Shown here: positions 1 through 56,075 of the stretch, piece after piece
Numbering within the stretch: position 1 is the first letter of the stretch
Layout: each line of letters begins with the position of its first letter
DNA from: a virus
Virus record (IMG/VR): IMGVR_UViG_3300021185_002716
Location: 1-56,075 of that record
Reading direction: 5' to 3' (one strand)
Length of the DNA: 56,075 nt
Translations under genes and position numbers: made by a program
The notes under the pieces: model-generated
What the model was told of the DNA's origin: nothing
Seen by the model: only the letters and a program-made list of their open reading frames with translations
Database searches by the model: none

Positions 1-486
1 AAAGACACCGCAGTAGACCTAAGAATTAACAATTCTTCTAGACTTATATGTGATACAGGCGGTACTGAGTTTAGAAACGGAGGTACAATTGTTGGTGAGG
101 TAACTACATCAGGTGTAGCAAGGTTTATAAGCGATGTGATTGCATACTATAGTTACTCTGATCAAAGACTTAAAACAGACATTAAGGCAACTACAAATAA
201 CTTAGATAAAATACTTAAACTTGAGCCAGTAGAATACACCTGGAAAGATGGTGGAAGAGAAGGTAAAAAAGAAATTGGACTTATAGCCCAAGATGTAGAA
301 AAGGTTGTCCCTGAAGTAGTTAGAGAAAACGAAAGGTTAAATGACGACACCTTATATAAGCAGGTTGACTACGAGCACCTTGTATCAACCTTAATAGGGG
401 CTATACAAGAACAACAAGATCAAATTGCAGAATTAAAATCTGAGGTGACCAATTTAAAATCAACAATGTGTAATTGTAAAAAATAA
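1..486 (+). CDS. Tail fibre, C-terminal part with peptidase S74 intramolecular chaperone (5' truncated)
   Basis: The reading frame is open from base 1, so only the last 161 residues of a receptor-binding fibre are present. An S74 intramolecular chaperone trimerises and folds the fibre, then cuts itself off. The motif SDQRLK supplies a Ser (residue 53 of the visible part) followed immediately by Asp, with Lys five residues later. That is the spacing of the Ser-Lys dyad known from endosialidase and other S74 proteins. The family signature LIAQDVEKVVPEVV follows, then a coiled coil rich in Q and E and a cysteine-containing tail. The N-terminal part is probably the open frame that starts at 55321 and runs off the other end of the window. 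The two ends do not join in frame, so some sequence is missing between them. Confidence 0.85.
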   Translation, partial: KDTAVDLRINNSSRLICDTGGTEFRNGGTIVGEVTTSGVARFISDVIAYYSYSDQRLKTDIKATTNNLDKILKLEPVEYTWKDGGREGKKEIGLIAQDVEKVVPEVVRENERLNDDTLYKQVDYEHLVSTLIGAIQEQQDQIAELKSEVTNLKSTMCNCKK

Positions 487-490
487 AATT

Positions 491-865
491 ATGGCAAATA
501 CTTATAAAAAAGAAATAAATAAAATTTTTGTTCAGACTTATTACGTTAATGAGGAACTTACCTTAGTAGATGTGGTGACGAGAATTGACTACATGATAGT
601 AGGGACTTCTTCTAAGACAGATGCCTCTGCACATGAGGGTCCAATTACTTTCTACCCTAATAAACCGGGAAGTACAGACGGGTACATATTGTTTGATGAC
701 CTTACTAATCAAAATGTTTTAGATTGGCTTCCCGCCCTTACTCAAGAAGAGGAGGATAGGTATCACGGAGAAATAGACAGACTCATCTCCATGGTAGAGT
801 CACCAACAGAAGAACTAAGGCCACTTCCCTGGACTGTACTGAGCGATGAAGAATCACCTAATTAA
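491..865 (+). CDS. Small phage structural-type protein, hypothetical
   Basis: A 124-residue soluble protein that starts four bases after the fibre stop behind an AT-rich leader (aaattATG). It has a beta-rich first half and a helical acidic segment ending in a PLPW motif. The pattern 'DYMIVGTSS ... ITFYPNKP ... DLTNQNVLDWL ... LPW' resembles a family of about 120-residue proteins found near fibre genes of many marine phages (DUF7936-like). This is recognition of a pattern, not a search result. By position it is a tail or baseplate accessory protein or a fibre assembly factor. Confidence 0.6.
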   Translation: MANTYKKEINKIFVQTYYVNEELTLVDVVTRIDYMIVGTSSKTDASAHEGPITFYPNKPGSTDGYILFDDLTNQNVLDWLPALTQEEEDRYHGEIDRLISMVESPTEELRPLPWTVLSDEESPN

Positions 866-874
866 TCATTTGTT

Positions 875-1438
875 ATGGCGTGTCCAAGTTCAGGTCAAAT
901 TACTTTATGGGGCGTTGCTAAGGAGTTAGAACTTAATGACTACTTTAGTACAATACCCGTAAGCACTTATATTTCTTATTATGCAGACCCTGTGTCCCTA
1001 GCAAACATGAGTACTGGTGCAGGCGGATTTGATTCTATAAACACCGCCAACGCAGCGGCAAATAGACCGAACGGATCCAGTCCTCACAGTTTGGATGAGT
1101 TTTATGCATATAACCATGACGAGGTAGCACCAACACCTCCGGGAATCAACACAGTCAGTGCAAGTTGGAATAGTTCAACCGATACGGCATCTTTGCAGGC
1201 CTATATTTATTATGGTGCTGGTAGCATTAATAAAAGGGGTTTTGTGATTAGTGCCTACAACACGACCCCCGTCCAAAATCAGAGCGGTAGCATGACCTAT
1301 TTGGTAGGAAGTACTCTTAATCCTTATGCTACATCAGTAGGATTGGCCTCGGGGGCTACTTATTATGTAAGGGGTTTTGCTGAAAGTAATGCTGGTGCGG
1401 TAGGTTATGGTAATGTAAGAAGTTTTTATGCTTACTAA
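875..1438 (+). CDS. Tail protein with C-terminal fibronectin/Ig-like module
   Basis: A 187-residue protein. The N-terminus (GQITLWGVAKELEL) resembles the start of small phage tail proteins. A glycine/asparagine-rich stretch of about 50 residues follows, then a P-rich linker at about residue 88. Residues 95-187 form a beta-sandwich-like module with the motif TYYVRGFAESNAGAVGYGN, the typical end of Bacteroidota fibronectin type III-like domains. A very similar module sits in the C-terminal part of the 1761-residue protein at 4069-9354, so the phage uses it at least twice. A role in surface adhesion is inferred. Confidence 0.6.
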   Translation: MACPSSGQITLWGVAKELELNDYFSTIPVSTYISYYADPVSLANMSTGAGGFDSINTANAAANRPNGSSPHSLDEFYAYNHDEVAPTPPGINTVSASWNSSTDTASLQAYIYYGAGSINKRGFVISAYNTTPVQNQSGSMTYLVGSTLNPYATSVGLASGATYYVRGFAESNAGAVGYGNVRSFYAY

Positions 1439-1574
1439 TCTACCAGAGTACAACTCATAATTTAAGGATCAATTCAATAGTATTTTAAAATACAGTTAAT
1501 AACAACAATCAAAAATTTAATATGATCACATACTAATTTCTTTTATTTGTATAACAAATTCAACAATTAAAATT

Positions 1575-1862
1575 ATGGCAAAGAAGATTAAAAAAGATGA
1601 ACTAGTAAAAGTTCAGGAAAACAATCAAAAGCAGTTTCAGATTAAAACCGCTTTGGCTGATTTGGTAATATCTAAAAGACAATATGATGCAAGAAAGGCA
1701 GAGTTATTTGCCAATCTTGATGAGACTGTCCAAGAGCAACAAGAGATTCAAAAAGAGTTGCAAGAAAAATACGGAGATGTTACTATCGATATTAGCAACG
1801 GTTCAATTATGGATGCTGCTCCTACTAATGTAGAGCAAGATGACGATAAAGGAGATTCATGA
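1575..1862 (+). CDS. Small coiled-coil protein, hypothetical
   Basis: A 95-residue, highly charged, mostly helical protein with a predicted coiled coil at about residues 8-70 (runs of K, Q and E with heptad-like L/I/A) and an acidic tail. Its last 23 bases overlap the start of the ring-protein gene at 1840, which suggests translational coupling. It follows a 136-base AT-rich gap (1439-1574) with no gene, so it may start a new transcription unit. By position it could be a head-completion chaperone or small virion component; no family recognised. Confidence 0.6.
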   Translation: MAKKIKKDELVKVQENNQKQFQIKTALADLVISKRQYDARKAELFANLDETVQEQQEIQKELQEKYGDVTIDISNGSIMDAAPTNVEQDDDKGDS

Positions 1863-2691
1863 TTATATAGTCTTTATACTTAATAAAGAGACTACTGGGT
1901 ATATATCTCATAAAGATATTGACGCTGTCATTGATAGAGGTCAGATGTCTAAGTTTATGGAGTTATACGGTAACCCAAAGCAACATCAGCCCGGTAGGCC
2001 AATCCCCCCTATCGCATATGGTCAGACACAAAAGATTAGTGATGACCTTAGATTCTTTAAAAGAAGAGAGCAGTTCACGACCACAAGTACTGGTATAATT
2101 GACTTCTCAACGCTTACAGAGTATCTTCACCTTTTGGGTGTATATGTTACTGGCACAATTAATAATACAACGGAGCATACCTTTACCACATCAAGTGATG
2201 GGGTAAGGACGTTTACATCCGGCACAACAAATCAAAATTACAGTAGATCTGTCAAGATAGTAAACGAAGATCAGTTGGCTGACAGGTTGATATCTCAAGT
2301 TGCCGCCCCAAATGTTACATCACCAATTGGTATATTAGGTAATGGCGGCAATAAAATACAACTGTTTCCAGAGGTAGAATTGTCTGGGTATATCATGTAT
2401 TTGAGTAGGCCACCCAAGCCTCTGTTTAGTCATGTTGTTGATGGTAGGAAGGTTATACACAACCCGTCATCATCAAGTGCAACATTTACTGCAACTAACG
2501 CATTGACGCTACCAGACGGAACTTCTGTTGCCGCAGGTGCAACATACACTTTAGCAGGTAGTATTGAAATTAGTTGGCCAGAAGATTGTATAAACGATAT
2601 TATAAATAAGGCTCTTGCGTCTCTTGGTGTACACATCGAAGATGCGAATGTATACCAGTACACGGAGGCTAAAAATCAAACAGGGCTATGA
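1840..2691 (+). CDS. Head-tail connector / ring protein, crAss-like type
   Basis: A 283-residue protein. The start at 1840 was chosen because it gives the N-terminus MTIKEIHDYIVFILNKE, which looks like the openings of structural proteins in flavobacterial podoviruses. The N-terminal helical part contains 'DAVIDRGQMSKFMELYGNP' and 'IAYGQTQKISDDL', followed by a long beta-rich, T/S-rich region and a helical end. It is the first of three overlapping genes (ATGA-type overlaps at 2688 and 3311) that lie between the tail fibre genes and the muzzle gene, the place where crAss-like phages keep connector rings. The ring assignment is inferred from position and general look. Confidence 0.6.
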   Translation: MTIKEIHDYIVFILNKETTGYISHKDIDAVIDRGQMSKFMELYGNPKQHQPGRPIPPIAYGQTQKISDDLRFFKRREQFTTTSTGIIDFSTLTEYLHLLGVYVTGTINNTTEHTFTTSSDGVRTFTSGTTNQNYSRSVKIVNEDQLADRLISQVAAPNVTSPIGILGNGGNKIQLFPEVELSGYIMYLSRPPKPLFSHVVDGRKVIHNPSSSSATFTATNALTLPDGTSVAAGATYTLAGSIEISWPEDCINDIINKALASLGVHIEDANVYQYTEAKNQTGL

Positions 2692-3314
2692 TAACCAAGG
2701 GGAAAATAACAGATCAAATATTAAGGTTATACACCGGAGGTAGTCCTAATGATGAAAAAGAAATCTCCAGAGATGACATTAACTTGATTGTTGGTCAGGT
2801 GATTAATAGGCTACTGAAGTTGGAGCACGCTTCTGTTAACATGGCTAATGGTGACATGTATCCACCTCACACCTTAATAACTCAATACAAGATATCACTC
2901 TCCGGATCTTATGATTCTAATGGGTCTATGTTTGATAAGTTTGCGAAACTTCCAGTGATGCCTATATCCCTACCAAGAAATATGGGGGTATGGAATGTGT
3001 CCATGAGTGGAATTGAATTTATACCACTCCAGAGCGGACAGGAGACTATGATTGGTTCACAGGATCAGTTACAATATCTTGAAAATCAAATTGGATATTA
3101 TGTTGAGGGTGACGTAGTTAGATTTACTAAAGATCCATCGGGTTCTAATATAAACGTCAGGTTATTAATCGTAGATCCAACTGTACTGGGAGAGTATGAT
3201 TATCTAGCAATCCCTGCTGAAATGGAGGAGGCTGTAATAAAAGAAGTTTTAACCCTACTCGGTGCGTTACCTAAAGTTGTAGATAAAGCATCAGATTCAA
3301 ATAGTCAGATATGA
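2688..3314 (+). CDS. Head-tail connector / ring protein
   Basis: A 208-residue protein, translationally coupled to both neighbours (four-base ATGA overlaps). The helical N-terminus (KITDQILRLYTGG ... DINLIVGQVINRLLKLE) resembles the start of adaptor proteins that sit below the portal. The middle is beta-rich and the C-terminus helical and acidic. Together with its neighbours it probably forms part of the neck that joins portal and short tail. No enzymatic motif. A specific ring number cannot be assigned from sequence alone. Confidence 0.55.
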   Translation: MITKGKITDQILRLYTGGSPNDEKEISRDDINLIVGQVINRLLKLEHASVNMANGDMYPPHTLITQYKISLSGSYDSNGSMFDKFAKLPVMPISLPRNMGVWNVSMSGIEFIPLQSGQETMIGSQDQLQYLENQIGYYVEGDVVRFTKDPSGSNINVRLLIVDPTVLGEYDYLAIPAEMEEAVIKEVLTLLGALPKVVDKASDSNSQI

Positions 3315-4066
3315 AAGTATATACAGTAAATGAAATAGTTAGATCGGCTCTTTTAACAACGGGCAAACCTATTCATTACTATATGAATTATTTGCACTAT
3401 GCTTTAAAGGGTGTCAAAGAAATAGGGTTCGATTCTCCGTTTAAAATTAAGTCTACCAAAATAACTATAGACAATAACAGAGAAGTTACCATCCCGGATG
3501 ATTACGTTGATTACGTTAGGATAGGATGGGAAAATGGTCAATATGTAAAAAATCTAATTGAAAAAGATTCTTACAATAGATTGATGAAGTTTGACAACAA
3601 TGGAAATCAAATTCCATATGAAGATGCTGAAAGCGATCAAGATCTTATTTATGCAGAAAATAATGACACCCACGCTAATGACAAGAGCGAGCACATTGGT
3701 AGGCACTTTGGCCATAAACCGACTTATAAAAATTCTTTTATGGTTATACCAGAAAGAAATAAAATTCTATTTGATCCTTCTTTAGGTGTAGGCAAAACAA
3801 TTGTTATAGATTATATAACAACCGGACTTCCAGAAAAAAGCAGCGATGCTACAACTTTACCGGCATATGCCGCTGAAGCAATAGAAAGATATGTTTTATG
3901 GAGGTTTGCCGAGCAAGATAGAAATGCTCCGATGAACCAAAAGTTAATGGCAAAAGAAGAGTGGAACCAGGCACACAAAAGGTATAGAAGTAGAAGGTAT
4001 AATCTTTCTATGGATGATATACTTAAGTCTTTGCGTTCACACACTTACGCTGCTTTTAAAGGATAA
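3311..4066 (+). CDS. Tail stabilisation / ring protein, gp43-like
   Basis: A 251-residue protein. The segment VTIPDDYVDYVRIGWENG is of the type seen in ring (stabilisation) proteins of crAss-like phages: an N-terminal helical pair, then the 'IP.DYVDYV+IG' strand, a variable middle and a basic helical C-terminus (KRYRSRRYNLSMDDILKSL). It is coupled to the upstream gene by a four-base overlap and lies two bases before the muzzle gene, the same order as connector to muzzle in those phages. A neck position between adaptor and muzzle is inferred. Confidence 0.65.
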   Translation: MKVYTVNEIVRSALLTTGKPIHYYMNYLHYALKGVKEIGFDSPFKIKSTKITIDNNREVTIPDDYVDYVRIGWENGQYVKNLIEKDSYNRLMKFDNNGNQIPYEDAESDQDLIYAENNDTHANDKSEHIGRHFGHKPTYKNSFMVIPERNKILFDPSLGVGKTIVIDYITTGLPEKSSDATTLPAYAAEAIERYVLWRFAEQDRNAPMNQKLMAKEEWNQAHKRYRSRRYNLSMDDILKSLRSHTYAAFKG

Positions 4067-4068
4067 TA

Positions 4069-7000
4069 ATGAATAGATCTAAAAAGACATTCCTAACGGG
4101 TCTCAACTTCGATGACTCCTTTTATGCTCATAGAAAAGAGGATACTATAGACGCTCTAAACGCAAAGGTAGTGACTTCCGATGAGGGTAAGGCGGGCTCG
4201 TTGTCTAATGTTTTTGGCAATAGACTAGTGTCAAATCAATTCTTAGATCGATTTGCATTTCCTAAAGTGATAGGGACATACGAAGACTCAAACACAAATG
4301 ACCTTTATTACTTTATTAAAGATGATAATGAAAGTTATATTTTCAAGTACGATGTATCTGACAACTTTGTTTATTTAGTTTTAAGAGATCAAGACTTTAA
4401 TGATGGTTACACTTTAAACTTTTCAAAAAGCAAACCTGTCACTGGAGTTTATTTTGTAGATAAACTTTTATATTGGACTGGCCCAGATGAAAGAGAGCCT
4501 AGCAGAATTAATGTAGACCGTGGTATTAAAATGCACCACTCAGGATATACTACAGAAGAAACTGCATATACAGACAAACTTTCTAAGCACTTAGTGACGG
4601 TGATAAGAAAACCTCCCATGTTGCCGTTGGTTACTGAAGCACAAGAAGATACATCAAGAGACACTACGTTCTTGAAATCAAGATCGTTGACATTTGCATA
4701 TAGATATATATATAAAGATGGTGAGACGAGTGTTTTTTCGCCATCTTCAGATATGTATCCAAATCAAGATGTTGATAACGCAAACCACAAAACAACTAAA
4801 AAAATCAAAGTCAGTTTCCCGTTTGGTGAAGCAGAGACTTATGGAATATCAGACGATATAGATAAGGTCCAGTTTTCAGTAAAGTTTGATAATGACACAT
4901 CTTATTTCATATGGAAGGAGTTTGATAGAGACAGGGATTCAGGTTTGTTTGCAAACCAAAAGAGAAGTGTTGCAGGTGTGTTGTCTGGAGATTTCCACAA
5001 TGACGTTTTAGGAAGGGCCGTTAGCGATAGCAATTCTATTAAGTTATATGACACTGTTCCTACAGAGGCCCAAGCACTTACTGTTGCAAGAAATAGATTG
5101 TTCTTAGGAAACTTCAAGGAAGGAAGAGTAAATCCAAGAAGCCTTACTGCGTCCGACATGACTGCTAGTGTTGATAGAAGGATTTTAAATACTTCTACTT
5201 TTAATCAAACGACCAGAAATGATGGTGGAACCAGGGGGTTCTCCTCCTCTTCCGCCTACCAGGTAGGTATTGCATTTTATGATTTTGCAGGAAGATCTGG
5301 AGGTGTTTTAACAAACGACAGCCTAAAGGTTGTTACGCAAGAAAGAACATTAGCCCTTTATAATTATAATAAATCAATTAAATATTCATTTGGACAAAAT
5401 TTCAATACCGCAATTCCAGATTGGGCAACCCACTATTCTATATTAAGAACAAAAAACTTAACAAAAGATTTTTCATTAACAAACCTTATTGATTCGATAA
5501 GATACTATAGGTTTGATAGCAGCGGATCGTTTACCGTAAACGTAGAAAATGTGGATGAAAACGGTGTACTTAATGGAAGTTTTTCAGAGAATGAGTATAC
5601 TGATTTTAGTCCTGACCACGAAGGTGTTGCTATTGGTCTTGGTGATTTAACCTCATTCAAGCAGGGGTATAGTTTTCAGAATGGAGATAGAGTCAAGGTC
5701 TTGACGGGAAGTGATGTATATGAATTTGCTATAACAGGAGTTTTTGGTAAGTATGTTACAGTCAATCTTGTTGACTTAAATGGGATTAATTATTTTAATG
5801 TAGCATCTTTAGCAAACAAGGATTACAAGTTTATATACGAGATATATAGCCCTCATAAGCAACAAGAGAATGAATTTTTCTATGAGGCAAAAAGATACAA
5901 GGTGGTTAATCCAGGGTTGTCTAATAGATCTTTGCAAACCCTTCATGACGACCTTCGGGGGGATGTGTACTTAAAAAGCAGAGATGCGGATACCTCAACT
6001 GTTGAGCCATTTACTTGGGAATCAGAAGATAACACGGCAAACGATAATGAGCAACCAATTAAAAATGCTAGCATAGATTATGTTGATAATGCATCTTTTT
6101 ACGGTTCGGGTTTAAATGATGCTGGATCAAATGCGGGGGTGACCACAACAACAGAGATACAGGATAAAAGAATAGATATTAAAATCACCTCTACCTCAAC
6201 AAATGGAGATAAAATAAAATGGGCTGTTAGAAGTAGAAACCAACGGATGAACTCCGCCAACTACAGTTATGGTGGGTCTTCAGGGACAACAATCGTGGCA
6301 GGAACGCCTATAACACTACTTAGTGGAGTCACGATAACATTTGATGCCGCCACAGGCCACACTCTTAATGACAGGTGGACTATAAATTTAAAGACCGAGA
6401 GTTTTGCGAGCAACAGCGAAATGGAAGAACATACATATCAATTGTATTCTTCGCCTCCAAACGGAATTATTTTAGCGGGTAGTAAAATTGACTTTTCTTA
6501 TTATGAAAAGAAAAAAAGAAATTTAGCGAGTGATCAAACGATTGAGTTTGATTTTACTACTCAACCTTCTGATGTATCTCAAAACTATAATAGTTTAGAA
6601 GAATTATTTTGGGAAACCTCTTTTGGTAGTTCGTTTAATAATAGGTTTGATTTTGATAAAATTTATTTTAGAAGAGGAACTGTAACAACTGGTGGTAATG
6701 GTGGGAAAAACCAGATATACATCTTAAACACAACGGCTGATACTGCTTCGGCAACTTGGCCTTCAGGCTCAGATGTAACTGCTGTACATGTTATTTTGAA
6801 ATCAAATAGAGAGCAGGATAATGAAACTGAAGGCAGAGTTAGCAGCAAGGGTACTTTAAAAATTGATGAGCCAGACGACTACTCCTACTCTACTGAACTA
6901 ATGAATCCAAGTGATGATTATTTCTTGAATTGGGTTCAAATTACTGGTAGGCCAAATTTAGTGCCAGATGACGTAAGTAGCCAAAACAAAGTGACCGGAA

Positions 7001-9354
7001 TAACATTTTCAGAAACTAAAATACCAGGCAGTAAAGTAAATGGCTTATCAAAATTTAGTGCACTTGATGAGGATAGGCTTGATGAGGTAACGGGTCCGAT
7101 TAGAAAATTAACTCTTACAACAAAAACACAATCCACTGGCACTGTGATGCTTGCTATATCAGAAAACGAAAGCACCGCTATATACCTAGGTGAGTCCCAG
7201 TTGCAAGGAGCATCGAGTGGCAATGAGTTCCTTTCTGTATCAAAAAGTGTGATTGGCACCAAGAATACCTTACAGGGATCTTTTGGTACAATAAACCCAG
7301 AGTCTGTAGTTACAAACGAAGGACGAGCATTTTGGTTTGATGCAAAAAACTCAACAGTGGTCAGGTACACCGGAGAAGGTTTAATGCCTATTGGTGATCT
7401 AAAAATGAAAACTTATTTTAGAGAAAAGGCTAAGGAGGTGTTCAGAAACAACACTATTGTTCCTGCTACTTTTGACGACTTTAACAATGAGTATATAATT
7501 ACATTCCCATCACACGAAGAAACAACAATTGTGTTACAGCAAGATGCGGAATTTGAGTTAAATCCATCAGAAGACTTTACAAACCCCGCAAACGAAGCAT
7601 TAAATGGAACCATACCAGTTTCAATTATTTCGCCATGGGGTATTACAAAATACGTTCAATTTACAAATGGCGTTGGCACTATAGTTTTTGATAGTGAATA
7701 TAAGTTTCAAATACCCTCCAACTTCTTACAGTACCCAACAGGGAACACAACAATAACTGTTGCAAACTCAACGGGGACTCCATTCACGACATCAACAAGC
7801 GGTGGAGTTATACTACATTCCGCAGGAACAGGTGGGCTGACTGTGTCAAATGTTTTTGACGATGTGGCGGCAGTGATTTTAAATTTAACTAGAGTTAACG
7901 ACCCTTTAACGGGAGATATAGTTATAGAACTTCCAAGGGTTTATACAGAGACATCTGCTTTAGAATACTCTTACGAGCAGGGATCAAACCCTACACCTTT
8001 ACTATTTAATACAAATAACACCATTACAACGGATGATGATATTCATCAGGCGACATTTTCTGCTTCCAATGGGTCTGTTTCCATACCACTAAAATCTAAT
8101 GGACACTGGGGGATTGGTGTAGATAGCCCGAATGATGGTTGTTTTTATGTTGACAATGAGACGTTTGAAGATCCAGATCAAATACCAATTGCAAATCTTG
8201 TAGTTGGTGGTGCTCAAAGCAACACGGACTCTAATGGAAATATCATTGCCTACGATCCTTCTACATTTACTGTAACTGTATCTGGAATAGAGGATAATAT
8301 AAATAAAATAATTCTAGATAGTAGGCCAAGAACAACTCCTTTAATGTCCACTTCTGAACCATCTGGCCTTTCACAAACAGGCGTAACATTAAATGCATCC
8401 ATACTTAATGATGGTGCAGGTGAAACTTCTGCATATGGGTTTGTGTGGAGTTTAACAAACGCAGATCCAACCATATCTGATTCATCAGGTACAACGATTA
8501 TAACTACCGCAACGTCTTTATCGGGATCGGTATCTTATAGTACAGATATTACTGGGTTAACTGCAGGTGACCTAATATATTACCAAGCATATGTTACAAC
8601 AGACTTGGGTACATTTTATTCTGGTGCTGTAACGCACGAAACCGCATCATCAAATGTAACCGCACCTTCAGTAACCACAGGATCTTTTAACGCATCAGAC
8701 AATAGTATAACAGGAACTGTAACTGCAAACGGAGGGGATACGGCAGGAACAAATGGAATCACCGAAATGGGCTTTGTTTATAGTACAGTAAACACGATCC
8801 CTGCCCTTGATGATTCGAGTGGAACCACTTCTATCTCTAACCCTTTATCTAATATAACTGGATTTCCACATATATTTAAAAGAACAGGCCTATTACTTAT
8901 TTCAAGTTCCACCTATTATTTTAGAGCATATGCAAAGAATAGTGTAGGAACTGCATATGGGAGTGTAACTCAGGTAACGACAGCAGCCCCAAATGGATTT
9001 ATATCTGGTGTCCAAAGAATTGGCGGAAGTCTTTTAAACCAAAATGGTGGAACTGTTACATTTAGATTTAATAGAGATTCGAATTTCACAACAGCAACAG
9101 GAACTGCAAGAATAAAAGTACTTGGAGACGGAAACCCCATCACGACTAGAACAGTAAATCTATCTGTTTCTGGGTCTTATCAGGATCGTGGTATAAACAT
9201 TCCTATTAACCCTAGTTCATCTAGTATAACTTTATCATTTCAACTTAGTTCCTTTAGCCCATCGTCATTGAACGGTACGGGGCAAACGCTGCCTTTGAAT
9301 ATACCAGGAGGGACGGTACAACAAGCAGGAACGGGTGGGCCTAGTACGCCATAA
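4069..9354 (+). CDS. Tail muzzle (stabilisation) protein with C-terminal Ig/FN3-like domains
   Basis: A 1761-residue protein. Residues 28-51 carry the 'DALNAKVVTSDEG ... NVFGN' signature of crAss-like tail muzzle or stabilisation proteins. Residues about 1075-1150 carry a second family block (INPESVVTNEGRAFWFDAK, then FDDFNNEYIITF). From about residue 1419 the protein becomes a string of S/T/G-rich beta modules. The clearest, residues about 1530-1645, ends in TYYFRAYAKNSVGTAYG, the fibronectin III-like ending also seen in the protein at 875-1438. The last 120 residues form another beta domain. The part that normally follows in muzzle proteins is in the next gene (9411-10268). Role: the wide tube or nozzle of a short tail; the extra modules may bind host surface. 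Confidence 0.75.
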   Translation: MNRSKKTFLTGLNFDDSFYAHRKEDTIDALNAKVVTSDEGKAGSLSNVFGNRLVSNQFLDRFAFPKVIGTYEDSNTNDLYYFIKDDNESYIFKYDVSDNFVYLVLRDQDFNDGYTLNFSKSKPVTGVYFVDKLLYWTGPDEREPSRINVDRGIKMHHSGYTTEETAYTDKLSKHLVTVIRKPPMLPLVTEAQEDTSRDTTFLKSRSLTFAYRYIYKDGETSVFSPSSDMYPNQDVDNANHKTTKKIKVSFPFGEAETYGISDDIDKVQFSVKFDNDTSYFIWKEFDRDRDSGLFANQKRSVAGVLSGDFHNDVLGRAVSDSNSIKLYDTVPTEAQALTVARNRLFLGNFKEGRVNPRSLTASDMTASVDRRILNTSTFNQTTRNDGGTRGFSSSSAYQVGIAFYDFAGRSGGVLTNDSLKVVTQERTLALYNYNKSIKYSFGQNFNTAIPDWATHYSILRTKNLTKDFSLTNLIDSIRYYRFDSSGSFTVNVENVDENGVLNGSFSENEYTDFSPDHEGVAIGLGDLTSFKQGYSFQNGDRVKVLTGSDVYEFAITGVFGKYVTVNLVDLNGINYFNVASLANKDYKFIYEIYSPHKQQENEFFYEAKRYKVVNPGLSNRSLQTLHDDLRGDVYLKSRDADTSTVEPFTWESEDNTANDNEQPIKNASIDYVDNASFYGSGLNDAGSNAGVTTTTEIQDKRIDIKITSTSTNGDKIKWAVRSRNQRMNSANYSYGGSSGTTIVAGTPITLLSGVTITFDAATGHTLNDRWTINLKTESFASNSEMEEHTYQLYSSPPNGIILAGSKIDFSYYEKKKRNLASDQTIEFDFTTQPSDVSQNYNSLEELFWETSFGSSFNNRFDFDKIYFRRGTVTTGGNGGKNQIYILNTTADTASATWPSGSDVTAVHVILKSNREQDNETEGRVSSKGTLKIDEPDDYSYSTELMNPSDDYFLNWVQITGRPNLVPDDVSSQNKVTGITFSETKIPGSKVNGLSKFSALDEDRLDEVTGPIRKLTLTTKTQSTGTVMLAISENESTAIYLGESQLQGASSGNEFLSVSKSVIGTKNTLQGSFGTINPESVVTNEGRAFWFDAKNSTVVRYTGEGLMPIGDLKMKTYFREKAKEVFRNNTIVPATFDDFNNEYIITFPSHEETTIVLQQDAEFELNPSEDFTNPANEALNGTIPVSIISPWGITKYVQFTNGVGTIVFDSEYKFQIPSNFLQYPTGNTTITVANSTGTPFTTSTSGGVILHSAGTGGLTVSNVFDDVAAVILNLTRVNDPLTGDIVIELPRVYTETSALEYSYEQGSNPTPLLFNTNNTITTDDDIHQATFSASNGSVSIPLKSNGHWGIGVDSPNDGCFYVDNETFEDPDQIPIANLVVGGAQSNTDSNGNIIAYDPSTFTVTVSGIEDNINKIILDSRPRTTPLMSTSEPSGLSQTGVTLNASILNDGAGETSAYGFVWSLTNADPTISDSSGTTIITTATSLSGSVSYSTDITGLTAGDLIYYQAYVTTDLGTFYSGAVTHETASSNVTAPSVTTGSFNASDNSITGTVTANGGDTAGTNGITEMGFVYSTVNTIPALDDSSGTTSISNPLSNITGFPHIFKRTGLLLISSSTYYFRAYAKNSVGTAYGSVTQVTTAAPNGFISGVQRIGGSLLNQNGGTVTFRFNRDSNFTTATGTARIKVLGDGNPITTRTVNLSVSGSYQDRGINIPINPSSSSITLSFQLSSFSPSSLNGTGQTLPLNIPGGTVQQAGTGGPSTP

Positions 9355-9410
9355 TATTAAAATGAAGAAATTTAAAAGATATGCTATAAGTACAATAATA
9401 AAAGTTAGAC

Positions 9411-10268
9411 ATGAGTAATTTTAGTTTAGATACACAATACGGAATAAATGATCAGTTGAAGATTGATATTGATTTATCAAACAACAATCCCACAACAGGT
9501 CAAACCGTTGATCTTGTCGTGAAGTTTGGAAACGATGAGGAGGTTATCTACAACCAAACTGGAGTTGGGACTACGCCTAACATCATAATATTACACACTG
9601 TTACTAGTCTTAATAAAAGTTATCCTGTAGTAAAACTGGAATTTAGTAACACTTCGGCAGGTGCTTATGGTTGGGGAACAAGGATTAGGATATTTAAAAA
9701 AGTTGAAGAAGTGTTTTTCCAACCACAAACAGGTAGAAAAGCGACTATAACTTTTAATAACGATATCAATAGATGGACATCTAGGTACTCATTTTTACCT
9801 GAATTTATGGCAACACATGAGCAGGGAATCATGACGTTTCTAAACGGACACCTATATATTCATGATGATTCTTTAAATAAAAACTATTTTTACGGTATTG
9901 TTTACCCTACATATGTTTCATATGTAGAGAACGAGTTTCCTAGTCAAACTAAAGTGTTTTTAACACATAGTGTCGAGGGCAAAGGAAAACCAAGTTATGC
10001 GACATTTGAGTGTGCAGATGATTACCAAATGTTTACTGACCTGGTGAATGATGACTATGTAAAGAGGGAGGCTGTTCATTACTCTGAAATAATGGGAGAC
10101 ACAAATGATCCTAACGTAGCAGAAAATGCAGTCTACGGAGACAAACTAAGAAACGGAACTAAACTAAGAGGTCAATACGTTAAAGTCGGGGTGACCTTCA
10201 GAGAAAACGACCTAGAGGTTAAACACTCCAATATAGGGTTTATAGCCAGTAAAGGTCACGGAACTTAA
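9411..10268 (+). CDS. Muzzle C-terminal-module protein (separate gene)
   Basis: A 285-residue protein. Residues about 115-280 contain the pattern 'NDINRWTSRYSFLPEFM', then 'MTFLNGHLYIHDD', 'YGIVYPTYV' and 'FLTHSVEGKG'. In crAss-like muzzle proteins this block usually forms the C-terminal third of one long chain. Here it has its own ATG and a beta-rich N-terminal domain (residues 1-105), and lies in a different frame from the 1761-residue gene, separated from it by 56 bases. A split rather than a sequencing frameshift is likely. It probably docks with the upstream product in the tail. Confidence 0.6.
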   Translation: MSNFSLDTQYGINDQLKIDIDLSNNNPTTGQTVDLVVKFGNDEEVIYNQTGVGTTPNIIILHTVTSLNKSYPVVKLEFSNTSAGAYGWGTRIRIFKKVEEVFFQPQTGRKATITFNNDINRWTSRYSFLPEFMATHEQGIMTFLNGHLYIHDDSLNKNYFYGIVYPTYVSYVENEFPSQTKVFLTHSVEGKGKPSYATFECADDYQMFTDLVNDDYVKREAVHYSEIMGDTNDPNVAENAVYGDKLRNGTKLRGQYVKVGVTFRENDLEVKHSNIGFIASKGHGT

Positions 10269-10279
10269 AAAAATATATT

Positions 10280-10873
10280 ATGTCAGCAGAAGCAGGTAAA
10301 GCCTTTGGTCTTATTGGTGGAGGTCTTCAGGCAGTTGGGGGTTTAGCACAACTGGCTTCAGGAATCTTCGGTAGGAAGGGAAGGCAAAGAAGACTTGAAA
10401 ACTTAATTGCATCAAGACCAAAATATCAAATCCCAAAAGAAATACAACAAGACATGGAGATGAGAAGAAACCGTGTCAACTCTCAACTTGACGAGCAACA
10501 GGCATTGCGTGATAATTTGTTTACTCAACAGCAAAATCAAATAGCAATGGCTCAACAATCAGGTGGATCAATAGAAGACATGTTGGCTGTTGGTGCTAGT
10601 CAAGATGCCTCAATGAGTAATGCCTTAATCAATGCACAAGCACAAGGAGCATCACAAAGAGCACAAAGACTTGATGATTTTTCTCAAGCCGGGATGAACC
10701 TTGCTCAAGCAAAAGATCAAGCGTTTAAAATAAACGAATTAGATCCTGCTAACATGAGAATAAAAGGCACACTAGCAAATGATGCTATGTCTAGAGAGAT
10801 GACCTTTGGCGGACTTAATCAAGCAGGTGGAGGTTTAGCAAACATAGGATCTACATTAATAGCAACAGCATAA
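10280..10873 (+). CDS. Small internal virion protein, glycine-zipper type
   Basis: A 197-residue protein. Residues about 9-30 are a Gly/Ala-rich hydrophobic stretch (GLIGGGLQAVGGLAQLASGIFG) able to insert in a membrane. A basic patch and a long Q/A-rich helical region follow, ending in another Gly-rich segment. This layout recalls small internal (ejected) proteins of podoviruses such as T7 gp14. It directly precedes two large candidates for cargo proteins. The ejection role is inferred from position and composition. Confidence 0.55.
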   Translation: MSAEAGKAFGLIGGGLQAVGGLAQLASGIFGRKGRQRRLENLIASRPKYQIPKEIQQDMEMRRNRVNSQLDEQQALRDNLFTQQQNQIAMAQQSGGSIEDMLAVGASQDASMSNALINAQAQGASQRAQRLDDFSQAGMNLAQAKDQAFKINELDPANMRIKGTLANDAMSREMTFGGLNQAGGGLANIGSTLIATA

Positions 10874-10885
10874 AAACGGTTAAAA

Positions 10886-12802
10886 ATGGCAGTATACAGA
10901 CCTACACTATTAGGAAATACAGAGGTTGATATAGCACCCTTCTTTGGAGGTTTTGTTGACAAAGGGGCAGCCCAAATGAATCAAGCCGTACAGAATTATG
11001 GTAAAGTTTTAATTGAGTCTAAGAACAAAGCGTTTGAACAAGCACAAAACCTTAGAGATGGCATAGTGTCTGGACACTTTTCGGATGCGATGGCTTCGGA
11101 CGTAGAAGGGTACATCAAAGAGTTATCAGAACTTCCGACTTACAGTAAGGAATATGCAGCCAAACTTGCAGCGGCAAATGCAGACCTAGGTATCAAGGTC
11201 TCAAAGCAAAGCAAGATTACTACAGAGATTGCTGATATTGAACAAAAGTGGAGTCAGGATCCAAGCAAAATATATTATGATCAAAACGCTTTAGGTGCCA
11301 GAATGCATGACCAACTAAATGGTGATACAGAACAAGGTATAGAGGCCACAGGTATTAACACTACATCTGAAGATCTTCAGGGTGCACTCACTGATTATAA
11401 AAGAAATGTTAACAACATTAAGGACGGAGAGGTAAGAAAAACTTTCCAATCACAGTTGGGTGAAATTGTAAGTCAAGTAGATAGAACTGGAGGTTTAGAA
11501 AACGAAAACTCAGAGTTTGTGAAATTTACAAAAAACTCTGACGGGACAAAGTTTGTAACTGGATTCAAGTATGATGCTCAAAATAAAATGTATGTACCTG
11601 ATTTTGATATAACAAAATTACCTCCTATGGGTCTTGTAGAACTTTATAGAGGTATTGATGGTGCTGCCTCAATTTTAATGGATGATTATGTAAACAACAA
11701 ACATAGAACTACATCTGATGATCCAGATGCACCCATCAATGATTCAGCGAGACAAACATACGAAAGAGAGTTTGTTTTAGAAGAAATGAAAAAACTTGCA
11801 CCGGGAGGTCAACAAAAATCTTCAACTGCAACGGAGTATAGAAGCAGACCTCAAGATCCTTTGGCGGGTTCTGGAAGAATGATTGACATGGAAAAAAACC
11901 ACTCTACTGTAAATGATATGTTAAATAGTGTGGATAGATTAAAAAATCTAGATCCTGCTCAATTGTCTGGTGGACCAAAAACCGTTCCTTTTGTGAAGGT
12001 TGACATAAACGGTAATGGAAATCCTATACAGATGTTAGATATTTCTGGCTCTAATCAAGGAGGTTATAATGTGGCCAGAACGACATATAAAAACATACAA
12101 TCAGGAGCGTTAACAGAGGCTTATGTAAAACCAGAAAAAACTTATTTGTCTATAGATCCTGATGATGGAGAGAGAACAGTATATTTTGAAACAACAAATT
12201 CTGATGGTAAAAAAGTATATACTATTTATAACGATAGGACTGCAACTCAGTTCGTTCAGAATGTAACGAAAGGAATATATAACAGCCAAGATTATTATGA
12301 CGATTGGGCTTTTATTAATAAAAGGAGAGGCGTACAGTCTTCTGATGGAGGTGTAAACAGACAGATTAAATTATCTGACTCAACTCCTGCTGCTCAGGCG
12401 GAGGCGATAGAGAAAGGGAATCGTGCAGAGAAACAGGCACAAGAGAGAGGTGTGTTTGACGCTCCGGAGTTAACAAATTCCCTTAACACTAATAACAGGA
12501 TTTCGATCAAAGAAGCCTTGCTTCCTGTAAATAAGTTTTTTGAAAAAACAGGTTATGATCAGTCAGGGTTAACTGATAGAAATGGGAAAAGAGTAACAGA
12601 TAAAAAAGTAAAGTTTGTAAAGTTTGATCAATTCGGTACTCAAGTTAAAAACATGATTAATAGTTATGGCAAATTAACGTATAGAGTAATAAACGATGAC
12701 GGATCTTTAGGCGAGCCCCAAACAGTAGATTACAACACAAAAGATATAGTTGCTGATGTCTCAGGTGGGCAAGGAAGTTTTGATCTTAATGCAGAAAAAT
12801 AA
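10886..12802 (+). CDS. Putative internal (cargo) virion protein
   Basis: A 638-residue protein with long charged helices, rich in D, K, N and Q, without transmembrane segments, signal peptide or cysteine motifs. It sits between the glycine-zipper protein and the 2738-residue polyvalent protein, spaced by 12 and 3 bases, so the three are probably made together. Podoviruses keep proteins that are packed in the capsid and ejected with DNA in this position. Only the context supports that here; no family recognised. Confidence 0.5.
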   Translation: MAVYRPTLLGNTEVDIAPFFGGFVDKGAAQMNQAVQNYGKVLIESKNKAFEQAQNLRDGIVSGHFSDAMASDVEGYIKELSELPTYSKEYAAKLAAANADLGIKVSKQSKITTEIADIEQKWSQDPSKIYYDQNALGARMHDQLNGDTEQGIEATGINTTSEDLQGALTDYKRNVNNIKDGEVRKTFQSQLGEIVSQVDRTGGLENENSEFVKFTKNSDGTKFVTGFKYDAQNKMYVPDFDITKLPPMGLVELYRGIDGAASILMDDYVNNKHRTTSDDPDAPINDSARQTYEREFVLEEMKKLAPGGQQKSSTATEYRSRPQDPLAGSGRMIDMEKNHSTVNDMLNSVDRLKNLDPAQLSGGPKTVPFVKVDINGNGNPIQMLDISGSNQGGYNVARTTYKNIQSGALTEAYVKPEKTYLSIDPDDGERTVYFETTNSDGKKVYTIYNDRTATQFVQNVTKGIYNSQDYYDDWAFINKRRGVQSSDGGVNRQIKLSDSTPAAQAEAIEKGNRAEKQAQERGVFDAPELTNSLNTNNRISIKEALLPVNKFFEKTGYDQSGLTDRNGKRVTDKKVKFVKFDQFGTQVKNMINSYGKLTYRVINDDGSLGEPQTVDYNTKDIVADVSGGQGSFDLNAEK

Positions 12803-12805
12803 AAT

Positions 12806-15800
12806 ATGGAAGACGAAGAAATCCTAGGTGTCGATCCCTTTGTTGACTTAAGTATAGAGGATCGGGAAGACAAGTTGACTATACTTGCTGATCGTTTAAG
12901 ACGATCATCGGGAACTGGTATGACTAATTTTGCCATACAAGATATCCAAGGTGTTATACCTGAACTAAACCCTGAACAGTTTCAAGATGCTGTAGCATGG
13001 GGGAACACATTCAATAGAGGTAGGTATGAACAAGGCAATGAATTAAACTCTAAGTTTGAATCTTTATTTCCAGAACTTGACGATTTACAATTTCCTGAAT
13101 ATGAAAACAACAACGGATCCATTGATGTTGTCAACAAACAACTAAACCCAGAAAATGCCCAAAATAAATGGGCAGGAATCCAGTCCGCTATAGATAAAGG
13201 CACTGATATGTACAACAATCAGCAGCCTGATTCGGTGATAGAAAATATAAATCTTCTACCTGAAGGAACAGATGAAGACATAAAAAAGAATTTAATTCAA
13301 TATGGACAGGTGTTAAGACATACTGATCCAGAGTTTAATAAAAGATACACTCCAGGTGAAGACCCATTTCAAACCCCGGAGTCTGCATATGAGTTTACAA
13401 AACAAGCAAGAAACTTTCAAGGAACTAAGTTTAAGGTAAACGGACTTAGGTATGTCGCAAAAAATTATGATAGAAATCTATATGACTATATAGAAAAAAA
13501 TGAAGACTTCTTTGCTTACATGCCGGAACTAAGGGATGATGAGGAGTTTATGAAGATGTATAAACATCACGAAAAGTTAGCGTCAAACTATCATGACCAT
13601 ATTGACAACAATTTTAAAGAATTGTATGATAATGAAATGAGGGATGTGATGCAGACCATGAGGCTTAGTGGTGAGGGAGTAGTGCCTGGAGATTATTTGA
13701 GTTCGTCAATGGCAGTTGGTTTTGGTGCTATTGTAGAATCAGTCGGAAATTTAGCAGGAGGTATAGTAGAGTTTGGAGGGAAGTACGGAACAAACCTTGT
13801 TGGTGGAAAAACAGGTTTAGCCCTAGACGTGGCGTTAGATGCTTTTGCTGCAACTACAATGACTGATGAGCAAAGAGAATCTGTTGATGGTTTAAGCACT
13901 GCATATGAGCAGAGGGTTGGCGAAGTGGCAGATAATATATCTCACTTCTTTTCATCAGACAATTGGAAAGATACAGCAATTGGACAGTTTGCATACGTTC
14001 CAGATCAGGTAGCATCAGCAAGCCTATCAGAAAACCCTGTTTATATTCTACCCATGACTCTTAAAACGGTGGGAGAAATGGCACCTGCAATTGCTGCCGC
14101 TGCGTACACAGGTGGCGGAACATTAGTTGCCGGTGGTATTATGGGGGGTGACCAATTCTTTAAAGCGTATCACCAAACCAATAAGGAGGCAAGAGAACTA
14201 GGAGTAGATGAGGAAGACGCAGAAGCAATGGCCTTAAGTATAGGTCTTGTTACTGGAGGTACTTCTGCCCTATTTAACAACCCTCTTGCAAGGAAGGGTG
14301 CGGCAGCCATGATGGGAATCAGAAGTAATTCCGTAAAGAAGGCTGTTGATGTTTTATCTAAAACAGGAAGCAGGCAGGCTGCCGTAAAAGCAGGAACTAG
14401 AGCATATGCTAAAGAAATAGTTGGCGAAAACTTTGAAGAAATTATTCAAGGTAGTTTTGAAAACTATACTAAATACAAGTATGATGCAAAATCCCCAAAT
14501 CCAGTATACGGTGTAGACAAGTTTATGTCAAAAGATGAGTTTATCAACACCATGATATTGACAACTACAGCAACCACTTTAATGGCTAGTCCTGGTCTAG
14601 GCGTATCTTCTACTCAGTTAGAAAAAGAAGCGTGGACAACAGCGGGATTGGGCTACAAAACATTTGAATCTGCTGTTCAAAAAGAACTAAAAAGAAAGAG
14701 TCCTAAATTCACTGCCGAAGTTGCACAGGGAATGCTTGATAAAGCCAAGAAATATGAGGCTATAGTTTTGCCAATGAAAGAGGCGGGGACTAAGATTAAC
14801 CAAATAGTAGAGGAGGCTGATTTTGTCTACAACGCAATGAATGCTCCGAGAGCAGAGAATGCGGAATCTACCGTAGAGGAAACTATAGAGGAAAAGAAAA
14901 CAGAAATAAAAAATGGCATTCCAAAACCAGGTGCTATTGTGGATGGATCTAAGGTAGTGTCTGTTATAGAAAATATTGGAGACAGTAAAACCGACAAGGA
15001 ACTGTCAGACAAACTTGGAAACATTGAAGGAAGGACTTTTAAAATGAAGAGAGTCGACCTTGAAACTTTATACCAAACAAATGAAAACTTTAAAAACTTT
15101 GTTGATGAGAACCCTGATATGGAGTATGAGGGCTCTCGTAAGAATGCACCCGCTGTTATAGACGAAAGCGGAAATGTATTAGATGGTATGAAAAGAATGG
15201 TTGCTGCTTATAACAGAGGCCAAAAAGGCATTAGAGTTCTCACAGAACAGGAGGCGGTTATATCTAAAGAAAAGCAGTCTGAGGCGGATAGTTTGATTGA
15301 TGAAATTATTTCACCTCCAAAGCCAAGCACAGGACAAGAGGTTGATCCCGAAACAGGAGATGTTAATACAGAGATTGAAAAATTAAGCAACCACTTTCAA
15401 AGGGTGTTCAAAGGATCAGAAGTTACTTATGATCAACAAACCTTTAATGATGCGGCAGCGTCTGTCAATTTAGATCCTAAAAAATTAAAAGGGTTTAGGG
15501 ATAGAAAGACAAATAAAATTTACATTAACCCAAAACTGGCAACGCTAGACACTCCTATTCATGAGTTCGCTCATATATGGGAAGACATGTTATCTGAGGT
15601 TAATCCGGAGGCCCACAAAAAAGCACTTAAATTAATCGAAGGAACTAAGTTTCATAAGGATGCTGTTGCGTCAGGGTATGGTGATAGGTCCTTAAACGAG
15701 GCTTTGGTTCAGGCAATTGGCGAAAAGGGTGCTAAGATATTTAAAGACCCGAAGCGACAATCGGAGTTTGAAAAAATTATAGAGCAGGTAAAGGATATGA

Positions 15801-18800
15801 TTAAGAAGGCTTTATCACTTCCTGCCGAAGCAGACTTTGATATTAAGACATCAAGTCTAAATGAAATGATTGAGTCTAGTGCGGAGAAGTTGATGACCGC
15901 TACGAGCATAGATCCAACAACAGATAACGAAATAGATGTTGATGCTATAGACATGCAAAGGTATAAAAACCCAGAGCGTGAAGCAATATCAGAATTTAAA
16001 GCACTGCAAGAAACTCTTAAGAACGACCCAACGCTATCACTCATAGAGCCCGTGATGAAGGATGGGAGGTATCAGTTTGAAAAACGAGGTAAAAAATTAA
16101 AGATCAAAATATCAAGCCAATCTTATAACATGGTTAATGGTCTTGAAAAATATTTTGAAGGTACGCTTGAACAAAAAATAAATCAGATTGGTGACAAAAT
16201 TGTAGATGAATATAATGCTAATTCCACTGTTGAAGAAGTAGTGAAGGGAATGGGTTGGTATAAAGATCTGCACACAAGAATGAGAAATATTTTTGGAGGT
16301 AGAACTAATTTCTTCGGAAGACTTATTGGGGCAACTTCAGCACAAACAGACGTTAGAAATAATTACAAATATGCTGTAATGGCATTGAAAGGTTATTCAA
16401 ACGGTGCTTACGATTCTTATATAGAAGAATATAAAGAATTTATAGATAGAGTTGAGCAGTATCAAAACGAAGAAGAACTTAACCAATTTTTTAATGAGTA
16501 TAAAGGAAGGGCTATTAATGCTGCAAAGAATTTAGGTCAAAGCACAAAAATATTTGATGTAAGTCCAGACCCGAAAGACATCGATGAAACAAAAAGAAAG
16601 TTGCTGAATCTATGGCCAAAGGCTAATGTATTGTATAGAACAGACAACCCTACTTTAAGGTATGGTATAAATAGTCCGGCTACCGCTAAAGTTTTGGCGG
16701 GTATCTGGTTAAATCAAACTCAACAAACTAAAACAAATAATTTTTATAAAAACGTAGTTGGTATAACAACAAACCCAACTATTGATTTATGGGCCGCCCG
16801 AACAATCAGAAGAATGATTTATGATGGGAATATTGATAGATACAGAATCCCAGAACGTGCAGAAGCCGGTGTTAACGAAAAGGCTTTGGTCAATTCAGGT
16901 AACATATCTGACTATAGACTTGCCGAAGAGGTTATAATTAATGCCTCAGAAAAACTAGGAATGGATCCCGATGATCTTCAGGCATACTTATGGTTTGCTG
17001 AAAAGGATCTATGGCTGAAAAATGGTTGGGCAACTGGGGCCGCAGCAAAGAAAGGAGACTTTAGGGATGAGTCATCTAAAGAGGAAATAACAAGATACTA
17101 TTTAGGTTTAAGCACAGAAAGACCAAGTTACAAGAACCCTGTTTTGGACAATCAAGACAAACTGGAAATGCTTAAAGAAGAGGGGGTTAGTATTGAAAAA
17201 GATTTAAGAGGTCAAGATTTAATTTCTTTAAAAGTAAATACAACCAAATCACAATATTTAAACGATCCTGAAAGAGCATTTGATGCTGAGATGATTGTGG
17301 AGTCGAGCCAAGATATGACTCCTGTATTAAAGAGAGTGATTGAATCTGCAAAAAAATATGAGCAGGAATCTGTTTTCATGTCAGAGGTTTTACCTATTGA
17401 CGAAAGAATGGATCCTGAAACTATGGAGAGAGAGTTAACTAAAAGACCAAATGCAAGACCCGCAGTTGAATTACAGTTTGTAAATCCTTTAAGTTTTGAT
17501 GAGGCAACTAAGTTTGCACAAGACAATATAGAAAAAGAGGGTGTCCAAATTGGTCCTGTGAAAACTGCCATATCTGGTTACACTATAATAACTAATGAGT
17601 CAGGCGATAAGGCTATAGGTATTAAATATCAATTTGTTCCAGAGTTCGTTTTTGAAAATGAAGAGGATATAACAGATGATAATATAAGGCAAGCGTCCAT
17701 AGATTGGGTTAACAACGCAGCAGAAACTCAAATAAATTTAGAGAATAACGAAAATGTTTTATACTTTTACAAACATTATGTAGATACTTTCGTTGCTCAC
17801 AACAATCAGTACAATGAAATTCTAAATAAAATAAAAAATGGATCAGAAGACATATATAAAGGAACTAGCAAAACACGCACAAAGCAATACTACCAATCCA
17901 AAGGTAGATCAAGTATCGAATCAGAAACAAGTTCAGGTATCGATGCACAAAGAAACCAAGATGGAGGAGATAGACCCCGCTTCTCTGGAACTGTTCCGTC
18001 AGATGATGGCGGATCGATATCACAAACTGAACATCGAAGATTAGACACTCAAAAACTTCCGAGTGCATTATCAGGTTTACTAGGAAAACTTAAGGACAAA
18101 GGATTTACTTCTGCTGAATTAATTTACGGTATCAAATCCTATTCATTAAAAGTCAACGGTAAAGAACTTACCACAGAACAGGCACGAGTTGTATTAAGTA
18201 AATACATGAGTGACAATGGATTCAGACAAAGAGGTTTTGAAACTGGATCAGTTGAGAAAGCCAAAGACCAAGACGTAGGAAAAGAAGAGGTATACGATTG
18301 GGTGAACAACAACCCTAACTACTACAAGACTATGGATATGAAAGAAACCATGGATCTTGTATTAGAGGATGTAAATTCAAGAGGTGGTTTTGAAAATGTA
18401 GATGTCTTAAAAGATTTACTTAAGACAGACACAACAGTGAAAGAACTAGCAAGAGTTCAACTAGCACGTCAAGCAGCGTTACATCATTACGGTTTAAAGG
18501 TTAGCAAACTTAGATCAGAAGGTGCATCAACAGCAGAGATAGATTCTGTTATTGAAACCATGGGCCAGATAGAGCGTGCATTGGCAGGGGATGGTACATA
18601 TTCCGGACAAGCGTCTGCCGCACTTAGATCTTGGACCGCTCAAACTGCAACCACTTTAATTGACAGGACTGAACTGGCAATGGAAAAATTCAATGAAGAC
18701 ATGGACAACAAAACTAAGTTTGGCCATTTCATTCATAGGTTATTCGGGGGTAAACAAAAATTAGAAAGCACTACGCTATCTGCCGAACAGAAAAGTAAGA

Positions 18801-21022
18801 TAGAAGAACTGCACAGTATATTGAGAGAGGCTCCAGAAAACAGCGAGTTAGCAAATGCCGCTATGAGGTCGACATATAAGTACATGGATTCATTAGTTCC
18901 CTCTTATACATTGAAAGATACATTCTTCGGGTTGCAATATGCAGCACTTCTTTCAGGTGTTTCCACTCAAATACTTAACATAACTTCAGGATCTGCAAAC
19001 ATTATATTGCAACCACTGATGGAGATGTCGAGAGTAGATAGAATATTCACAGGAGGATATCTTGATTTCATCAGAAGCATAGGGGTTGGCACAACTAAAA
19101 GAGGTTTCGAGCAAGGCCGAAACATGGCAATGGATATTCTTAAAAATGGATCCAGAGTTGACAAGTATCAAAACTCAGAAGCAAATCCGGAGGCGGGAAG
19201 TTATAATGTTCTAGAGACAACAGAATTTAAAGGAGGTAAAAAGAACCCATACAACTATTATAAATTTGTAGGTAGAGTATTGAACGCTACAGATAGATTT
19301 ATAAGTAAGGTTGGTTATGAAGGAAGGTACTTTAATTACCTTCTTGATCAGTTAAGAAAAGATGGTGTACCAAAAAGTGAATTAAGAAAGAGAGCATCTG
19401 ATTTATACTTAGCGACAGAAGTAAGTAGGCATGCCAAAAAAGAGATGGAGTCATTGATGGGTAGACTGCGAGAGGCGGATCCCAACACAGACTTTAGTAA
19501 TATTGAAAAAGTCCGAATGAGAGAACTCATGCACGAAGCACTTGTTGCAAGGTATAGTGAGGATTTTATTGGTAAGCCTGATGCCGAACTAGAGACCATG
19601 AAAGAGAAAGAAAACTTTGACGGGTCTATAGAAGAGTATAAGGAATATCTAAAAGCAATGAAGGAGGCTGAAATCAAAGGGCTTTCTATTGATGCTACCC
19701 TTGCTAGTAATGCTCAAGTGTTTATAGACAATAGACCTGGAAGTCTTGCACAACCAGTTGCATGGATGGCTAACTACATCCGCACATTATCAAACAATCC
19801 AAAAGCAGGCTTTGGTAGGCAACTTGTTTTAAAATCGTTTGTTCCTTTTACAAGCATCATCGGCTCAATCGGAGAGTATATGATAGATGTAGCACCAGGT
19901 ATAGGTGTGGCAAGAGGTTATAAAGCAGAAGATGGATTGGGAGAAAAAGGATCTAGATTGAGAGACGAACAAATGTCAAGAGCGTATTTTGGCACAACGT
20001 CATTTATGGGTCTAGCCGCTTTAGCAGCAATGTCATATGAAGATGACGATGATGATCCGTTCTTTGAAGTTAGTGGTGGAGGTTACAATAACTCAAACCA
20101 ATACACAAGAAACGACATGAAGAACGCTCCACTACCTCCATATACAATTAAGGTTGGTAATAAGACGATGGACTACAGAAACATTATTCCTTTATCAATA
20201 CCCCTTGCTATCATAGGAAACTATATGGAGACACATAAAATGACCGGTGGAAAAGGTGAGGTCTTTGATGATATGATGGAAAGAACACTTATTGCTTATG
20301 CAAACTCTGTTAACCTTATTATGGATTCATCGGTACTTACTTCCGTAAGAGAGTTGAGTGAGGCGGTGTTTGGACAGGTAACTGGTCGTGGATCGCAATT
20401 TGATCCTAACACAGTAGATGATTCTAGTGTTACAAAAACATTGGACAGAATTTCAAAGACAGCCATAAGATCTGTTGGAGGTACCCTATTAAGGCCAATG
20501 CCACAAAATCTAAATTTGTTTAGACAGGTAACAAAGATCTTTGATGCTACATCATATAGTGCGGGCGATGTAAAGAACGCATTGTTATATGCCGCAGGTC
20601 TAAGTCAGATTGCAGGACAACCTAGGATAGATGCTTTTGGTGAAAAGACTAAGAGTTACCCTGGAGAAACTGTGATACCATACACTCACTGGCTCAATGT
20701 TAGAGGTGATGACAGAAGGTGGCAGTTTATTGACAAGCACAATGCTTACCCAGGTAAAATCCAAAACAGACCTATGAGGGTTGGTAATGAAATGAGAACC
20801 CTTACTGATGATGAACTTTATCAGCATCAAATAACAACGGGTCAAGAGTTTAGTAGAATGTTGACTAATTATATTAAAGGACAAGGGCAATTGGAAGACA
20901 GAATATTAACCACATCTGGAAGATCACAAAGCATGCATAAGATGAATATCCAAAAAATGTGGAGAGCGGCACAAGCAAAATCAAAACTTAAGAATGTAAA
21001 CACCTGGAGAAACAACGATTAA
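12806..21022 (+). CDS. Giant polyvalent virion protein: membrane segments, ParB-like and metallopeptidase modules
   Basis: A 2738-residue protein, the longest in the window. In order: a helical N-terminus; Gly/Ala-rich hydrophobic stretches at about 300-330 and 425-455; a ParB/sulfiredoxin-like module at about 740-815 (AVIDESGNVLDGMKRMVAAY); a zinc metallopeptidase motif HEFAH at 919-923 with a following Glu at 926; a region at about 1320-1405 resembling other large polyvalent proteins (DDLQAYLWFAEKDLW); hydrophobic helices near 2050; and a C-terminal part (about 2300-2420) recalling the LPD38 type, followed by an acidic DDDDD patch. Such multi-domain proteins are thought to travel in the capsid and be ejected into the host cell. 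The peptidase may process virion or host proteins; substrates are unknown. Confidence 0.7.
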   Translation: MEDEEILGVDPFVDLSIEDREDKLTILADRLRRSSGTGMTNFAIQDIQGVIPELNPEQFQDAVAWGNTFNRGRYEQGNELNSKFESLFPELDDLQFPEYENNNGSIDVVNKQLNPENAQNKWAGIQSAIDKGTDMYNNQQPDSVIENINLLPEGTDEDIKKNLIQYGQVLRHTDPEFNKRYTPGEDPFQTPESAYEFTKQARNFQGTKFKVNGLRYVAKNYDRNLYDYIEKNEDFFAYMPELRDDEEFMKMYKHHEKLASNYHDHIDNNFKELYDNEMRDVMQTMRLSGEGVVPGDYLSSSMAVGFGAIVESVGNLAGGIVEFGGKYGTNLVGGKTGLALDVALDAFAATTMTDEQRESVDGLSTAYEQRVGEVADNISHFFSSDNWKDTAIGQFAYVPDQVASASLSENPVYILPMTLKTVGEMAPAIAAAAYTGGGTLVAGGIMGGDQFFKAYHQTNKEARELGVDEEDAEAMALSIGLVTGGTSALFNNPLARKGAAAMMGIRSNSVKKAVDVLSKTGSRQAAVKAGTRAYAKEIVGENFEEIIQGSFENYTKYKYDAKSPNPVYGVDKFMSKDEFINTMILTTTATTLMASPGLGVSSTQLEKEAWTTAGLGYKTFESAVQKELKRKSPKFTAEVAQGMLDKAKKYEAIVLPMKEAGTKINQIVEEADFVYNAMNAPRAENAESTVEETIEEKKTEIKNGIPKPGAIVDGSKVVSVIENIGDSKTDKELSDKLGNIEGRTFKMKRVDLETLYQTNENFKNFVDENPDMEYEGSRKNAPAVIDESGNVLDGMKRMVAAYNRGQKGIRVLTEQEAVISKEKQSEADSLIDEIISPPKPSTGQEVDPETGDVNTEIEKLSNHFQRVFKGSEVTYDQQTFNDAAASVNLDPKKLKGFRDRKTNKIYINPKLATLDTPIHEFAHIWEDMLSEVNPEAHKKALKLIEGTKFHKDAVASGYGDRSLNEALVQAIGEKGAKIFKDPKRQSEFEKIIEQVKDMIKKALSLPAEADFDIKTSSLNEMIESSAEKLMTATSIDPTTDNEIDVDAIDMQRYKNPEREAISEFKALQETLKNDPTLSLIEPVMKDGRYQFEKRGKKLKIKISSQSYNMVNGLEKYFEGTLEQKINQIGDKIVDEYNANSTVEEVVKGMGWYKDLHTRMRNIFGGRTNFFGRLIGATSAQTDVRNNYKYAVMALKGYSNGAYDSYIEEYKEFIDRVEQYQNEEELNQFFNEYKGRAINAAKNLGQSTKIFDVSPDPKDIDETKRKLLNLWPKANVLYRTDNPTLRYGINSPATAKVLAGIWLNQTQQTKTNNFYKNVVGITTNPTIDLWAARTIRRMIYDGNIDRYRIPERAEAGVNEKALVNSGNISDYRLAEEVIINASEKLGMDPDDLQAYLWFAEKDLWLKNGWATGAAAKKGDFRDESSKEEITRYYLGLSTERPSYKNPVLDNQDKLEMLKEEGVSIEKDLRGQDLISLKVNTTKSQYLNDPERAFDAEMIVESSQDMTPVLKRVIESAKKYEQESVFMSEVLPIDERMDPETMERELTKRPNARPAVELQFVNPLSFDEATKFAQDNIEKEGVQIGPVKTAISGYTIITNESGDKAIGIKYQFVPEFVFENEEDITDDNIRQASIDWVNNAAETQINLENNENVLYFYKHYVDTFVAHNNQYNEILNKIKNGSEDIYKGTSKTRTKQYYQSKGRSSIESETSSGIDAQRNQDGGDRPRFSGTVPSDDGGSISQTEHRRLDTQKLPSALSGLLGKLKDKGFTSAELIYGIKSYSLKVNGKELTTEQARVVLSKYMSDNGFRQRGFETGSVEKAKDQDVGKEEVYDWVNNNPNYYKTMDMKETMDLVLEDVNSRGGFENVDVLKDLLKTDTTVKELARVQLARQAALHHYGLKVSKLRSEGASTAEIDSVIETMGQIERALAGDGTYSGQASAALRSWTAQTATTLIDRTELAMEKFNEDMDNKTKFGHFIHRLFGGKQKLESTTLSAEQKSKIEELHSILREAPENSELANAAMRSTYKYMDSLVPSYTLKDTFFGLQYAALLSGVSTQILNITSGSANIILQPLMEMSRVDRIFTGGYLDFIRSIGVGTTKRGFEQGRNMAMDILKNGSRVDKYQNSEANPEAGSYNVLETTEFKGGKKNPYNYYKFVGRVLNATDRFISKVGYEGRYFNYLLDQLRKDGVPKSELRKRASDLYLATEVSRHAKKEMESLMGRLREADPNTDFSNIEKVRMRELMHEALVARYSEDFIGKPDAELETMKEKENFDGSIEEYKEYLKAMKEAEIKGLSIDATLASNAQVFIDNRPGSLAQPVAWMANYIRTLSNNPKAGFGRQLVLKSFVPFTSIIGSIGEYMIDVAPGIGVARGYKAEDGLGEKGSRLRDEQMSRAYFGTTSFMGLAALAAMSYEDDDDDPFFEVSGGGYNNSNQYTRNDMKNAPLPPYTIKVGNKTMDYRNIIPLSIPLAIIGNYMETHKMTGGKGEVFDDMMERTLIAYANSVNLIMDSSVLTSVRELSEAVFGQVTGRGSQFDPNTVDDSSVTKTLDRISKTAIRSVGGTLLRPMPQNLNLFRQVTKIFDATSYSAGDVKNALLYAAGLSQIAGQPRIDAFGEKTKSYPGETVIPYTHWLNVRGDDRRWQFIDKHNAYPGKIQNRPMRVGNEMRTLTDDELYQHQITTGQEFSRMLTNYIKGQGQLEDRILTTSGRSQSMHKMNIQKMWRAAQAKSKLKNVNTWRNND

Positions 21023-21023
21023 C

Positions 21024-21446
21024 ATGAGGAAGATAGATAAAATAATTGTACACTGTACTGCCACACCAGAGGGTAGACCAGTGTCTGTAGAGGAGATTGA
21101 TTCATGGCATAAGCAAAGAGGTTGGTCACAGATTGGATATCATTATGTAGTTCAACTTGACGGCACAATAAATCCAGGAAGAGATGTCTCAATTTCGGGT
21201 GCCCATTGCAAGGGACATAACAAAACTAGCATCGGTATCACATATGTTGGAGGGTGTGACTTAGATATGGAACCTAAAGATACGAGAACGGATGCACAAA
21301 TTGACAGCCTAAACTACTTGGTTGGTTATCTTTGTGCTAGTCATCCGGGTGCTGAGGTTTATGGTCATAGAGACTTCTCAACTAAGGCCTGCCCAAGTTA
21401 CGATGCTAAGTTAGAATACAAACCAATACAAGATAAATATGTTTGA
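21024..21446 (+). CDS. N-acetylmuramoyl-L-alanine amidase (endolysin, T7 lysozyme-like)
   Basis: A 140-residue Amidase_2 enzyme that cuts the bond between MurNAc and the peptide stem. Visible active-site residues match T7 lysozyme: zinc ligands His10 (IIVHCTAT), His115 (GHRDF) and Cys123 (KACPS), catalytic Lys121, and Tyr39 in GYHYVV. There is no signal peptide, so it needs the holin encoded at 21893-22330 to reach the wall. Length is close to that of T7 lysozyme (about 150). It starts one base after the giant gene and overlaps the next small gene by eight bases, forming the start of a lysis cassette. Confidence 0.92.
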   Translation: MRKIDKIIVHCTATPEGRPVSVEEIDSWHKQRGWSQIGYHYVVQLDGTINPGRDVSISGAHCKGHNKTSIGITYVGGCDLDMEPKDTRTDAQIDSLNYLVGYLCASHPGAEVYGHRDFSTKACPSYDAKLEYKPIQDKYV

Positions 21447-21594
21447 TACATCGATTACGCTTATAGCAGACGGTGCTTTATTTGGATTAACTTATTATCC
21501 AAAAGAAGATCGTGCTCCAGAGTTTGAAGAAGAAGATTGGAATGAACTAAATATTTATCTTTTAGTTGTCAGAATAACATTTAGATGGTGGTAA
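21439..21594 (+). CDS. 51-residue protein in the lysis cassette, hypothetical
   Basis: A short gene between amidase and the membrane coiled-coil gene. The first half is mildly hydrophobic (TLIADGALFGLTYY), the middle acidic (FEEEDWNELN), and the end hydrophobic and basic (LLVVRITFRWW). It overlaps the amidase stop by eight bases and ends three bases before the next ATG, so the spacing is that of a real operon member. It may be a small membrane-associated lysis accessory; no family recognised. Confidence 0.6.
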   Translation: MFDTSITLIADGALFGLTYYPKEDRAPEFEEEDWNELNIYLLVVRITFRWW

Positions 21595-21597
21595 ACA

Positions 21598-21900
21598 ATG
21601 AGCGAACTGTCAGAAAAATCAGAGGTAAAACTAGATATTAAAACGCTAGTAGGTATTGTTATTGGTATTATAACTATAGCGGGCATCTGGTTTGATTTAA
21701 CTGCAAAGATTTCTGAAATTGAAAGTTCTCTTGTGAGGTTAGAGTACAACCAGACACTCAATGATGAGTTCAGAATCAAGTGGCCACGAGGTGAGATGGG
21801 TGCACTGCCCGATGATGCGAAGCAGGATTTAAGGATTGAGTACCTACAAAAAGATATAGAAAAATTGCAAGAATTGATTAAAGAATTACAGGATGAGTAA
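21598..21900 (+). CDS. Membrane-anchored coiled-coil protein (spanin- or holin-accessory-like)
   Basis: A 100-residue protein with one transmembrane helix at about residues 17-33 (LVGIVIGIITIAGIWF), then a coiled coil to the C-terminus ending KLQELIKELQDE. This is the layout of inner-membrane spanins or holin regulators. Its N-terminus closely matches that of the protein at 43371-43670 on the other strand (S-E-x-x-x-V-x-L-D-[IL]-K-T, then AG-x-[WY]-F-x-L-x-A), so the two look like paralogues. It overlaps the holin gene by eight bases. Confidence 0.65.
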   Translation: MSELSEKSEVKLDIKTLVGIVIGIITIAGIWFDLTAKISEIESSLVRLEYNQTLNDEFRIKWPRGEMGALPDDAKQDLRIEYLQKDIEKLQELIKELQDE

Positions 21901-22330
21901 ACCTAAAAAAAAATTTAAAGAAACTAAGGTGGGGTCTTTCCTTAGTAAAGTGGCACCTAGCCTTTTAGGTACGATGGGTGACATACTACCTGATGCGGGA
22001 GTTCTCGGTATCGTAAAGAACCTAATTGAAAAAGAAGATCCAAAAGTATTAGCCCCTCAAGATAAAGAAACAGCACTTAAGTTGTTAGAGCAGGATGCAA
22101 TAGAGATGCAAGAGATCACAAAGCGTTGGACCGCAGACATGAGTTCAAAGTCTTGGCTTGCTCAAAACGTAAGGCCGTTAACGCTTGTATTTTTCTCCGT
22201 TTCATACGTTGCGGGGTGGTATATGGACTATTCTTTAGATTCTATATCTGGAGTTTTATCTCTAATTGTTGGAGCATACTTCGGATCCAGAGGGGTTGAG
22301 AAAGTGATGGGCAATAATAGACATAAGTAA
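21893..22330 (+). CDS. Holin, 3-TM type
   Basis: A 145-residue protein. The C-terminal half carries the motif SWLAQNVRPLTLVFFSVSY, a further hydrophobic segment and the ending GAYFGSRGVEKV, the hallmark of the 'Holin of 3TMs, for gene-transfer release' family (PF11351). The N-terminal half is amphipathic and charged. It would form inner-membrane lesions that let the amidase out. It overlaps the upstream coiled-coil gene by eight bases, and the next gene by one base (TAATG). Confidence 0.85.
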   Translation: MSKPKKKFKETKVGSFLSKVAPSLLGTMGDILPDAGVLGIVKNLIEKEDPKVLAPQDKETALKLLEQDAIEMQEITKRWTADMSSKSWLAQNVRPLTLVFFSVSYVAGWYMDYSLDSISGVLSLIVGAYFGSRGVEKVMGNNRHK

Positions 22331-22467
22331 TGGCAAGATTAATAGCATCGGCTTATATCGAGAAGCCTAAAAAAAAGAGACCTGGTGTTCACGCAAAAAC
22401 AAAAACATCCAAGTCTCCTGGTAGTAAGAACTACCGTAAATCTTATCGGGGGCAAGGAAGAAATTAA
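22330..22467 (+). CDS. 45-residue basic protein (RPGVHAKTKTS ... RGQGR type)
   Basis: A very basic short protein that shares one base with the holin stop (TAATG). The pattern KKKRPGVHAKTKTSKSPGS followed by NYRKSYRGQGR is one I recognise from small proteins encoded next to lysis or terminase genes in many marine phages, so it is likely conserved and real despite its size. It has no membrane segment or cysteines and may bind nucleic acid. It closes the plus-strand late operon: the convergent minus-strand gene ends only six bases further on, and no terminator hairpin is seen between them. Confidence 0.75.
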   Translation: MARLIASAYIEKPKKKRPGVHAKTKTSKSPGSKNYRKSYRGQGRN

Positions 22468-22473
22468 ATCCAC

Positions 22474-22800
22474 TTATATTCCCCAAGATTTATTGGTAAA
22501 CCACTTAACAGTTTCACTTGGTTTAGCACCCTCGATCTCTTCTTGATCTCTAAGAGCAACCAAAAGAAGAATAAGATAACCAACAAGATCTTTGACGGTA
22601 TCTTCAGTCTTGTCATATATACCCTTTTGTTCTATCCTTGATATCTTATCATCGATTCTAGCACATAAAGATTCTACAGCGTTACCATCACTGAATATCT
22701 TAACAGGGTTTGTTGCGGAATCCCCGTATGCTTCGTTCTTTGAAATAAGAAGGCCGATGATTTCGGCACCGACCCTCTCAATTTTCTCTCTCGTATTCAT
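22474..22800 (-). CDS. Nmad1 / MazG-like nucleotide-metabolism protein (DUF1599)
   Basis: A 108-residue all-helical protein with the signature NEAYGDSATNPVKIFS, then ARIDDKISRI and EDTVKDLVGYLILL, typical of the DUF1599 or 'nucleotide modification associated domain 1' family related to MazG/dUTPase-type helical folds. The conserved D/E residues in those motifs would bind metal and nucleotide. In phages such proteins are thought to act on nucleotide pools or DNA modification. It is the last gene of the minus-strand early region and shares one base with the upstream gene. Confidence 0.8.
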   Translation of the reverse strand: MNTREKIERVGAEIIGLLISKNEAYGDSATNPVKIFSDGNAVESLCARIDDKISRIEQKGIYDKTEDTVKDLVGYLILLLVALRDQEEIEGAKPSETVKWFTNKSWGI

Positions 22801-23162
22801 TAAAATGCAAGATCGTTTACAGCGTTTTCAACTTTTTGAGCATGGTTGTTATTGCTGTTAGGAATATTACCATCCGCATAGGTAATCTTCCAGGCATTAG
22901 CATTTGCTGTTCTAAGTTCGCCATTACGATCTGTGTAACTTCTTAGGTTAACAGACACCTTCACTTCGTCACCGACATTATAAGCATTGAATAGGTTTGC
23001 TTTAGCACCAATGGCTTCAACAGGATAGTCCACAGGATACTGTGAGTCACCACCTAGTTCAACTGTTAATACTCTTTTTTCAATATCTCCTTTTTGAGTT
23101 TGAATGGTTTGTGCATCAGAGATTTTTTTGATGCGACCTTGTAATTCTACTGAATTTGACAT
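22800..23162 (-). CDS. DUF3127-type OB-fold, ssDNA-binding-like protein
   Basis: A 120-residue protein. The pattern VELQGRIKKISDAQT, then 'NVGDEVKVSVNL' and 'NANAWKITY', followed by a flexible N-rich tail and an acidic-hydrophobic end (VENAVNDLAF), fits the DUF3127 family common in Bacteroidota and their phages. That family is predicted to have an OB fold and probably serves as the phage single-strand binding protein. The tail resembles the acidic C-terminal tip of SSBs that recruits partners. A second, shorter relative is at 26674-26931. Confidence 0.8.
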   Translation of the reverse strand: MSNSVELQGRIKKISDAQTIQTQKGDIEKRVLTVELGGDSQYPVDYPVEAIGAKANLFNAYNVGDEVKVSVNLRSYTDRNGELRTANANAWKITYADGNIPNSNNNHAQKVENAVNDLAF

Positions 23163-23179
23163 AATTATAATTTAAAGTG

Positions 23180-23419
23180 TTATATATATTCAGAGGTATC
23201 ACAACCTCTCGCCTCGAGATATTCGAGGACTTCACAGACTACATGATTCACATAGTCTATTTTCTTTATAAGAGTTTCATCCAACTCTTTTAATTTCTTT
23301 TTATCCTTTTCTGTATTAGTAACAGAAACTATTTCAACATGAGCCTTGTTATGGTCAATTAAAAGTTTGTCTATTTCTGGTATTTTTATTTTGTATTGTA
23401 CAGGCATTTCATCTTGCAT
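23180..23419 (-). CDS. Hypothetical 79-residue helical protein
   Basis: A small acidic/basic helical protein (EIDKLLIDHNKAHVEIV, then a K-rich linker and a second helical pair) without recognised family. It starts one base after the stop of the PD-(D/E)XK nuclease gene and is followed after 17 bases by the ssDNA-binding-like gene. It may serve in replication or repair. Confidence 0.55.
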   Translation of the reverse strand: MQDEMPVQYKIKIPEIDKLLIDHNKAHVEIVSVTNTEKDKKKLKELDETLIKKIDYVNHVVCEVLEYLEARGCDTSEYI

Positions 23420-23420
23420 A

Positions 23421-23768
23421 TTAAGGTGTATTTATTATCTTATTTGATATTAACATTTCAATTAACTCTAGCAGGTCTTCTTTATATAACACACAATACT
23501 CCCTGCCCCTGGGTACTTTGTGAAAAACAATAGGCACATCAGTTGCTCTGATCTGCATCTCTTCTAATACCTTTCTGTAGTTGGGATTTCGGGAGTAGCA
23601 TTTTGCCTGGACAGCAAAGTCTCCGGTATACATAAGATCAATCCCTTGATCATCCAACATCTTAGATCCGTATCTTGAAGTAACACAGTTTGTGAAACCT
23701 AAATTCTTAAAATCCTTTACTAAATCACGCTCATAGTCGTGACCCTTTCTTCTATTTTTATTTCCCAT
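23421..23768 (-). CDS. PD-(D/E)XK nuclease, Holliday-junction-resolvase-like
   Basis: A 115-residue protein with the core of the PD-(D/E)XK fold: Glu13 in GHDYERDLV, Asp44 in DDQGIDLMY and Gln54-Ala-Lys56 in DFAVQAKCY. The N-terminal RRKGHDYER and spacing resemble archaeal Hjc-type resolvases. Resolving branched replication intermediates before packaging is a likely role. The variant Q-x-K in place of E-x-K is tolerated in this fold. It overlaps the upstream gene by eleven bases. Confidence 0.75.
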   Translation of the reverse strand: MGNKNRRKGHDYERDLVKDFKNLGFTNCVTSRYGSKMLDDQGIDLMYTGDFAVQAKCYSRNPNYRKVLEEMQIRATDVPIVFHKVPRGREYCVLYKEDLLELIEMLISNKIINTP

Positions 23769-24075
23769 GTCTTTTGTTTTCCTGATAATATTTATGGTTG
23801 TAACTAGATACGTGTTCTTTATTATTGTTTCTCCAGTTATGATTAGTCTCTAAATATTTTTCTCGATTGGACTCCACATACTTCCTTCTGTTTAATACTC
23901 CAAGAGATATCCCTTCAATTCCAGAAGGTTTGCTGTAATATTTTTTTCGATACTCCTTTTCTTTTTCAGGGTTCTCCAATTTTCTCAATCTTGATCTCTC
24001 TTTTATCTTTTCCTTATTTTTAAGATAATGTCTTCGGCTTGCTGCCTTTTGATCTTCTTTATTTTTGTACGCCAT
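23758..24075 (-). CDS. Basic helical protein with YY-rich repeats, hypothetical
   Basis: A 105-residue protein rich in K, R, E, N and Y, with repeating 'x-x-YYxxNxxK' segments. These resemble the linker helices found next to HNH nuclease domains, but there are no HNH residues and no cysteines. I chose the ATG at 24075 because it has the usual leader (ttaatttatATG) and gives MAYKNKEDQ; the upstream in-frame ATG at 24105 adds a non-matching hydrophobic stretch. It overlaps the preceding gene by 17 bases. Function unknown, perhaps DNA-binding. Confidence 0.55.
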   Translation of the reverse strand: MAYKNKEDQKAASRRHYLKNKEKIKERSRLRKLENPEKEKEYRKKYYSKPSGIEGISLGVLNRRKYVESNREKYLETNHNWRNNNKEHVSSYNHKYYQENKRHGK

Positions 24076-24394
24076 ATAAATTAAAATCTTTGTAGACATA
24101 AACATATTTGTACTTTACAAATGTTTTTATATCCTCATATTCTGCTAGTTTACTAAACCCTTTATGCAATAGATAGTAACAGTTACCCTCTGCCATCGGC
24201 CTAATGAAGTAGTCCTCTCTCTCAGGGACTACCTCATCTAACATAGCCGGTCTTAATAAATCTCCTGCTTCAAACTTTTTCTGTTTGCCAACGTGTCCTC
24301 CCCACCTGTTCTGTGTCCACTCAACTTTAAAAAGTTGTTGTTCATTGTCCTTTGAACCTTGGGAACTGACTATTGATTTCCTGCGTCTCGCCAT
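24059..24394 (-). CDS. Hypothetical 111-residue protein
   Basis: It begins with a basic tail (MARRRKSIVSS) followed by a compact mixed domain with 'EADYFIRP'-like and 'NCYYLLHKGFSKLAEYED' segments. It overlaps the 3' end of the primase-helicase gene by 53 bases in another frame, so its translation probably depends on that gene. No family recognised. By position it may assist replication. Confidence 0.5.
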   Translation of the reverse strand: MARRRKSIVSSQGSKDNEQQLFKVEWTQNRWGGHVGKQKKFEAGDLLRPAMLDEVVPEREDYFIRPMAEGNCYYLLHKGFSKLAEYEDIKTFVKYKYVYVYKDFNLYGVQK

Positions 24395-26066
24395 TTTCGT
24401 ATTCTGAATAACATGTTGTATCTAAATCATACTTGAACTCCTGCATACCGGTCTTACCCGTGAACCTCCATCGAACCTTCCAAACATGCACCTCGACAAG
24501 TTCTTTCTCGAAGTCCCGGTAAACAGTAATTCCATTATCTACTTTATTAAAAAAGTGGGAAGAGCCGCTTACGCTATAACCTGAAGCGACTTCCACTTTC
24601 CCGTTTTCTTTTTTCAACTTCTGTGGGTGAGCAACTAGCATAACACCACAGTCATAAGCCTCCTTGAAGATCTTAATCTTTGACAGTTGAAGTCCAGTGT
24701 ATTGATGTTCGTTCATTCCTCTCTCAATCTTATGCTCTACAAAAGCCCAGTTATCAATGATCAAACAATTAATACCCATTTTCTTTACTAACTCTTTTCC
24801 TTTGTTAAGTATGCCCTCCACGGTGAGATCGTTGTCCTTTAGGTTTATGAAAAAGAAATGTTTATTTATAAAATCAATAGCGGGGTCAAGTTCTTCTGGC
24901 TGAAGGTTTGTTACAGAACCCTTCCCAAACTTCTTACCTGCATACTTTTCTATTAGTTCTGCCACATGTACCTTGATGGGTTGTTTCTCTGCTGAAAACA
25001 CTCCAAACTTCCAACCCTTCTTTGCTAACTCAACAGCAACCTGATCAACGAAACTAGACTTACCGTGACCAGGAACACCTGTTACTAGAGTAAATTCTGA
25101 TGGCCTCCAGGACATTAAACGATCAAAGTTGTTGTACCCTATCGTATCGCCTTGAGGCATACCATAATTATAGAGATCGTGAATTTCTTTTCGAGAATCC
25201 GATGCTTTACTCACGCCTTCTAATGGGTAAGGTTTTGCTGAATCAATACATTTGACCAACTCTTCAGACCCATGCTTGAGTAAAACATCATTAGCATCTT
25301 TACAATCATCAGGAAAAGTCACTAACCAAATCCTATCCTTGCCAATTCTTCTCGATAATTCGTCTCTAAGTTTTATACCTGGACCATCGTTGTCAAGTGC
25401 TAAATATATTTTATCCTTGTTTTCAAACTCATCAATGCTATTGTCAAGGTATGTGAGGTTTTGATTTCCAGTTGACGCTCCATTTGGGACCGAACAGGAA
25501 AACATTAACCTGTCTTGTTGAAGACCCGCCTCATAAAAAGCCATAGCATCAAACTCTCCCTCCGTTATTATACACCAAGATGCATCTTTGATTAGGTCCA
25601 GACCATACATAATCATTTCAGATCCCTTGTTTAGTTTAAAGTTCTTCTCTGAATCTCTAAACTTGATGTTTATCTTTCTGCCTTTTCTTATGTAATTGAA
25701 TTGAATAACTGGTCTGTCTTTCTGGACCTGTGGCATATACTCAACGCCTTCTGTTACGCCAAAATATTCTATAGTAGAATCCTTGATGCCCCTGTCATGA
25801 AAGAATTTTAAAATCTTTGGTGATAATGGAGACGCCTTTACTGTTGGTAGTTCGTAATCAGATTTATATTCAGCAACAGATCCGTTGTCTCCACAGTGGT
25901 GGCAATAATATGTCCCAGACTCCACCCATACTCTCAAACATTTTTCATGTTTGTTTCTTTTTCTGGAGTGTGAGCACTTTGGGCATGTTGTTTTTTGAGG
26001 TTCTGTCCCAGTGTTATGCTTGACGTTAATGCCAAGATCCTGTAATTTAGTTAAGTTATCTGTCAT
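24342..26066 (-). CDS. Primase-helicase (TOPRIM primase fused to DnaB-type helicase)
   Basis: A 574-residue protein of T7 gp4 plan. Zinc-binding Cys28, Cys31, Cys55 and Cys58 (CPKC ... CHHC) recognise the template. TOPRIM acidic residues are Glu169 (IITEGEFDA) and Asp225/Asp227 (ALDNDGPG). The helicase has Walker A GVPGHGKS at 330-337 and Walker B ending at Asp438 (INCLIIDNW), followed by a late SGSSHF motif. It makes primers and unwinds DNA at the phage fork. The gene overlaps the loader-like gene upstream by four bases. With no phage DNA polymerase visible, it probably works with the host polymerase. Confidence 0.93.
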   Translation of the reverse strand: MTDNLTKLQDLGINVKHNTGTEPQKTTCPKCSHSRKRNKHEKCLRVWVESGTYYCHHCGDNGSVAEYKSDYELPTVKASPLSPKILKFFHDRGIKDSTIEYFGVTEGVEYMPQVQKDRPVIQFNYIRKGRKINIKFRDSEKNFKLNKGSEMIMYGLDLIKDASWCIITEGEFDAMAFYEAGLQQDRLMFSCSVPNGASTGNQNLTYLDNSIDEFENKDKIYLALDNDGPGIKLRDELSRRIGKDRIWLVTFPDDCKDANDVLLKHGSEELVKCIDSAKPYPLEGVSKASDSRKEIHDLYNYGMPQGDTIGYNNFDRLMSWRPSEFTLVTGVPGHGKSSFVDQVAVELAKKGWKFGVFSAEKQPIKVHVAELIEKYAGKKFGKGSVTNLQPEELDPAIDFINKHFFFINLKDNDLTVEGILNKGKELVKKMGINCLIIDNWAFVEHKIERGMNEHQYTGLQLSKIKIFKEAYDCGVMLVAHPQKLKKENGKVEVASGYSVSGSSHFFNKVDNGITVYRDFEKELVEVHVWKVRWRFTGKTGMQEFKYDLDTTCYSEYENGETQEINSQFPRFKGQ

Positions 26067-26677
26067 ATTATCGCTATATTCTTTCTGTTGGGGGCGACCT
26101 TACTCATAGTCTCCCACTCTTTATATTGTATTAGGTATTTTTCTATAAACTTATTTCCAAAGATCACTTCAGGAGTTACAGAGGACTGATACTTAGCACT
26201 CCAGTTCTCCTTGCACCAGACAAAAACATCGACCATCATTGCTCCCGTCACTGGCTTGCCGTCAAACTTCTTTGATAGTATGCTTTTGAATCTCTTCTCG
26301 TAGGTTCTTGGGTTATATTTATTATTGAATCTCTCATTGATATACTCAATCACATCCTTACAAACAGTTTGATACTCAAGAGATATAACCTCGTCACTGT
26401 CTGACACGGCTAACCGGAACCAGAGGGGGGTAGTCTTATACTTCGGATGAGACTTAGTGCCGATGTTTTCAATGAGACCCTTGTCGCTTAATTCAGTAAC
26501 ATACCTACTAAGACTACGGCTTGAGGTGTTAAGTTCTTCCGCTAGGTCAGTTAATATTTTATCACAGTATCCACCGCTACTGGTGTACTTGTATATAAGA
26601 TCACACAACATATATGCGACAGGAGATAGGTCGTGCTTTCTCAAAACATCATACAATATGGTGGTGGACCTTATCAT
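26063..26677 (-). CDS. Replication initiator / helicase-loader-like protein (winged helix plus Phg_2220_C-type domain)
   Basis: A 204-residue protein. Residues about 15-75 form a winged-helix domain (LTDLAEELNTSSRSLSRYV, then LSDKGLIENIG). Residues about 108-190 match the conserved phage C-terminal domain known as TIGR02220/Phg_2220_C: VIEYINERFNNKYNPRTYE, then EVIFGNKFIEKYL. Proteins of this plan accompany DnaB/DnaC-type genes and probably bind the origin or load the helicase. Four-base overlaps with both neighbours show a coupled replication operon. Confidence 0.8.
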   Translation of the reverse strand: MIRSTTILYDVLRKHDLSPVAYMLCDLIYKYTSSGGYCDKILTDLAEELNTSSRSLSRYVTELSDKGLIENIGTKSHPKYKTTPLWFRLAVSDSDEVISLEYQTVCKDVIEYINERFNNKYNPRTYEKRFKSILSKKFDGKPVTGAMMVDVFVWCKENWSAKYQSSVTPEVIFGNKFIEKYLIQYKEWETMSKVAPNRKNIAII

Positions 26678-26931
26678 ATTAAAAATATTTTATGAAAGTG
26701 CAATCCTTCTCTCTTTTTGTTTTGGTGAGACTCTACCCTACAGTTCAGGGTGACTATATCCTTCACCTTATATTCATCAACTTTTTCCATCTTGTCATCC
26801 CAAGCATTGACGGCTATATAAGAGTTCTCCAAGGTCTTTAACCAAATTGTTTTAAAGAAGTGTTGCTCTTTGCCTGAAATTTCTTTTGCCTCAGATATAT
26901 ATTGTACTTGCCCAATAATTTCTAATTTCAT
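26674..26931 (-). CDS. Short OB-fold protein, DUF3127-like (second copy)
   Basis: An 85-residue protein: KLEIIGQVQYISEAKEISGK, then 'WLKTLENSYIAVNAWDDK' and 'YKVKDIVTLNCRVES'. The order of motifs parallels the protein at 22800-23162 and the DUF3127 OB-fold family, but the flexible acidic tail is missing. It lies directly before the loader-like gene with a four-base overlap. It may be a specialised ssDNA-binding subunit for initiation. The family link is weaker than for the first copy. Confidence 0.6.
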   Translation of the reverse strand: MKLEIIGQVQYISEAKEISGKEQHFFKTIWLKTLENSYIAVNAWDDKMEKVDEYKVKDIVTLNCRVESHQNKKREGLHFHKIFLI

Positions 26932-27293
26932 TTTATTTTATCTTTAATGATCTCATCAAGAGATACTGTTTTACTATAGTTTATTCTAATGTGATTAAGA
27001 ATTAAATTTGTTTTCACAAAAAACCCTTTAGTGGTAGTGCTCGGATCTTTGGTTGTGAAGTAATCTCCCAAGATGTTAATGAACTTTTCTTCTAAAAATT
27101 CAACATGCTCTTCAGTTTCAGATAATTCTTCTGCTAATTCTGTTGTTGAAAAATTATACATCTTTCCAACTCCAATAAATATGCACGCCCCAAAATATGA
27201 GTTACCTTCAATCACCGGATTAACTTCTAGTGTGTGAGGGTTTTTAACCGCTAGGTTTTTAAGTATACCTTTTTTAATGTCTGTTAATTTCAT
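26928..27293 (-). CDS. Hypothetical 121-residue protein in the replication operon
   Basis: An acidic protein with a mixed alpha/beta pattern (MYNFSTTELAEELSETEEH in the middle suggests a helix-turn-helix-like segment) and a basic C-terminal end. It overlaps the following OB-fold gene by four bases and starts one base after the exonuclease stop. No family recognised; perhaps a regulator or DNA-binding accessory. Confidence 0.55.
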   Translation of the reverse strand: MKLTDIKKGILKNLAVKNPHTLEVNPVIEGNSYFGACIFIGVGKMYNFSTTELAEELSETEEHVEFLEEKFINILGDYFTTKDPSTTTKGFFVKTNLILNHIRINYSKTVSLDEIIKDKIK

Positions 27294-27294
27294 A

Positions 27295-28314
27295 TTAAAA
27301 ATTTACTTCTGCTTTTTCTTTAAATCTTACATTAAATGTCTTGCCCCATACTATCTTGCCAGAGTCTCCAAAGTCAACTTCTTGTGCCCCTCTGTGTAAC
27401 ATAATCTGTTTCAATTGTTGCATGTGAAGTTGTTTAGTTTCTTTAGCCAACTTCTCCTCTTGTCTGGCCTGAACATACTCTCTTGTGAGGTTTTTTAATT
27501 CATCATCAGAATCAATGCTTACCCTGTCGACCATGGCCTTGTGTTTTTCAGACAAGAATTGATCAAGATCAACCTTATATTCGTCCTCAATGTCTGGCTC
27601 CAGGTGTGATATCATTCTGTATGCTTCCGTAGGATTGGTAGGCCTTCCTTCCTCAATAATCTTTCTCGCATCCTGTACGCTGTTGTAGAAATTAAAAGCC
27701 TCCTCTACTATTGTTGCCTGAATATTTGGGTTTGCTTCAACAGTAAAGACATCCATGTGTCTACCATCTTTTAAGAAGGCAAACTGACCATAGTTATAGC
27801 CCAGGACTAACATATATAGTTGTATTTGGGCAATGTAGTATGGAGGGATACCACCTTCCCACTTGTCGGCATTGTATCCTGAAATCGTCTTAATTTCAAG
27901 TATGCCCTTTCCCTCTTCTGTGTCGTGACTCGTTATCTGTCTATCAATATTAGCAAACAAGAAGGGGTACTCCGGGTTAATAAATATGGAGTTTCTTCTA
28001 ATTGATTTTCTAAGTTTTGTTTTGCTTTGGTAGTTATTGATCATTTCCACAGGGTCTCCTGTCCAGTACTGCCACAGATCAGCAACGTAATCTTCAAGCA
28101 ATCTACCGTGAAACATAACTTCATTGTCAATGTTTTTCATATTGGCAGTCCCAACTGATTGATTCCATCTAGTAATTTTAGATGTCCAGGGGTTTAATCC
28201 TAGCAATGTTGAAGCGTCAGATCCGCCAACCATTCCTTTAAATACTAATGACTTTCTAAGTTCAACCCACTCTTCATAGGGCAGGTTTGCTGTTGGTATT
28301 CTTTTTAATTTCAT
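27295..28314 (-). CDS. YqaJ-type exonuclease (viral recombinase nuclease)
   Basis: A 339-residue protein of the lambda-exonuclease-like PD-(D/E)XK group. VGGSDASTLLGLNPW is the typical YqaJ N-terminal motif. Catalytic residues are Glu74 (GRLLEDYVA), Asp124 (LFANIDRQI) and Glu140-Ile-Lys142 (ILEIKT), followed by YYIAQIQLYMLVLG, which packs the core. It degrades one strand of double-strand ends so that the annealing protein can load. The partner is the candidate annealing protein at 28564-29100, with a small ribbon-helix-helix gene between them. Confidence 0.88.
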   Translation of the reverse strand: MKLKRIPTANLPYEEWVELRKSLVFKGMVGGSDASTLLGLNPWTSKITRWNQSVGTANMKNIDNEVMFHGRLLEDYVADLWQYWTGDPVEMINNYQSKTKLRKSIRRNSIFINPEYPFLFANIDRQITSHDTEEGKGILEIKTISGYNADKWEGGIPPYYIAQIQLYMLVLGYNYGQFAFLKDGRHMDVFTVEANPNIQATIVEEAFNFYNSVQDARKIIEEGRPTNPTEAYRMISHLEPDIEDEYKVDLDQFLSEKHKAMVDRVSIDSDDELKNLTREYVQARQEEKLAKETKQLHMQQLKQIMLHRGAQEVDFGDSGKIVWGKTFNVRFKEKAEVNF

Positions 28315-28466
28315 ATTTTATATGTCTTTTTTAGTGCAGTCCTTATTAGTTCGGACACATTCATGTGTTGATTAACACACTCATTGTGCATGTTTTCGAC
28401 CTCTCCTTGAGTAAGTCTGAACGTGATTCTGTTTGATTTTTTTTCTGTGTTTACCCCTCTATCCAT
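28311..28466 (-). CDS. 51-residue ribbon-helix-helix DNA-binding protein
   Basis: A short gene whose TGA overlaps the exonuclease ATG (ATGA). RITFRLTQGEVENMHNEC forms the ribbon and first helix, and NVSELIRTALKK the second helix: the pattern of CopG/Arc-type repressors. It lies just downstream of a nested-hairpin RNA element (28479-28558), so it might autoregulate or control the exonuclease. DNA target unknown. Confidence 0.75.
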   Translation of the reverse strand: MDRGVNTEKKSNRITFRLTQGEVENMHNECVNQHMNVSELIRTALKKTYKI

Positions 28467-28478
28467 CTCGAATAATTT

Positions 28479-28558
28479 AAAAAAAGGAGGGTGGTATTAA
28501 GTGGCTAGGGACAACCCGCCACCAACACTATTCCTTGTTGTTGGTTTAACCCTCCTTT
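28479..28558 (-). ncRNA. Three-way-junction RNA / complex intrinsic terminator between annealing-protein and RHH genes
   Basis: On the minus strand an outer stem joins AAAGGAGGG (28550-28558) to CCCTCCTTT (28483-28491). It encloses two inner hairpins: ACCAAC/GTTGGT (28540-28545 with 28521-28526) and GTGGC/GCCAC (28518-28522 with 28501-28505), which share two bases and so may compete. The transcript continues into a run of seven T residues (28485-28479), as in a Rho-independent terminator. A simple terminator would not need the inner hairpins. It may attenuate expression of the RHH and exonuclease genes. Confidence 0.6.
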
Positions 28559-28563
28559 AAGTT

Positions 28564-29100
28564 TTACTTACTGGCTTGCTTTACTGCTTTTTTGGATTTT
28601 TCTGCGTTGATTAAGGACTTAAGATTTTTTAACTGTTCGCTAGTTAAAGTGCCCTTGTTAGCAGGTATCCTTTGTTCTACAACAGTGTAGTCTACAGGTA
28701 TGTGATTGACCATGCTTTCGTATACGGTCATGCTATCCTGTGCTTTAACTTGTTGTAATTCTTTCGCCTCGTCCTCGTCCATGATAGTTTCCTCCCCACT
28801 ATCTACGATCCCTAAAATAAACAATGCTCTATTTAAGGCACCAGATTGACATTTTTGAAATGAAAATGGCTCACTTGTTTTTTTATGAGCGACACCATCA
28901 GCCACAGGATTTCTATCAGGATCATAAACGACCCCTCTCATAACGATAATACTATCGTTCATATCTATAATCTCTGTGTTTAAAGAATATCCTTCAACTC
29001 TGAAGAAGTCGTTGAAGTAATTAAGTCTTTCAACCCATGGCACAATTTCTATGCCTCTACCGATTGAAGTCTTCTTGAGTTTTCGTTTTAGTTTTCCCAT
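28564..29100 (-). CDS. Single-strand annealing protein, Sak/Rad52/ERF-like
   Basis: A 178-residue protein. VERLNYFNDFFRVEGYSLN is like the 'RLN..FG..GW' core of Rad52/Sak/ERF annealing proteins, and KTSEPFSFQKCQSGALNRAL followed by FILGI matches their 'A...A..+A....GIG' helix. The C-terminal 60 residues are variable, with a helix-forming basic end. Together with the YqaJ nuclease two genes downstream it forms a recombination pair like lambda Beta/Exo. The exact superfamily cannot be fixed by eye. Confidence 0.65.
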   Translation of the reverse strand: MGKLKRKLKKTSIGRGIEIVPWVERLNYFNDFFRVEGYSLNTEIIDMNDSIIVMRGVVYDPDRNPVADGVAHKKTSEPFSFQKCQSGALNRALFILGIVDSGEETIMDEDEAKELQQVKAQDSMTVYESMVNHIPVDYTVVEQRIPANKGTLTSEQLKNLKSLINAEKSKKAVKQASK

Positions 29101-29317
29101 AATTTATCTGTTTAGTTAAATTGATTAAATAAAAATTTACTATATAATACTTCCTTGCGTGAAACAAGATTGACTCCCAATCAAATATCCAACCCTTAAT
29201 TCTTCGCTCCATACATATTTTTTCGTGGTGTCTGAGCATAAAAAGTTTGAAATCCCTAAGAGGAAACCTCTTACGATCATGAATAATCTCGCTATTATCG
29301 TAGTCAAATCTGACCAT
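29057..29317 (-). CDS. Hypothetical 86-residue basic protein
   Basis: It begins MVRFDYDNSEIIHDRKRF and continues with aromatic and basic residues. The last 27 residues overlap the annealing-protein gene by 44 bases. The charge-rich composition fits a real protein better than the hydrophobic alternative frame (29140-29337) over the same DNA. No family recognised. Confidence 0.4.
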   Translation of the reverse strand: MVRFDYDNSEIIHDRKRFPLRDFKLFMLRHHEKICMERRIKGWIFDWESILFHARKYYIVNFYLINLTKQINYGKTKTKTQEDFNR

Positions 29318-29404
29318 TTTGTAAGTGATATTTTCATGTCGTGGTTATTTGCCTCGAAGTTAAAAAGAATATTAACATATGAACGATTGTAGTGTTAAAA
29401 TGTG

Positions 29405-30367
29405 TTAACTATTTATTAACAATTTATTATTTGCCTCCTGCTTTCTCAAGGAATCTATGTCGCTATGTTTTACATATCTATAAAATGCTTCAGATCCATT
29501 CGCATGGCCTGATATCCTTCTCACCTCCATCTCACTTAAACCTTTAGATAAATGGTAGGTAATCCCACTGCTTCTAAGTTTGTGTGGTGTGATTAGGTCG
29601 TATAAAAAATGTTCCGATGCTTGAGGGTTCCCCTCATGATCATAATTGTAAACGGTTTTGATTTGCATAAACTCTGGATAGAATTTAAGCAGTCTCTTCA
29701 ATGCTCTTCTAAAAGATTTCATTGACCAAACATAAGTGCCATGTTTTGCTATGTAATTATTTACATCGTCTGGCAAATAGAATCTTGATAGAGATCCCAT
29801 TCCCTTTTTTGTAATGATCGTTACAATATTACCATCACTTGTTGCCTTAAAGTTTCCAAGATCTGATATTCTCATACAAGAATAAAGCATAAGTCTAGTG
29901 TAATACCAGACGTGCTCTAGTTCTTTTCCGGGACATGTATTGTGTATAAGATCAACCTGATCTGGGGACAAAGCAATTACCTCTGTCTGTACCTCTCTCA
30001 TTGACTGCAACTTAGGAAACAGATACCCATAGTATGATTCCGCTTTTTTAAGTGTAGCCCTTATGTTTTTAAGGTCTGACTTCCTTGTGTTCGGATGCTT
30101 GCATTCATCCATAAGGATATTCAAATATCCATTGACATTGTTTTGTAATTTTCGGGTGACGATCAACCGCTCCCTTCTATTGGCAACACCGTTTAGATCT
30201 AACTCTTCGATATTAAAATCATATGAGTGGTTTCTAAAAGATGTAAGTAATTTTCTATATGCCGATATAGTTAATTTAGAGAATCTCTTTCCGTAATTCA
30301 TTATCTCCCCGTTCTCCATTAGTTCGATAATGTTTTCTAAAAGTAATGTGAATTTATAATCCTTCAT
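29405..30367 (-). CDS. int: Tyrosine recombinase / integrase
   Basis: A 320-residue phage integrase. The N-terminal core-binding part is helical (about 1-125). Catalytic residues are visible: Arg166 (SCMRISDL), Lys187 or Lys188 (ITKKGMGS), His262 and Arg265 (PHKLRSSG), His288 (ISGHANGS) and the nucleophile Tyr296 (or Tyr298, in FYRYVKH). It would recombine attP with attB, making the phage temperate or recently so. An attP-like site lies just upstream (about 30474-30509). The 29318-29404 stretch downstream of it has no gene. Confidence 0.9.
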   Translation of the reverse strand: MKDYKFTLLLENIIELMENGEIMNYGKRFSKLTISAYRKLLTSFRNHSYDFNIEELDLNGVANRRERLIVTRKLQNNVNGYLNILMDECKHPNTRKSDLKNIRATLKKAESYYGYLFPKLQSMREVQTEVIALSPDQVDLIHNTCPGKELEHVWYYTRLMLYSCMRISDLGNFKATSDGNIVTIITKKGMGSLSRFYLPDDVNNYIAKHGTYVWSMKSFRRALKRLLKFYPEFMQIKTVYNYDHEGNPQASEHFLYDLITPHKLRSSGITYHLSKGLSEMEVRRISGHANGSEAFYRYVKHSDIDSLRKQEANNKLLINS

Positions 30368-30473
30368 AGAAGTATATTTATTTAGTTAAACAAAATCCGA
30401 TAGTTAATAAGTAAAATTAGTTGTGATTGTAGTTGATTTCAGAATGTGCCCGTACTGACTGTACAGGCCGTTC

Positions 30474-30509
30474 TGTCGTAGTCCCTAGGGGACTTGAACA
30501 ATCGTTCAA
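30474..30509 (-). other. Candidate attP core: tRNA 3'-end-like sequence beside int
   Basis: On the minus strand TTCAAGTCCCCTAGGGACTA (30495 down to 30476) reads like a tRNA from T-loop to discriminator base: TTCAAGT loop, CCCCT T-stem half, AGGGACT acceptor half, A. The 5' half of the T-stem is absent, so it is a fragment, as expected for an attP that restores a host tRNA. It overlaps the inverted repeat TTGAAC-GATT-GTTCAA (30494-30509), a possible integrase core site. It lies about 110 bases upstream of the integrase start. A chance hairpin (AGTCCC/GGGACT) is the alternative. Confidence 0.45.
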
Positions 30510-30763
30510 TCGTTAATAACTTTATCTATCCTTTCGGACAGGCCTCCATAGTACTCTATGATCCTGCACGACTCCTCGAATCGTAGTGGTGATAAGCCTG
30601 TTTTCTTTTGATTTAACGTGCTCTTTTTAGACTTCGAGCCGTATATATATTCACATACCTGTGTAGTTGGTATGTCCTCTAATTGAAGCAACTTATGTGC
30701 TTTTTCTTTGAGAGATATGTGAGAGGAGAGTCCTCTTCTTTTAGTTTTCATTCTAGTTATCAT
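30506..30763 (-). CDS. Small basic helical regulator-like protein
   Basis: An 85-residue protein with HTH-like spacing (KLLQLEDIPTTQVCEYIYG, then a basic loop and LSPLRFEESCRIIEYY). It could be an Xre-like DNA-binding protein, suitable for control of the integrase gene next to it. A second in-frame ATG at residue 5 is possible. It ends at the candidate attP. The assignment as regulator is an inference. Confidence 0.55.
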   Translation of the reverse strand: MITRMKTKRRGLSSHISLKEKAHKLLQLEDIPTTQVCEYIYGSKSKKSTLNQKKTGLSPLRFEESCRIIEYYGGLSERIDKVIND

Positions 30764-30787
30764 TAGTTATTATCATTAAAAATAGTA

Positions 30788-31324
30788 TTATTTTGTCTTA
30801 TTTACAAGTATCTTCTTTAAAGTTCTGTTTAACCGGTAAGAACAGTTGCGATCATTCATAACACCCCTTAAAACAGAATTTTCTATTCCCAAAAAGTTTT
30901 CACGGATTAAGTCCCATGAGTTCATCTCAATGTTACTAAGTAGTTCGTCATATTTTTTAGTCATATCGTTCAAAAGTCCCTTTAATTCAACAACATCTAT
31001 AATATTAACATCACCTAATTTACCCTTACCTAGATCCGTGTCTGTTATAATCTTCAGACAAGTTGAGTAGTTTCTCCTAAATTCTTTGTCTGCTTCAGCG
31101 AGCGAAATGGCTTGCTTACAGGCATACATTATTGTGGCGTGATCTCTTTTCAACACCTTTCCAATTCTATTGTAGGGTGCACCTAAAAAATCTCTAGTTA
31201 ACTTACACAGTATAAAGCGAGCGTCTACATTATCACGAGTCCTGTCCCCGGAAAAAGGATTTGCTCCAGTTACTCTGTTGACGACATCGCCTATAAATTT
31301 CATATCTTCTTTTAGTCTACTCAT
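30788..31324 (-). CDS. DnaA domain IV-like initiator protein
   Basis: A 178-residue protein. Residues about 33-72 (ARFILCKLTRDFL, then YNRIGKVLKRDHATIMYAC) match the C-terminal DNA-binding domain of DnaA, where 'GRDHTTVMHA' reads the DnaA box. The AAA+ part of DnaA is absent. The remaining 100 residues are helical and unrelated. It may bind phage-origin DnaA-box-like sites, recruit the host initiation machinery, or compete with host DnaA. Confidence 0.75.
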   Translation of the reverse strand: MSRLKEDMKFIGDVVNRVTGANPFSGDRTRDNVDARFILCKLTRDFLGAPYNRIGKVLKRDHATIMYACKQAISLAEADKEFRRNYSTCLKIITDTDLGKGKLGDVNIIDVVELKGLLNDMTKKYDELLSNIEMNSWDLIRENFLGIENSVLRGVMNDRNCSYRLNRTLKKILVNKTK

Positions 31325-31393
31325 TGTTGTTTATTTTTTAAGCATAAATTCCCTGTCACATATATGTAACTAAAAAATTATATGTGGTTGATT

Positions 31394-31699
31394 TTAAACT
31401 GTTTGCAATACGCTTCTGCCTATCTCTCTTGATAAATTCCAGGAATCCGCCCAATATTTTTTTGATCTTTGCACTGACCCGTAACCGTTGGCCTTTACCT
31501 GATACCTTGATGGTACTGTGACAAAAATGTTTATTTTGATTGAGTGATAAGGCAAGTAACACGCCCCAGATTTAAGGGCTTCCTTACATGATTTAGTGAC
31601 GTTTCCGCCAATCTTCCACGCCTCTCCTGAATTGATAAGACTCTGCTGAATGTCGTATCCAAATTGCTTTTGCAACTCTTGAATTTTACGCTCGTTCAT
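31394..31699 (-). CDS. Hypothetical 101-residue protein
   Basis: An N-terminal amphipathic helix (IQELQKQFGYDIQQSL), then a region with 'YLPYHSIKINIFVTVPSRYQ' that looks like beta strands, ending in a basic, W-containing tail. No family recognised. It starts with an AT-rich leader (aattATG), and a small hairpin with flanking TGTCAGAC repeats (31730-31765) lies just upstream. The overlapping frame 31356-31562 was judged a shadow. Confidence 0.5.
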   Translation of the reverse strand: MNERKIQELQKQFGYDIQQSLINSGEAWKIGGNVTKSCKEALKSGACYLPYHSIKINIFVTVPSRYQVKANGYGSVQRSKKYWADSWNLSREIGRSVLQTV

Positions 31700-31755
31700 A
31701 ATTATAGTTTTTTTTTGTAGTTATAATTAACGTCTGACATTGCTAAAATAACATT

Positions 31756-31938
31756 TTAGTCTGACATATCAAAAAATTTAACATCCGGATTTGAATTATC
31801 GTTCAACTCATTTGAATGAAAAATTATTTGTCTACCTCTGATGTTGTGAAAAATCTCTAGTATAAATTCCTCTCCCGCACCAGGATAAAGTCCCTTTAGG
31901 TTTGATATCAATTTGATATCCTTTTTATTTAAACTCAT
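31756..31938 (-). CDS. Hypothetical 60-residue protein
   Basis: A small protein with a helical first half (KKDIKLISNLKGLYPGAGEE) and a beta-like second half ending in an acidic SD. It overlaps the gene at 31935-32318 by four bases, which supports expression. No family recognised. Confidence 0.5.
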   Translation of the reverse strand: MSLNKKDIKLISNLKGLYPGAGEEFILEIFHNIRGRQIIFHSNELNDNSNPDVKFFDMSD

Positions 31939-32318
31939 TGTTGGCTTCTTTTTAGATAATTTTTTGCTCTTCTTTCGTTCTCAAAATATATTTGATTTGA
32001 ATTTTGTCTGTAAAGTTCTTCGCTAACGTCATCCCATATTGAATACACTACCTCTCCGTCTTCAATAATCCAGTAGTCATCTCCCTCTTTAAATGGAAAA
32101 ACTATTCCCGCTCGCTCGTCTTTTATCCGCTTTACTCTTCCCATATATTTTTTAGTTTCGCTTATAAGTACCTGTACCTCCAGTAGTTGTTCACTGATAT
32201 CCTTTAGGTATTTTATTGATTGGTCAGGAGAATAATTATACTTCTTCGAGATCGTGTCGAGAATGTTCTTTTTAAGAAACTTTCCCATTTTTAAATTAGT
32301 AATTCCCATAAAACTCAT
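31935..32318 (-). CDS. Hypothetical protein with C-terminal YWxI...EE module
   Basis: A 127-residue protein. Residues 10-70 are helical (KFLKKNILDTISKKYNYSP, then LKDISEQLLEVQVLIS). The C-terminal 45 residues (DDYWIIEDGEVVYSIWDD followed by NQIYFENERRAKNYL) have the look of a small module found in phage accessory proteins: 'YW.I' strand, then 'N.F.t.e.A' helix. Function unknown. The second in-frame ATG at residue 4 or 11 could be the true start. Confidence 0.55.
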   Translation of the reverse strand: MSFMGITNLKMGKFLKKNILDTISKKYNYSPDQSIKYLKDISEQLLEVQVLISETKKYMGRVKRIKDERAGIVFPFKEGDDYWIIEDGEVVYSIWDDVSEELYRQNSNQIYFENERRAKNYLKRSQQ

Positions 32319-32330
32319 ATTGTTTGTTTT

Positions 32331-32912
32331 TTAAGTTAGTGATCTTTTTAGTTCATCCCTTAACATTCCGTATTCAACCTCTAGCCACTCAACAAATTGC
32401 TTTTCTTCTCTTTTCGGTATTGCTATGGTTACCGATGATGAAAACACGTTAGTAGTTGGGCTTGAGATCACCGATACACGGACAGGACAATGGACGTGTC
32501 CATTCATAATTTCTTCTACAAGATCATTCAAGTCATGCTTCCACGGGACATCACTCCAGTAGTCCGTACCCCATCCCGACTCTATCTCCTTCCAACCATT
32601 GGACAGATCTATTTCATAGTATCCTCTCCATGCATTTGAAGATTTCCAAACCACATCATCTATTGACAAATGCTCATGATCATCCTCTCCCCAGATTTCT
32701 TCATGGTAATCGTTGAATGCCATACCTAGTCCAGGAACAAAAAAGAATTTCTTACTTTCCTCGTCTTGGGGTGACCAAGTTAGTATCTGTGTTGCACTCT
32801 CCCACATAGAATGGTAGCAGTGTTCACATATTTGGTTACCATCCTTATCAAAGGAGTGCCAATCATCTTGGTCATAAGTCTCCTCGCACGAAGTACATTT
32901 AAATTTATCCAT
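32331..32912 (-). CDS. Zinc-finger-containing accessory protein, last ribozyme-processed gene
   Basis: A 193-residue protein with an N-terminal zinc ribbon (Cys6, Cys9, Cys29, Cys32) and an acidic, W-rich middle (EDDHEHLSIDDVVWKSSN), ending in a basic helix. Function unknown. Its mRNA is predicted to begin at 32942, where the hammerhead ribozyme at 32938-33019 cuts, leaving a 30-base leader (aaataataatttaaactaaa then caaaATG). Confidence 0.6.
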   Translation of the reverse strand: MDKFKCTSCEETYDQDDWHSFDKDGNQICEHCYHSMWESATQILTWSPQDEESKKFFFVPGLGMAFNDYHEEIWGEDDHEHLSIDDVVWKSSNAWRGYYEIDLSNGWKEIESGWGTDYWSDVPWKHDLNDLVEEIMNGHVHCPVRVSVISSPTTNVFSSSVTIAIPKREEKQFVEWLEVEYGMLRDELKRSLT

Positions 32913-32937
32913 TTTGTTTTAGTTTAAATTATTATTT

Positions 32938-33019
32938 ACAAAGACGGAGGGCTGAAAATCATGCTCGTTCAAAACATATCCCTCCGTTTCGCCTGAATCT
33001 CACAGGCTCATCAGTTTGC
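32938..33019 (-). ncRNA. Hammerhead ribozyme 4 (type I)
   Basis: Minus-strand reading: stem I GCAAA (33019-33015) / TTTGT (32942-32938); core CTGATGA (33014-33008); stem II GCCTG/CAGGC with loop TGAGATT; core GAAA (32990-32987); stem III CGGAGGG/CCCTCCG (7 bp) with a 28-base loop; GTC at 32945-32943. Cleavage is predicted between 32943 and 32942. It begins at the first base after the stop codon of the 59-residue gene and ends 25 bases before the ATG of the zinc-finger gene. All conserved core bases are present. The large stem III loop is its only departure from the other copies. Confidence 0.93.
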
Positions 33020-33199
33020 TTATTTTTTAAAAAAGTATTTATCTTCCTTATCTATTACTTCGACTCCAATGATCTTTGATGTGCCATGATCTTTGTTTGC
33101 CTTATTCAAATAGTTGTTGAGGTGTCTATCGTCATTAAAGTCTCTCACATAAGAGCGATAGTTTCCTGACCAGTTTTTAATATCTATTCTAACCTTCAT
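33020..33199 (-). CDS. 59-residue hypothetical protein
   Basis: A short gene (MKVRIDIKNWSGNYRSYVRD at the start) with alternating strand and helix pattern, ending DKEDKYFFKK. It is preceded by a usual AT-rich leader and followed directly by hammerhead ribozyme 4, whose first base follows its stop codon. No ribozyme separates it from the gene at 33212. It is probably a real small host-interaction protein; no family recognised. Confidence 0.6.
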   Translation of the reverse strand: MKVRIDIKNWSGNYRSYVRDFNDDRHLNNYLNKANKDHGTSKIIGVEVIDKEDKYFFKK

Positions 33200-33211
33200 C
33201 GTTAACTTTAT

Positions 33212-33565
33212 TTAAGTTTTAATTATATCTGTTATTAATTCACACACCACATAGTAAGATGCTTTTATGCTTTGAGCATCAAACTCTTGATAAAGAATGT
33301 CATTACCTTTTACTATTAGTGACTGCCAATCTTTATCTATTGGTTGATAGTTTTTCTCGAAAGTATATCCAAGAGTTTCTATCTTTTCTATTACTGGCAT
33401 CAGCCAATCCCAAGATTTGTGAAATTGCATTGGTGCAATCGTACCATCATTGTATTTAGGTGAGTAGCATTTGTTATGATTTACCTCGTACCCCATAAAT
33501 TCTGCTATAAGTCTATTACTCCTACCTTCCATATTAATTGTTTTAGTTTTCATATTAGTATGCAC
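33212..33565 (-). CDS. Hypothetical accessory protein (true start may be 33532)
   Basis: Up to 117 residues. Three in-frame ATGs are possible. The third, at 33532, yields MEGRSNRLIAEFMGYEV and has a leader (aaaactaaaacaattaatATG) that resembles the shared leaders of the ribozyme-processed genes. The protein is rich in aromatic residues (FHKSWDWLMPVIEKI) and ends in a helix. It follows the gene at 33555-33851 with at most a short overlap, so the two are on the same processed mRNA. Confidence 0.55.
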   Translation of the reverse strand: MHTNMKTKTINMEGRSNRLIAEFMGYEVNHNKCYSPKYNDGTIAPMQFHKSWDWLMPVIEKIETLGYTFEKNYQPIDKDWQSLIVKGNDILYQEFDAQSIKASYYVVCELITDIIKT

Positions 33566-33851
33566 TTACAGGTTTTAATTGATTTTGTTCAAACGTCTCC
33601 CATTCCCATTCGTCATCGTGAACAGTTAGACTGTGGAAATACTTCTGTAGGTTTTCAGCAATGTATTCAAGTTCATCACTTTCTCTCCAATCTTTAATGG
33701 TGCAGTCACCATCTATTCTGCCGAGCATTCCTCCACCCAAATAGTTTTGGTATGCCGTCATCTTTTCTCCAAAATACCCAAAGTTGTCAAGGGCAATCTC
33801 TATTCCTCCACCTCGGTAGGAAATCTCTTGTCTGATGATATTAAATTTCAT
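33555..33851 (-). CDS. Conserved-looking hypothetical accessory protein
   Basis: A 98-residue acidic protein with the motif MTAYQNYLGGGMLGRI, a pattern that I have seen in small proteins of flavobacterial phages, followed by 'LEYIAENLQKYFH' and a W/E-rich stretch. Its mRNA 5' end should be created by hammerhead ribozyme 3, leaving a 27-base leader. Function unknown. Confidence 0.6.
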   Translation of the reverse strand: MKFNIIRQEISYRGGGIEIALDNFGYFGEKMTAYQNYLGGGMLGRIDGDCTIKDWRESDELEYIAENLQKYFHSLTVHDDEWEWETFEQNQLKPVSAY

Positions 33852-33873
33852 TTTGTTTTAGTTTAAATTATTT

Positions 33874-33931
33874 AACCTGACTCGATCCGGAGACCGAGTT
33901 TCGCCTGAATCTCACAGGCTCATCAGAGGTT
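33874..33931 (-). ncRNA. Hammerhead ribozyme 3 (type I)
   Basis: Minus-strand reading: stem I AACCT (33931-33927) / AGGTT (33878-33874); core CTGATGA (33926-33920); stem II GCCTG/CAGGC with loop TGAGATT; core GAAA; stem III CTCGGTC/GATCGAG (7 bp, one G-U) with loop TCCG; GTC at 33881-33879. Cleavage is predicted between 33879 and 33878. It begins at the base after the stop codon of the upstream gene (33932) and lies 22 bases before the next ATG. Stem II is identical to that of ribozyme 4, while stem III matches ribozyme 2, with a compensated change. Confidence 0.95.
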
Positions 33932-34390
33932 TTATTTTTCTACAAAGTCAAACTTCTGGCGGAGGTTACCCTCGTGGATTGCAGTAGGAAATAGTTCTTG
34001 CATAAGTTCTAATTCTTCACCATACAGGAATCTGTCTCCATCTTTTTTCAATCTCTCCTCCATTTCCTTCCCGATCCAAGAGTCTTGTAGAAGTACTCTG
34101 TAAACATCTTTGCTTATGTCTTTCCAACCCCTCTCTTTATCCCAAAGAGTATCGTCTGCGTAGTCACCATCTATTGTGATATTATCACCCGACCATCGTC
34201 CGATGATCTCAGACTCCGAAGGATGGTCTCCACCTCCACGACCATTGCCGTTTGCTAGAAGTAAAGAGAGACCTTGTAGCATGCCTCTACCATCAGATGT
34301 AAATTCCATTAACTTCATACCATTCCCAAACGTGTGTGGGCTTAGGTATTCCTTTTTAGTTTTGTTGAACACTTTATAGTATTGTCCCAT
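33932..34390 (-). CDS. Conserved hypothetical protein (GQYYKVFNKTKKEYLSPH type)
   Basis: A 152-residue protein whose start (MGQYYKVFNKTKKEYLSPH) and the segment GNGRGGGDHPSESEIIGRWS followed by GDNITIDGDYAD match a pattern that recurs in hypothetical proteins of phages and bacteria. Its mRNA 5' end should be created by hammerhead ribozyme 2, and its stop codon is followed directly by ribozyme 3. No function known to me. Confidence 0.65.
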   Translation of the reverse strand: MGQYYKVFNKTKKEYLSPHTFGNGMKLMEFTSDGRGMLQGLSLLLANGNGRGGGDHPSESEIIGRWSGDNITIDGDYADDTLWDKERGWKDISKDVYRVLLQDSWIGKEMEERLKKDGDRFLYGEELELMQELFPTAIHEGNLRQKFDFVEK

Positions 34391-34413
34391 GACTTTAGTT
34401 TTAATTATTATTT

Positions 34414-34477
34414 AACCTGACTCGGTCTGTATCTATTGACCGAGTTTCGTCCCATCACAGGGTACTCATCAGAGGTT
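34414..34477 (-). ncRNA. Hammerhead ribozyme 2 (type I)
   Basis: Minus-strand reading: stem I AACCT (34477-34473) / AGGTT (34418-34414); core CTGATGA (34472-34466); stem II GT(A)CCC/GGGAC with loop TGTGAT; core GAAA (34448-34445); stem III CTCGGTC/GACCGAG (7 perfect pairs) with a 10-base loop; GTC at the cleavage site. Cleavage is predicted between 34419 and 34418. It starts directly after the stop codon of the 34478-34981 gene. Stem II differs from the other copies yet is still paired and opens with the required G-C. Confidence 0.95.
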
Positions 34478-34981
34478 TTACTTGATTTCTGTAAAGTGAT
34501 TAATAAGCATATTCAAGCCCGAAACAATGCCTTTGTGTTCTGACATAGTGTGTGAATCGTTTACCCATTCATCATCTGAAACAATATCTATCATTACATT
34601 TTTGATATCCTGAATTGAGTAAGTCTTCTCCGAGTTATTGATAAGAGTTTTGTAGAAGTCGTACACCTCTATTACCTTGCTCATTGTTTGGTCGAAGAAT
34701 GATAATTGGTGGGGGGTGACCTTGTCCTTGTACTTATCCATAAAGACCCTTAGATACTCTACATCTAAATAAACTCCTTCAGGAAGATGACCATCGAGTA
34801 AATCATAAAGACCTCCCTCAATTCTAGTGATGGTATTATCCCAGTCATTAATTGGAATAACTTTACGAAAGGAATACTCTATACCTGAAACGTCTTTGAT
34901 TAAGCCCTTAATATGTGTTAGATGTATAGGGTCTTTTACTTTTGATGTTGGGACTTTTGGTTGTGGTTTTGTAGTTGTCAT
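34478..34981 (-). CDS. Hypothetical helical accessory protein
   Basis: A 167-residue, largely helical protein (LIKDVSGIEYSFRKVIPIN, DKVTPHQLSFFDQTMSKVIE) with a P/T/K-rich flexible N-terminus. No recognised family. The leader (30 bases, ending in actgaaaatcATG) is predicted to be set by hammerhead ribozyme 1, and ribozyme 2 follows its stop codon directly. Confidence 0.6.
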   Translation of the reverse strand: MTTTKPQPKVPTSKVKDPIHLTHIKGLIKDVSGIEYSFRKVIPINDWDNTITRIEGGLYDLLDGHLPEGVYLDVEYLRVFMDKYKDKVTPHQLSFFDQTMSKVIEVYDFYKTLINNSEKTYSIQDIKNVMIDIVSDDEWVNDSHTMSEHKGIVSGLNMLINHFTEIK

Positions 34982-35005
34982 GATTTTCAGTTTAAATTAT
35001 TATTT

Positions 35006-35057
35006 GACATTGACGCTCCGAAGAGCGTTTCGACCATTAAGGTCTCGTCAGAATGTC
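35006..35057 (-). ncRNA. Hammerhead ribozyme 1 (type I)
   Basis: Minus-strand reading: stem I GACATT (35057-35052) / AATGTC (35011-35006), 6 perfect pairs; core CTGACGA (35051-35045, with C at the variable position 7); stem II GACC/GGTC with loop TTAAT; core GAAA (35031-35028); stem III CGCTC/GAGCG closed by a TTCG tetraloop; GTC at 35014-35012. Cleavage is predicted between 35012 and 35011. All three stems differ in sequence from the other three copies but keep pairing, which is strong covariation evidence for function. It lies 11 bases after the stop of the first gene in the cluster. Confidence 0.95.
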
Positions 35058-35068
35058 TTTAGTCTCCC

Positions 35069-35386
35069 TTATCTCATGCCCAATTGTGATCTTTGCTCCC
35101 TTTCAAAGTCAGCATCTGTGTTTGCACTGTCAATTTGTGATCTTGTAGTTGTCGTAATTTCTGTTAACTTGGTAACCTCCGTAATCCCGTCAGTCATTGA
35201 TAGACTAAAACCTGCCCGGGTCAAGTTATTGATGACACTAGCACAGCAATCTATTATTCCAATCTTAAATTCCGATGATCCAAGCCCTCCCACGAAGTTA
35301 TCTTTTGGCTTGTTGATGATGATTTTTGTTGAGTGATTTTTTGATATGATCTCAATCGCTTGTAAAAAAGTCTCTAATTTTCTCAT
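35069..35386 (-). CDS. First gene of the ribozyme-partitioned cluster, hypothetical
   Basis: A 105-residue protein with two N-terminal alpha/beta units (METFLQ-like helix, then STKIIINKPKDNFVGGL and IDCCASVINNLTRAGFSL) and a T/S-rich, charged C-terminus. No family recognised. Its leader (aatttaaactagaaaatcATG) matches the leaders that ribozyme cleavage gives to the other cluster genes, but here the 5' end would come from transcription start at the promoter 35428-35435. Confidence 0.55.
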   Translation of the reverse strand: MRKLETFLQAIEIISKNHSTKIIINKPKDNFVGGLGSSEFKIGIIDCCASVINNLTRAGFSLSMTDGITEVTKLTEITTTTRSQIDSANTDADFEREQRSQLGMR

Positions 35387-35592
35387 GATTTTCTAGTTTA
35401 AATTAATATTTGTTTTGAACGATGGTACAAATATAAAACAAAAAATCAATACGTCCGACACGGCTAACTAAAATAAATCGTCTCAACAGATCTAAAATAC
35501 ATGAAATTTTTTTTTGGGGGGTAATGAACAAACGTACAAATTAGGGGGTGTTCAACTCCCGTTTACTATAGTTGGCGGGATATCGAAACTTG
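35387..35592. other. Intergenic stretch between ribozyme cluster and tRNA
   Basis: It holds the promoter at 35428-35435 and, further upstream, a run of nine T followed by six G at about 35510-35520. A second box (TAATTTG, minus strand, near 35537) resembles a degenerate promoter. No gene or ribozyme core was found. Confidence 0.4.
35428..35435 (-). promoter_or_regulatory. Bacteroidota-type -7 promoter box for the ribozyme cluster
   Basis: TATATTTG on the minus strand matches the TAnnTTTG -7 element of Bacteroidota promoters exactly. Transcription would begin near 35420, giving a leader of roughly 34 bases before the ATG at 35386. A clean TTTG -33 box is not visible at the usual distance. Confidence 0.5.
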
Positions 35593-35664
35593 TACCTTCG
35601 GAAGGAATCGAACCTTCATCACTGGTTTAGAAGACCAGGGTTTTATCCGTTAAACTACGAAGGC
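35593..35664 (-). tRNA. tRNA-Arg (anticodon UCU)
   Basis: A complete 72-base cloverleaf on the minus strand. Acceptor GCCTTCG/CGAAGGT (7 pairs, first one G-U); D-arm GTTT/AAAC; anticodon arm CTGGT/ACCAG with loop CTTCTAA, anticodon TCT; 4-base variable loop TGAT; T-arm GAAGG/CCTTC with loop TTCGATT; discriminator A. The CCA end is not encoded. It reads AGA codons, which this genome uses as its main arginine codon, so it likely supports phage translation. Confidence 0.95.
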
Positions 35665-35690
35665 GATTTTGGGGCGACCTTATCAAATTA

Positions 35691-36080
35691 CTATAGGCAA
35701 GTATACAAGTCCCGTATAAGGTAATTATATATGCGTCTTAACTGTATACGGCCATAGACAGAAATACAAAACTGTTGACCCTTAAATTGTTTCTTCTTGG
35801 TTAACCTGTCAACGAAACCTAATTGAAGTAGTAACTTATGTTCCCTGTAGATAGGTGTTTGATTTGATCGATTAGGTAACCAGTCCATCTTCTCACAGAT
35901 ATCAATTACATCAGGCATTGTGTAGAAGGTGAAGTCACTCTTATTCTCCGACTCTTTAATGGCACACGCTAAGAAGACCATGACCGCTCTGGACGATAGT
36001 TCACCATCGATACTTCGAAGGTATTTATTGATAGAATGTTTATGGCTGAATAACTCAACCAGTTTCTTGGCTACAACCAT
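35691..36080 (-). CDS. Winged-helix-like DNA-binding protein, hypothetical
   Basis: A 129-residue protein when started at 36080 (MVVAKKLVELFS). I chose this start because its ATG shares one base with the TGA of the upstream membrane-protein gene (TGATG). The segment YTMPDVIDICEKMDWLPN followed by HKLLLQLGFVDRLTKKKQF and FCISVYGRIQL resembles a winged helix (recognition helix and wing). It might regulate the early region. An upstream ATG at 36110 would add ten residues. Confidence 0.55.
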   Translation of the reverse strand: MVVAKKLVELFSHKHSINKYLRSIDGELSSRAVMVFLACAIKESENKSDFTFYTMPDVIDICEKMDWLPNRSNQTPIYREHKLLLQLGFVDRLTKKKQFKGQQFCISVYGRIQLRRIYNYLIRDLYTCL

Positions 36081-36208
36081 CAGGCAAATAGAAGGGTTAA
36101 CACAATACAAATGGCAAGCAATTTAAATGACCATTCAATTGTTTTGTAACTGTTCTCGACCTGTCCTTTGGTCCGTCCTTGGCGGTAGTAATAATCTTTG
36201 TAATCCAT
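36080..36208 (-). CDS. 42-residue single-pass membrane protein
   Basis: A short gene encoding a Y-rich, charged N-terminus (MDYKDYYYRQGRTKGQ) followed by one transmembrane helix (LLAICIVLTLLFA) at the very C-terminus. It has the typical leader (aaaacaaaataaaagagATG) and is coupled to the next gene by a TGATG overlap. It could be a small early membrane effector; no family recognised. Confidence 0.6.
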   Translation of the reverse strand: MDYKDYYYRQGRTKGQVENSYKTIEWSFKLLAICIVLTLLFA

Positions 36209-36230
36209 CTCTTTTATTTTGTTTTAAAAG

Positions 36231-36506
36231 TTAGTTATCAATTTTGTCCAGGCGTTGCATCGTTAACATAAACGCATGCGATTTTTTCTTTTGACCTTTC
36301 CGAATGGTTTCCCTCTTGCAGAAAACTGTAGGAAAAATGCACACACCATGTAAAAAGGTGTATGGGTGGAACGTAAAACGCTGATAGTCAGGTGTTAGGG
36401 GTGGGTTTGTCCGAGTCCCGTTTGGACTACTTCCCAATGCCAAACTCATTTCTACAGGGTACCCAGTTCCACTTTTCTGATTCCACTCTTGTGTGTTGGT
36501 ACCCAT
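36231..36506 (-). CDS. Doubtful 91-residue reading frame
   Basis: The frame is open for 92 codons, and the end (KRETIRKGQKKKSHAFMLT) looks protein-like. The N-terminal part is rich in P, T, G and N with little predicted structure, and base composition is less AT-rich than the surrounding DNA. It is the first frame downstream of the candidate promoter at 36552-36559. It may be a real early gene or a structured leader; I cannot decide. Confidence 0.35.
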   Translation of the reverse strand: MGTNTQEWNQKSGTGYPVEMSLALGSSPNGTRTNPPLTPDYQRFTFHPYTFLHGVCIFPTVFCKRETIRKGQKKKSHAFMLTMQRLDKIDN

Positions 36507-36839
36507 GTATTAGGTGTAAGCCCATTGACACATCAACAATGACGTTCTGAGCAAATCTAAGAAACTTTATTTGATTTCTAATACAATGATGCCGGTTTAA
36601 TTTTTACATAACCTTAGATCCTCTTAAAATCAATTCGGGGTGTCTGAACTATGTAATATACTTTTTAATAAAATACTTGTATAATAAATAAACACTAGTA
36701 TATTATATATAATACTAGTATAGTGGGTAGCCAATTTGTCTAGCCGTGATAGCCATAATGGCTAGCAGTTAAAAACTCTGTTAAGAACTTGCTTAACAAA
36801 CTACTCTGAACAGTCGTTCATTATTTCTAACTTGCACCT
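36507..36839. promoter_or_regulatory. Divergent control region with three inverted repeats
   Basis: This 333-base, very AT-rich stretch separates leftward and rightward genes and holds no gene. It contains an 8-base inverted repeat ACTAGTAT/ATACTAGT (36694-36701 and 36712-36719); a perfect palindrome AGCCATAATGGCT (36751-36763) within a cluster of TAGCC repeats (36728-36765); and GTTAAG/CTTAAC (36780-36785 and 36792-36797), a hairpin just before the co-chaperonin gene. These are typical operator sites for a switch between phage life styles. Repressor candidates include the small DNA-binding proteins at 28311-28466, 30506-30763 and 35691-36080. Confidence 0.5.
36552..36559 (-). promoter_or_regulatory. 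Bacteroidota-type -7 promoter box for the leftward early transcript
   Basis: TAGATTTG on the minus strand is an exact TAnnTTTG match, 46 bases before the ATG at 36506. It would drive leftward early transcription. The -33 TTTG box is not at canonical spacing (a TTG lies about 24 bases upstream). Confidence 0.45.
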
Positions 36840-37442
36840 ATGGAAATGATTGGTCAAAGACTAGCGGTCAAGATTGAGAAAAAATATAATGACGAGGTAG
36901 AGTTCTCCAATGGGGAGAAACTATTTATGGACGTTTCCTGGAATCCAGAGCATCACGTAACGATATGTGGAGAGGTCGTGGCTTTGCCTAGAGGAGAGTG
37001 GTGTAAAAATACAAGGGGTGAGTTGATCAAGCAGGAATTGCAAGTAGGCGACCTAGCCTATTTTAATTATCTGACAGTTCAGGAGGATAACCTTGTAACG
37101 GACGAAAGGAACGTCTACCTTGTCGATTTAGAAGAATGTTTTTGCTATGTAAGATCAGGAGAAATTACTGCTGTAGCAAATCATGTCCTTATAGAGCCCG
37201 ATATCATAGAGGATAAGGTGGGTTCAATTTATGTGGGTGTACCAACAAAGAGTGAGGAGGAAGGATATGTGAGGTATTTGAGTACACCTCTTAAGGACAA
37301 AGAAGAACTAGGTTTAGTTAGTGGAGATAAGGTTAGGTTTCATGAGAGAAACGCCTTTCTTAACAAAATCGAGGGGAATGAATATTATGTGATGAAGCAG
37401 GATGATTTGTTTGGAAAGGTAATAAATGGAGGGACCCTATAA
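36840..37442 (+). CDS. GroES-like co-chaperonin (double Cpn10-like fold)
   Basis: A 200-residue protein. It starts MEMIGQRLAVKIEKKY, followed by HVTICGEVVALP and LQVGDLAYFNY, the strand order of Cpn10. A second, shorter half repeats it (ANHVLIEPD, then LVSGDKVRFHERNAF and YYVMKQDDLFGKV). T4 gp31 and similar phage proteins replace host GroES to help fold the capsid protein. Length is twice that of GroES. It overlaps the downstream nuclease gene by 17 bases. Confidence 0.7.
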   Translation: MEMIGQRLAVKIEKKYNDEVEFSNGEKLFMDVSWNPEHHVTICGEVVALPRGEWCKNTRGELIKQELQVGDLAYFNYLTVQEDNLVTDERNVYLVDLEECFCYVRSGEITAVANHVLIEPDIIEDKVGSIYVGVPTKSEEEGYVRYLSTPLKDKEELGLVSGDKVRFHERNAFLNKIEGNEYYVMKQDDLFGKVINGGTL

Positions 37443-37977
37443 CATACCAGAATGTATTTTTGAACACGCCCGACTTTATGTCGATACACGAGTGATGGCC
37501 AACAGAGATCACTACAAAAAACTTTATTGGAAGTCCAGAAGTTATCAATACAAGCACCCAATACTATTTGATGAGCCGGTAGATAACGAGTTCTACACAG
37601 ACTTTAAAGGGATCTTAGCCGAGTTATTGGTTAGGCATCATTTTGATTTAAAGGGCGTGAATTATACAACTTCAGCATTTGTAAAAGAAAAAGGAATAAA
37701 TGATCCTGACTTAATAGTTAAAGATAAAAGGATAGATGTCAAAGGTTGTGAGAGATCTTTGAAGGTAAATATGTTTACCATAGATAAGTTAGAGGTTGAC
37801 TATGTATTGTTTGTATTGTTTCTTTCAGACCATAGGTACATTCTTTTGAACTTTAAGAAGAGTGATATAAAGAAGTGGAAAGTCGTCACCATTAATGATC
37901 GTAATAAATACTACGAGTTTAAGGTAGATAAACGTCAGTTTAGATATGACACCCCCAATCAAACTACCCCCAAATAA
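37426..37977 (+). CDS. PD-(D/E)XK nuclease-like protein
   Basis: A 183-residue protein with a restriction-endonuclease-like core: Glu66 in KGILAELLVRHHF, Asp93/Asp95 in INDPDLIVKD and Asp104-Val-Lys106 in RIDVKG. The rest is beta-rich with a basic C-terminus. It could act in recombination, host DNA breakdown or packaging. It overlaps the co-chaperonin gene by 17 bases in another frame. Confidence 0.65.
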   Translation: MEGPYNIPECIFEHARLYVDTRVMANRDHYKKLYWKSRSYQYKHPILFDEPVDNEFYTDFKGILAELLVRHHFDLKGVNYTTSAFVKEKGINDPDLIVKDKRIDVKGCERSLKVNMFTIDKLEVDYVLFVLFLSDHRYILLNFKKSDIKKWKVVTINDRNKYYEFKVDKRQFRYDTPNQTTPK

Positions 37978-37989
37978 AAAATTTTTAAA

Positions 37990-38385
37990 ATGAGTAGCCT
38001 AAATGAACATGACGGATTTCGCTCTGTAATACCAAAGAAGACCTGTAATGTATGCGGTAAAGAAAAGAGGGCGGATAGGTTTAGGGGTCGTGAAATAAAA
38101 ACCTGTAAGAAGTGTGAGTTTCGTTGGTACCTTAGACTACTTAGGTATTTAGTAAAAGAAAGAAAACTAACCCCCGTAGAGAGAATTGCAAATCGACTGG
38201 GGTACATGGGGACCGCCTTTATAATGATGTCCCCCTATCTCTTGAAGCATGATGATGTTGGTGCGGTTACATATGTTATTGGTGGCATTCTTTCTTTACC
38301 ACAAGTCTTTGTTGCAAAGCAATGGAATATTGTTGCAGTCAACCTTAATGTAACTATCGGATACTTAATTTATATAATGTTATGA
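37990..38385 (+). CDS. Zinc-ribbon protein fused to a membrane domain
   Basis: A 131-residue protein. Residues about 18-43 hold a four-cysteine ribbon (CNVCGKEKRADRF, then CKKC). Residues about 65-131 hold two or three hydrophobic segments (GYMGTAFIMMSPYLL, YVIGGILSLPQVFV, NVTIGYLIYIML) like those of small membrane proteins that end in 'QWN.VA.N.N..IGY'. An unusual pairing; function unknown. The next gene starts within its stop codon (ATGA). Confidence 0.6.
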   Translation: MSSLNEHDGFRSVIPKKTCNVCGKEKRADRFRGREIKTCKKCEFRWYLRLLRYLVKERKLTPVERIANRLGYMGTAFIMMSPYLLKHDDVGAVTYVIGGILSLPQVFVAKQWNIVAVNLNVTIGYLIYIML

Positions 38386-38657
38386 AAAAACATGTTAAAT
38401 TATATCACGAGCACTTTTTATATCAACCCGGAGATTGGATAGGGTGTGAGGTTTGTGACACTACAGCCGTAGATATACACCATATTGATCCAAGAGGGAT
38501 GGGTGGATCTAACTCAAAGGACGATCCAGAAAACTTAATGGCACTATGTAGAGAGTGTCACACGATGTTTGGTGACAAAAAGAAGTTCAAGAGAATGCTT
38601 AAAAAAATGCACTATGAACGAGTCAATGATACAATCAAATCCCTTAGAGGCAATTGA
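38382..38657 (+). CDS. HNH endonuclease
   Basis: A 91-residue protein with a zinc-bound HNH fold: Cys22 and Cys25 (CEVC), catalytic His in DIHHIDPRGMGG (residues 31-42), Asn51 in ENLMALC, and Cys56, Cys59 and His60 (CRECH). HNH proteins of this size assist packaging or cut DNA in replication and defence. Start and stop overlap both neighbours, so it is part of the rightward early operon. Confidence 0.85.
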   Translation: MKKHVKLYHEHFLYQPGDWIGCEVCDTTAVDIHHIDPRGMGGSNSKDDPENLMALCRECHTMFGDKKKFKRMLKKMHYERVNDTIKSLRGN

Positions 38658-38763
38658 ACTGCCTAAACAACTTCTAGGTGAATATATCTTACAAATGAAG
38701 ATAGATTGTCCATATCACCCTGCGATAAAAATTCTTCAAATACATTGGGACCAGATGTTATAA
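38614..38763 (+). CDS. Short hypothetical protein overlapping the HNH gene
   Basis: A 49-residue frame (start 38614; 38626 also possible) with a helical segment LEAIELPKQLLGEYILQMKI and a C-terminus rich in aromatics. It overlaps the HNH gene by 44 bases and the convergent minus-strand gene by six bases. Acceptable as the last gene of the operon, but without family support. Confidence 0.45.
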   Translation: MNESMIQSNPLEAIELPKQLLGEYILQMKIDCPYHPAIKILQIHWDQML

Positions 38764-38943
38764 GTTCTCTACTGCTTTAGAGATTTTGTCTACAACGGCC
38801 ATTTTAACACCATAAAGATCTGGTGAGTTTGCATTTTCTAATGCTGCTAGTACATCAAGCAATAATTCTAACTTTCTAATCGCTAACACATCCACTGCGT
38901 TTTGATCACTTAATACAAATTGGGAATTATTATCATATGACAT
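38758..38943 (-). CDS. Hypothetical 61-residue helical protein
   Basis: A small acidic, leucine-rich helical protein (AIRKLELLLDVLAALENANS). It is the last gene of the leftward operon of small proteins and meets the rightward operon tail to tail. No family recognised. Confidence 0.55.
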   Translation of the reverse strand: MSYDNNSQFVLSDQNAVDVLAIRKLELLLDVLAALENANSPDLYGVKMAVVDKISKAVENL

Positions 38944-38944
38944 A

Positions 38945-39202
38945 CTATACTTTTTTTAATGGTTTAACTTTAGTGGGGGTTGGGCCACTATTACTTTTCT
39001 TTTTCTTTTCAGCCTTTTTCTTGGCAAGTTTGCTTTTAGATATCTCACGAACTGTTACTGGAGTTGTTGAGTCTACCCTATTAGTTGGCCTACAATATTT
39101 ACCGGTTGATCCTACAGAACCTCCCTCACCACAAGCCTCGCCTGTTGATGTATTGATCCAGTTCTCTTTGAACCATTTTCTGAGACCACCCTCGTATGCC
39201 AT
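38945..39202 (-). CDS. Conserved small virion-type protein (KWFKENW ... TPVT, DUF5872-like)
   Basis: An 85-residue protein. MAYEGGLRKWFKENWINTST, then CGEGGSVGSTGKYCRPTNRV and TPVTVREIS, followed by a lysine-rich tail, fits a family I recognise from marine phages and large DNA viruses (DUF5872-like). Two conserved cysteines suggest metal or disulphide binding. It shares one base with the upstream gene. Function unknown, probably virion-associated. Confidence 0.7.
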   Translation of the reverse strand: MAYEGGLRKWFKENWINTSTGEACGEGGSVGSTGKYCRPTNRVDSTTPVTVREISKSKLAKKKAEKKKKSNSGPTPTKVKPLKKV

Positions 39203-39408
39203 TATTTTTTATTTTCCTTGAGTTTTTTTCTAATCAACTTGATGGCTTTCAACCCAAATTTAACACCTTTCTTAAAAGCACCACCTCCACCGATGAGTCC
39301 ATTGCCCAAGGTACCTCCAAGCCTTGTGCTTTCTGGTGTAATACCAAAATCAGAGATTGGTCTTAGTTCACCCTTTTTAACTTTTTTAATACTTGAATAA
39401 CCTGGCAT
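39202..39408 (-). CDS. Small basic protein with glycine-rich centre
   Basis: A 68-residue protein with a conserved-looking start (MPGYSSIKKVKKGELRPISD), a Gly-rich turn and a strongly basic C-terminal helix (LKAIKLIRKKLKENKK). It could bind DNA or membranes. No family recognised. Confidence 0.55.
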   Translation of the reverse strand: MPGYSSIKKVKKGELRPISDFGITPESTRLGGTLGNGLIGGGGAFKKGVKFGLKAIKLIRKKLKENKK

Positions 39409-39411
39409 AAC

Positions 39412-39771
39412 TTATTTCTTTGAATTTTTAAATTGAAACTTTTCACCAGTTATAGATAGTTTTTCTATAACTTCATTTTGAAGGGATCTCAATAACGCCT
39501 CCAACTTATCTTTTTCTACAACCATAGCGGACACTTTATCTTCTAGAGCCTCGTTCTTTGCCTTCAGGGCCTCCACCTCTTCAGGGTTCTTACCAATGAA
39601 TGTGTATATAACTACAGATAAAGACCCAACAAGCATACCGACAATAACTTTAAATATGTCGTTATTTGTATCAGGAATTTCTTTAAATGCCAGAAATAAT
39701 AACAACCCCATTACCATTGCAAATACTGTTGCTGCTCCTATATAGCCCCTAAGTTCTTTATCTTTAAACAT
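39412..39771 (-). CDS. Two-TM protein with C-terminal coiled coil
   Basis: A 119-residue protein with transmembrane helices at about residues 10-30 (AATVFAMVMGLLLFLAF) and 40-59 (IVGMLVGSLSVVIYTFIG), then a coiled coil of about 40 residues (EALKAKNEALEDKVSAMVVE). It resembles holin-accessory or membrane-scaffold proteins. It shares one base with the upstream gene. Confidence 0.6.
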   Translation of the reverse strand: MFKDKELRGYIGAATVFAMVMGLLLFLAFKEIPDTNNDIFKVIVGMLVGSLSVVIYTFIGKNPEEVEALKAKNEALEDKVSAMVVEKDKLEALLRSLQNEVIEKLSITGEKFQFKNSKK

Positions 39772-40175
39772 TACTTATAATATTTTTTTATTTGATTGTC
39801 TCCCCTACGAGACATTCTCTTTTTAATCCTCTTATATCTCTTTTCAGAAATATTTTTTTCTTTGCTTTTGTTTCTTCCGTTGACGGTTCTGTTTCTCAAT
39901 AACATGAAAGTTCCATCATCGTTCTTAACAACACCTTTATAAACCTGTTTACTAACCTCTCTGTCACCTGTCAAGCCAACACCACTCTTGTTCTTCAATT
40001 TTAGTTTTCCGGCTGAATTGTCATCTGTGCTGAAGGTTTTTTGCTTGAACCTGCTTTTGCTTTTTTCGTTTTTATTTTTAAGGTTTAGTGCAGCCACATT
40101 GGACACAACTGCGTTAGTGGACACAACTTTAGGGCCTGGCTTATTCTTTTTAATTTTTTTAGGCTCCATACTCAT
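39771..40175 (-). CDS. Very basic protein, possible DNA-binding virion component
   Basis: A 134-residue protein rich in K, R, N and S, with little predicted fold except a central strand region (YKGVVKNDDGTFMLLRNRTV). Such proteins can bind packaged DNA. One-base overlaps on both sides show tight coupling. No family recognised. Confidence 0.5.
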   Translation of the reverse strand: MSMEPKKIKKNKPGPKVVSTNAVVSNVAALNLKNKNEKSKSRFKQKTFSTDDNSAGKLKLKNKSGVGLTGDREVSKQVYKGVVKNDDGTFMLLRNRTVNGRNKSKEKNISEKRYKRIKKRMSRRGDNQIKKYYK

Positions 40176-40357
40176 TACTTTCCTATTTTTTTCATTGCTA
40201 TTTCGTGAGCCTCACTAAAAGACTTACCATTTCTCATTACCCCAATCATGTATTTCATATGTTCCATAGAGTGATGACTAGAGTGTTTCTTCATAGTGGC
40301 TTGTTCTTTTTTCGACAAACCATCCATATCTAATTTTTTTATTTTTTTTATCGCCAT
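40175..40357 (-). CDS. Small conserved-type protein (KKHSSHHSMEHMKYM)
   Basis: A 60-residue basic helical protein. The pattern KKHSSHHSMEHMKYMIGVMR followed by FSEAHEIAMKKIGK recurs in short proteins of marine phages. Probably a virion accessory or DNA-associated factor. The 51-residue gene before it overlaps by ten bases. Confidence 0.6.
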   Translation of the reverse strand: MAIKKIKKLDMDGLSKKEQATMKKHSSHHSMEHMKYMIGVMRNGKSFSEAHEIAMKKIGK

Positions 40358-40503
40358 GATCCACCTTTTGATTTATACCACTTACTTGCCCAAGCATTTG
40401 CATACGCACTTGGGTAAACCTTAAACTTTTTTTTGGCAGCAGAAATTGCTCTGCTCCATAGATCAGGTTGTGTGGGTTTTGGTTTTTTAATTTTTTTTGC
40501 CAT
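40348..40503 (-). CDS. 51-residue basic protein (FKVYPSAYANAW type)
   Basis: A short gene with the motif KKKFKVYPSAYANAWASKWY and ending SKGGSWR. This motif is widespread in small proteins of marine phages and large viruses, so I regard the gene as real. It overlaps the next gene by ten bases. Its function is unknown; the clustering with other small basic proteins suggests a common virion role. Confidence 0.75.
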   Translation of the reverse strand: MAKKIKKPKPTQPDLWSRAISAAKKKFKVYPSAYANAWASKWYKSKGGSWR

Positions 40504-40512
40504 AATTAAAAT

Positions 40513-40680
40513 TTATGATCCACATCCAATACAATCAATATGAGAATCGGTTGGCTTTACGCCATTGATCTTCATTTTGATGTTATGTATCTTATCAGCA
40601 ATCTCCATTTGTAAACCAAAATCATCTGTCTTGGTTTTCATGATTTCTAACTCCTGAATTTCTTTTTCTAGATCTTTCAT
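40513..40680 (-). CDS. 55-residue helical protein with C-terminal CIGCGS
   Basis: A short gene (MKDLEKEIQELEIMKTKTDD as N-terminal helix) whose C-terminus holds a CxxC pair (DCIGCGS) at the very end. It shares one base with the upstream 307-residue gene (TAATG). It may bind metal or be attached through the cysteines; no family recognised. Confidence 0.6.
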   Translation of the reverse strand: MKDLEKEIQELEIMKTKTDDFGLQMEIADKIHNIKMKINGVKPTDSHIDCIGCGS

Positions 40681-41603
40681 TAACTCCAGTCTGTTTTACC
40701 TCTTGTTGTAGTTGATCCTGAGGCAGAACCTCTTCCAACAAGAAAATCATATCCGTTCTCTCTTGCCCACTTTATAGCATCCTTTTCCGAACTCATATTT
40801 TTAAACACTTTCTCAAGTTCATCAGGGCTTACGTCAGCACCTCTTTCTTTTAATTTCCTAGACATTCTTGATATACTGGCCGGATTGAATTTACTACTCC
40901 AGTGGTTTGTTTTCTCAAAATCCTCTCTGTCCTGAGTAATAGTTTCCTGTTTGGTTACAGGAACTAACTTTTTGGAAGTAACGGTTTCTGTGGTGTTTTG
41001 ACTTGCTCTAAATGCTTCAGCCGCTTCTCTAAATTCTCCAATGGTCGGGTATTTATCTTTTAATCCAGGATCGGATTCATAGACCTCTTTGTCTGTTTTT
41101 CCGGTTGATACACCATCATTAAATTTTTTTTCAATAACCTTGGTGTCCTCAACCTCTTCCATGCTTGTTTTGTCGATAGTTCTAAACCTTTGATTTGCGG
41201 AGTCTTTATCTCCACCCACATAGGTCCAGTTCATATCTTCTTCTTCTTTTTGCTGTTGTTCTTTTTCTTGGTTTTTGCGAGAGACATAATCGTCACCCTC
41301 TTTTTGTAGAGCAGCCCTTTCTTTCTTTTCTTTTTCTATTTGTTGCTTTTTTTCGTCAATACGTTCTCTTCTGATGGCGGTAGAGGAAGCCCTTGCAAGA
41401 TTAAATTCGGAGTCCGTGTCTATCCCAGAGTCGGTGAGTGCTTTCTGCTCTCTTTTAGAATCAGCACTACTTTCTTGTGCTTTTGTCATCTCTTCCATTT
41501 CCCTAAGTCTTTCTAAAGTTCTAGCAAGTTTTGCATTACGATCAGCAGCCTTCTTTTCCTCAAGAGCCTTTTTCTTATTAATGGGTTTTGTTTTTTCAGA
41601 CAT
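40680..41603 (-). CDS. Charged, low-complexity protein, possible virion scaffold
   Basis: A 307-residue protein dominated by K, E, Q, R and S. Coiled-coil-like helix at about residues 8-50 and 75-125, a short folded patch with NWTYVGGD near residue 125, and a C-terminal helical region (SISRMSRKLKERG, then LEKVFKNMSSEKDAIKWA) of about 70 residues. It looks like a scaffold or structural linker. No family recognised. Confidence 0.5.
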   Translation of the reverse strand: MSEKTKPINKKKALEEKKAADRNAKLARTLERLREMEEMTKAQESSADSKREQKALTDSGIDTDSEFNLARASSTAIRRERIDEKKQQIEKEKKERAALQKEGDDYVSRKNQEKEQQQKEEEDMNWTYVGGDKDSANQRFRTIDKTSMEEVEDTKVIEKKFNDGVSTGKTDKEVYESDPGLKDKYPTIGEFREAAEAFRASQNTTETVTSKKLVPVTKQETITQDREDFEKTNHWSSKFNPASISRMSRKLKERGADVSPDELEKVFKNMSSEKDAIKWARENGYDFLVGRGSASGSTTTRGKTDWS

Positions 41604-41605
41604 AA

Positions 41606-41827
41606 TTATAAATTTAATGAATCACTAATAGCGTTATAGTTAACAGTGCTTTGAATCGGAGTAGGTCCAGGCATTGAATCACCATACTTTTCTTTGTTTG
41701 CTGCATAATTTGCTGCTATCTTCTCAGAGCGTCTCTTTCTTTCAGCCTTGCGAACCATTTTTTTTATAGGACGATACTTTTTTCGGATCAACCTTTTAGC
41801 CACTCTCAATGCTTTTCCTTTACCCAT
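41606..41827 (-). CDS. Small basic protein, hypothetical
   Basis: A 73-residue protein with a strongly basic N-terminal half (RVAKRLIRKKYRPIKKMVRK) and a neutral tail with the segment GDSMPGPTPIQ. It may bind DNA. The 307-residue gene begins two bases after its stop. Confidence 0.55.
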   Translation of the reverse strand: MGKGKALRVAKRLIRKKYRPIKKMVRKAERKRRSEKIAANYAANKEKYGDSMPGPTPIQSTVNYNAISDSLNL

Positions 41828-41829
41828 TA

Positions 41830-41916
41830 TTAATATTTTTTACAACTGCTGCAAGAGGATTTCATCTTACCGCATGTTTTACATCTTTTCTTTTTTTTAA
41901 TTTTTCCGTACGCCAT
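41830..41916 (-). CDS. 28-residue four-cysteine peptide
   Basis: A tiny frame (MAYGKIKKKKRCKTCGKMK, then SSCSSCKKY) with two CxxC pairs able to hold one zinc ion and a very basic N-terminus. It has the usual leader (ttaaaattatagtatcATG), and fits exactly between the outer-membrane gene and the basic protein gene. Too short for family evidence. Confidence 0.5.
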   Translation of the reverse strand: MAYGKIKKKKRCKTCGKMKSSCSSCKKY

Positions 41917-41920
41917 GATA

Positions 41921-43030
41921 CTATAATTTTAAATTCAAACCTGCTTTTATATAAACCAAGTCTTTGTCCCAGAACTTAGTTTTTTCATACTCGGTGAATA
42001 TACCTATTCTCTTATTGATGTTCCATCCAAAAATAATCCCGTAATTATAATCAACCCAGTCATCACTTCCGATAAAGGTTTCATAACTAAATTCTTCATC
42101 TCCATGTATATGTTTGTGTTTAGGAAATAAGTTTCCCCAACTATGAACCCATAAGTTATCTCTGTAGTGATAATAATCTACACCGACTACAGCAGATAAG
42201 GTTCCTAAAATTCCAATAGCATCTAGCATTGTTTTATTATAGTCATTAACAATTTTAGTATAATCATTTCTACGAAAATCTAAATCTGTATCTGCAACTC
42301 TTTCACCGTCTTCGTCTACCCAATACCAATCTGATTGATCAATTTGCCCGTCAAAGTCTGCGTCAATACCGTAGCCCACATCTTGAAATCCATAATTATA
42401 TGCTAGGTCCCACCAGTTTGCAGGATACTCATTACCGTCATCATCAACCAACATTGAGTTTAAATATTCATCAATAGGATTATATCCGTATGGCTTATGA
42501 GTTCTAACCGCAACTCCGGCAGATAAACTAAACTTTTTTCCAATAGGTAATCTTAGTCTTAAATCTGCTGTTTTATAATTAAGAGATATTAGCCCGTTGT
42601 TTTGCATTTCAACTCTGCCTATCCAATACTTGGCAATGTACCTTATTAAATATCTTTCGCTTTTAAAGTCCCTACCCTGTTGTCTTCCTTTACTATATTG
42701 AAATAAATATTCCAAACCTTTGATGTTCCCTATGTTACTGGATAAGGATGAGTTTTGCTCACTACCATCATAAAACCTATTAGTTCTGTTTTCATAATCC
42801 ATACGAGCAATTTTTCTTATACCATATGAAACAACATAGTCATTTGATCTTTCTGCCGTCACATCTCTTACCTCACCGTCCTGTGTAACAAAATACATAG
42901 GCGTAGTAAAAAGAGGACTGGTTTCTGTATACGAACCAAATACTGTAGAATATTTAAAAACATCTCTTAATATCTGAGCGTCAACCGATGTGCTAAACAG
43001 AACTAATAATAATAGTAATTTTTTCATCAA
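41921..43030 (-). CDS. Phage-encoded outer-membrane beta-barrel-like protein
   Basis: A 369-residue protein with a signal peptide (KKLLLLLVLFSTSVDA, cleavage before QILRD) and a mature part rich in aromatic beta strands. The pattern DVFKYSTVFGSYTETSPLF, then YFVTQDGEVRDVTAE and YGIRKIARMDYENRTNRFY, is one I recognise from proteins of many marine phages, where it is called an outer-membrane protein. Bacteroidota phages may use it to alter the host surface, for example for superinfection exclusion; that is an inference. It overlaps the secreted thioredoxin-like gene by four bases. Confidence 0.75.
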   Translation of the reverse strand: MMKKLLLLLVLFSTSVDAQILRDVFKYSTVFGSYTETSPLFTTPMYFVTQDGEVRDVTAERSNDYVVSYGIRKIARMDYENRTNRFYDGSEQNSSLSSNIGNIKGLEYLFQYSKGRQQGRDFKSERYLIRYIAKYWIGRVEMQNNGLISLNYKTADLRLRLPIGKKFSLSAGVAVRTHKPYGYNPIDEYLNSMLVDDDGNEYPANWWDLAYNYGFQDVGYGIDADFDGQIDQSDWYWVDEDGERVADTDLDFRRNDYTKIVNDYNKTMLDAIGILGTLSAVVGVDYYHYRDNLWVHSWGNLFPKHKHIHGDEEFSYETFIGSDDWVDYNYGIIFGWNINKRIGIFTEYEKTKFWDKDLVYIKAGLNLKL

Positions 43031-43368
43031 AACTTATTTCCGATTAATTCTTCTACTTTCTTTCTTATTTTTTTACCAGTTCCTTCTGGGAATGCCATTG
43101 ATATACCAGTTTCAACTCTCATAATCTCTTTACCGTTTTGGTAAACAAGAACTGTAGGCAGGTATTCTATCTTCTCTCTGATAAAGTAAACCTTATTTTT
43201 TTCTATATAGAAAGTGTATGTACTACAATCTTTTAGTTTTTTTAAGTCTATTTCTGAGTCCTTTACAAAACTTGCAGAGAATTGAACCACACTAATGTCT
43301 TCCTTAAATTCTTGTCCGTATGCAACCGAAGCAAGTAACAGGAATATTATTGTGATTATTGATTTCAT
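43027..43368 (-). CDS. Secreted thioredoxin-fold-like protein lacking CxxC
   Basis: A 113-residue protein with a signal peptide (SIITIIFLLLASVAYG) and a thioredoxin-like pattern: VVQFSASFVKDSE as first strand, a middle strand region and IEYLPTVLVYQNGKEIMRVE with the cis-proline turn. The catalytic CxxC is replaced by a non-cysteine stretch, so it is not a redox enzyme. It is coupled to the outer-membrane gene by a four-base overlap; such a pair occurs in other marine phages. Possibly a periplasmic chaperone for the barrel protein. Confidence 0.65.
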   Translation of the reverse strand: MKSIITIIFLLLASVAYGQEFKEDISVVQFSASFVKDSEIDLKKLKDCSTYTFYIEKNKVYFIREKIEYLPTVLVYQNGKEIMRVETGISMAFPEGTGKKIRKKVEELIGNKF

Positions 43369-43370
43369 GG

Positions 43371-43670
43371 TTATCTACTTAAGTCATATAGTCTCTCCTC
43401 CATCTTTGCAAGGCTCTCCTTTATTTCTGTTATATCCTCTTTGATGGTGTTTACATCCGCTTGGACACCCTCAACTACCGATCTTGTCAATTTGTCTTTA
43501 TAGGAAAACTCAATTTTAGAAACCTCTGGTGCGGGCTCAAGCATTGCTTGGTCAATTTGAGCAGACAATCGGAAATATGTTCCCGCCATGCTAATTGAGA
43601 AGAAAATAATTAAACCTACAGTTTTGAGATCTAATTGTACTTTTGTTGATTCTGAAATTTCAGTTGCCAT
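43371..43670 (-). CDS. Membrane-anchored coiled-coil protein, paralogue of 21598-21900
   Basis: A 99-residue protein with one transmembrane helix at about residues 17-32 (VGLIIFFSISMAGTYF) and a long coiled coil (VNTIKEDITEIKESLAKMEE). Its first 40 residues align with those of the lysis-cassette protein at 21598 (S-E-x-x-x-V-x-L-D-L-K-T, then AG-T-Y-F-x-L-S-A-Q-I). It lies next to envelope genes, so it may span the periplasm or anchor a complex. Confidence 0.65.
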   Translation of the reverse strand: MATEISESTKVQLDLKTVGLIIFFSISMAGTYFRLSAQIDQAMLEPAPEVSKIEFSYKDKLTRSVVEGVQADVNTIKEDITEIKESLAKMEERLYDLSR

Positions 43671-43673
43671 ATT

Positions 43674-43919
43674 TTACCATGTTTTGCAAGCCCAATATCT
43701 CGCCTTCCAACGAGGGCCTGGATTGTCACAATTATGTCTTGCTCTAAAAGACTTTCTTCTAGAGGGTATATTCTTTTTAATTCTCATGTTTGGATCTCCA
43801 AAGTGAACAACCGTAACCTTGCCGTTAGGTTTTTTCACATACACCTTGCTTTTTTTAGCAGGACGTTCTGATTTCATAATCTTGTTAAGCGTAACTTGCT
43901 TACCCTGATAGAGAGCCAT
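43674..43919 (-). CDS. Conserved phage protein (RRKSFRARHNCDNPG type)
   Basis: An 81-residue protein. VTVVHFGDPNMRIKKN, then SRRKSFRARHNCDNPGPR and ARYWACKTW, is a strongly conserved block that I recognise from small proteins in many marine phages and some large viruses. Two cysteines are invariant in that block. Function is unsettled; a virion or head role is often guessed. It is the first gene of the leftward small-protein operon. Confidence 0.75.
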   Translation of the reverse strand: MALYQGKQVTLNKIMKSERPAKKSKVYVKKPNGKVTVVHFGDPNMRIKKNIPSRRKSFRARHNCDNPGPRWKARYWACKTW

Positions 43920-44062
43920 AACCCATAAATTAAGCGTAAATATAATCTTTGGCCTCTGTTACGCTGTAAAAATTTTATACCCAAAATGATGTATCAAAAC
44001 TGAAAGTTAAATTTTTACATGTGTACAGATTTTAAATTTTATTTTTACCGAAAACCAACAGT
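43920..44062. promoter_or_regulatory. Divergent promoter region between small-protein and packaging operons
   Basis: A 143-base AT-rich stretch between two diverging genes. It holds a 7-base inverted repeat AGCGTAA/TTACGCT (43933-43939 and 43959-43965); the ten bases ttaagcgtaa also recur at 43885-43894 inside the adjacent gene. These could be operator sites. No exact TAnnTTTG box was found on either strand. Confidence 0.4.
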
Positions 44063-44659
44063 ATGTCCTTGAGTGAGATCTTCAATAAGGAAGACTTTGA
44101 TAAAATGATCTTTAACCCATTCAAGGTAAAGAGCACATTGAAGAAAGCATTCCCAAAAATAAAAATGTTTAAGTCGTTTGAACTCGCTGATGATCAAATG
44201 ATTGCTTATGTTCTTTACATGTATGACCAAAACACTCCACTTAAAGAGCAATTTCCAGATCTAAAAATTAGAAAAGAGCAAGCCGCTATTTTGTCTGGAT
44301 ATAGTTTAACCAAGGATGGTACGTTTTTACATGACCTATTTTTCTTTGTATCAGAAAAATTAGTTCAGATGGTGGATGAGTTTTTAAGAAAGCAAAACAA
44401 CAGAATATGGTCTATGATAGTTTCAAACGAACAAACATTCTTTGAGTATCAAACCAAACTATTGAGTCCGGTGGAGGGTGAGCGGGATAAGGATATACTT
44501 CAAGCCTTGCAAATTAAATCTAAAATTATGGATGACCTCAATACTATTAATGATAGGTTGGATTCGTACTATATGAAACTGTACGGTGAGGATCAGGAGT
44601 TGCTTAAGGTAATAAAAGCAGACAAAAGATTGACACCAGAATTTATTGCAAATTTATGA
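44063..44659 (+). CDS. Putative terminase small subunit
   Basis: A 198-residue helical protein. The segment KIRKEQAAILSGYSLTKDG resembles the helix-turn-helix of small terminases, and the C-terminal helices (DILQALQIKSKIMDDLNTIN) could form the oligomer core. It is the first gene of the late rightward operon and overlaps the large terminase by four bases, the usual place for the small subunit. Assigned mostly by position. Confidence 0.6.
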   Translation: MSLSEIFNKEDFDKMIFNPFKVKSTLKKAFPKIKMFKSFELADDQMIAYVLYMYDQNTPLKEQFPDLKIRKEQAAILSGYSLTKDGTFLHDLFFFVSEKLVQMVDEFLRKQNNRIWSMIVSNEQTFFEYQTKLLSPVEGERDKDILQALQIKSKIMDDLNTINDRLDSYYMKLYGEDQELLKVIKADKRLTPEFIANL

Positions 44660-46641
44660 TAGTTAACATTCAGGGAGTTGAATTTACTATTCCCCCAAAG
44701 GGAAAGGTATTTAACGTAATTAGTGGCGAACTTGAGAAAAGACCGTACATAACAAGTTCATCTAAAAAATCCGACCAGGTCTGGATAAGAACTGAATTGC
44801 CTGATAATTATGACTACAAAAGAAATGAAGAGTTATCTAAACAGGCTGAAGACAAAGATTACTTCGATGTTGAGTTAGAAAACTTTAGATCTCAAGAATG
44901 GGACAGGAGACTAAATGGAGTGTGGTTTATGAATAATGGCACCCCTGAATATATAACTGGCTTACATTATTTGTTTTTAAACTGGTGGAAAATAGATATT
45001 GGATACCCAAATTTTAGAAAGGTTGATCAAGAGTATTTTTATTTTTTACAGTCTTGTATAGAAAATCCTGACTGTCTGGGAATGATAGAGTTAACAAAAC
45101 GTAGACAGGGTAAGACGGTTAGGGCGGGTGTTTTTATGTTCGACTTAGTATCTAGATCTAAAAACAAAAACGGAGGAATACAGTCTAAGACCGCTAGTGA
45201 TGCGAAAAATAATGTTTTTGCAAAATCAATAGTTGGCCCATTTAAAAAACTACCAGACTTCTTTAGACCTGTGTATGATCAGTCAAAGGGTGTCACCCCA
45301 ACTTCAGAGTTGAGGTTTTACAGAACAACTAAGCGTGGGAGAAGGTCCTTGGAGGATTTGGGAAAACCAGAACTTGAAAGTCAGATAGATTGGAAGAGTT
45401 CAGATAAGTATGCATATGACGGTACAAAACTACATAGGTACCTTGGTGATGAGGTTGGTAAAACTATGGAGGTTGATGTTTGGGAAAGGCACAATGTTGT
45501 CAGGTTCTGTTCAGAGTTGGATGGTGAATACATCGGAAAATTACTTTATACAACCACTGTCGAGGAAATGGAATCAGGTGGTGAGTCTTTTAAAAGGCTT
45601 TGGGACTCTAGCAACCAAGAAGATAGGAACGCTCATGGTAGAACTGCCAGTGGACTATTTCGATTCTTTACTCCCTCATACAAAACCCTATACTTTGATA
45701 AGTATGGTCACGCAGACGAAGGGCGTGCTAAGGAGTATTATTTGGCTGAGCGTGCAAATCTTGTCAATGATGATCGTGCTCTTTCGAGTATCATTAGAAG
45801 AAATCCCTTCACTGTTGAGGAGGCATTCAGAATAGACGGTGAGCGTTCACTATTCAATGCAATGAAATTAAACGACCAAATAGACAGAATATCTTGGAAC
45901 GATAACTTATATACGGTGGGAAACTTTGAATGGGTTGGCGACAGAGAGACTGGCTACGTTGAGTTTAAGCCAATGAGTAATGGTAGATTTAAGGTGTCAT
46001 ATTTGTTTGATGATCATAAGGACGCAAACAATGTGATAAAAAGAGGGAAGAATTTTTTCCCAACTAAAAAAGGAGATTTCGTTATGGGGTGTGACCCTTA
46101 TGATCATGATTCTACTGTCGACCAAAGAAGGTCCAACGGAGCCTTCTATGTATACAAGAAACACAATTCGATATCAAATTTTTATGACAGTTCTTTTATA
46201 GTTGAATATATTTACCGACCAAGCACCGCAAGACAATTTTACGAAGATGTTTTGAAGTGTTGTCACTACTATTCTTGTGAACTTCTTTTCGAGGATAACA
46301 AGATAGGGATTAAAAATTATTTTGAGGATAGAGGATATTCCTCTTTCTTAATGTATTTACCTGGTAGTACAAAACCTGGGATGAGCGGATCGGTAAAAAC
46401 ACATCAGCAAATTGCAGAAGTAACTGAAGATTATATAGAAACTAATATTGAAAAAGTTTGTTTTCCAGGACTGTTAAAAGACTGGTTAGAGTTTGATATA
46501 AGCAAAACAACAAAATTTGATGCCGCAATGGCTGCAGGATATACACTTATAGCAGACAAAAATATACTCTTAAGAAATTACCAAAGAAAGGGAAATCTTG
46601 TTGAGGCTAAAAAAATGTTTAAAAAGTTTAAGGTAGGATGA
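44656..46641 (+). CDS. terL: Terminase large subunit
   Basis: A 661-residue packaging motor. The ATPase has a Walker A-like motif TKRRQGKT at 147-154 and a Walker B ending in Asp265-Glu266 (RYLGDEVGK). The C-terminal nuclease begins near Asp480 (VMGCDPYD) with a later acidic residue in ELLFEDNKIGIKNYF. Length and the N-terminal extension are like those of crAss-like and flavobacterial podovirus terminases. Four-base overlaps with the small subunit and the portal show tight coupling. Confidence 0.9.
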   Translation: MIVNIQGVEFTIPPKGKVFNVISGELEKRPYITSSSKKSDQVWIRTELPDNYDYKRNEELSKQAEDKDYFDVELENFRSQEWDRRLNGVWFMNNGTPEYITGLHYLFLNWWKIDIGYPNFRKVDQEYFYFLQSCIENPDCLGMIELTKRRQGKTVRAGVFMFDLVSRSKNKNGGIQSKTASDAKNNVFAKSIVGPFKKLPDFFRPVYDQSKGVTPTSELRFYRTTKRGRRSLEDLGKPELESQIDWKSSDKYAYDGTKLHRYLGDEVGKTMEVDVWERHNVVRFCSELDGEYIGKLLYTTTVEEMESGGESFKRLWDSSNQEDRNAHGRTASGLFRFFTPSYKTLYFDKYGHADEGRAKEYYLAERANLVNDDRALSSIIRRNPFTVEEAFRIDGERSLFNAMKLNDQIDRISWNDNLYTVGNFEWVGDRETGYVEFKPMSNGRFKVSYLFDDHKDANNVIKRGKNFFPTKKGDFVMGCDPYDHDSTVDQRRSNGAFYVYKKHNSISNFYDSSFIVEYIYRPSTARQFYEDVLKCCHYYSCELLFEDNKIGIKNYFEDRGYSSFLMYLPGSTKPGMSGSVKTHQQIAEVTEDYIETNIEKVCFPGLLKDWLEFDISKTTKFDAAMAAGYTLIADKNILLRNYQRKGNLVEAKKMFKKFKVG

Positions 46642-48950
46642 TAAAACATAACGGTAAAGCAAACTATCCAAACCATAATGTTGACCCTAAAGAAAAGGGG
46701 AAAGATTGGTGTTTGTCATATGCAAAAGCGGCATGGTCTGATTATACAAATCATGGCACTCAATCATTTCACAACAACAGGGGGTCTTACCCAAAAATCA
46801 AAGACTACTCACAGGGTAATCAATCAATCAATAAGTATAAGCAATTATTAAATGTTGATGACGCAGACAACGAAAGTTGGTTTGCAATTGATTGGTCTGT
46901 ACTGCCCATTGTTCCAAAATTCAGAAGAATTGCCCTTGGCAAGTTAAGTAAATCAGAATACAACATCACCGCTAGTCCTATTGATAGCATGGCTCAGTCA
47001 GAGGTCGAAAGTTATTACAAAGAACAGAAGGCTAAAATGGATCTAAGAAATTCAATGGCTAAACAAATGCCTGGCATAGAGGAGTTTAGTGGACTGAAAC
47101 AAAAGCCTGGAGAGCCAGATAATGACGAGGAACTAGAGATGCATATGTCTTATACATATAAGCATAATGCAGCAATAGAAATGGAGCAGGGCATTGATTT
47201 AGTTTTTCATACAAACGATATGGATGAAAAAAGAAAACAAGTCAATGAATACCTGTTTGATTATGGGGTTGCAGGGTATAAAGAATATATTGACAGCAAT
47301 GGTGCGGTAAAAGTTAGGGTTGTAAATCCCGCAAAACTTATAGTATCACACTGTAATAAAAGAGACTTTTCTGATAAAATACATGTTGGAGAGATTACAG
47401 AAATGACTATTGCGGATCTAAAGCAAAGAGCAGGTGATCAGTTTAGTGAAAAGGAATATCAGGATATTGCTGACAGATACTCAGGAAGACAGGGAGATAC
47501 TAAAATGTTCCCCTCGAATAAAAAATTTTACAAACATTATGATGACAGAAAAATCATGGTATTAGACCTTGAGTTCTTTTCTGTAGATCAAATGGTTCAC
47601 GAATCGAGAGTTGACAAGAGAGGAAACAAAAGGTTCGGCCGAGCCGGATATAATAGTTATAATAAAAGAAAGAAAAAGTTCGTCAGGTCCTCATACAAAA
47701 CTGTTTACAAGACTTCTTGGGTTGTAGATTCAGAGTATTGTTTTGATTTTGGTTTATGTAATGACATGAAGCGTGTTCAATCAAATCTGATGGACACGGA
47801 TCTTTCATATCACTTGTTTGCTCCTGACTTTCATAACATGAAGCCACTGGGGATAATGGAACAACTAATTCCTATTGCAGATCAAATCCAGATTTCTTGG
47901 TATAGACTACAAAACACAATCAACCAGGCAAGACCAAAAGGTATTATGATTGAGTTAGGTGCCCTTGAGGATATCCCTCTTGGTGCAGGCGGTCAACAAA
48001 TGAAGCCTATGGACGTAATTGATCTGTTCAATAAAACAGGTACACTTGTCTATAGAAAGTCTGATATCACAGGAAAGCAAACAAACTACAAACCTATTGA
48101 GGAACTTGAAAACGGGTTGGGGCGAGATGCCATGACTTATTATCAGGTTATTCAAAATAACATTGAAATGATCAGGCAAATAACTGGTCTTAATGAATTT
48201 ACAGATGGGTCTACCCCAGATGCAAGATCGTTGACAACTACCGCTAAACTGGCGGCTCAGGCAACCAATAACGCTTTAGCACACATAGAGCAGGGTGAAA
48301 GAAGGTTATTAGAAAGACTTGCATCAGCGGTTATTGTTAGGCTGCAAGACTCTGTAAAGAAAAATCCAATCGAAGGATATATAAGGTCTCTGGGTAAAAA
48401 TACAATGGAGTTCTTTAAAATGACACCATCAGTTTCAAAACATGAGTTTGGTGTCAAAATTGAAGATAGGCCCACTGAAGAACAAAAGGCAAGACTGATG
48501 CAGATTCTTCAAGCCTCTGTAGCACAGGGTCAGGTTGACTTCGAGGATGCGGTCTTTATAGAACAAATAACTAATCTAAAACAAGCACAACAGGTTCTAG
48601 CATATAGGATCAAGAAAAAAAGAGAAGAAGCGGAAGCGAAGGCTCAAAGGCAACAGCAGCAGAATGGACAGATACAGCAACAGGCCGCTCAGTCTGCCGA
48701 ACAGTCAAAGCAACAAACCATACAGATGGAGATGCAAATAAAAATGGAAATGGAGAAACTCAAATCAGAATTGCAATCCAAGTTACAAAGAGAAAAGTAT
48801 GAGTTTGAAATGCAACTAGCAGGTATTAAAGAAGGTAGTGCTGTTGAAAGAAATTTAATGGACAACCTGCCAACTAAAGAAGCATTCACGGAGGGGGTAA
48901 AAATGGCTCAAATGGAAGAAGGGCCGGCTCCTGGCGGAATGCCTAATTAA
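46638..48950 (+). CDS. Portal protein
   Basis: A 770-residue protein directly after the large terminase. The N-terminal 'wing' (SWFAIDWSVLPIVPKFRRIA), the middle with NPAKLIVSHCNKRDF, the helical 'stem' around residues 400-470 (QISWYRLQNTINQARP, then GGQQMKPMDVIDL) and the Q/E-rich C-terminal coiled coil (from about residue 650) fit the long portals of crAss-like phages. It forms the dodecameric DNA gate. Overlaps terL by four bases. Confidence 0.8.
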   Translation: MIKHNGKANYPNHNVDPKEKGKDWCLSYAKAAWSDYTNHGTQSFHNNRGSYPKIKDYSQGNQSINKYKQLLNVDDADNESWFAIDWSVLPIVPKFRRIALGKLSKSEYNITASPIDSMAQSEVESYYKEQKAKMDLRNSMAKQMPGIEEFSGLKQKPGEPDNDEELEMHMSYTYKHNAAIEMEQGIDLVFHTNDMDEKRKQVNEYLFDYGVAGYKEYIDSNGAVKVRVVNPAKLIVSHCNKRDFSDKIHVGEITEMTIADLKQRAGDQFSEKEYQDIADRYSGRQGDTKMFPSNKKFYKHYDDRKIMVLDLEFFSVDQMVHESRVDKRGNKRFGRAGYNSYNKRKKKFVRSSYKTVYKTSWVVDSEYCFDFGLCNDMKRVQSNLMDTDLSYHLFAPDFHNMKPLGIMEQLIPIADQIQISWYRLQNTINQARPKGIMIELGALEDIPLGAGGQQMKPMDVIDLFNKTGTLVYRKSDITGKQTNYKPIEELENGLGRDAMTYYQVIQNNIEMIRQITGLNEFTDGSTPDARSLTTTAKLAAQATNNALAHIEQGERRLLERLASAVIVRLQDSVKKNPIEGYIRSLGKNTMEFFKMTPSVSKHEFGVKIEDRPTEEQKARLMQILQASVAQGQVDFEDAVFIEQITNLKQAQQVLAYRIKKKREEAEAKAQRQQQQNGQIQQQAAQSAEQSKQQTIQMEMQIKMEMEKLKSELQSKLQREKYEFEMQLAGIKEGSAVERNLMDNLPTKEAFTEGVKMAQMEEGPAPGGMPN

Positions 48951-48983
48951 TAATTTTAAAATAAACACAACAAATTAAAACAT

Positions 48984-50156
48984 ATGGAAGAATTTGATTT
49001 ATCTGAAGTCAAGGTAATTGATGAAAATGGTGAGGCTCAATCAGTTGAGGCTCCCAAAGAGGAAGAAAAGACAGAGAATGTCGCAGAAAATAAAGAAATT
49101 GAAAACACTGAAGAGGAGGCTCCAGTTGCCGAAACTTCAGGTGAAGAAACTTCAGAAGAAAAAGTAGATGGATCTACTGAACCTAATGAAGAGCAGGAAA
49201 CTTCTGAACAGGAAGATTCCGAAGAGAGTTTAGAAAACAATCCAGAAACTGTTAAGTTGTTTGAGCAATTAGATGGAATTGCAAAAGATCTTACCGGTGG
49301 GAAAGTTGATAAACTCGAAGACTTTTTTGACGAGTACAAAAGAATGAGAGATTCATCAGGTGCTCAATTTAAAGATGACTACATCAAAGATGCAGTCGAG
49401 TATTACAATAAAACTGGAAACTTGACTCCGTATTTAGAGGCAACATCAGTTAACTATGAGGAAATGTCTGACGAAAAAATCATGAGACGTGAACTAGAAC
49501 AGGCAAATCCCTCACTATCTGCAAAAGCCATTGAGCGTTTGTATAATAGAGACGTAGTTAGCAAATACTCTTTAGACGTAGACAAGTATGATGAGGAAGA
49601 GGTGGAACTCGGTAAGGAACTTCTGAAAGCAGATGCAGCCAAACTGAGAGAAAAGTATGTTGACGAACAGACGAAATTCACCCAACCTGAAGTGGCGGAA
49701 ACTAAGCAGGAAGATACTGTGAGCCAGGAGGAAGCAATGACTCAGTGGACACAGACTGTTTCACAAAGTGACTACACTAAAGATGTGCTTGAGAACAAGC
49801 GTATTTTAGTTAGTTATGGTGAAGAGAAGTTTTCATATGAGGTAGAGAATCCAGAGGATTTGCAGGCGATGACGCTTGATAATAACAAGTTCTTTTCTTT
49901 ATTCAAAGATGAAAATGGTCAAGTCGACTTTGACAAGTGGTACAGAGTGTTGGCATTTGCAGCGGATCCTGAAGTTTACGACTCATCTCTTATTTCTCAC
50001 GGCCAAGAGTTAGGTCAAGAAAAGGTGGTTTCTGATTTAAAGAATCCGGCCAAGCCTACTAGGAGTAGTGAGGATTATAAAACACCTAACAGTCCTCTAG
50101 AAGGATTGATTGGTGCACTGAGTAGAGGTGACTCAGATGTTAAAATTATTCGTTAA
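48984..50156 (+). CDS. Putative capsid scaffold protein
   Basis: A 390-residue protein. The first 90 residues are almost all E, S, T, P, N and A (acidic, disordered). Then comes a charged helical region, and the C-terminus contains LEGLIGALSRGDSDVKI. Scaffolds sit between portal and major capsid protein and have such acidic and helical make-up. No protease motif is seen, so the scaffold may leave uncut. Confidence 0.65.
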   Translation: MEEFDLSEVKVIDENGEAQSVEAPKEEEKTENVAENKEIENTEEEAPVAETSGEETSEEKVDGSTEPNEEQETSEQEDSEESLENNPETVKLFEQLDGIAKDLTGGKVDKLEDFFDEYKRMRDSSGAQFKDDYIKDAVEYYNKTGNLTPYLEATSVNYEEMSDEKIMRRELEQANPSLSAKAIERLYNRDVVSKYSLDVDKYDEEEVELGKELLKADAAKLREKYVDEQTKFTQPEVAETKQEDTVSQEEAMTQWTQTVSQSDYTKDVLENKRILVSYGEEKFSYEVENPEDLQAMTLDNNKFFSLFKDENGQVDFDKWYRVLAFAADPEVYDSSLISHGQELGQEKVVSDLKNPAKPTRSSEDYKTPNSPLEGLIGALSRGDSDVKIIR

Positions 50157-50179
50157 AAATTTAAAAATTAAAAGTTATT

Positions 50180-51496
50180 ATGGAAAATTCTAGTTATATA
50201 AGTTCTCTATCATTCCTACAGCACTCATTTGTGCAGGGGAGAGAGATCTTGTCAAGCGTCTTAGACGTACAAAACGAAGAGGAAGGATTCCTTGACGTTA
50301 TGCAGGCATTGGGCAAATTAAAGCCTACTAGCCAACCGGTATACCATGCATTCGTAAACGAAGCATTGTATAAGGACAACTCAATCACTATTTCTGAAGC
50401 AGGTTCAGGTACTGGTAAACAATCAGGTATCTCAACATCCGCAGTCGGAAACTCAAGAGTTGGTGATTTGATGATGGGTGCATCAGGAAATGTGTACCTA
50501 ATTACAGCAATCTCTGGATCAGGAGAGGTTGATTTTGTACCAGTTGATGGTGCAGGCGTTGCTACAGACTATGATGCATCAGGAGACGTATTTGTTGTTT
50601 TCTCCAATGCACAAGGAGAAGGATCTGGATCTCCAGACTCAATCAAGTATGGTCTTACAAAGCAATCAAACAGAGTGCAAATCTTTAAAAACAAATACAG
50701 AATCTCAGATGTTGCTAAAGCGTCTAAGGTTACTGTTGAGTATAAAGGTAAGCCTTACTTCATGTACAAAGGTACCTACGAAGCATTACAAAGATTTAGA
50801 GGTGATATCTCTAACGCTTTAATGTTTGGCGTAGGATCAGGTGACTTCTATGCGGGTGCATCTGTAGGTGATATGGCAATTGGTGGAAACGCAGTACAAA
50901 CTACTAACGGTCTTAAGTCTGAACTTAAGTCAGGTGGTATTTTGAACTCTGGATCTCCTTATGACCATGGATCTGATGTGATCGCAACCCTATCTACTTT
51001 GACTGCTGCTTTGAATAAAGCGAGAGCACCAAAGGATTATTGGATGTGGTTGGGCACTTCTGCTAACATTGCAATTGACAATGCATTAAATGGATTATCT
51101 GGAACTGTTTTAACAGGTGCTAGATTCTCTGTTGATGGAAGAGAGATTGACTTGGGTGTTGATAAGTTTAGCCTATATGGAAGAACTTGGAACAAGAAGC
51201 AATTGTCAATTCTTGATCACAATGAACTAGGTTCTACGGTTACAGGATCTGGTGAAATTTATCTTGTACCAACTGGACAAGTTAAAACTGCCGGTGGTGG
51301 CGGTGGATCACAAGATTACCTACAGGTACGTTACTTAGAAGGAGATGGAAACAACTTCTCTTTCAGAGAAACATTAACTGGAGGTCTTGCACCTACACCT
51401 ACAAGTGCAGATTCAATTCTTGACGTAAACTACCAGGCTATTATGGGTCTAGAAGTTTTAGGAAAAGAACACTGTGCTCTTGTAACAGGATTCTAA
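50180..51496 (+). CDS. Major capsid protein
   Basis: A 438-residue protein in the canonical place after the scaffold gene and before a strong terminator, as expected for the most abundant virion protein. Its N-terminal helix (YISSLSFLQHSFVQGREILS) and the stretch IFKNKYRISDVAKAS, followed by a glycine-rich loop, are compatible with an HK97-like fold of crAss-like type. Codon use is regular, with many favoured codons, which fits high expression. Confidence 0.8.
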   Translation: MENSSYISSLSFLQHSFVQGREILSSVLDVQNEEEGFLDVMQALGKLKPTSQPVYHAFVNEALYKDNSITISEAGSGTGKQSGISTSAVGNSRVGDLMMGASGNVYLITAISGSGEVDFVPVDGAGVATDYDASGDVFVVFSNAQGEGSGSPDSIKYGLTKQSNRVQIFKNKYRISDVAKASKVTVEYKGKPYFMYKGTYEALQRFRGDISNALMFGVGSGDFYAGASVGDMAIGGNAVQTTNGLKSELKSGGILNSGSPYDHGSDVIATLSTLTAALNKARAPKDYWMWLGTSANIAIDNALNGLSGTVLTGARFSVDGREIDLGVDKFSLYGRTWNKKQLSILDHNELGSTVTGSGEIYLVPTGQVKTAGGGGGSQDYLQVRYLEGDGNNFSFRETLTGGLAPTPTSADSILDVNYQAIMGLEVLGKEHCALVTGF

Positions 51497-51510
51497 TATT
51501 AAATAATTTA

Positions 51511-51539
51511 AGAGGGGACTAACCTCCCCTCTTTTTTTT
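51511..51539 (+). terminator. Rho-independent terminator after the major capsid gene
   Basis: AGAGGGG (51511-51517) pairs with CCCCTCT (51526-51532), an 8-base loop, followed by a T run to 51539. It lies 14 bases after the capsid stop and probably raises the level of capsid mRNA over downstream genes. Confidence 0.9.
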
Positions 51540-51553
51540 AAATCACAACAATT

Positions 51554-52375
51554 ATGATAAAAACAAAAGAATATAACAACGTAAATAACCCTCCTCAACT
51601 AAAGAGAAACGAGGTTAAAGTATTCCAATACTTAAATGTTAAGGAAGATAAGGCAAACCCAGGAAAGGTGATTATGCCTTCAATTCATATGGTACCTACT
51701 GTTGACAGGGTTTATAATAAAGAAAATGATGATTATTTGGATATTGCATCAATTGCATCATTGGGTGTAGGTGGTAAGCCACAATTCAACACAATCCAAT
51801 TTACTAAAAAAGATAAAGGGTTGTTAATTTTAAGAGGCGATAAGACGGGAGATAGAGAGATATATCAATATCTTATGTTGTCAAATTACAACCAATCAAA
51901 CCCCGATAGAGATAGTAGTATTGTTCCTATGTTTAAATTAGTAGAACCTAAAAAGGATGCTGCTGATAATAGAAAGGAAAGAACCTTAAGGAGAGACGCA
52001 ATGAATGTTGCTGCTGAACTTTCTGCTGCTGAGGTAAGAGAGTTTATCGCTTCTATGAATAAGGATGAAACTAGAGATGTTTCAATCCTAAGAGATGAGT
52101 TAGAGATCATGGCAGAAAAAGATCCAAAACAATTCATCACATTAAGCAAGGATAAGAACAAGTCTATTCAGGCCAACTGCAAGGCGGCGATAGACAAAAA
52201 GGTGATCAAATTTGACAAGGCATCTAGCACGTTCTCTTGGGTTTCAACCGGAGAGACTATTGTACAGGTACCGAGGTCATCTAAAACAAGTTATTTGCAA
52301 GGCTTTACCAACTTTGTTTTGAGTAACAAAAATGGTGAATTAGTTTACGAAGAAATCGTAAAATTGCTTAAATAA
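51554..52375 (+). CDS. Hypothetical virion protein after the capsid gene
   Basis: A 273-residue protein. N-terminal beta-type part (KVFQYLNVKEDKANPGKV, then NTIQFTKKDKGLLILRGDK), helical K/E/A-rich middle (AMNVAAELSAAEVREFIASM) and a C-terminal strand region. It is flanked by terminators at 51511 and 52396, so it is expressed apart from both neighbours or by readthrough. It may be a capsid auxiliary or stabilising protein; no family recognised. Confidence 0.55.
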   Translation: MIKTKEYNNVNNPPQLKRNEVKVFQYLNVKEDKANPGKVIMPSIHMVPTVDRVYNKENDDYLDIASIASLGVGGKPQFNTIQFTKKDKGLLILRGDKTGDREIYQYLMLSNYNQSNPDRDSSIVPMFKLVEPKKDAADNRKERTLRRDAMNVAAELSAAEVREFIASMNKDETRDVSILRDELEIMAEKDPKQFITLSKDKNKSIQANCKAAIDKKVIKFDKASSTFSWVSTGETIVQVPRSSKTSYLQGFTNFVLSNKNGELVYEEIVKLLK

Positions 52376-52395
52376 TTTGTTGTTGGTTTGTTTTG

Positions 52396-52435
52396 AAAGC
52401 CGACCAATGTTTTTACACTGAGGTCGGCTTTTTTT
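52396..52435 (+). terminator. Rho-independent terminator
   Basis: AAAGCCGACC (52396-52405) pairs with GGTCGGCTTT (52422-52431), 10 pairs with a 16-base loop, followed by T residues to 52435. It separates the 273-residue gene from the tail genes that start at 52448. Confidence 0.92.
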
Positions 52436-52447
52436 ATAACTTAAAAT

Positions 52448-53716
52448 ATGAGCACGTTTAGTAACGATACAGGCACAGTTAATATCGATTTTAGTTTTCT
52501 TTTTGATCTGCGTGGTACGCCAGTTCTAAAAGTTGACGATACTTCAACATACTCAGCAGTACAAACCGATGTAAAAATATATGTTAAGGTCACAAGACCA
52601 GACGGCATTATTAGGGATTTCCCAACAACCCCAGATATATCAGGAACTTCAAGTGACCTTGCCCCTTTGGCAGGCTACTCTTTTACCTTGCCACTCGATC
52701 CATTGAGTGGTCAACCTGCTTACGGAACATACAAGGTTGAGTATAAATTCACAGTGGGAAATCAGATGGCGGTGACCGTAACAAAGTCTCACAATTTTGA
52801 GTTTGCTCAAATCAAGTTGCAGCATGAAGAAATTGTAGACGAGTTCACTCCTCAAGTTAAAGTAAAAGAAACCACGCCAAGTTACAACATCCTGAATTAC
52901 AACTCACCTTCAATTAGTAGAGATTTTTTCGGAAGCGTAGGATCTACTATGACTTTGGCAAATGGAACTATACGAACTGTCAATATTATGAATGGACTAA
53001 CAACAGGCAATTCAGGTAGTGCTAGAACTTATGATCTAAAGGATAATGCTTACGGCAGCAATGATGATACATACTATGATACGGAGTATACCGTAACGGT
53101 AAATGTTAATGCCAATTACACGCATTCAACATATAGTTGGGTGCAAGTAAAAGAAATATTTACAAAGACATTCAAGGTTAATGTTTATGCACCTCCAACT
53201 AAAGCAGGATTGATTGATGAGTTTGATCAATTGAAAAATTTAGTGGAAAAGTATGATGATGAAAACAAAACTTTATTCAGAAAATATAGAACTGATTACG
53301 AGCAGGTTGTAACCAGTTTCAACCATTTAGTTCTTAGACTAAATGATAATGATTCTGACAATGAAAATACTGAGATAATGAGAGACATTCTCCTTATCTT
53401 GCGTAACAATGTTCCAAGAACACACACTAATCTTGAGTTAACAAATACTCCTTTAAGTATTTACTCTGACTTAGGTGCTGTAGATTGGACCAGTATTCAA
53501 AACCTACCAACATATAACCCGTTTGCTACCTACGAGTTTGAACAGACTGAGGCAAGTAATCAATGGGTAATAGATCATAACCTTGGAAAGCACCCATCAG
53601 TAATGGTGGTTGATTCTCAGGGGAACCAGGTTTTTGCTGACGTAGTTTACAATAGCAACAACCAGTTAGCAATAAATTTCTACTATGAGGTTAGTGGAAA
53701 GGTATATTTGAATTAA
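52448..53716 (+). CDS. Tail fibre attachment / head-fibre-like protein
   Basis: A 422-residue protein. Residues 1-260 are beta-rich (Ig-like). A coiled coil at about 255-300 (LIDEFDQLKNLVEKYDDENK) follows. The C-terminal 60 residues (WVIDHNLGKHPSVMVVDSQG, then NQLAINFYYEVSGKVYLN) are a module common at the end of phage fibre proteins. Two fibre genes follow, so it probably links fibres to the tail. Confidence 0.7.
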   Translation: MSTFSNDTGTVNIDFSFLFDLRGTPVLKVDDTSTYSAVQTDVKIYVKVTRPDGIIRDFPTTPDISGTSSDLAPLAGYSFTLPLDPLSGQPAYGTYKVEYKFTVGNQMAVTVTKSHNFEFAQIKLQHEEIVDEFTPQVKVKETTPSYNILNYNSPSISRDFFGSVGSTMTLANGTIRTVNIMNGLTTGNSGSARTYDLKDNAYGSNDDTYYDTEYTVTVNVNANYTHSTYSWVQVKEIFTKTFKVNVYAPPTKAGLIDEFDQLKNLVEKYDDENKTLFRKYRTDYEQVVTSFNHLVLRLNDNDSDNENTEIMRDILLILRNNVPRTHTNLELTNTPLSIYSDLGAVDWTSIQNLPTYNPFATYEFEQTEASNQWVIDHNLGKHPSVMVVDSQGNQVFADVVYNSNNQLAINFYYEVSGKVYLN

Positions 53717-53732
53717 TAAAAAAAGATAAGTC

Positions 53733-55301
53733 ATGCCAATTAATTTTTTACAACAACTAGATCTCAACCAGACCCCAGTTAAGGAACTAGTTCCAGAAAA
53801 AATTACGACCACCGAAAGAGGGCAACTTTCAGGCGTCGTAGCGGGGCGAATAATTTTCAATACCACAACAAGCCAATTTCAGGTTTGGGATGGTACTTCG
53901 TGGGTTGCCCTAGGAGAGGCTAACTTCACGATTAACAGTGCTAGCAAAGTAGTATCAGGCGGTAGTGGGGCAATCGTCACCTTAACAGGACCAGATATCG
54001 CCACAACAGATACGTTTGATATAACAGCACTAACTGCTGAAGGTATCACTATTGATGGATCCGCAGCAGATGTAATTAAGATCAAACACGCTGATACGTC
54101 AAATATTGGTGATCTTAGTGCTACTTCAAGAACGTATGTTACAGGATTGACGTTTGATACATTTGGTCACGTCACTGCCCTTACAACTTCAAGTGAGACT
54201 GTAACCCAAAGAACTGATGAGTCAGTTAGAGATGTTGTAGAAGGAATGTTTGCTCACAGTGAGCACACAAATGTGACAGTAGTAAATGATGATTCAGGAA
54301 ACAAGATAAAATTAACATCGCCATCTGACACAACTTATGCTCTTGAAAACGCAACAGTAAGTGGTGGGTCCAAGATAACACTTACTCCAAATACAGGAAC
54401 AGCGACTGAGGTTTCGGTAATAGGTACTGGAAGCGAGGTTGAAGTCACACACGGATCAGGAAGTATACAAGTTGGTTTGCCAAACGATGTTGTTATAGGG
54501 AATAACTTGTCGGTTACCAATGATTTAAGTGTATCAGGAGACGCTAGTATTACGGGTTCGCTAACAATCACAGGTGACCTTATTAGCACAAATACTGAGA
54601 GAATTGACCTAGAGGATAGTGTTATACAACTTAACAGTAATGCAACTGGTACTCCTACAGACGCAGCAGACGCAGGATTAGAGGTAAACAGAGGTTCGTC
54701 AACCAATGTAAAGTTGCTTTGGGATGAGAGTTCAGATAGATGGACCTTCAGTAACAATGGCACAGACTATTACGATATTCCGATATCAACTGAATATGAT
54801 AGTTATGGAGATTGGGATTTAAAAGTAGATGGAACAAAAGTTTTAGATGTTACTTCTGGGGTTGCTATTGATTTTGTAAATGGTACAAATACAGATGCTG
54901 TATGGGATTCAACTGGAAATAAAGTTAAAATCAATGTAGCAAACGCAAGCACTACTGCAAAAGGTGTTGTTGAGTTAGCAACTAGTGTTGAAACAAAAGC
55001 GGGTACAAGTTCATCACTTGCGGTTACTCCTGCAGGTTTAGAGGCTACTCTAGATAATAAAAAGAAAGCGGTTACTATTTCGGGAGATGGTTCAACGACA
55101 AGTTTCACTGTAACCTATGGATTCACAGTTTCTAATGGCATTGATGTTATGATTCAGGTGGTTGGATTATCTGGTGATGATGCAGGTAGGAATGTTTTTC
55201 CTGAAGTAGACAGAGATGGTACAACCTCAGCGGAGATCAAATTTGCATCAGCACCTGCAAGTGGTACTAATTATAGAGTCTTGTGCCTGAATATGGAATA
55301 A
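53733..55301 (+). CDS. Tail fibre protein
   Basis: A 522-residue fibre. The start (MPINFLQQLDLNQTPVKEL, then GRIIFNTTTSQFQVWDGTSW) is typical of Bacteroidota phage fibres. The middle holds T/S/G-rich repeats, including LSVTNDLSVSGDASITGSLT and IQLNSNATGTPTDAADAGLE. Near residue 407 lies the collar-like repeat KGVVELATSVETKAGT followed by AVTPAGLEATL. The C-terminal domain (about 445-522) is a beta receptor-binding head. Its gene sits between the fibre attachment gene and a second fibre gene that runs off the window. Confidence 0.75.
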   Translation: MPINFLQQLDLNQTPVKELVPEKITTTERGQLSGVVAGRIIFNTTTSQFQVWDGTSWVALGEANFTINSASKVVSGGSGAIVTLTGPDIATTDTFDITALTAEGITIDGSAADVIKIKHADTSNIGDLSATSRTYVTGLTFDTFGHVTALTTSSETVTQRTDESVRDVVEGMFAHSEHTNVTVVNDDSGNKIKLTSPSDTTYALENATVSGGSKITLTPNTGTATEVSVIGTGSEVEVTHGSGSIQVGLPNDVVIGNNLSVTNDLSVSGDASITGSLTITGDLISTNTERIDLEDSVIQLNSNATGTPTDAADAGLEVNRGSSTNVKLLWDESSDRWTFSNNGTDYYDIPISTEYDSYGDWDLKVDGTKVLDVTSGVAIDFVNGTNTDAVWDSTGNKVKINVANASTTAKGVVELATSVETKAGTSSSLAVTPAGLEATLDNKKKAVTISGDGSTTSFTVTYGFTVSNGIDVMIQVVGLSGDDAGRNVFPEVDRDGTTSAEIKFASAPASGTNYRVLCLNME

Positions 55302-55320
55302 GACTTATTAAGTAAATCTT

Positions 55321-56075
55321 ATGGCAATACAATTTTTTCAAACGGCTAATTTCGCCAACTCAGTAACTGCAACATCGTTTGTAAAGTCTGGCGGAACTTC
55401 ATCACAATACCTTATGGCGGATGGCTCTGTTAGTACAGGGTCATCTGGCGTAGCGTGGACAGATATTACAAGCAAGCCTACCACTATTAGTGGGTTTGGA
55501 ATTACTGACGCATTTAGTGGTAGTTACGCAGACCTCACAAATGTACCAAGTACATTCGCACCGAGTGCACATAATCACGATGGCACATATCTAAAACTCT
55601 CAGGGGGCACCATGACTGGTGACATTACAATGGGTGGGATAAGCCCAGGTAAACTAAAATCTAATGCAGATCTTATTTTGCAGGTTGATGCCGACAACAA
55701 CTCAACGGGTTCGGCATTTAAACTATTGGGTGGAGGCGGAGGCACACTATTTAAAATAGTAGAAAACGGAAATATAGATGCCCATGGCGTTATAAACTTT
55801 ACAGGTACTGCGACAACCACAAGCGTAGATAGAGGTTTGTACTGGACTGGTTTCGATAAAGAGCAAACGACAGACTTCAGTGACAACGCTAGTATTACAC
55901 ACACAACAAATACGGGAGGTCACTCTGGATCTGTTTTAGAGATCAAGTCAATGAATGACTCTACCGATGGTATCGCCTTTACTACAAACGCAAGTAGCCT
56001 TTTGAAACATAATGGTAACGCTATATTTTCTGAAGGTCACAAACCTACCTGGAGTGAAATTGAATCTAAACCTTC
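55321..56075 (+). CDS. Tail fibre, N-terminal part (3' truncated by window end)
   Basis: The frame is open from the ATG at 55321 to the last base (251 full codons). It contains 'SGGTSSQYLMADGSVSTGS' and 'DITSKPTTISGFGITDAF', a collagen-like SKP/TNVP repeat, the HNHDGTYLKLSGGTMTGD motif typical of fibre proteins, and ends in 'KPTWSEIESKP'. It is probably the same gene as 1-486 if the molecule is circular or permuted, but a direct join of both ends shifts the frame, so bases are missing between them. Confidence 0.75.
   Translation, partial: MAIQFFQTANFANSVTATSFVKSGGTSSQYLMADGSVSTGSSGVAWTDITSKPTTISGFGITDAFSGSYADLTNVPSTFAPSAHNHDGTYLKLSGGTMTGDITMGGISPGKLKSNADLILQVDADNNSTGSAFKLLGGGGGTLFKIVENGNIDAHGVINFTGTATTTSVDRGLYWTGFDKEQTTDFSDNASITHTTNTGGHSGSVLEIKSMNDSTDGIAFTTNASSLLKHNGNAIFSEGHKPTWSEIESKP

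Follow-up and report, generated by a model that had tools for sequence, protein, structure and literature searches.

Gene organization of the phage locus

The window, i.e. the whole 56,075-nt stretch that was analyzed, is IMG/VR record IMGVR_UViG_3300021185_002716, and its genes include those for terminase, portal, head, tail, primase-helicase, exonuclease, and integrase. The terminase was closest to those of Flavobacterium and Cellulophaga phages, and the host is therefore probably a member of the Bacteroidota. On the minus strand, a run of small co-directional genes without known domains extends from 35386 to about 31756, and four predicted hammerhead ribozymes (HH1 to HH4) were located within 2.1 kb of this phage DNA, between the co-directional genes:

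35069..35386, minus strand: opening gene of the unit, 105 aa; no match to a family
35006..35057, minus strand: HH1, hammerhead of type I; stem I GACAUU/AAUGUC, stem II GACC/GGUC, stem III ACGCUC/GAGCGU; cut predicted at 35012/35011
34982..35011, minus strand: leader after the HH1 cut, 30 nt, AAUGUCAAAUAAUAAUUUAAACUGAAAAUC
34478..34981, minus strand: 167-aa gene lying between HH1 and HH2; no match to a family; its stop codon adjoins HH2
34414..34477, minus strand: HH2, hammerhead of type I; stem I AACCU/AGGUU, stem II GU(A)CCC/GGGAC, in which one A is bulged; cut predicted at 34419/34418
34391..34418, minus strand: leader after the HH2 cut, 28 nt
33932..34390, minus strand: 152-aa gene lying between HH2 and HH3; no match to a family; its stop codon adjoins HH3
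33874..33931, minus strand: HH3, hammerhead of type I; stem I AACCU/AGGUU, stem II GCCUG/CAGGC; cut predicted at 33879/33878
33852..33878, minus strand: leader after the HH3 cut, 27 nt
33555..33851, minus strand: 98 aa, first of the three HH3-HH4 genes; about 100 viral stretches contain homologues
33212..33553, minus strand: second of the three genes, 113 aa; missing from the close relative L126
33020..33199, minus strand: third of the three genes, 59 aa; stop codon adjoins HH4
32938..33019, minus strand: HH4, hammerhead of type I; stem I GCAAA/UUUGU, stem II GCCUG/CAGGC; stem III is long and its loop is conserved in sequence; cut predicted at 32943/32942
32913..32942, minus strand: leader after the HH4 cut, 30 nt
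32331..32912, minus strand: first gene 3' of HH4, 193 aa; homologues in L126, L260, and L286 likewise follow an HH4 orthologue

The small protein encoded at 33555-33851 had no Pfam or PHROG match. Cultured phages gave no match to the region in nucleotide searches or to gene 33932-34390 in a protein search. A tRNA-Arg (UCU) gene (35592-35664) lies directly 5' of the ribozyme operon, and a tRNA was also found near the homologous gene in the relatives L127 and L128. The gene at 30788-31324, in a phage operon, has a 178-aa product that matches the DnaA C-terminal DNA-binding domain (Pfam PF08299, above cut-off).

Common orientation of the genes, together with a search of minus-strand positions 35386 to 32331 that found nothing resembling a terminator, suggests that the unit is co-transcribed. 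A regular-expression search 5' of the first gene (35069-35386) found no full Bacteroidota promoter; farther 5', TATATTTG matches the Bacteroidota -7 element, with no -33 element found, and a scan for sigma-70 promoters was not clearly above its shuffles.

Structure and detection of the four hammerheads

Four complete type I hammerheads on the minus strand had been proposed in an earlier note on this DNA, and our analysis recovered the same coordinates; the cut sites given there also match the predicted sites that we re-derived. As that note described, CUGANGA, stem II, GAAA, stem III, GUC, and a closing stem I are present in all four. Each element is ordered as the 5' strand of stem I, CUGANGA, the stem II hairpin, GAAA, the stem III hairpin, UC, the cut, and the 3' strand of stem I. 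The core (C3UGANGA9, G12AAA15.1, U16.1, and H17) is complete in every element, with C at position 17, and the core-adjoining pairs 10.1-11.1, 15.1-16.1, and 1.1-2.1 are formed throughout. A descriptor scan and RNA folding both gave three helices around this core, with stem I open; the hammerhead was the minimum-energy fold for HH2, HH3, and HH4 and was near the centroid fold for HH1.

A strict descriptor found three of the elements in the window (HH1, HH3, and HH4), compared with a total of three matches in 100 Markov shuffles of the whole window, or about 0.03 per window by chance. HH2 was recovered once the descriptor permitted a bulge, since it carries one bulged A in the 5' strand of stem II. 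A looser scan applied to other loci returned 26 hammerheads (types I-III) in 0.45 Mb of phage DNA versus 2 in 1.34 Mb of shuffled sequence. The covariance model R1, built from 37 phage type I hammerheads with HH1 in the training set, gave bit scores of 63 (HH1), 26 (HH2), 35 (HH3), and 18 (HH4), and nothing besides these four in the window at E < 0.01. The Rfam hammerhead models that the earlier note had put forward as a check did not recognize any of the four elements at gathering level: matches were weak and sub-threshold, the best being 21.9 bits for RF00163 (Hammerhead_1) against a curated cut-off of 34 bits, which is a library threshold and not a biochemical definition. As to a possible tertiary contact between loop II and stem I, a loop II consensus and an A flanking stem I on both sides were strongly conserved in the phage relatives, a set partly chosen by loop sequence. 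The four elements look like real and conserved type I hammerheads.

Position relative to stop and start codons

Each ribozyme takes up the intergenic gap in which it lies. The stop codon of the preceding gene is 11 nt from stem I for HH1 and 0 nt from it for HH2, HH3, and HH4, and the post-cut leaders are A/U-rich. The leader of the first gene of the unit, just 5' of that gene, is similar to them (AAUAUUAAUUUAAACUAGAAAAUC). The minus-strand motif ATTTAAACT precedes the genes after HH1, HH3, and HH4 as well as the operon's first gene; the leader after HH2 has the variant ATTAAAACT instead, and only one other minus-strand ATTTAAACT was found in the window, at 42465.

The same geometry was observed at other loci. 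Among 27 type I hammerheads from loci fetched by protein similarity rather than through a ribozyme, an ATG lay 15-45 nt past the cut in 85%, versus 20% for random positions and 0% on the opposite strand, and type I hammerheads from loci fetched by protein had a preceding stop near stem I in 78% versus 11% at random. When loci were fetched by the general core pattern, the corresponding values were 61% versus 15% for the ATG and 66% versus 7% for the stop. The stop-codon figures are inflated because the core itself has UGA in one frame, and part of the overlap is inherent, since stop codons occur within CUGANGA and within certain stem I sequences; stops ending just before stem I or at its first bases are free of the UGA-in-core bias. 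Judged from these positions, the placement of the ribozymes between genes is non-random.

Conservation and covariation in relatives

L126 and other relatives were fetched with the protein encoded between HH2 and HH3, and the more distant relatives L260, L286, and L335 were found through the stem II loop motif, so that at least one ribozyme in each of these three was selected on loop II and none on the stems. The comparison material consists of metagenomic contigs, some of them fragmentary, and several sets were pattern-chosen. All four ribozymes are present in L126, where 249 of 256 positions are identical (97%), compared with 86-89% in longer flanking blocks. Five of the seven differences fall in loops, and the other two form one compensatory pair (U-A to C-G, stem II of HH4).

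The earlier note had taken the stem differences between the four copies as covariation. Copies within one genome are insufficient for this on their own, but the comparisons of orthologues do supply it. Among HH4 orthologues in four phages, 5 of the 19 pairs have changed on both sides and every cell remains paired; HH1 orthologues show double changes in 2 of 16 pairs. HH2 of L260 retains the bulged A, while its stems II and III have been largely replaced with pairing kept. In these alignments, the ribozymes are better conserved than the surrounding genes, and their pairing is maintained through changes. The loop region of HH4 stem III (32952-32979, 28 nt) has a similar UGUUUUGAACGA...AUGAUUUU sequence in the window, L126, and L286, and a looser version in L260. 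Such a loop need not be conserved in sequence, and this one may bind something or modulate cleavage.

Gene turnover and exchange of ribozyme type

The genes between the ribozymes have been exchanged while the ribozymes persisted. The product of the HH1-HH2 gene shares 49% identity with its L126 counterpart over the matched part, and L126 has an additional gene between HH2 and HH3 and one gene fewer between HH3 and HH4. In L260 and L286, the inter-ribozyme genes are mostly different, and HH4 is constantly 5' of the same gene family.

The type of ribozyme also varied. In L129, the homologue of gene 33932-34390, which follows the type I element HH2 in the window, is preceded by a type III hammerhead (47.3 bits). 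Type III hammerheads were located just before genes in the relatives at the following positions:

L129 7922-7976: type III hammerhead
L129 9073-9126: type III hammerhead
L127 4680-4734: type III hammerhead
L260 6232-6282: type III hammerhead

Several type III hammerheads in the relatives sit after a GGGGAC...GUCCCC-like palindrome. In comparable slots, a type III element would leave the ribozyme on the downstream message, and a clean 5' leader can therefore not be the universal benefit. In the slot homologous to HH2, L128 and L130 have elements with mismatches adjoining the core, as judged by eye, and these have probably decayed. A tie of the ribozymes to a particular gene family was considered for the gene after HH3 and rejected: a type I hammerhead lies directly 5' in 5 of 67 distinct homologues, so these genes do not require the ribozyme.

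Hammerhead arrays in other phages

A general hammerhead pattern matched at least 120 stretches in IMG/VR. The largest loci were an array of 10 type I hammerheads in L350 (5978-12696) and one of 9 in G012/L133 (L133 948-5219), both with mostly one hammerhead per gene, and several further phage loci have 3-8 hammerheads each. By these pattern matches, hammerhead arrays are common in IMG/VR, with up to 9-10 members per locus. Among cultured phages, Cellulophaga phage phi18:3 (host C. baltica #18) has one type I hammerhead at 21904-21958 on the minus strand, in the gap between the annotated genes gp050 and gp049, at 7 nt from the stop codon of gp050 and 34 nt from the start of gp049. In Flavobacterium phage elemoF (host strain BAL314), a type I match whose stem II contains mismatches lies at 16045-16102 and a type III candidate near 17894. 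A class of type I hammerhead with 5 bp (L523-L540) is also present in records of Legionella, Paenibacillus, Clostridium, Bathyarchaeota, and Patescibacteria, and its Legionella copies are nearly identical between species.

Within arrays, the sequence of stem I is common to the members far more than those of stems II and III (L133, L005, L076, L350, L267, and others). Across 26 non-redundant arrays selected without regard to stem I, the stem I strands are interchangeable in 39 of 61 neighbouring pairs versus 5.5 expected; the same count gave 15 versus 9.5 (1.6x) for stem II and 7 versus 2.2 (3.2x) for stem III. In the window, stem I is shared by HH2 and HH3 only. A shared stem I may reflect cassette ancestry, a constraint on a common 5' leader, or pairing of message ends.

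Proposed role of the ribozymes and alternatives

We consider it probable that the four hammerheads partition one polycistronic transcript into five shorter mRNAs with near-uniform 5' leaders, and this is the best explanation of the locus. Each ribozyme would fold during transcription and cut 27-30 nt 5' of the next start codon. The upstream message would retain its own stop codon and end 3' in the folded ribozyme with a 2',3'-cyclic phosphate; the downstream message would begin with a 5'-OH, followed by a short A/U-rich leader that lacks structure and resembles the one of the operon's first gene. The chemistry of both ends is that expected from known hammerhead cleavage. The five resulting mRNAs would each be insulated from upstream RNA structure and possibly differ in stability. 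Sequence, fold, covariation, conservation, and placement are what the analysis establishes; cleavage in the cell, end chemistry, co-transcription, and a benefit to expression are inferred. That hammerheads between successive genes partition the operon was the proposal of the earlier note, and it holds as the best reading of their placement; it has to be modified in that 33555-33851, 33212-33553, and 33020-33199, the three genes between HH3 and HH4, fall in one unit, so the ribozymes do not set every gene apart from the next.

The main benefit might instead be mRNA stability, a tentative alternative that we regard as possible. Decay that depends on a 5'-monophosphate acts poorly on a 5'-OH end, and the 3' end of the upstream message becomes structured, as follows from the known end chemistry and from the type I topology, which keeps the folded ribozyme on the upstream 3' end; furthermore, in E. 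coli the synthetic insulator RiboJ increases the abundance of transcripts about twofold (PMC6206723). Where type III elements occupy similar slots, however, the structure would fall on the other fragment, and it takes decay data to separate this effect from partition. Cleavage could also report on upstream translation, if a ribosome that reaches the end of the upstream gene opens stem I and so prevents the cut. The upstream stop codon often adjoins or overlaps stem I or the core, and a terminating ribosome would therefore cover the ribozyme. We nevertheless judge this coupling unlikely: a hammerhead that folds immediately after the polymerase has passed may be faster than the ribosome, HH1 sits 11 nt from the stop codon, and tight spacing is expected anyway in compact phage genomes.

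The shared stem I sequences raise the question of circular mRNAs, which would arise if the ribozyme or an RtcB-type ligase rejoined the ends of excised units. Such units could be closed into circles because, once one ribozyme has cut, the new 5' end is able to base-pair with the stem I strand of the following ribozyme. The 39 of 61 consecutive pairs with complementary stem I strands (5.5 expected), with the weaker excess in stems II (1.6x) and III (3.2x), speak for this, but shared ancestry of a ribozyme-leader cassette could yield the same pattern, and the two stem I variants of the L350 array are not arranged to match their neighbours. Complementary ends were found in the window only for the HH2-HH3 unit and in L260 and L286 for none, and Perreault et al. 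(PMC3088659) report that circular products were sought and none seen. Circularization is thus not favoured for the window, and we hold it to be very unlikely. Because array members share stem I and not stems II and III, excised messages in many phages would have complementary ends; that the arrays serve as a system for closed or end-paired phage mRNAs, circularized or end-protected, is nonetheless highly doubtful, and in the window it would concern the HH2-HH3 unit alone. Finally, the elements could be relics or passengers without a role, in line with their patchy distribution among homologous loci and with the apparently decayed elements in L128 and L130 (by eye). This is scarcely credible for ribozymes that are better conserved than the neighbouring genes, keep their pairing when they change, and are placed non-randomly.

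Comparison with known systems

The window elements share with the type I hammerhead of Rfam (RF00163, clan CL00010) the core, the three stems, A-U at 15.1/16.1, the triplet GUC, and an open stem I; they differ from it in scoring below the gathering cut-off, in a stem I of just 5-6 bp, and in the long stem III of HH4 with its conserved loop. The type III hammerhead (RF00008) has the same core and is found directly before the homologue of gene 33932-34390 in L129, but it is circularly permuted and would stay on the downstream message. RiboJ-type synthetic insulators offer a likeness by analogy: a self-cleaving ribozyme just 5' of the ribosome-binding region gives a uniform 5' end, and RiboJ raised the expression of the gene behind it (PMC6206723). 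These insulators are engineered, however, and unrelated to the window elements.

The closest precedent is the work of Perreault et al. 2011 (PMC3088659). That paper describes multiple hammerheads around single genes or short blocks in prophages; in Agrobacterium tumefaciens, for instance, a triple set surrounds ardA. Cleavage in vitro was demonstrated for three tandem sets, for one of them in E. coli as well, and the authors proposed that long transcripts are processed into operon- or gene-length mRNAs. Clustered phage hammerheads and their interpretation as processing sites were already published in 2011, and the earlier note was wrong to take a series that splits up a gene cluster as unprecedented. 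De la Pena 2017 (PMC6155905) repeated the observation of clustering and called its reason unknown, as did a 2023 paper on permuted hammerheads (PMC10085705), which called it open. Later reports of larger arrays were not found in the openly licensed literature, which is weak evidence of absence. The purpose of phage hammerhead clusters has been a standing question since 2011; the constant geometry, the exchange of types I and III, and the hammerheads in cultured phi18:3 with candidates in elemoF make a direct laboratory test with phage and host practical.

Set beside the clusters of Perreault et al. (PMC3088659), the window shows the same close grouping of at least two hammerheads that flank phage genes, and the same processing hypothesis had been put forward for those clusters. 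The phage and the genes are different, cleavage was demonstrated there while the elements here are known from sequence, and here all four belong to type I and lie at nearly constant distances from stop and start codons. The tight stop-ribozyme-leader-start geometry, the replacement of type I by type III before the same gene in a relative, and gene turnover between conserved ribozymes, together with stem I sequences common within many arrays, seem to be new details.
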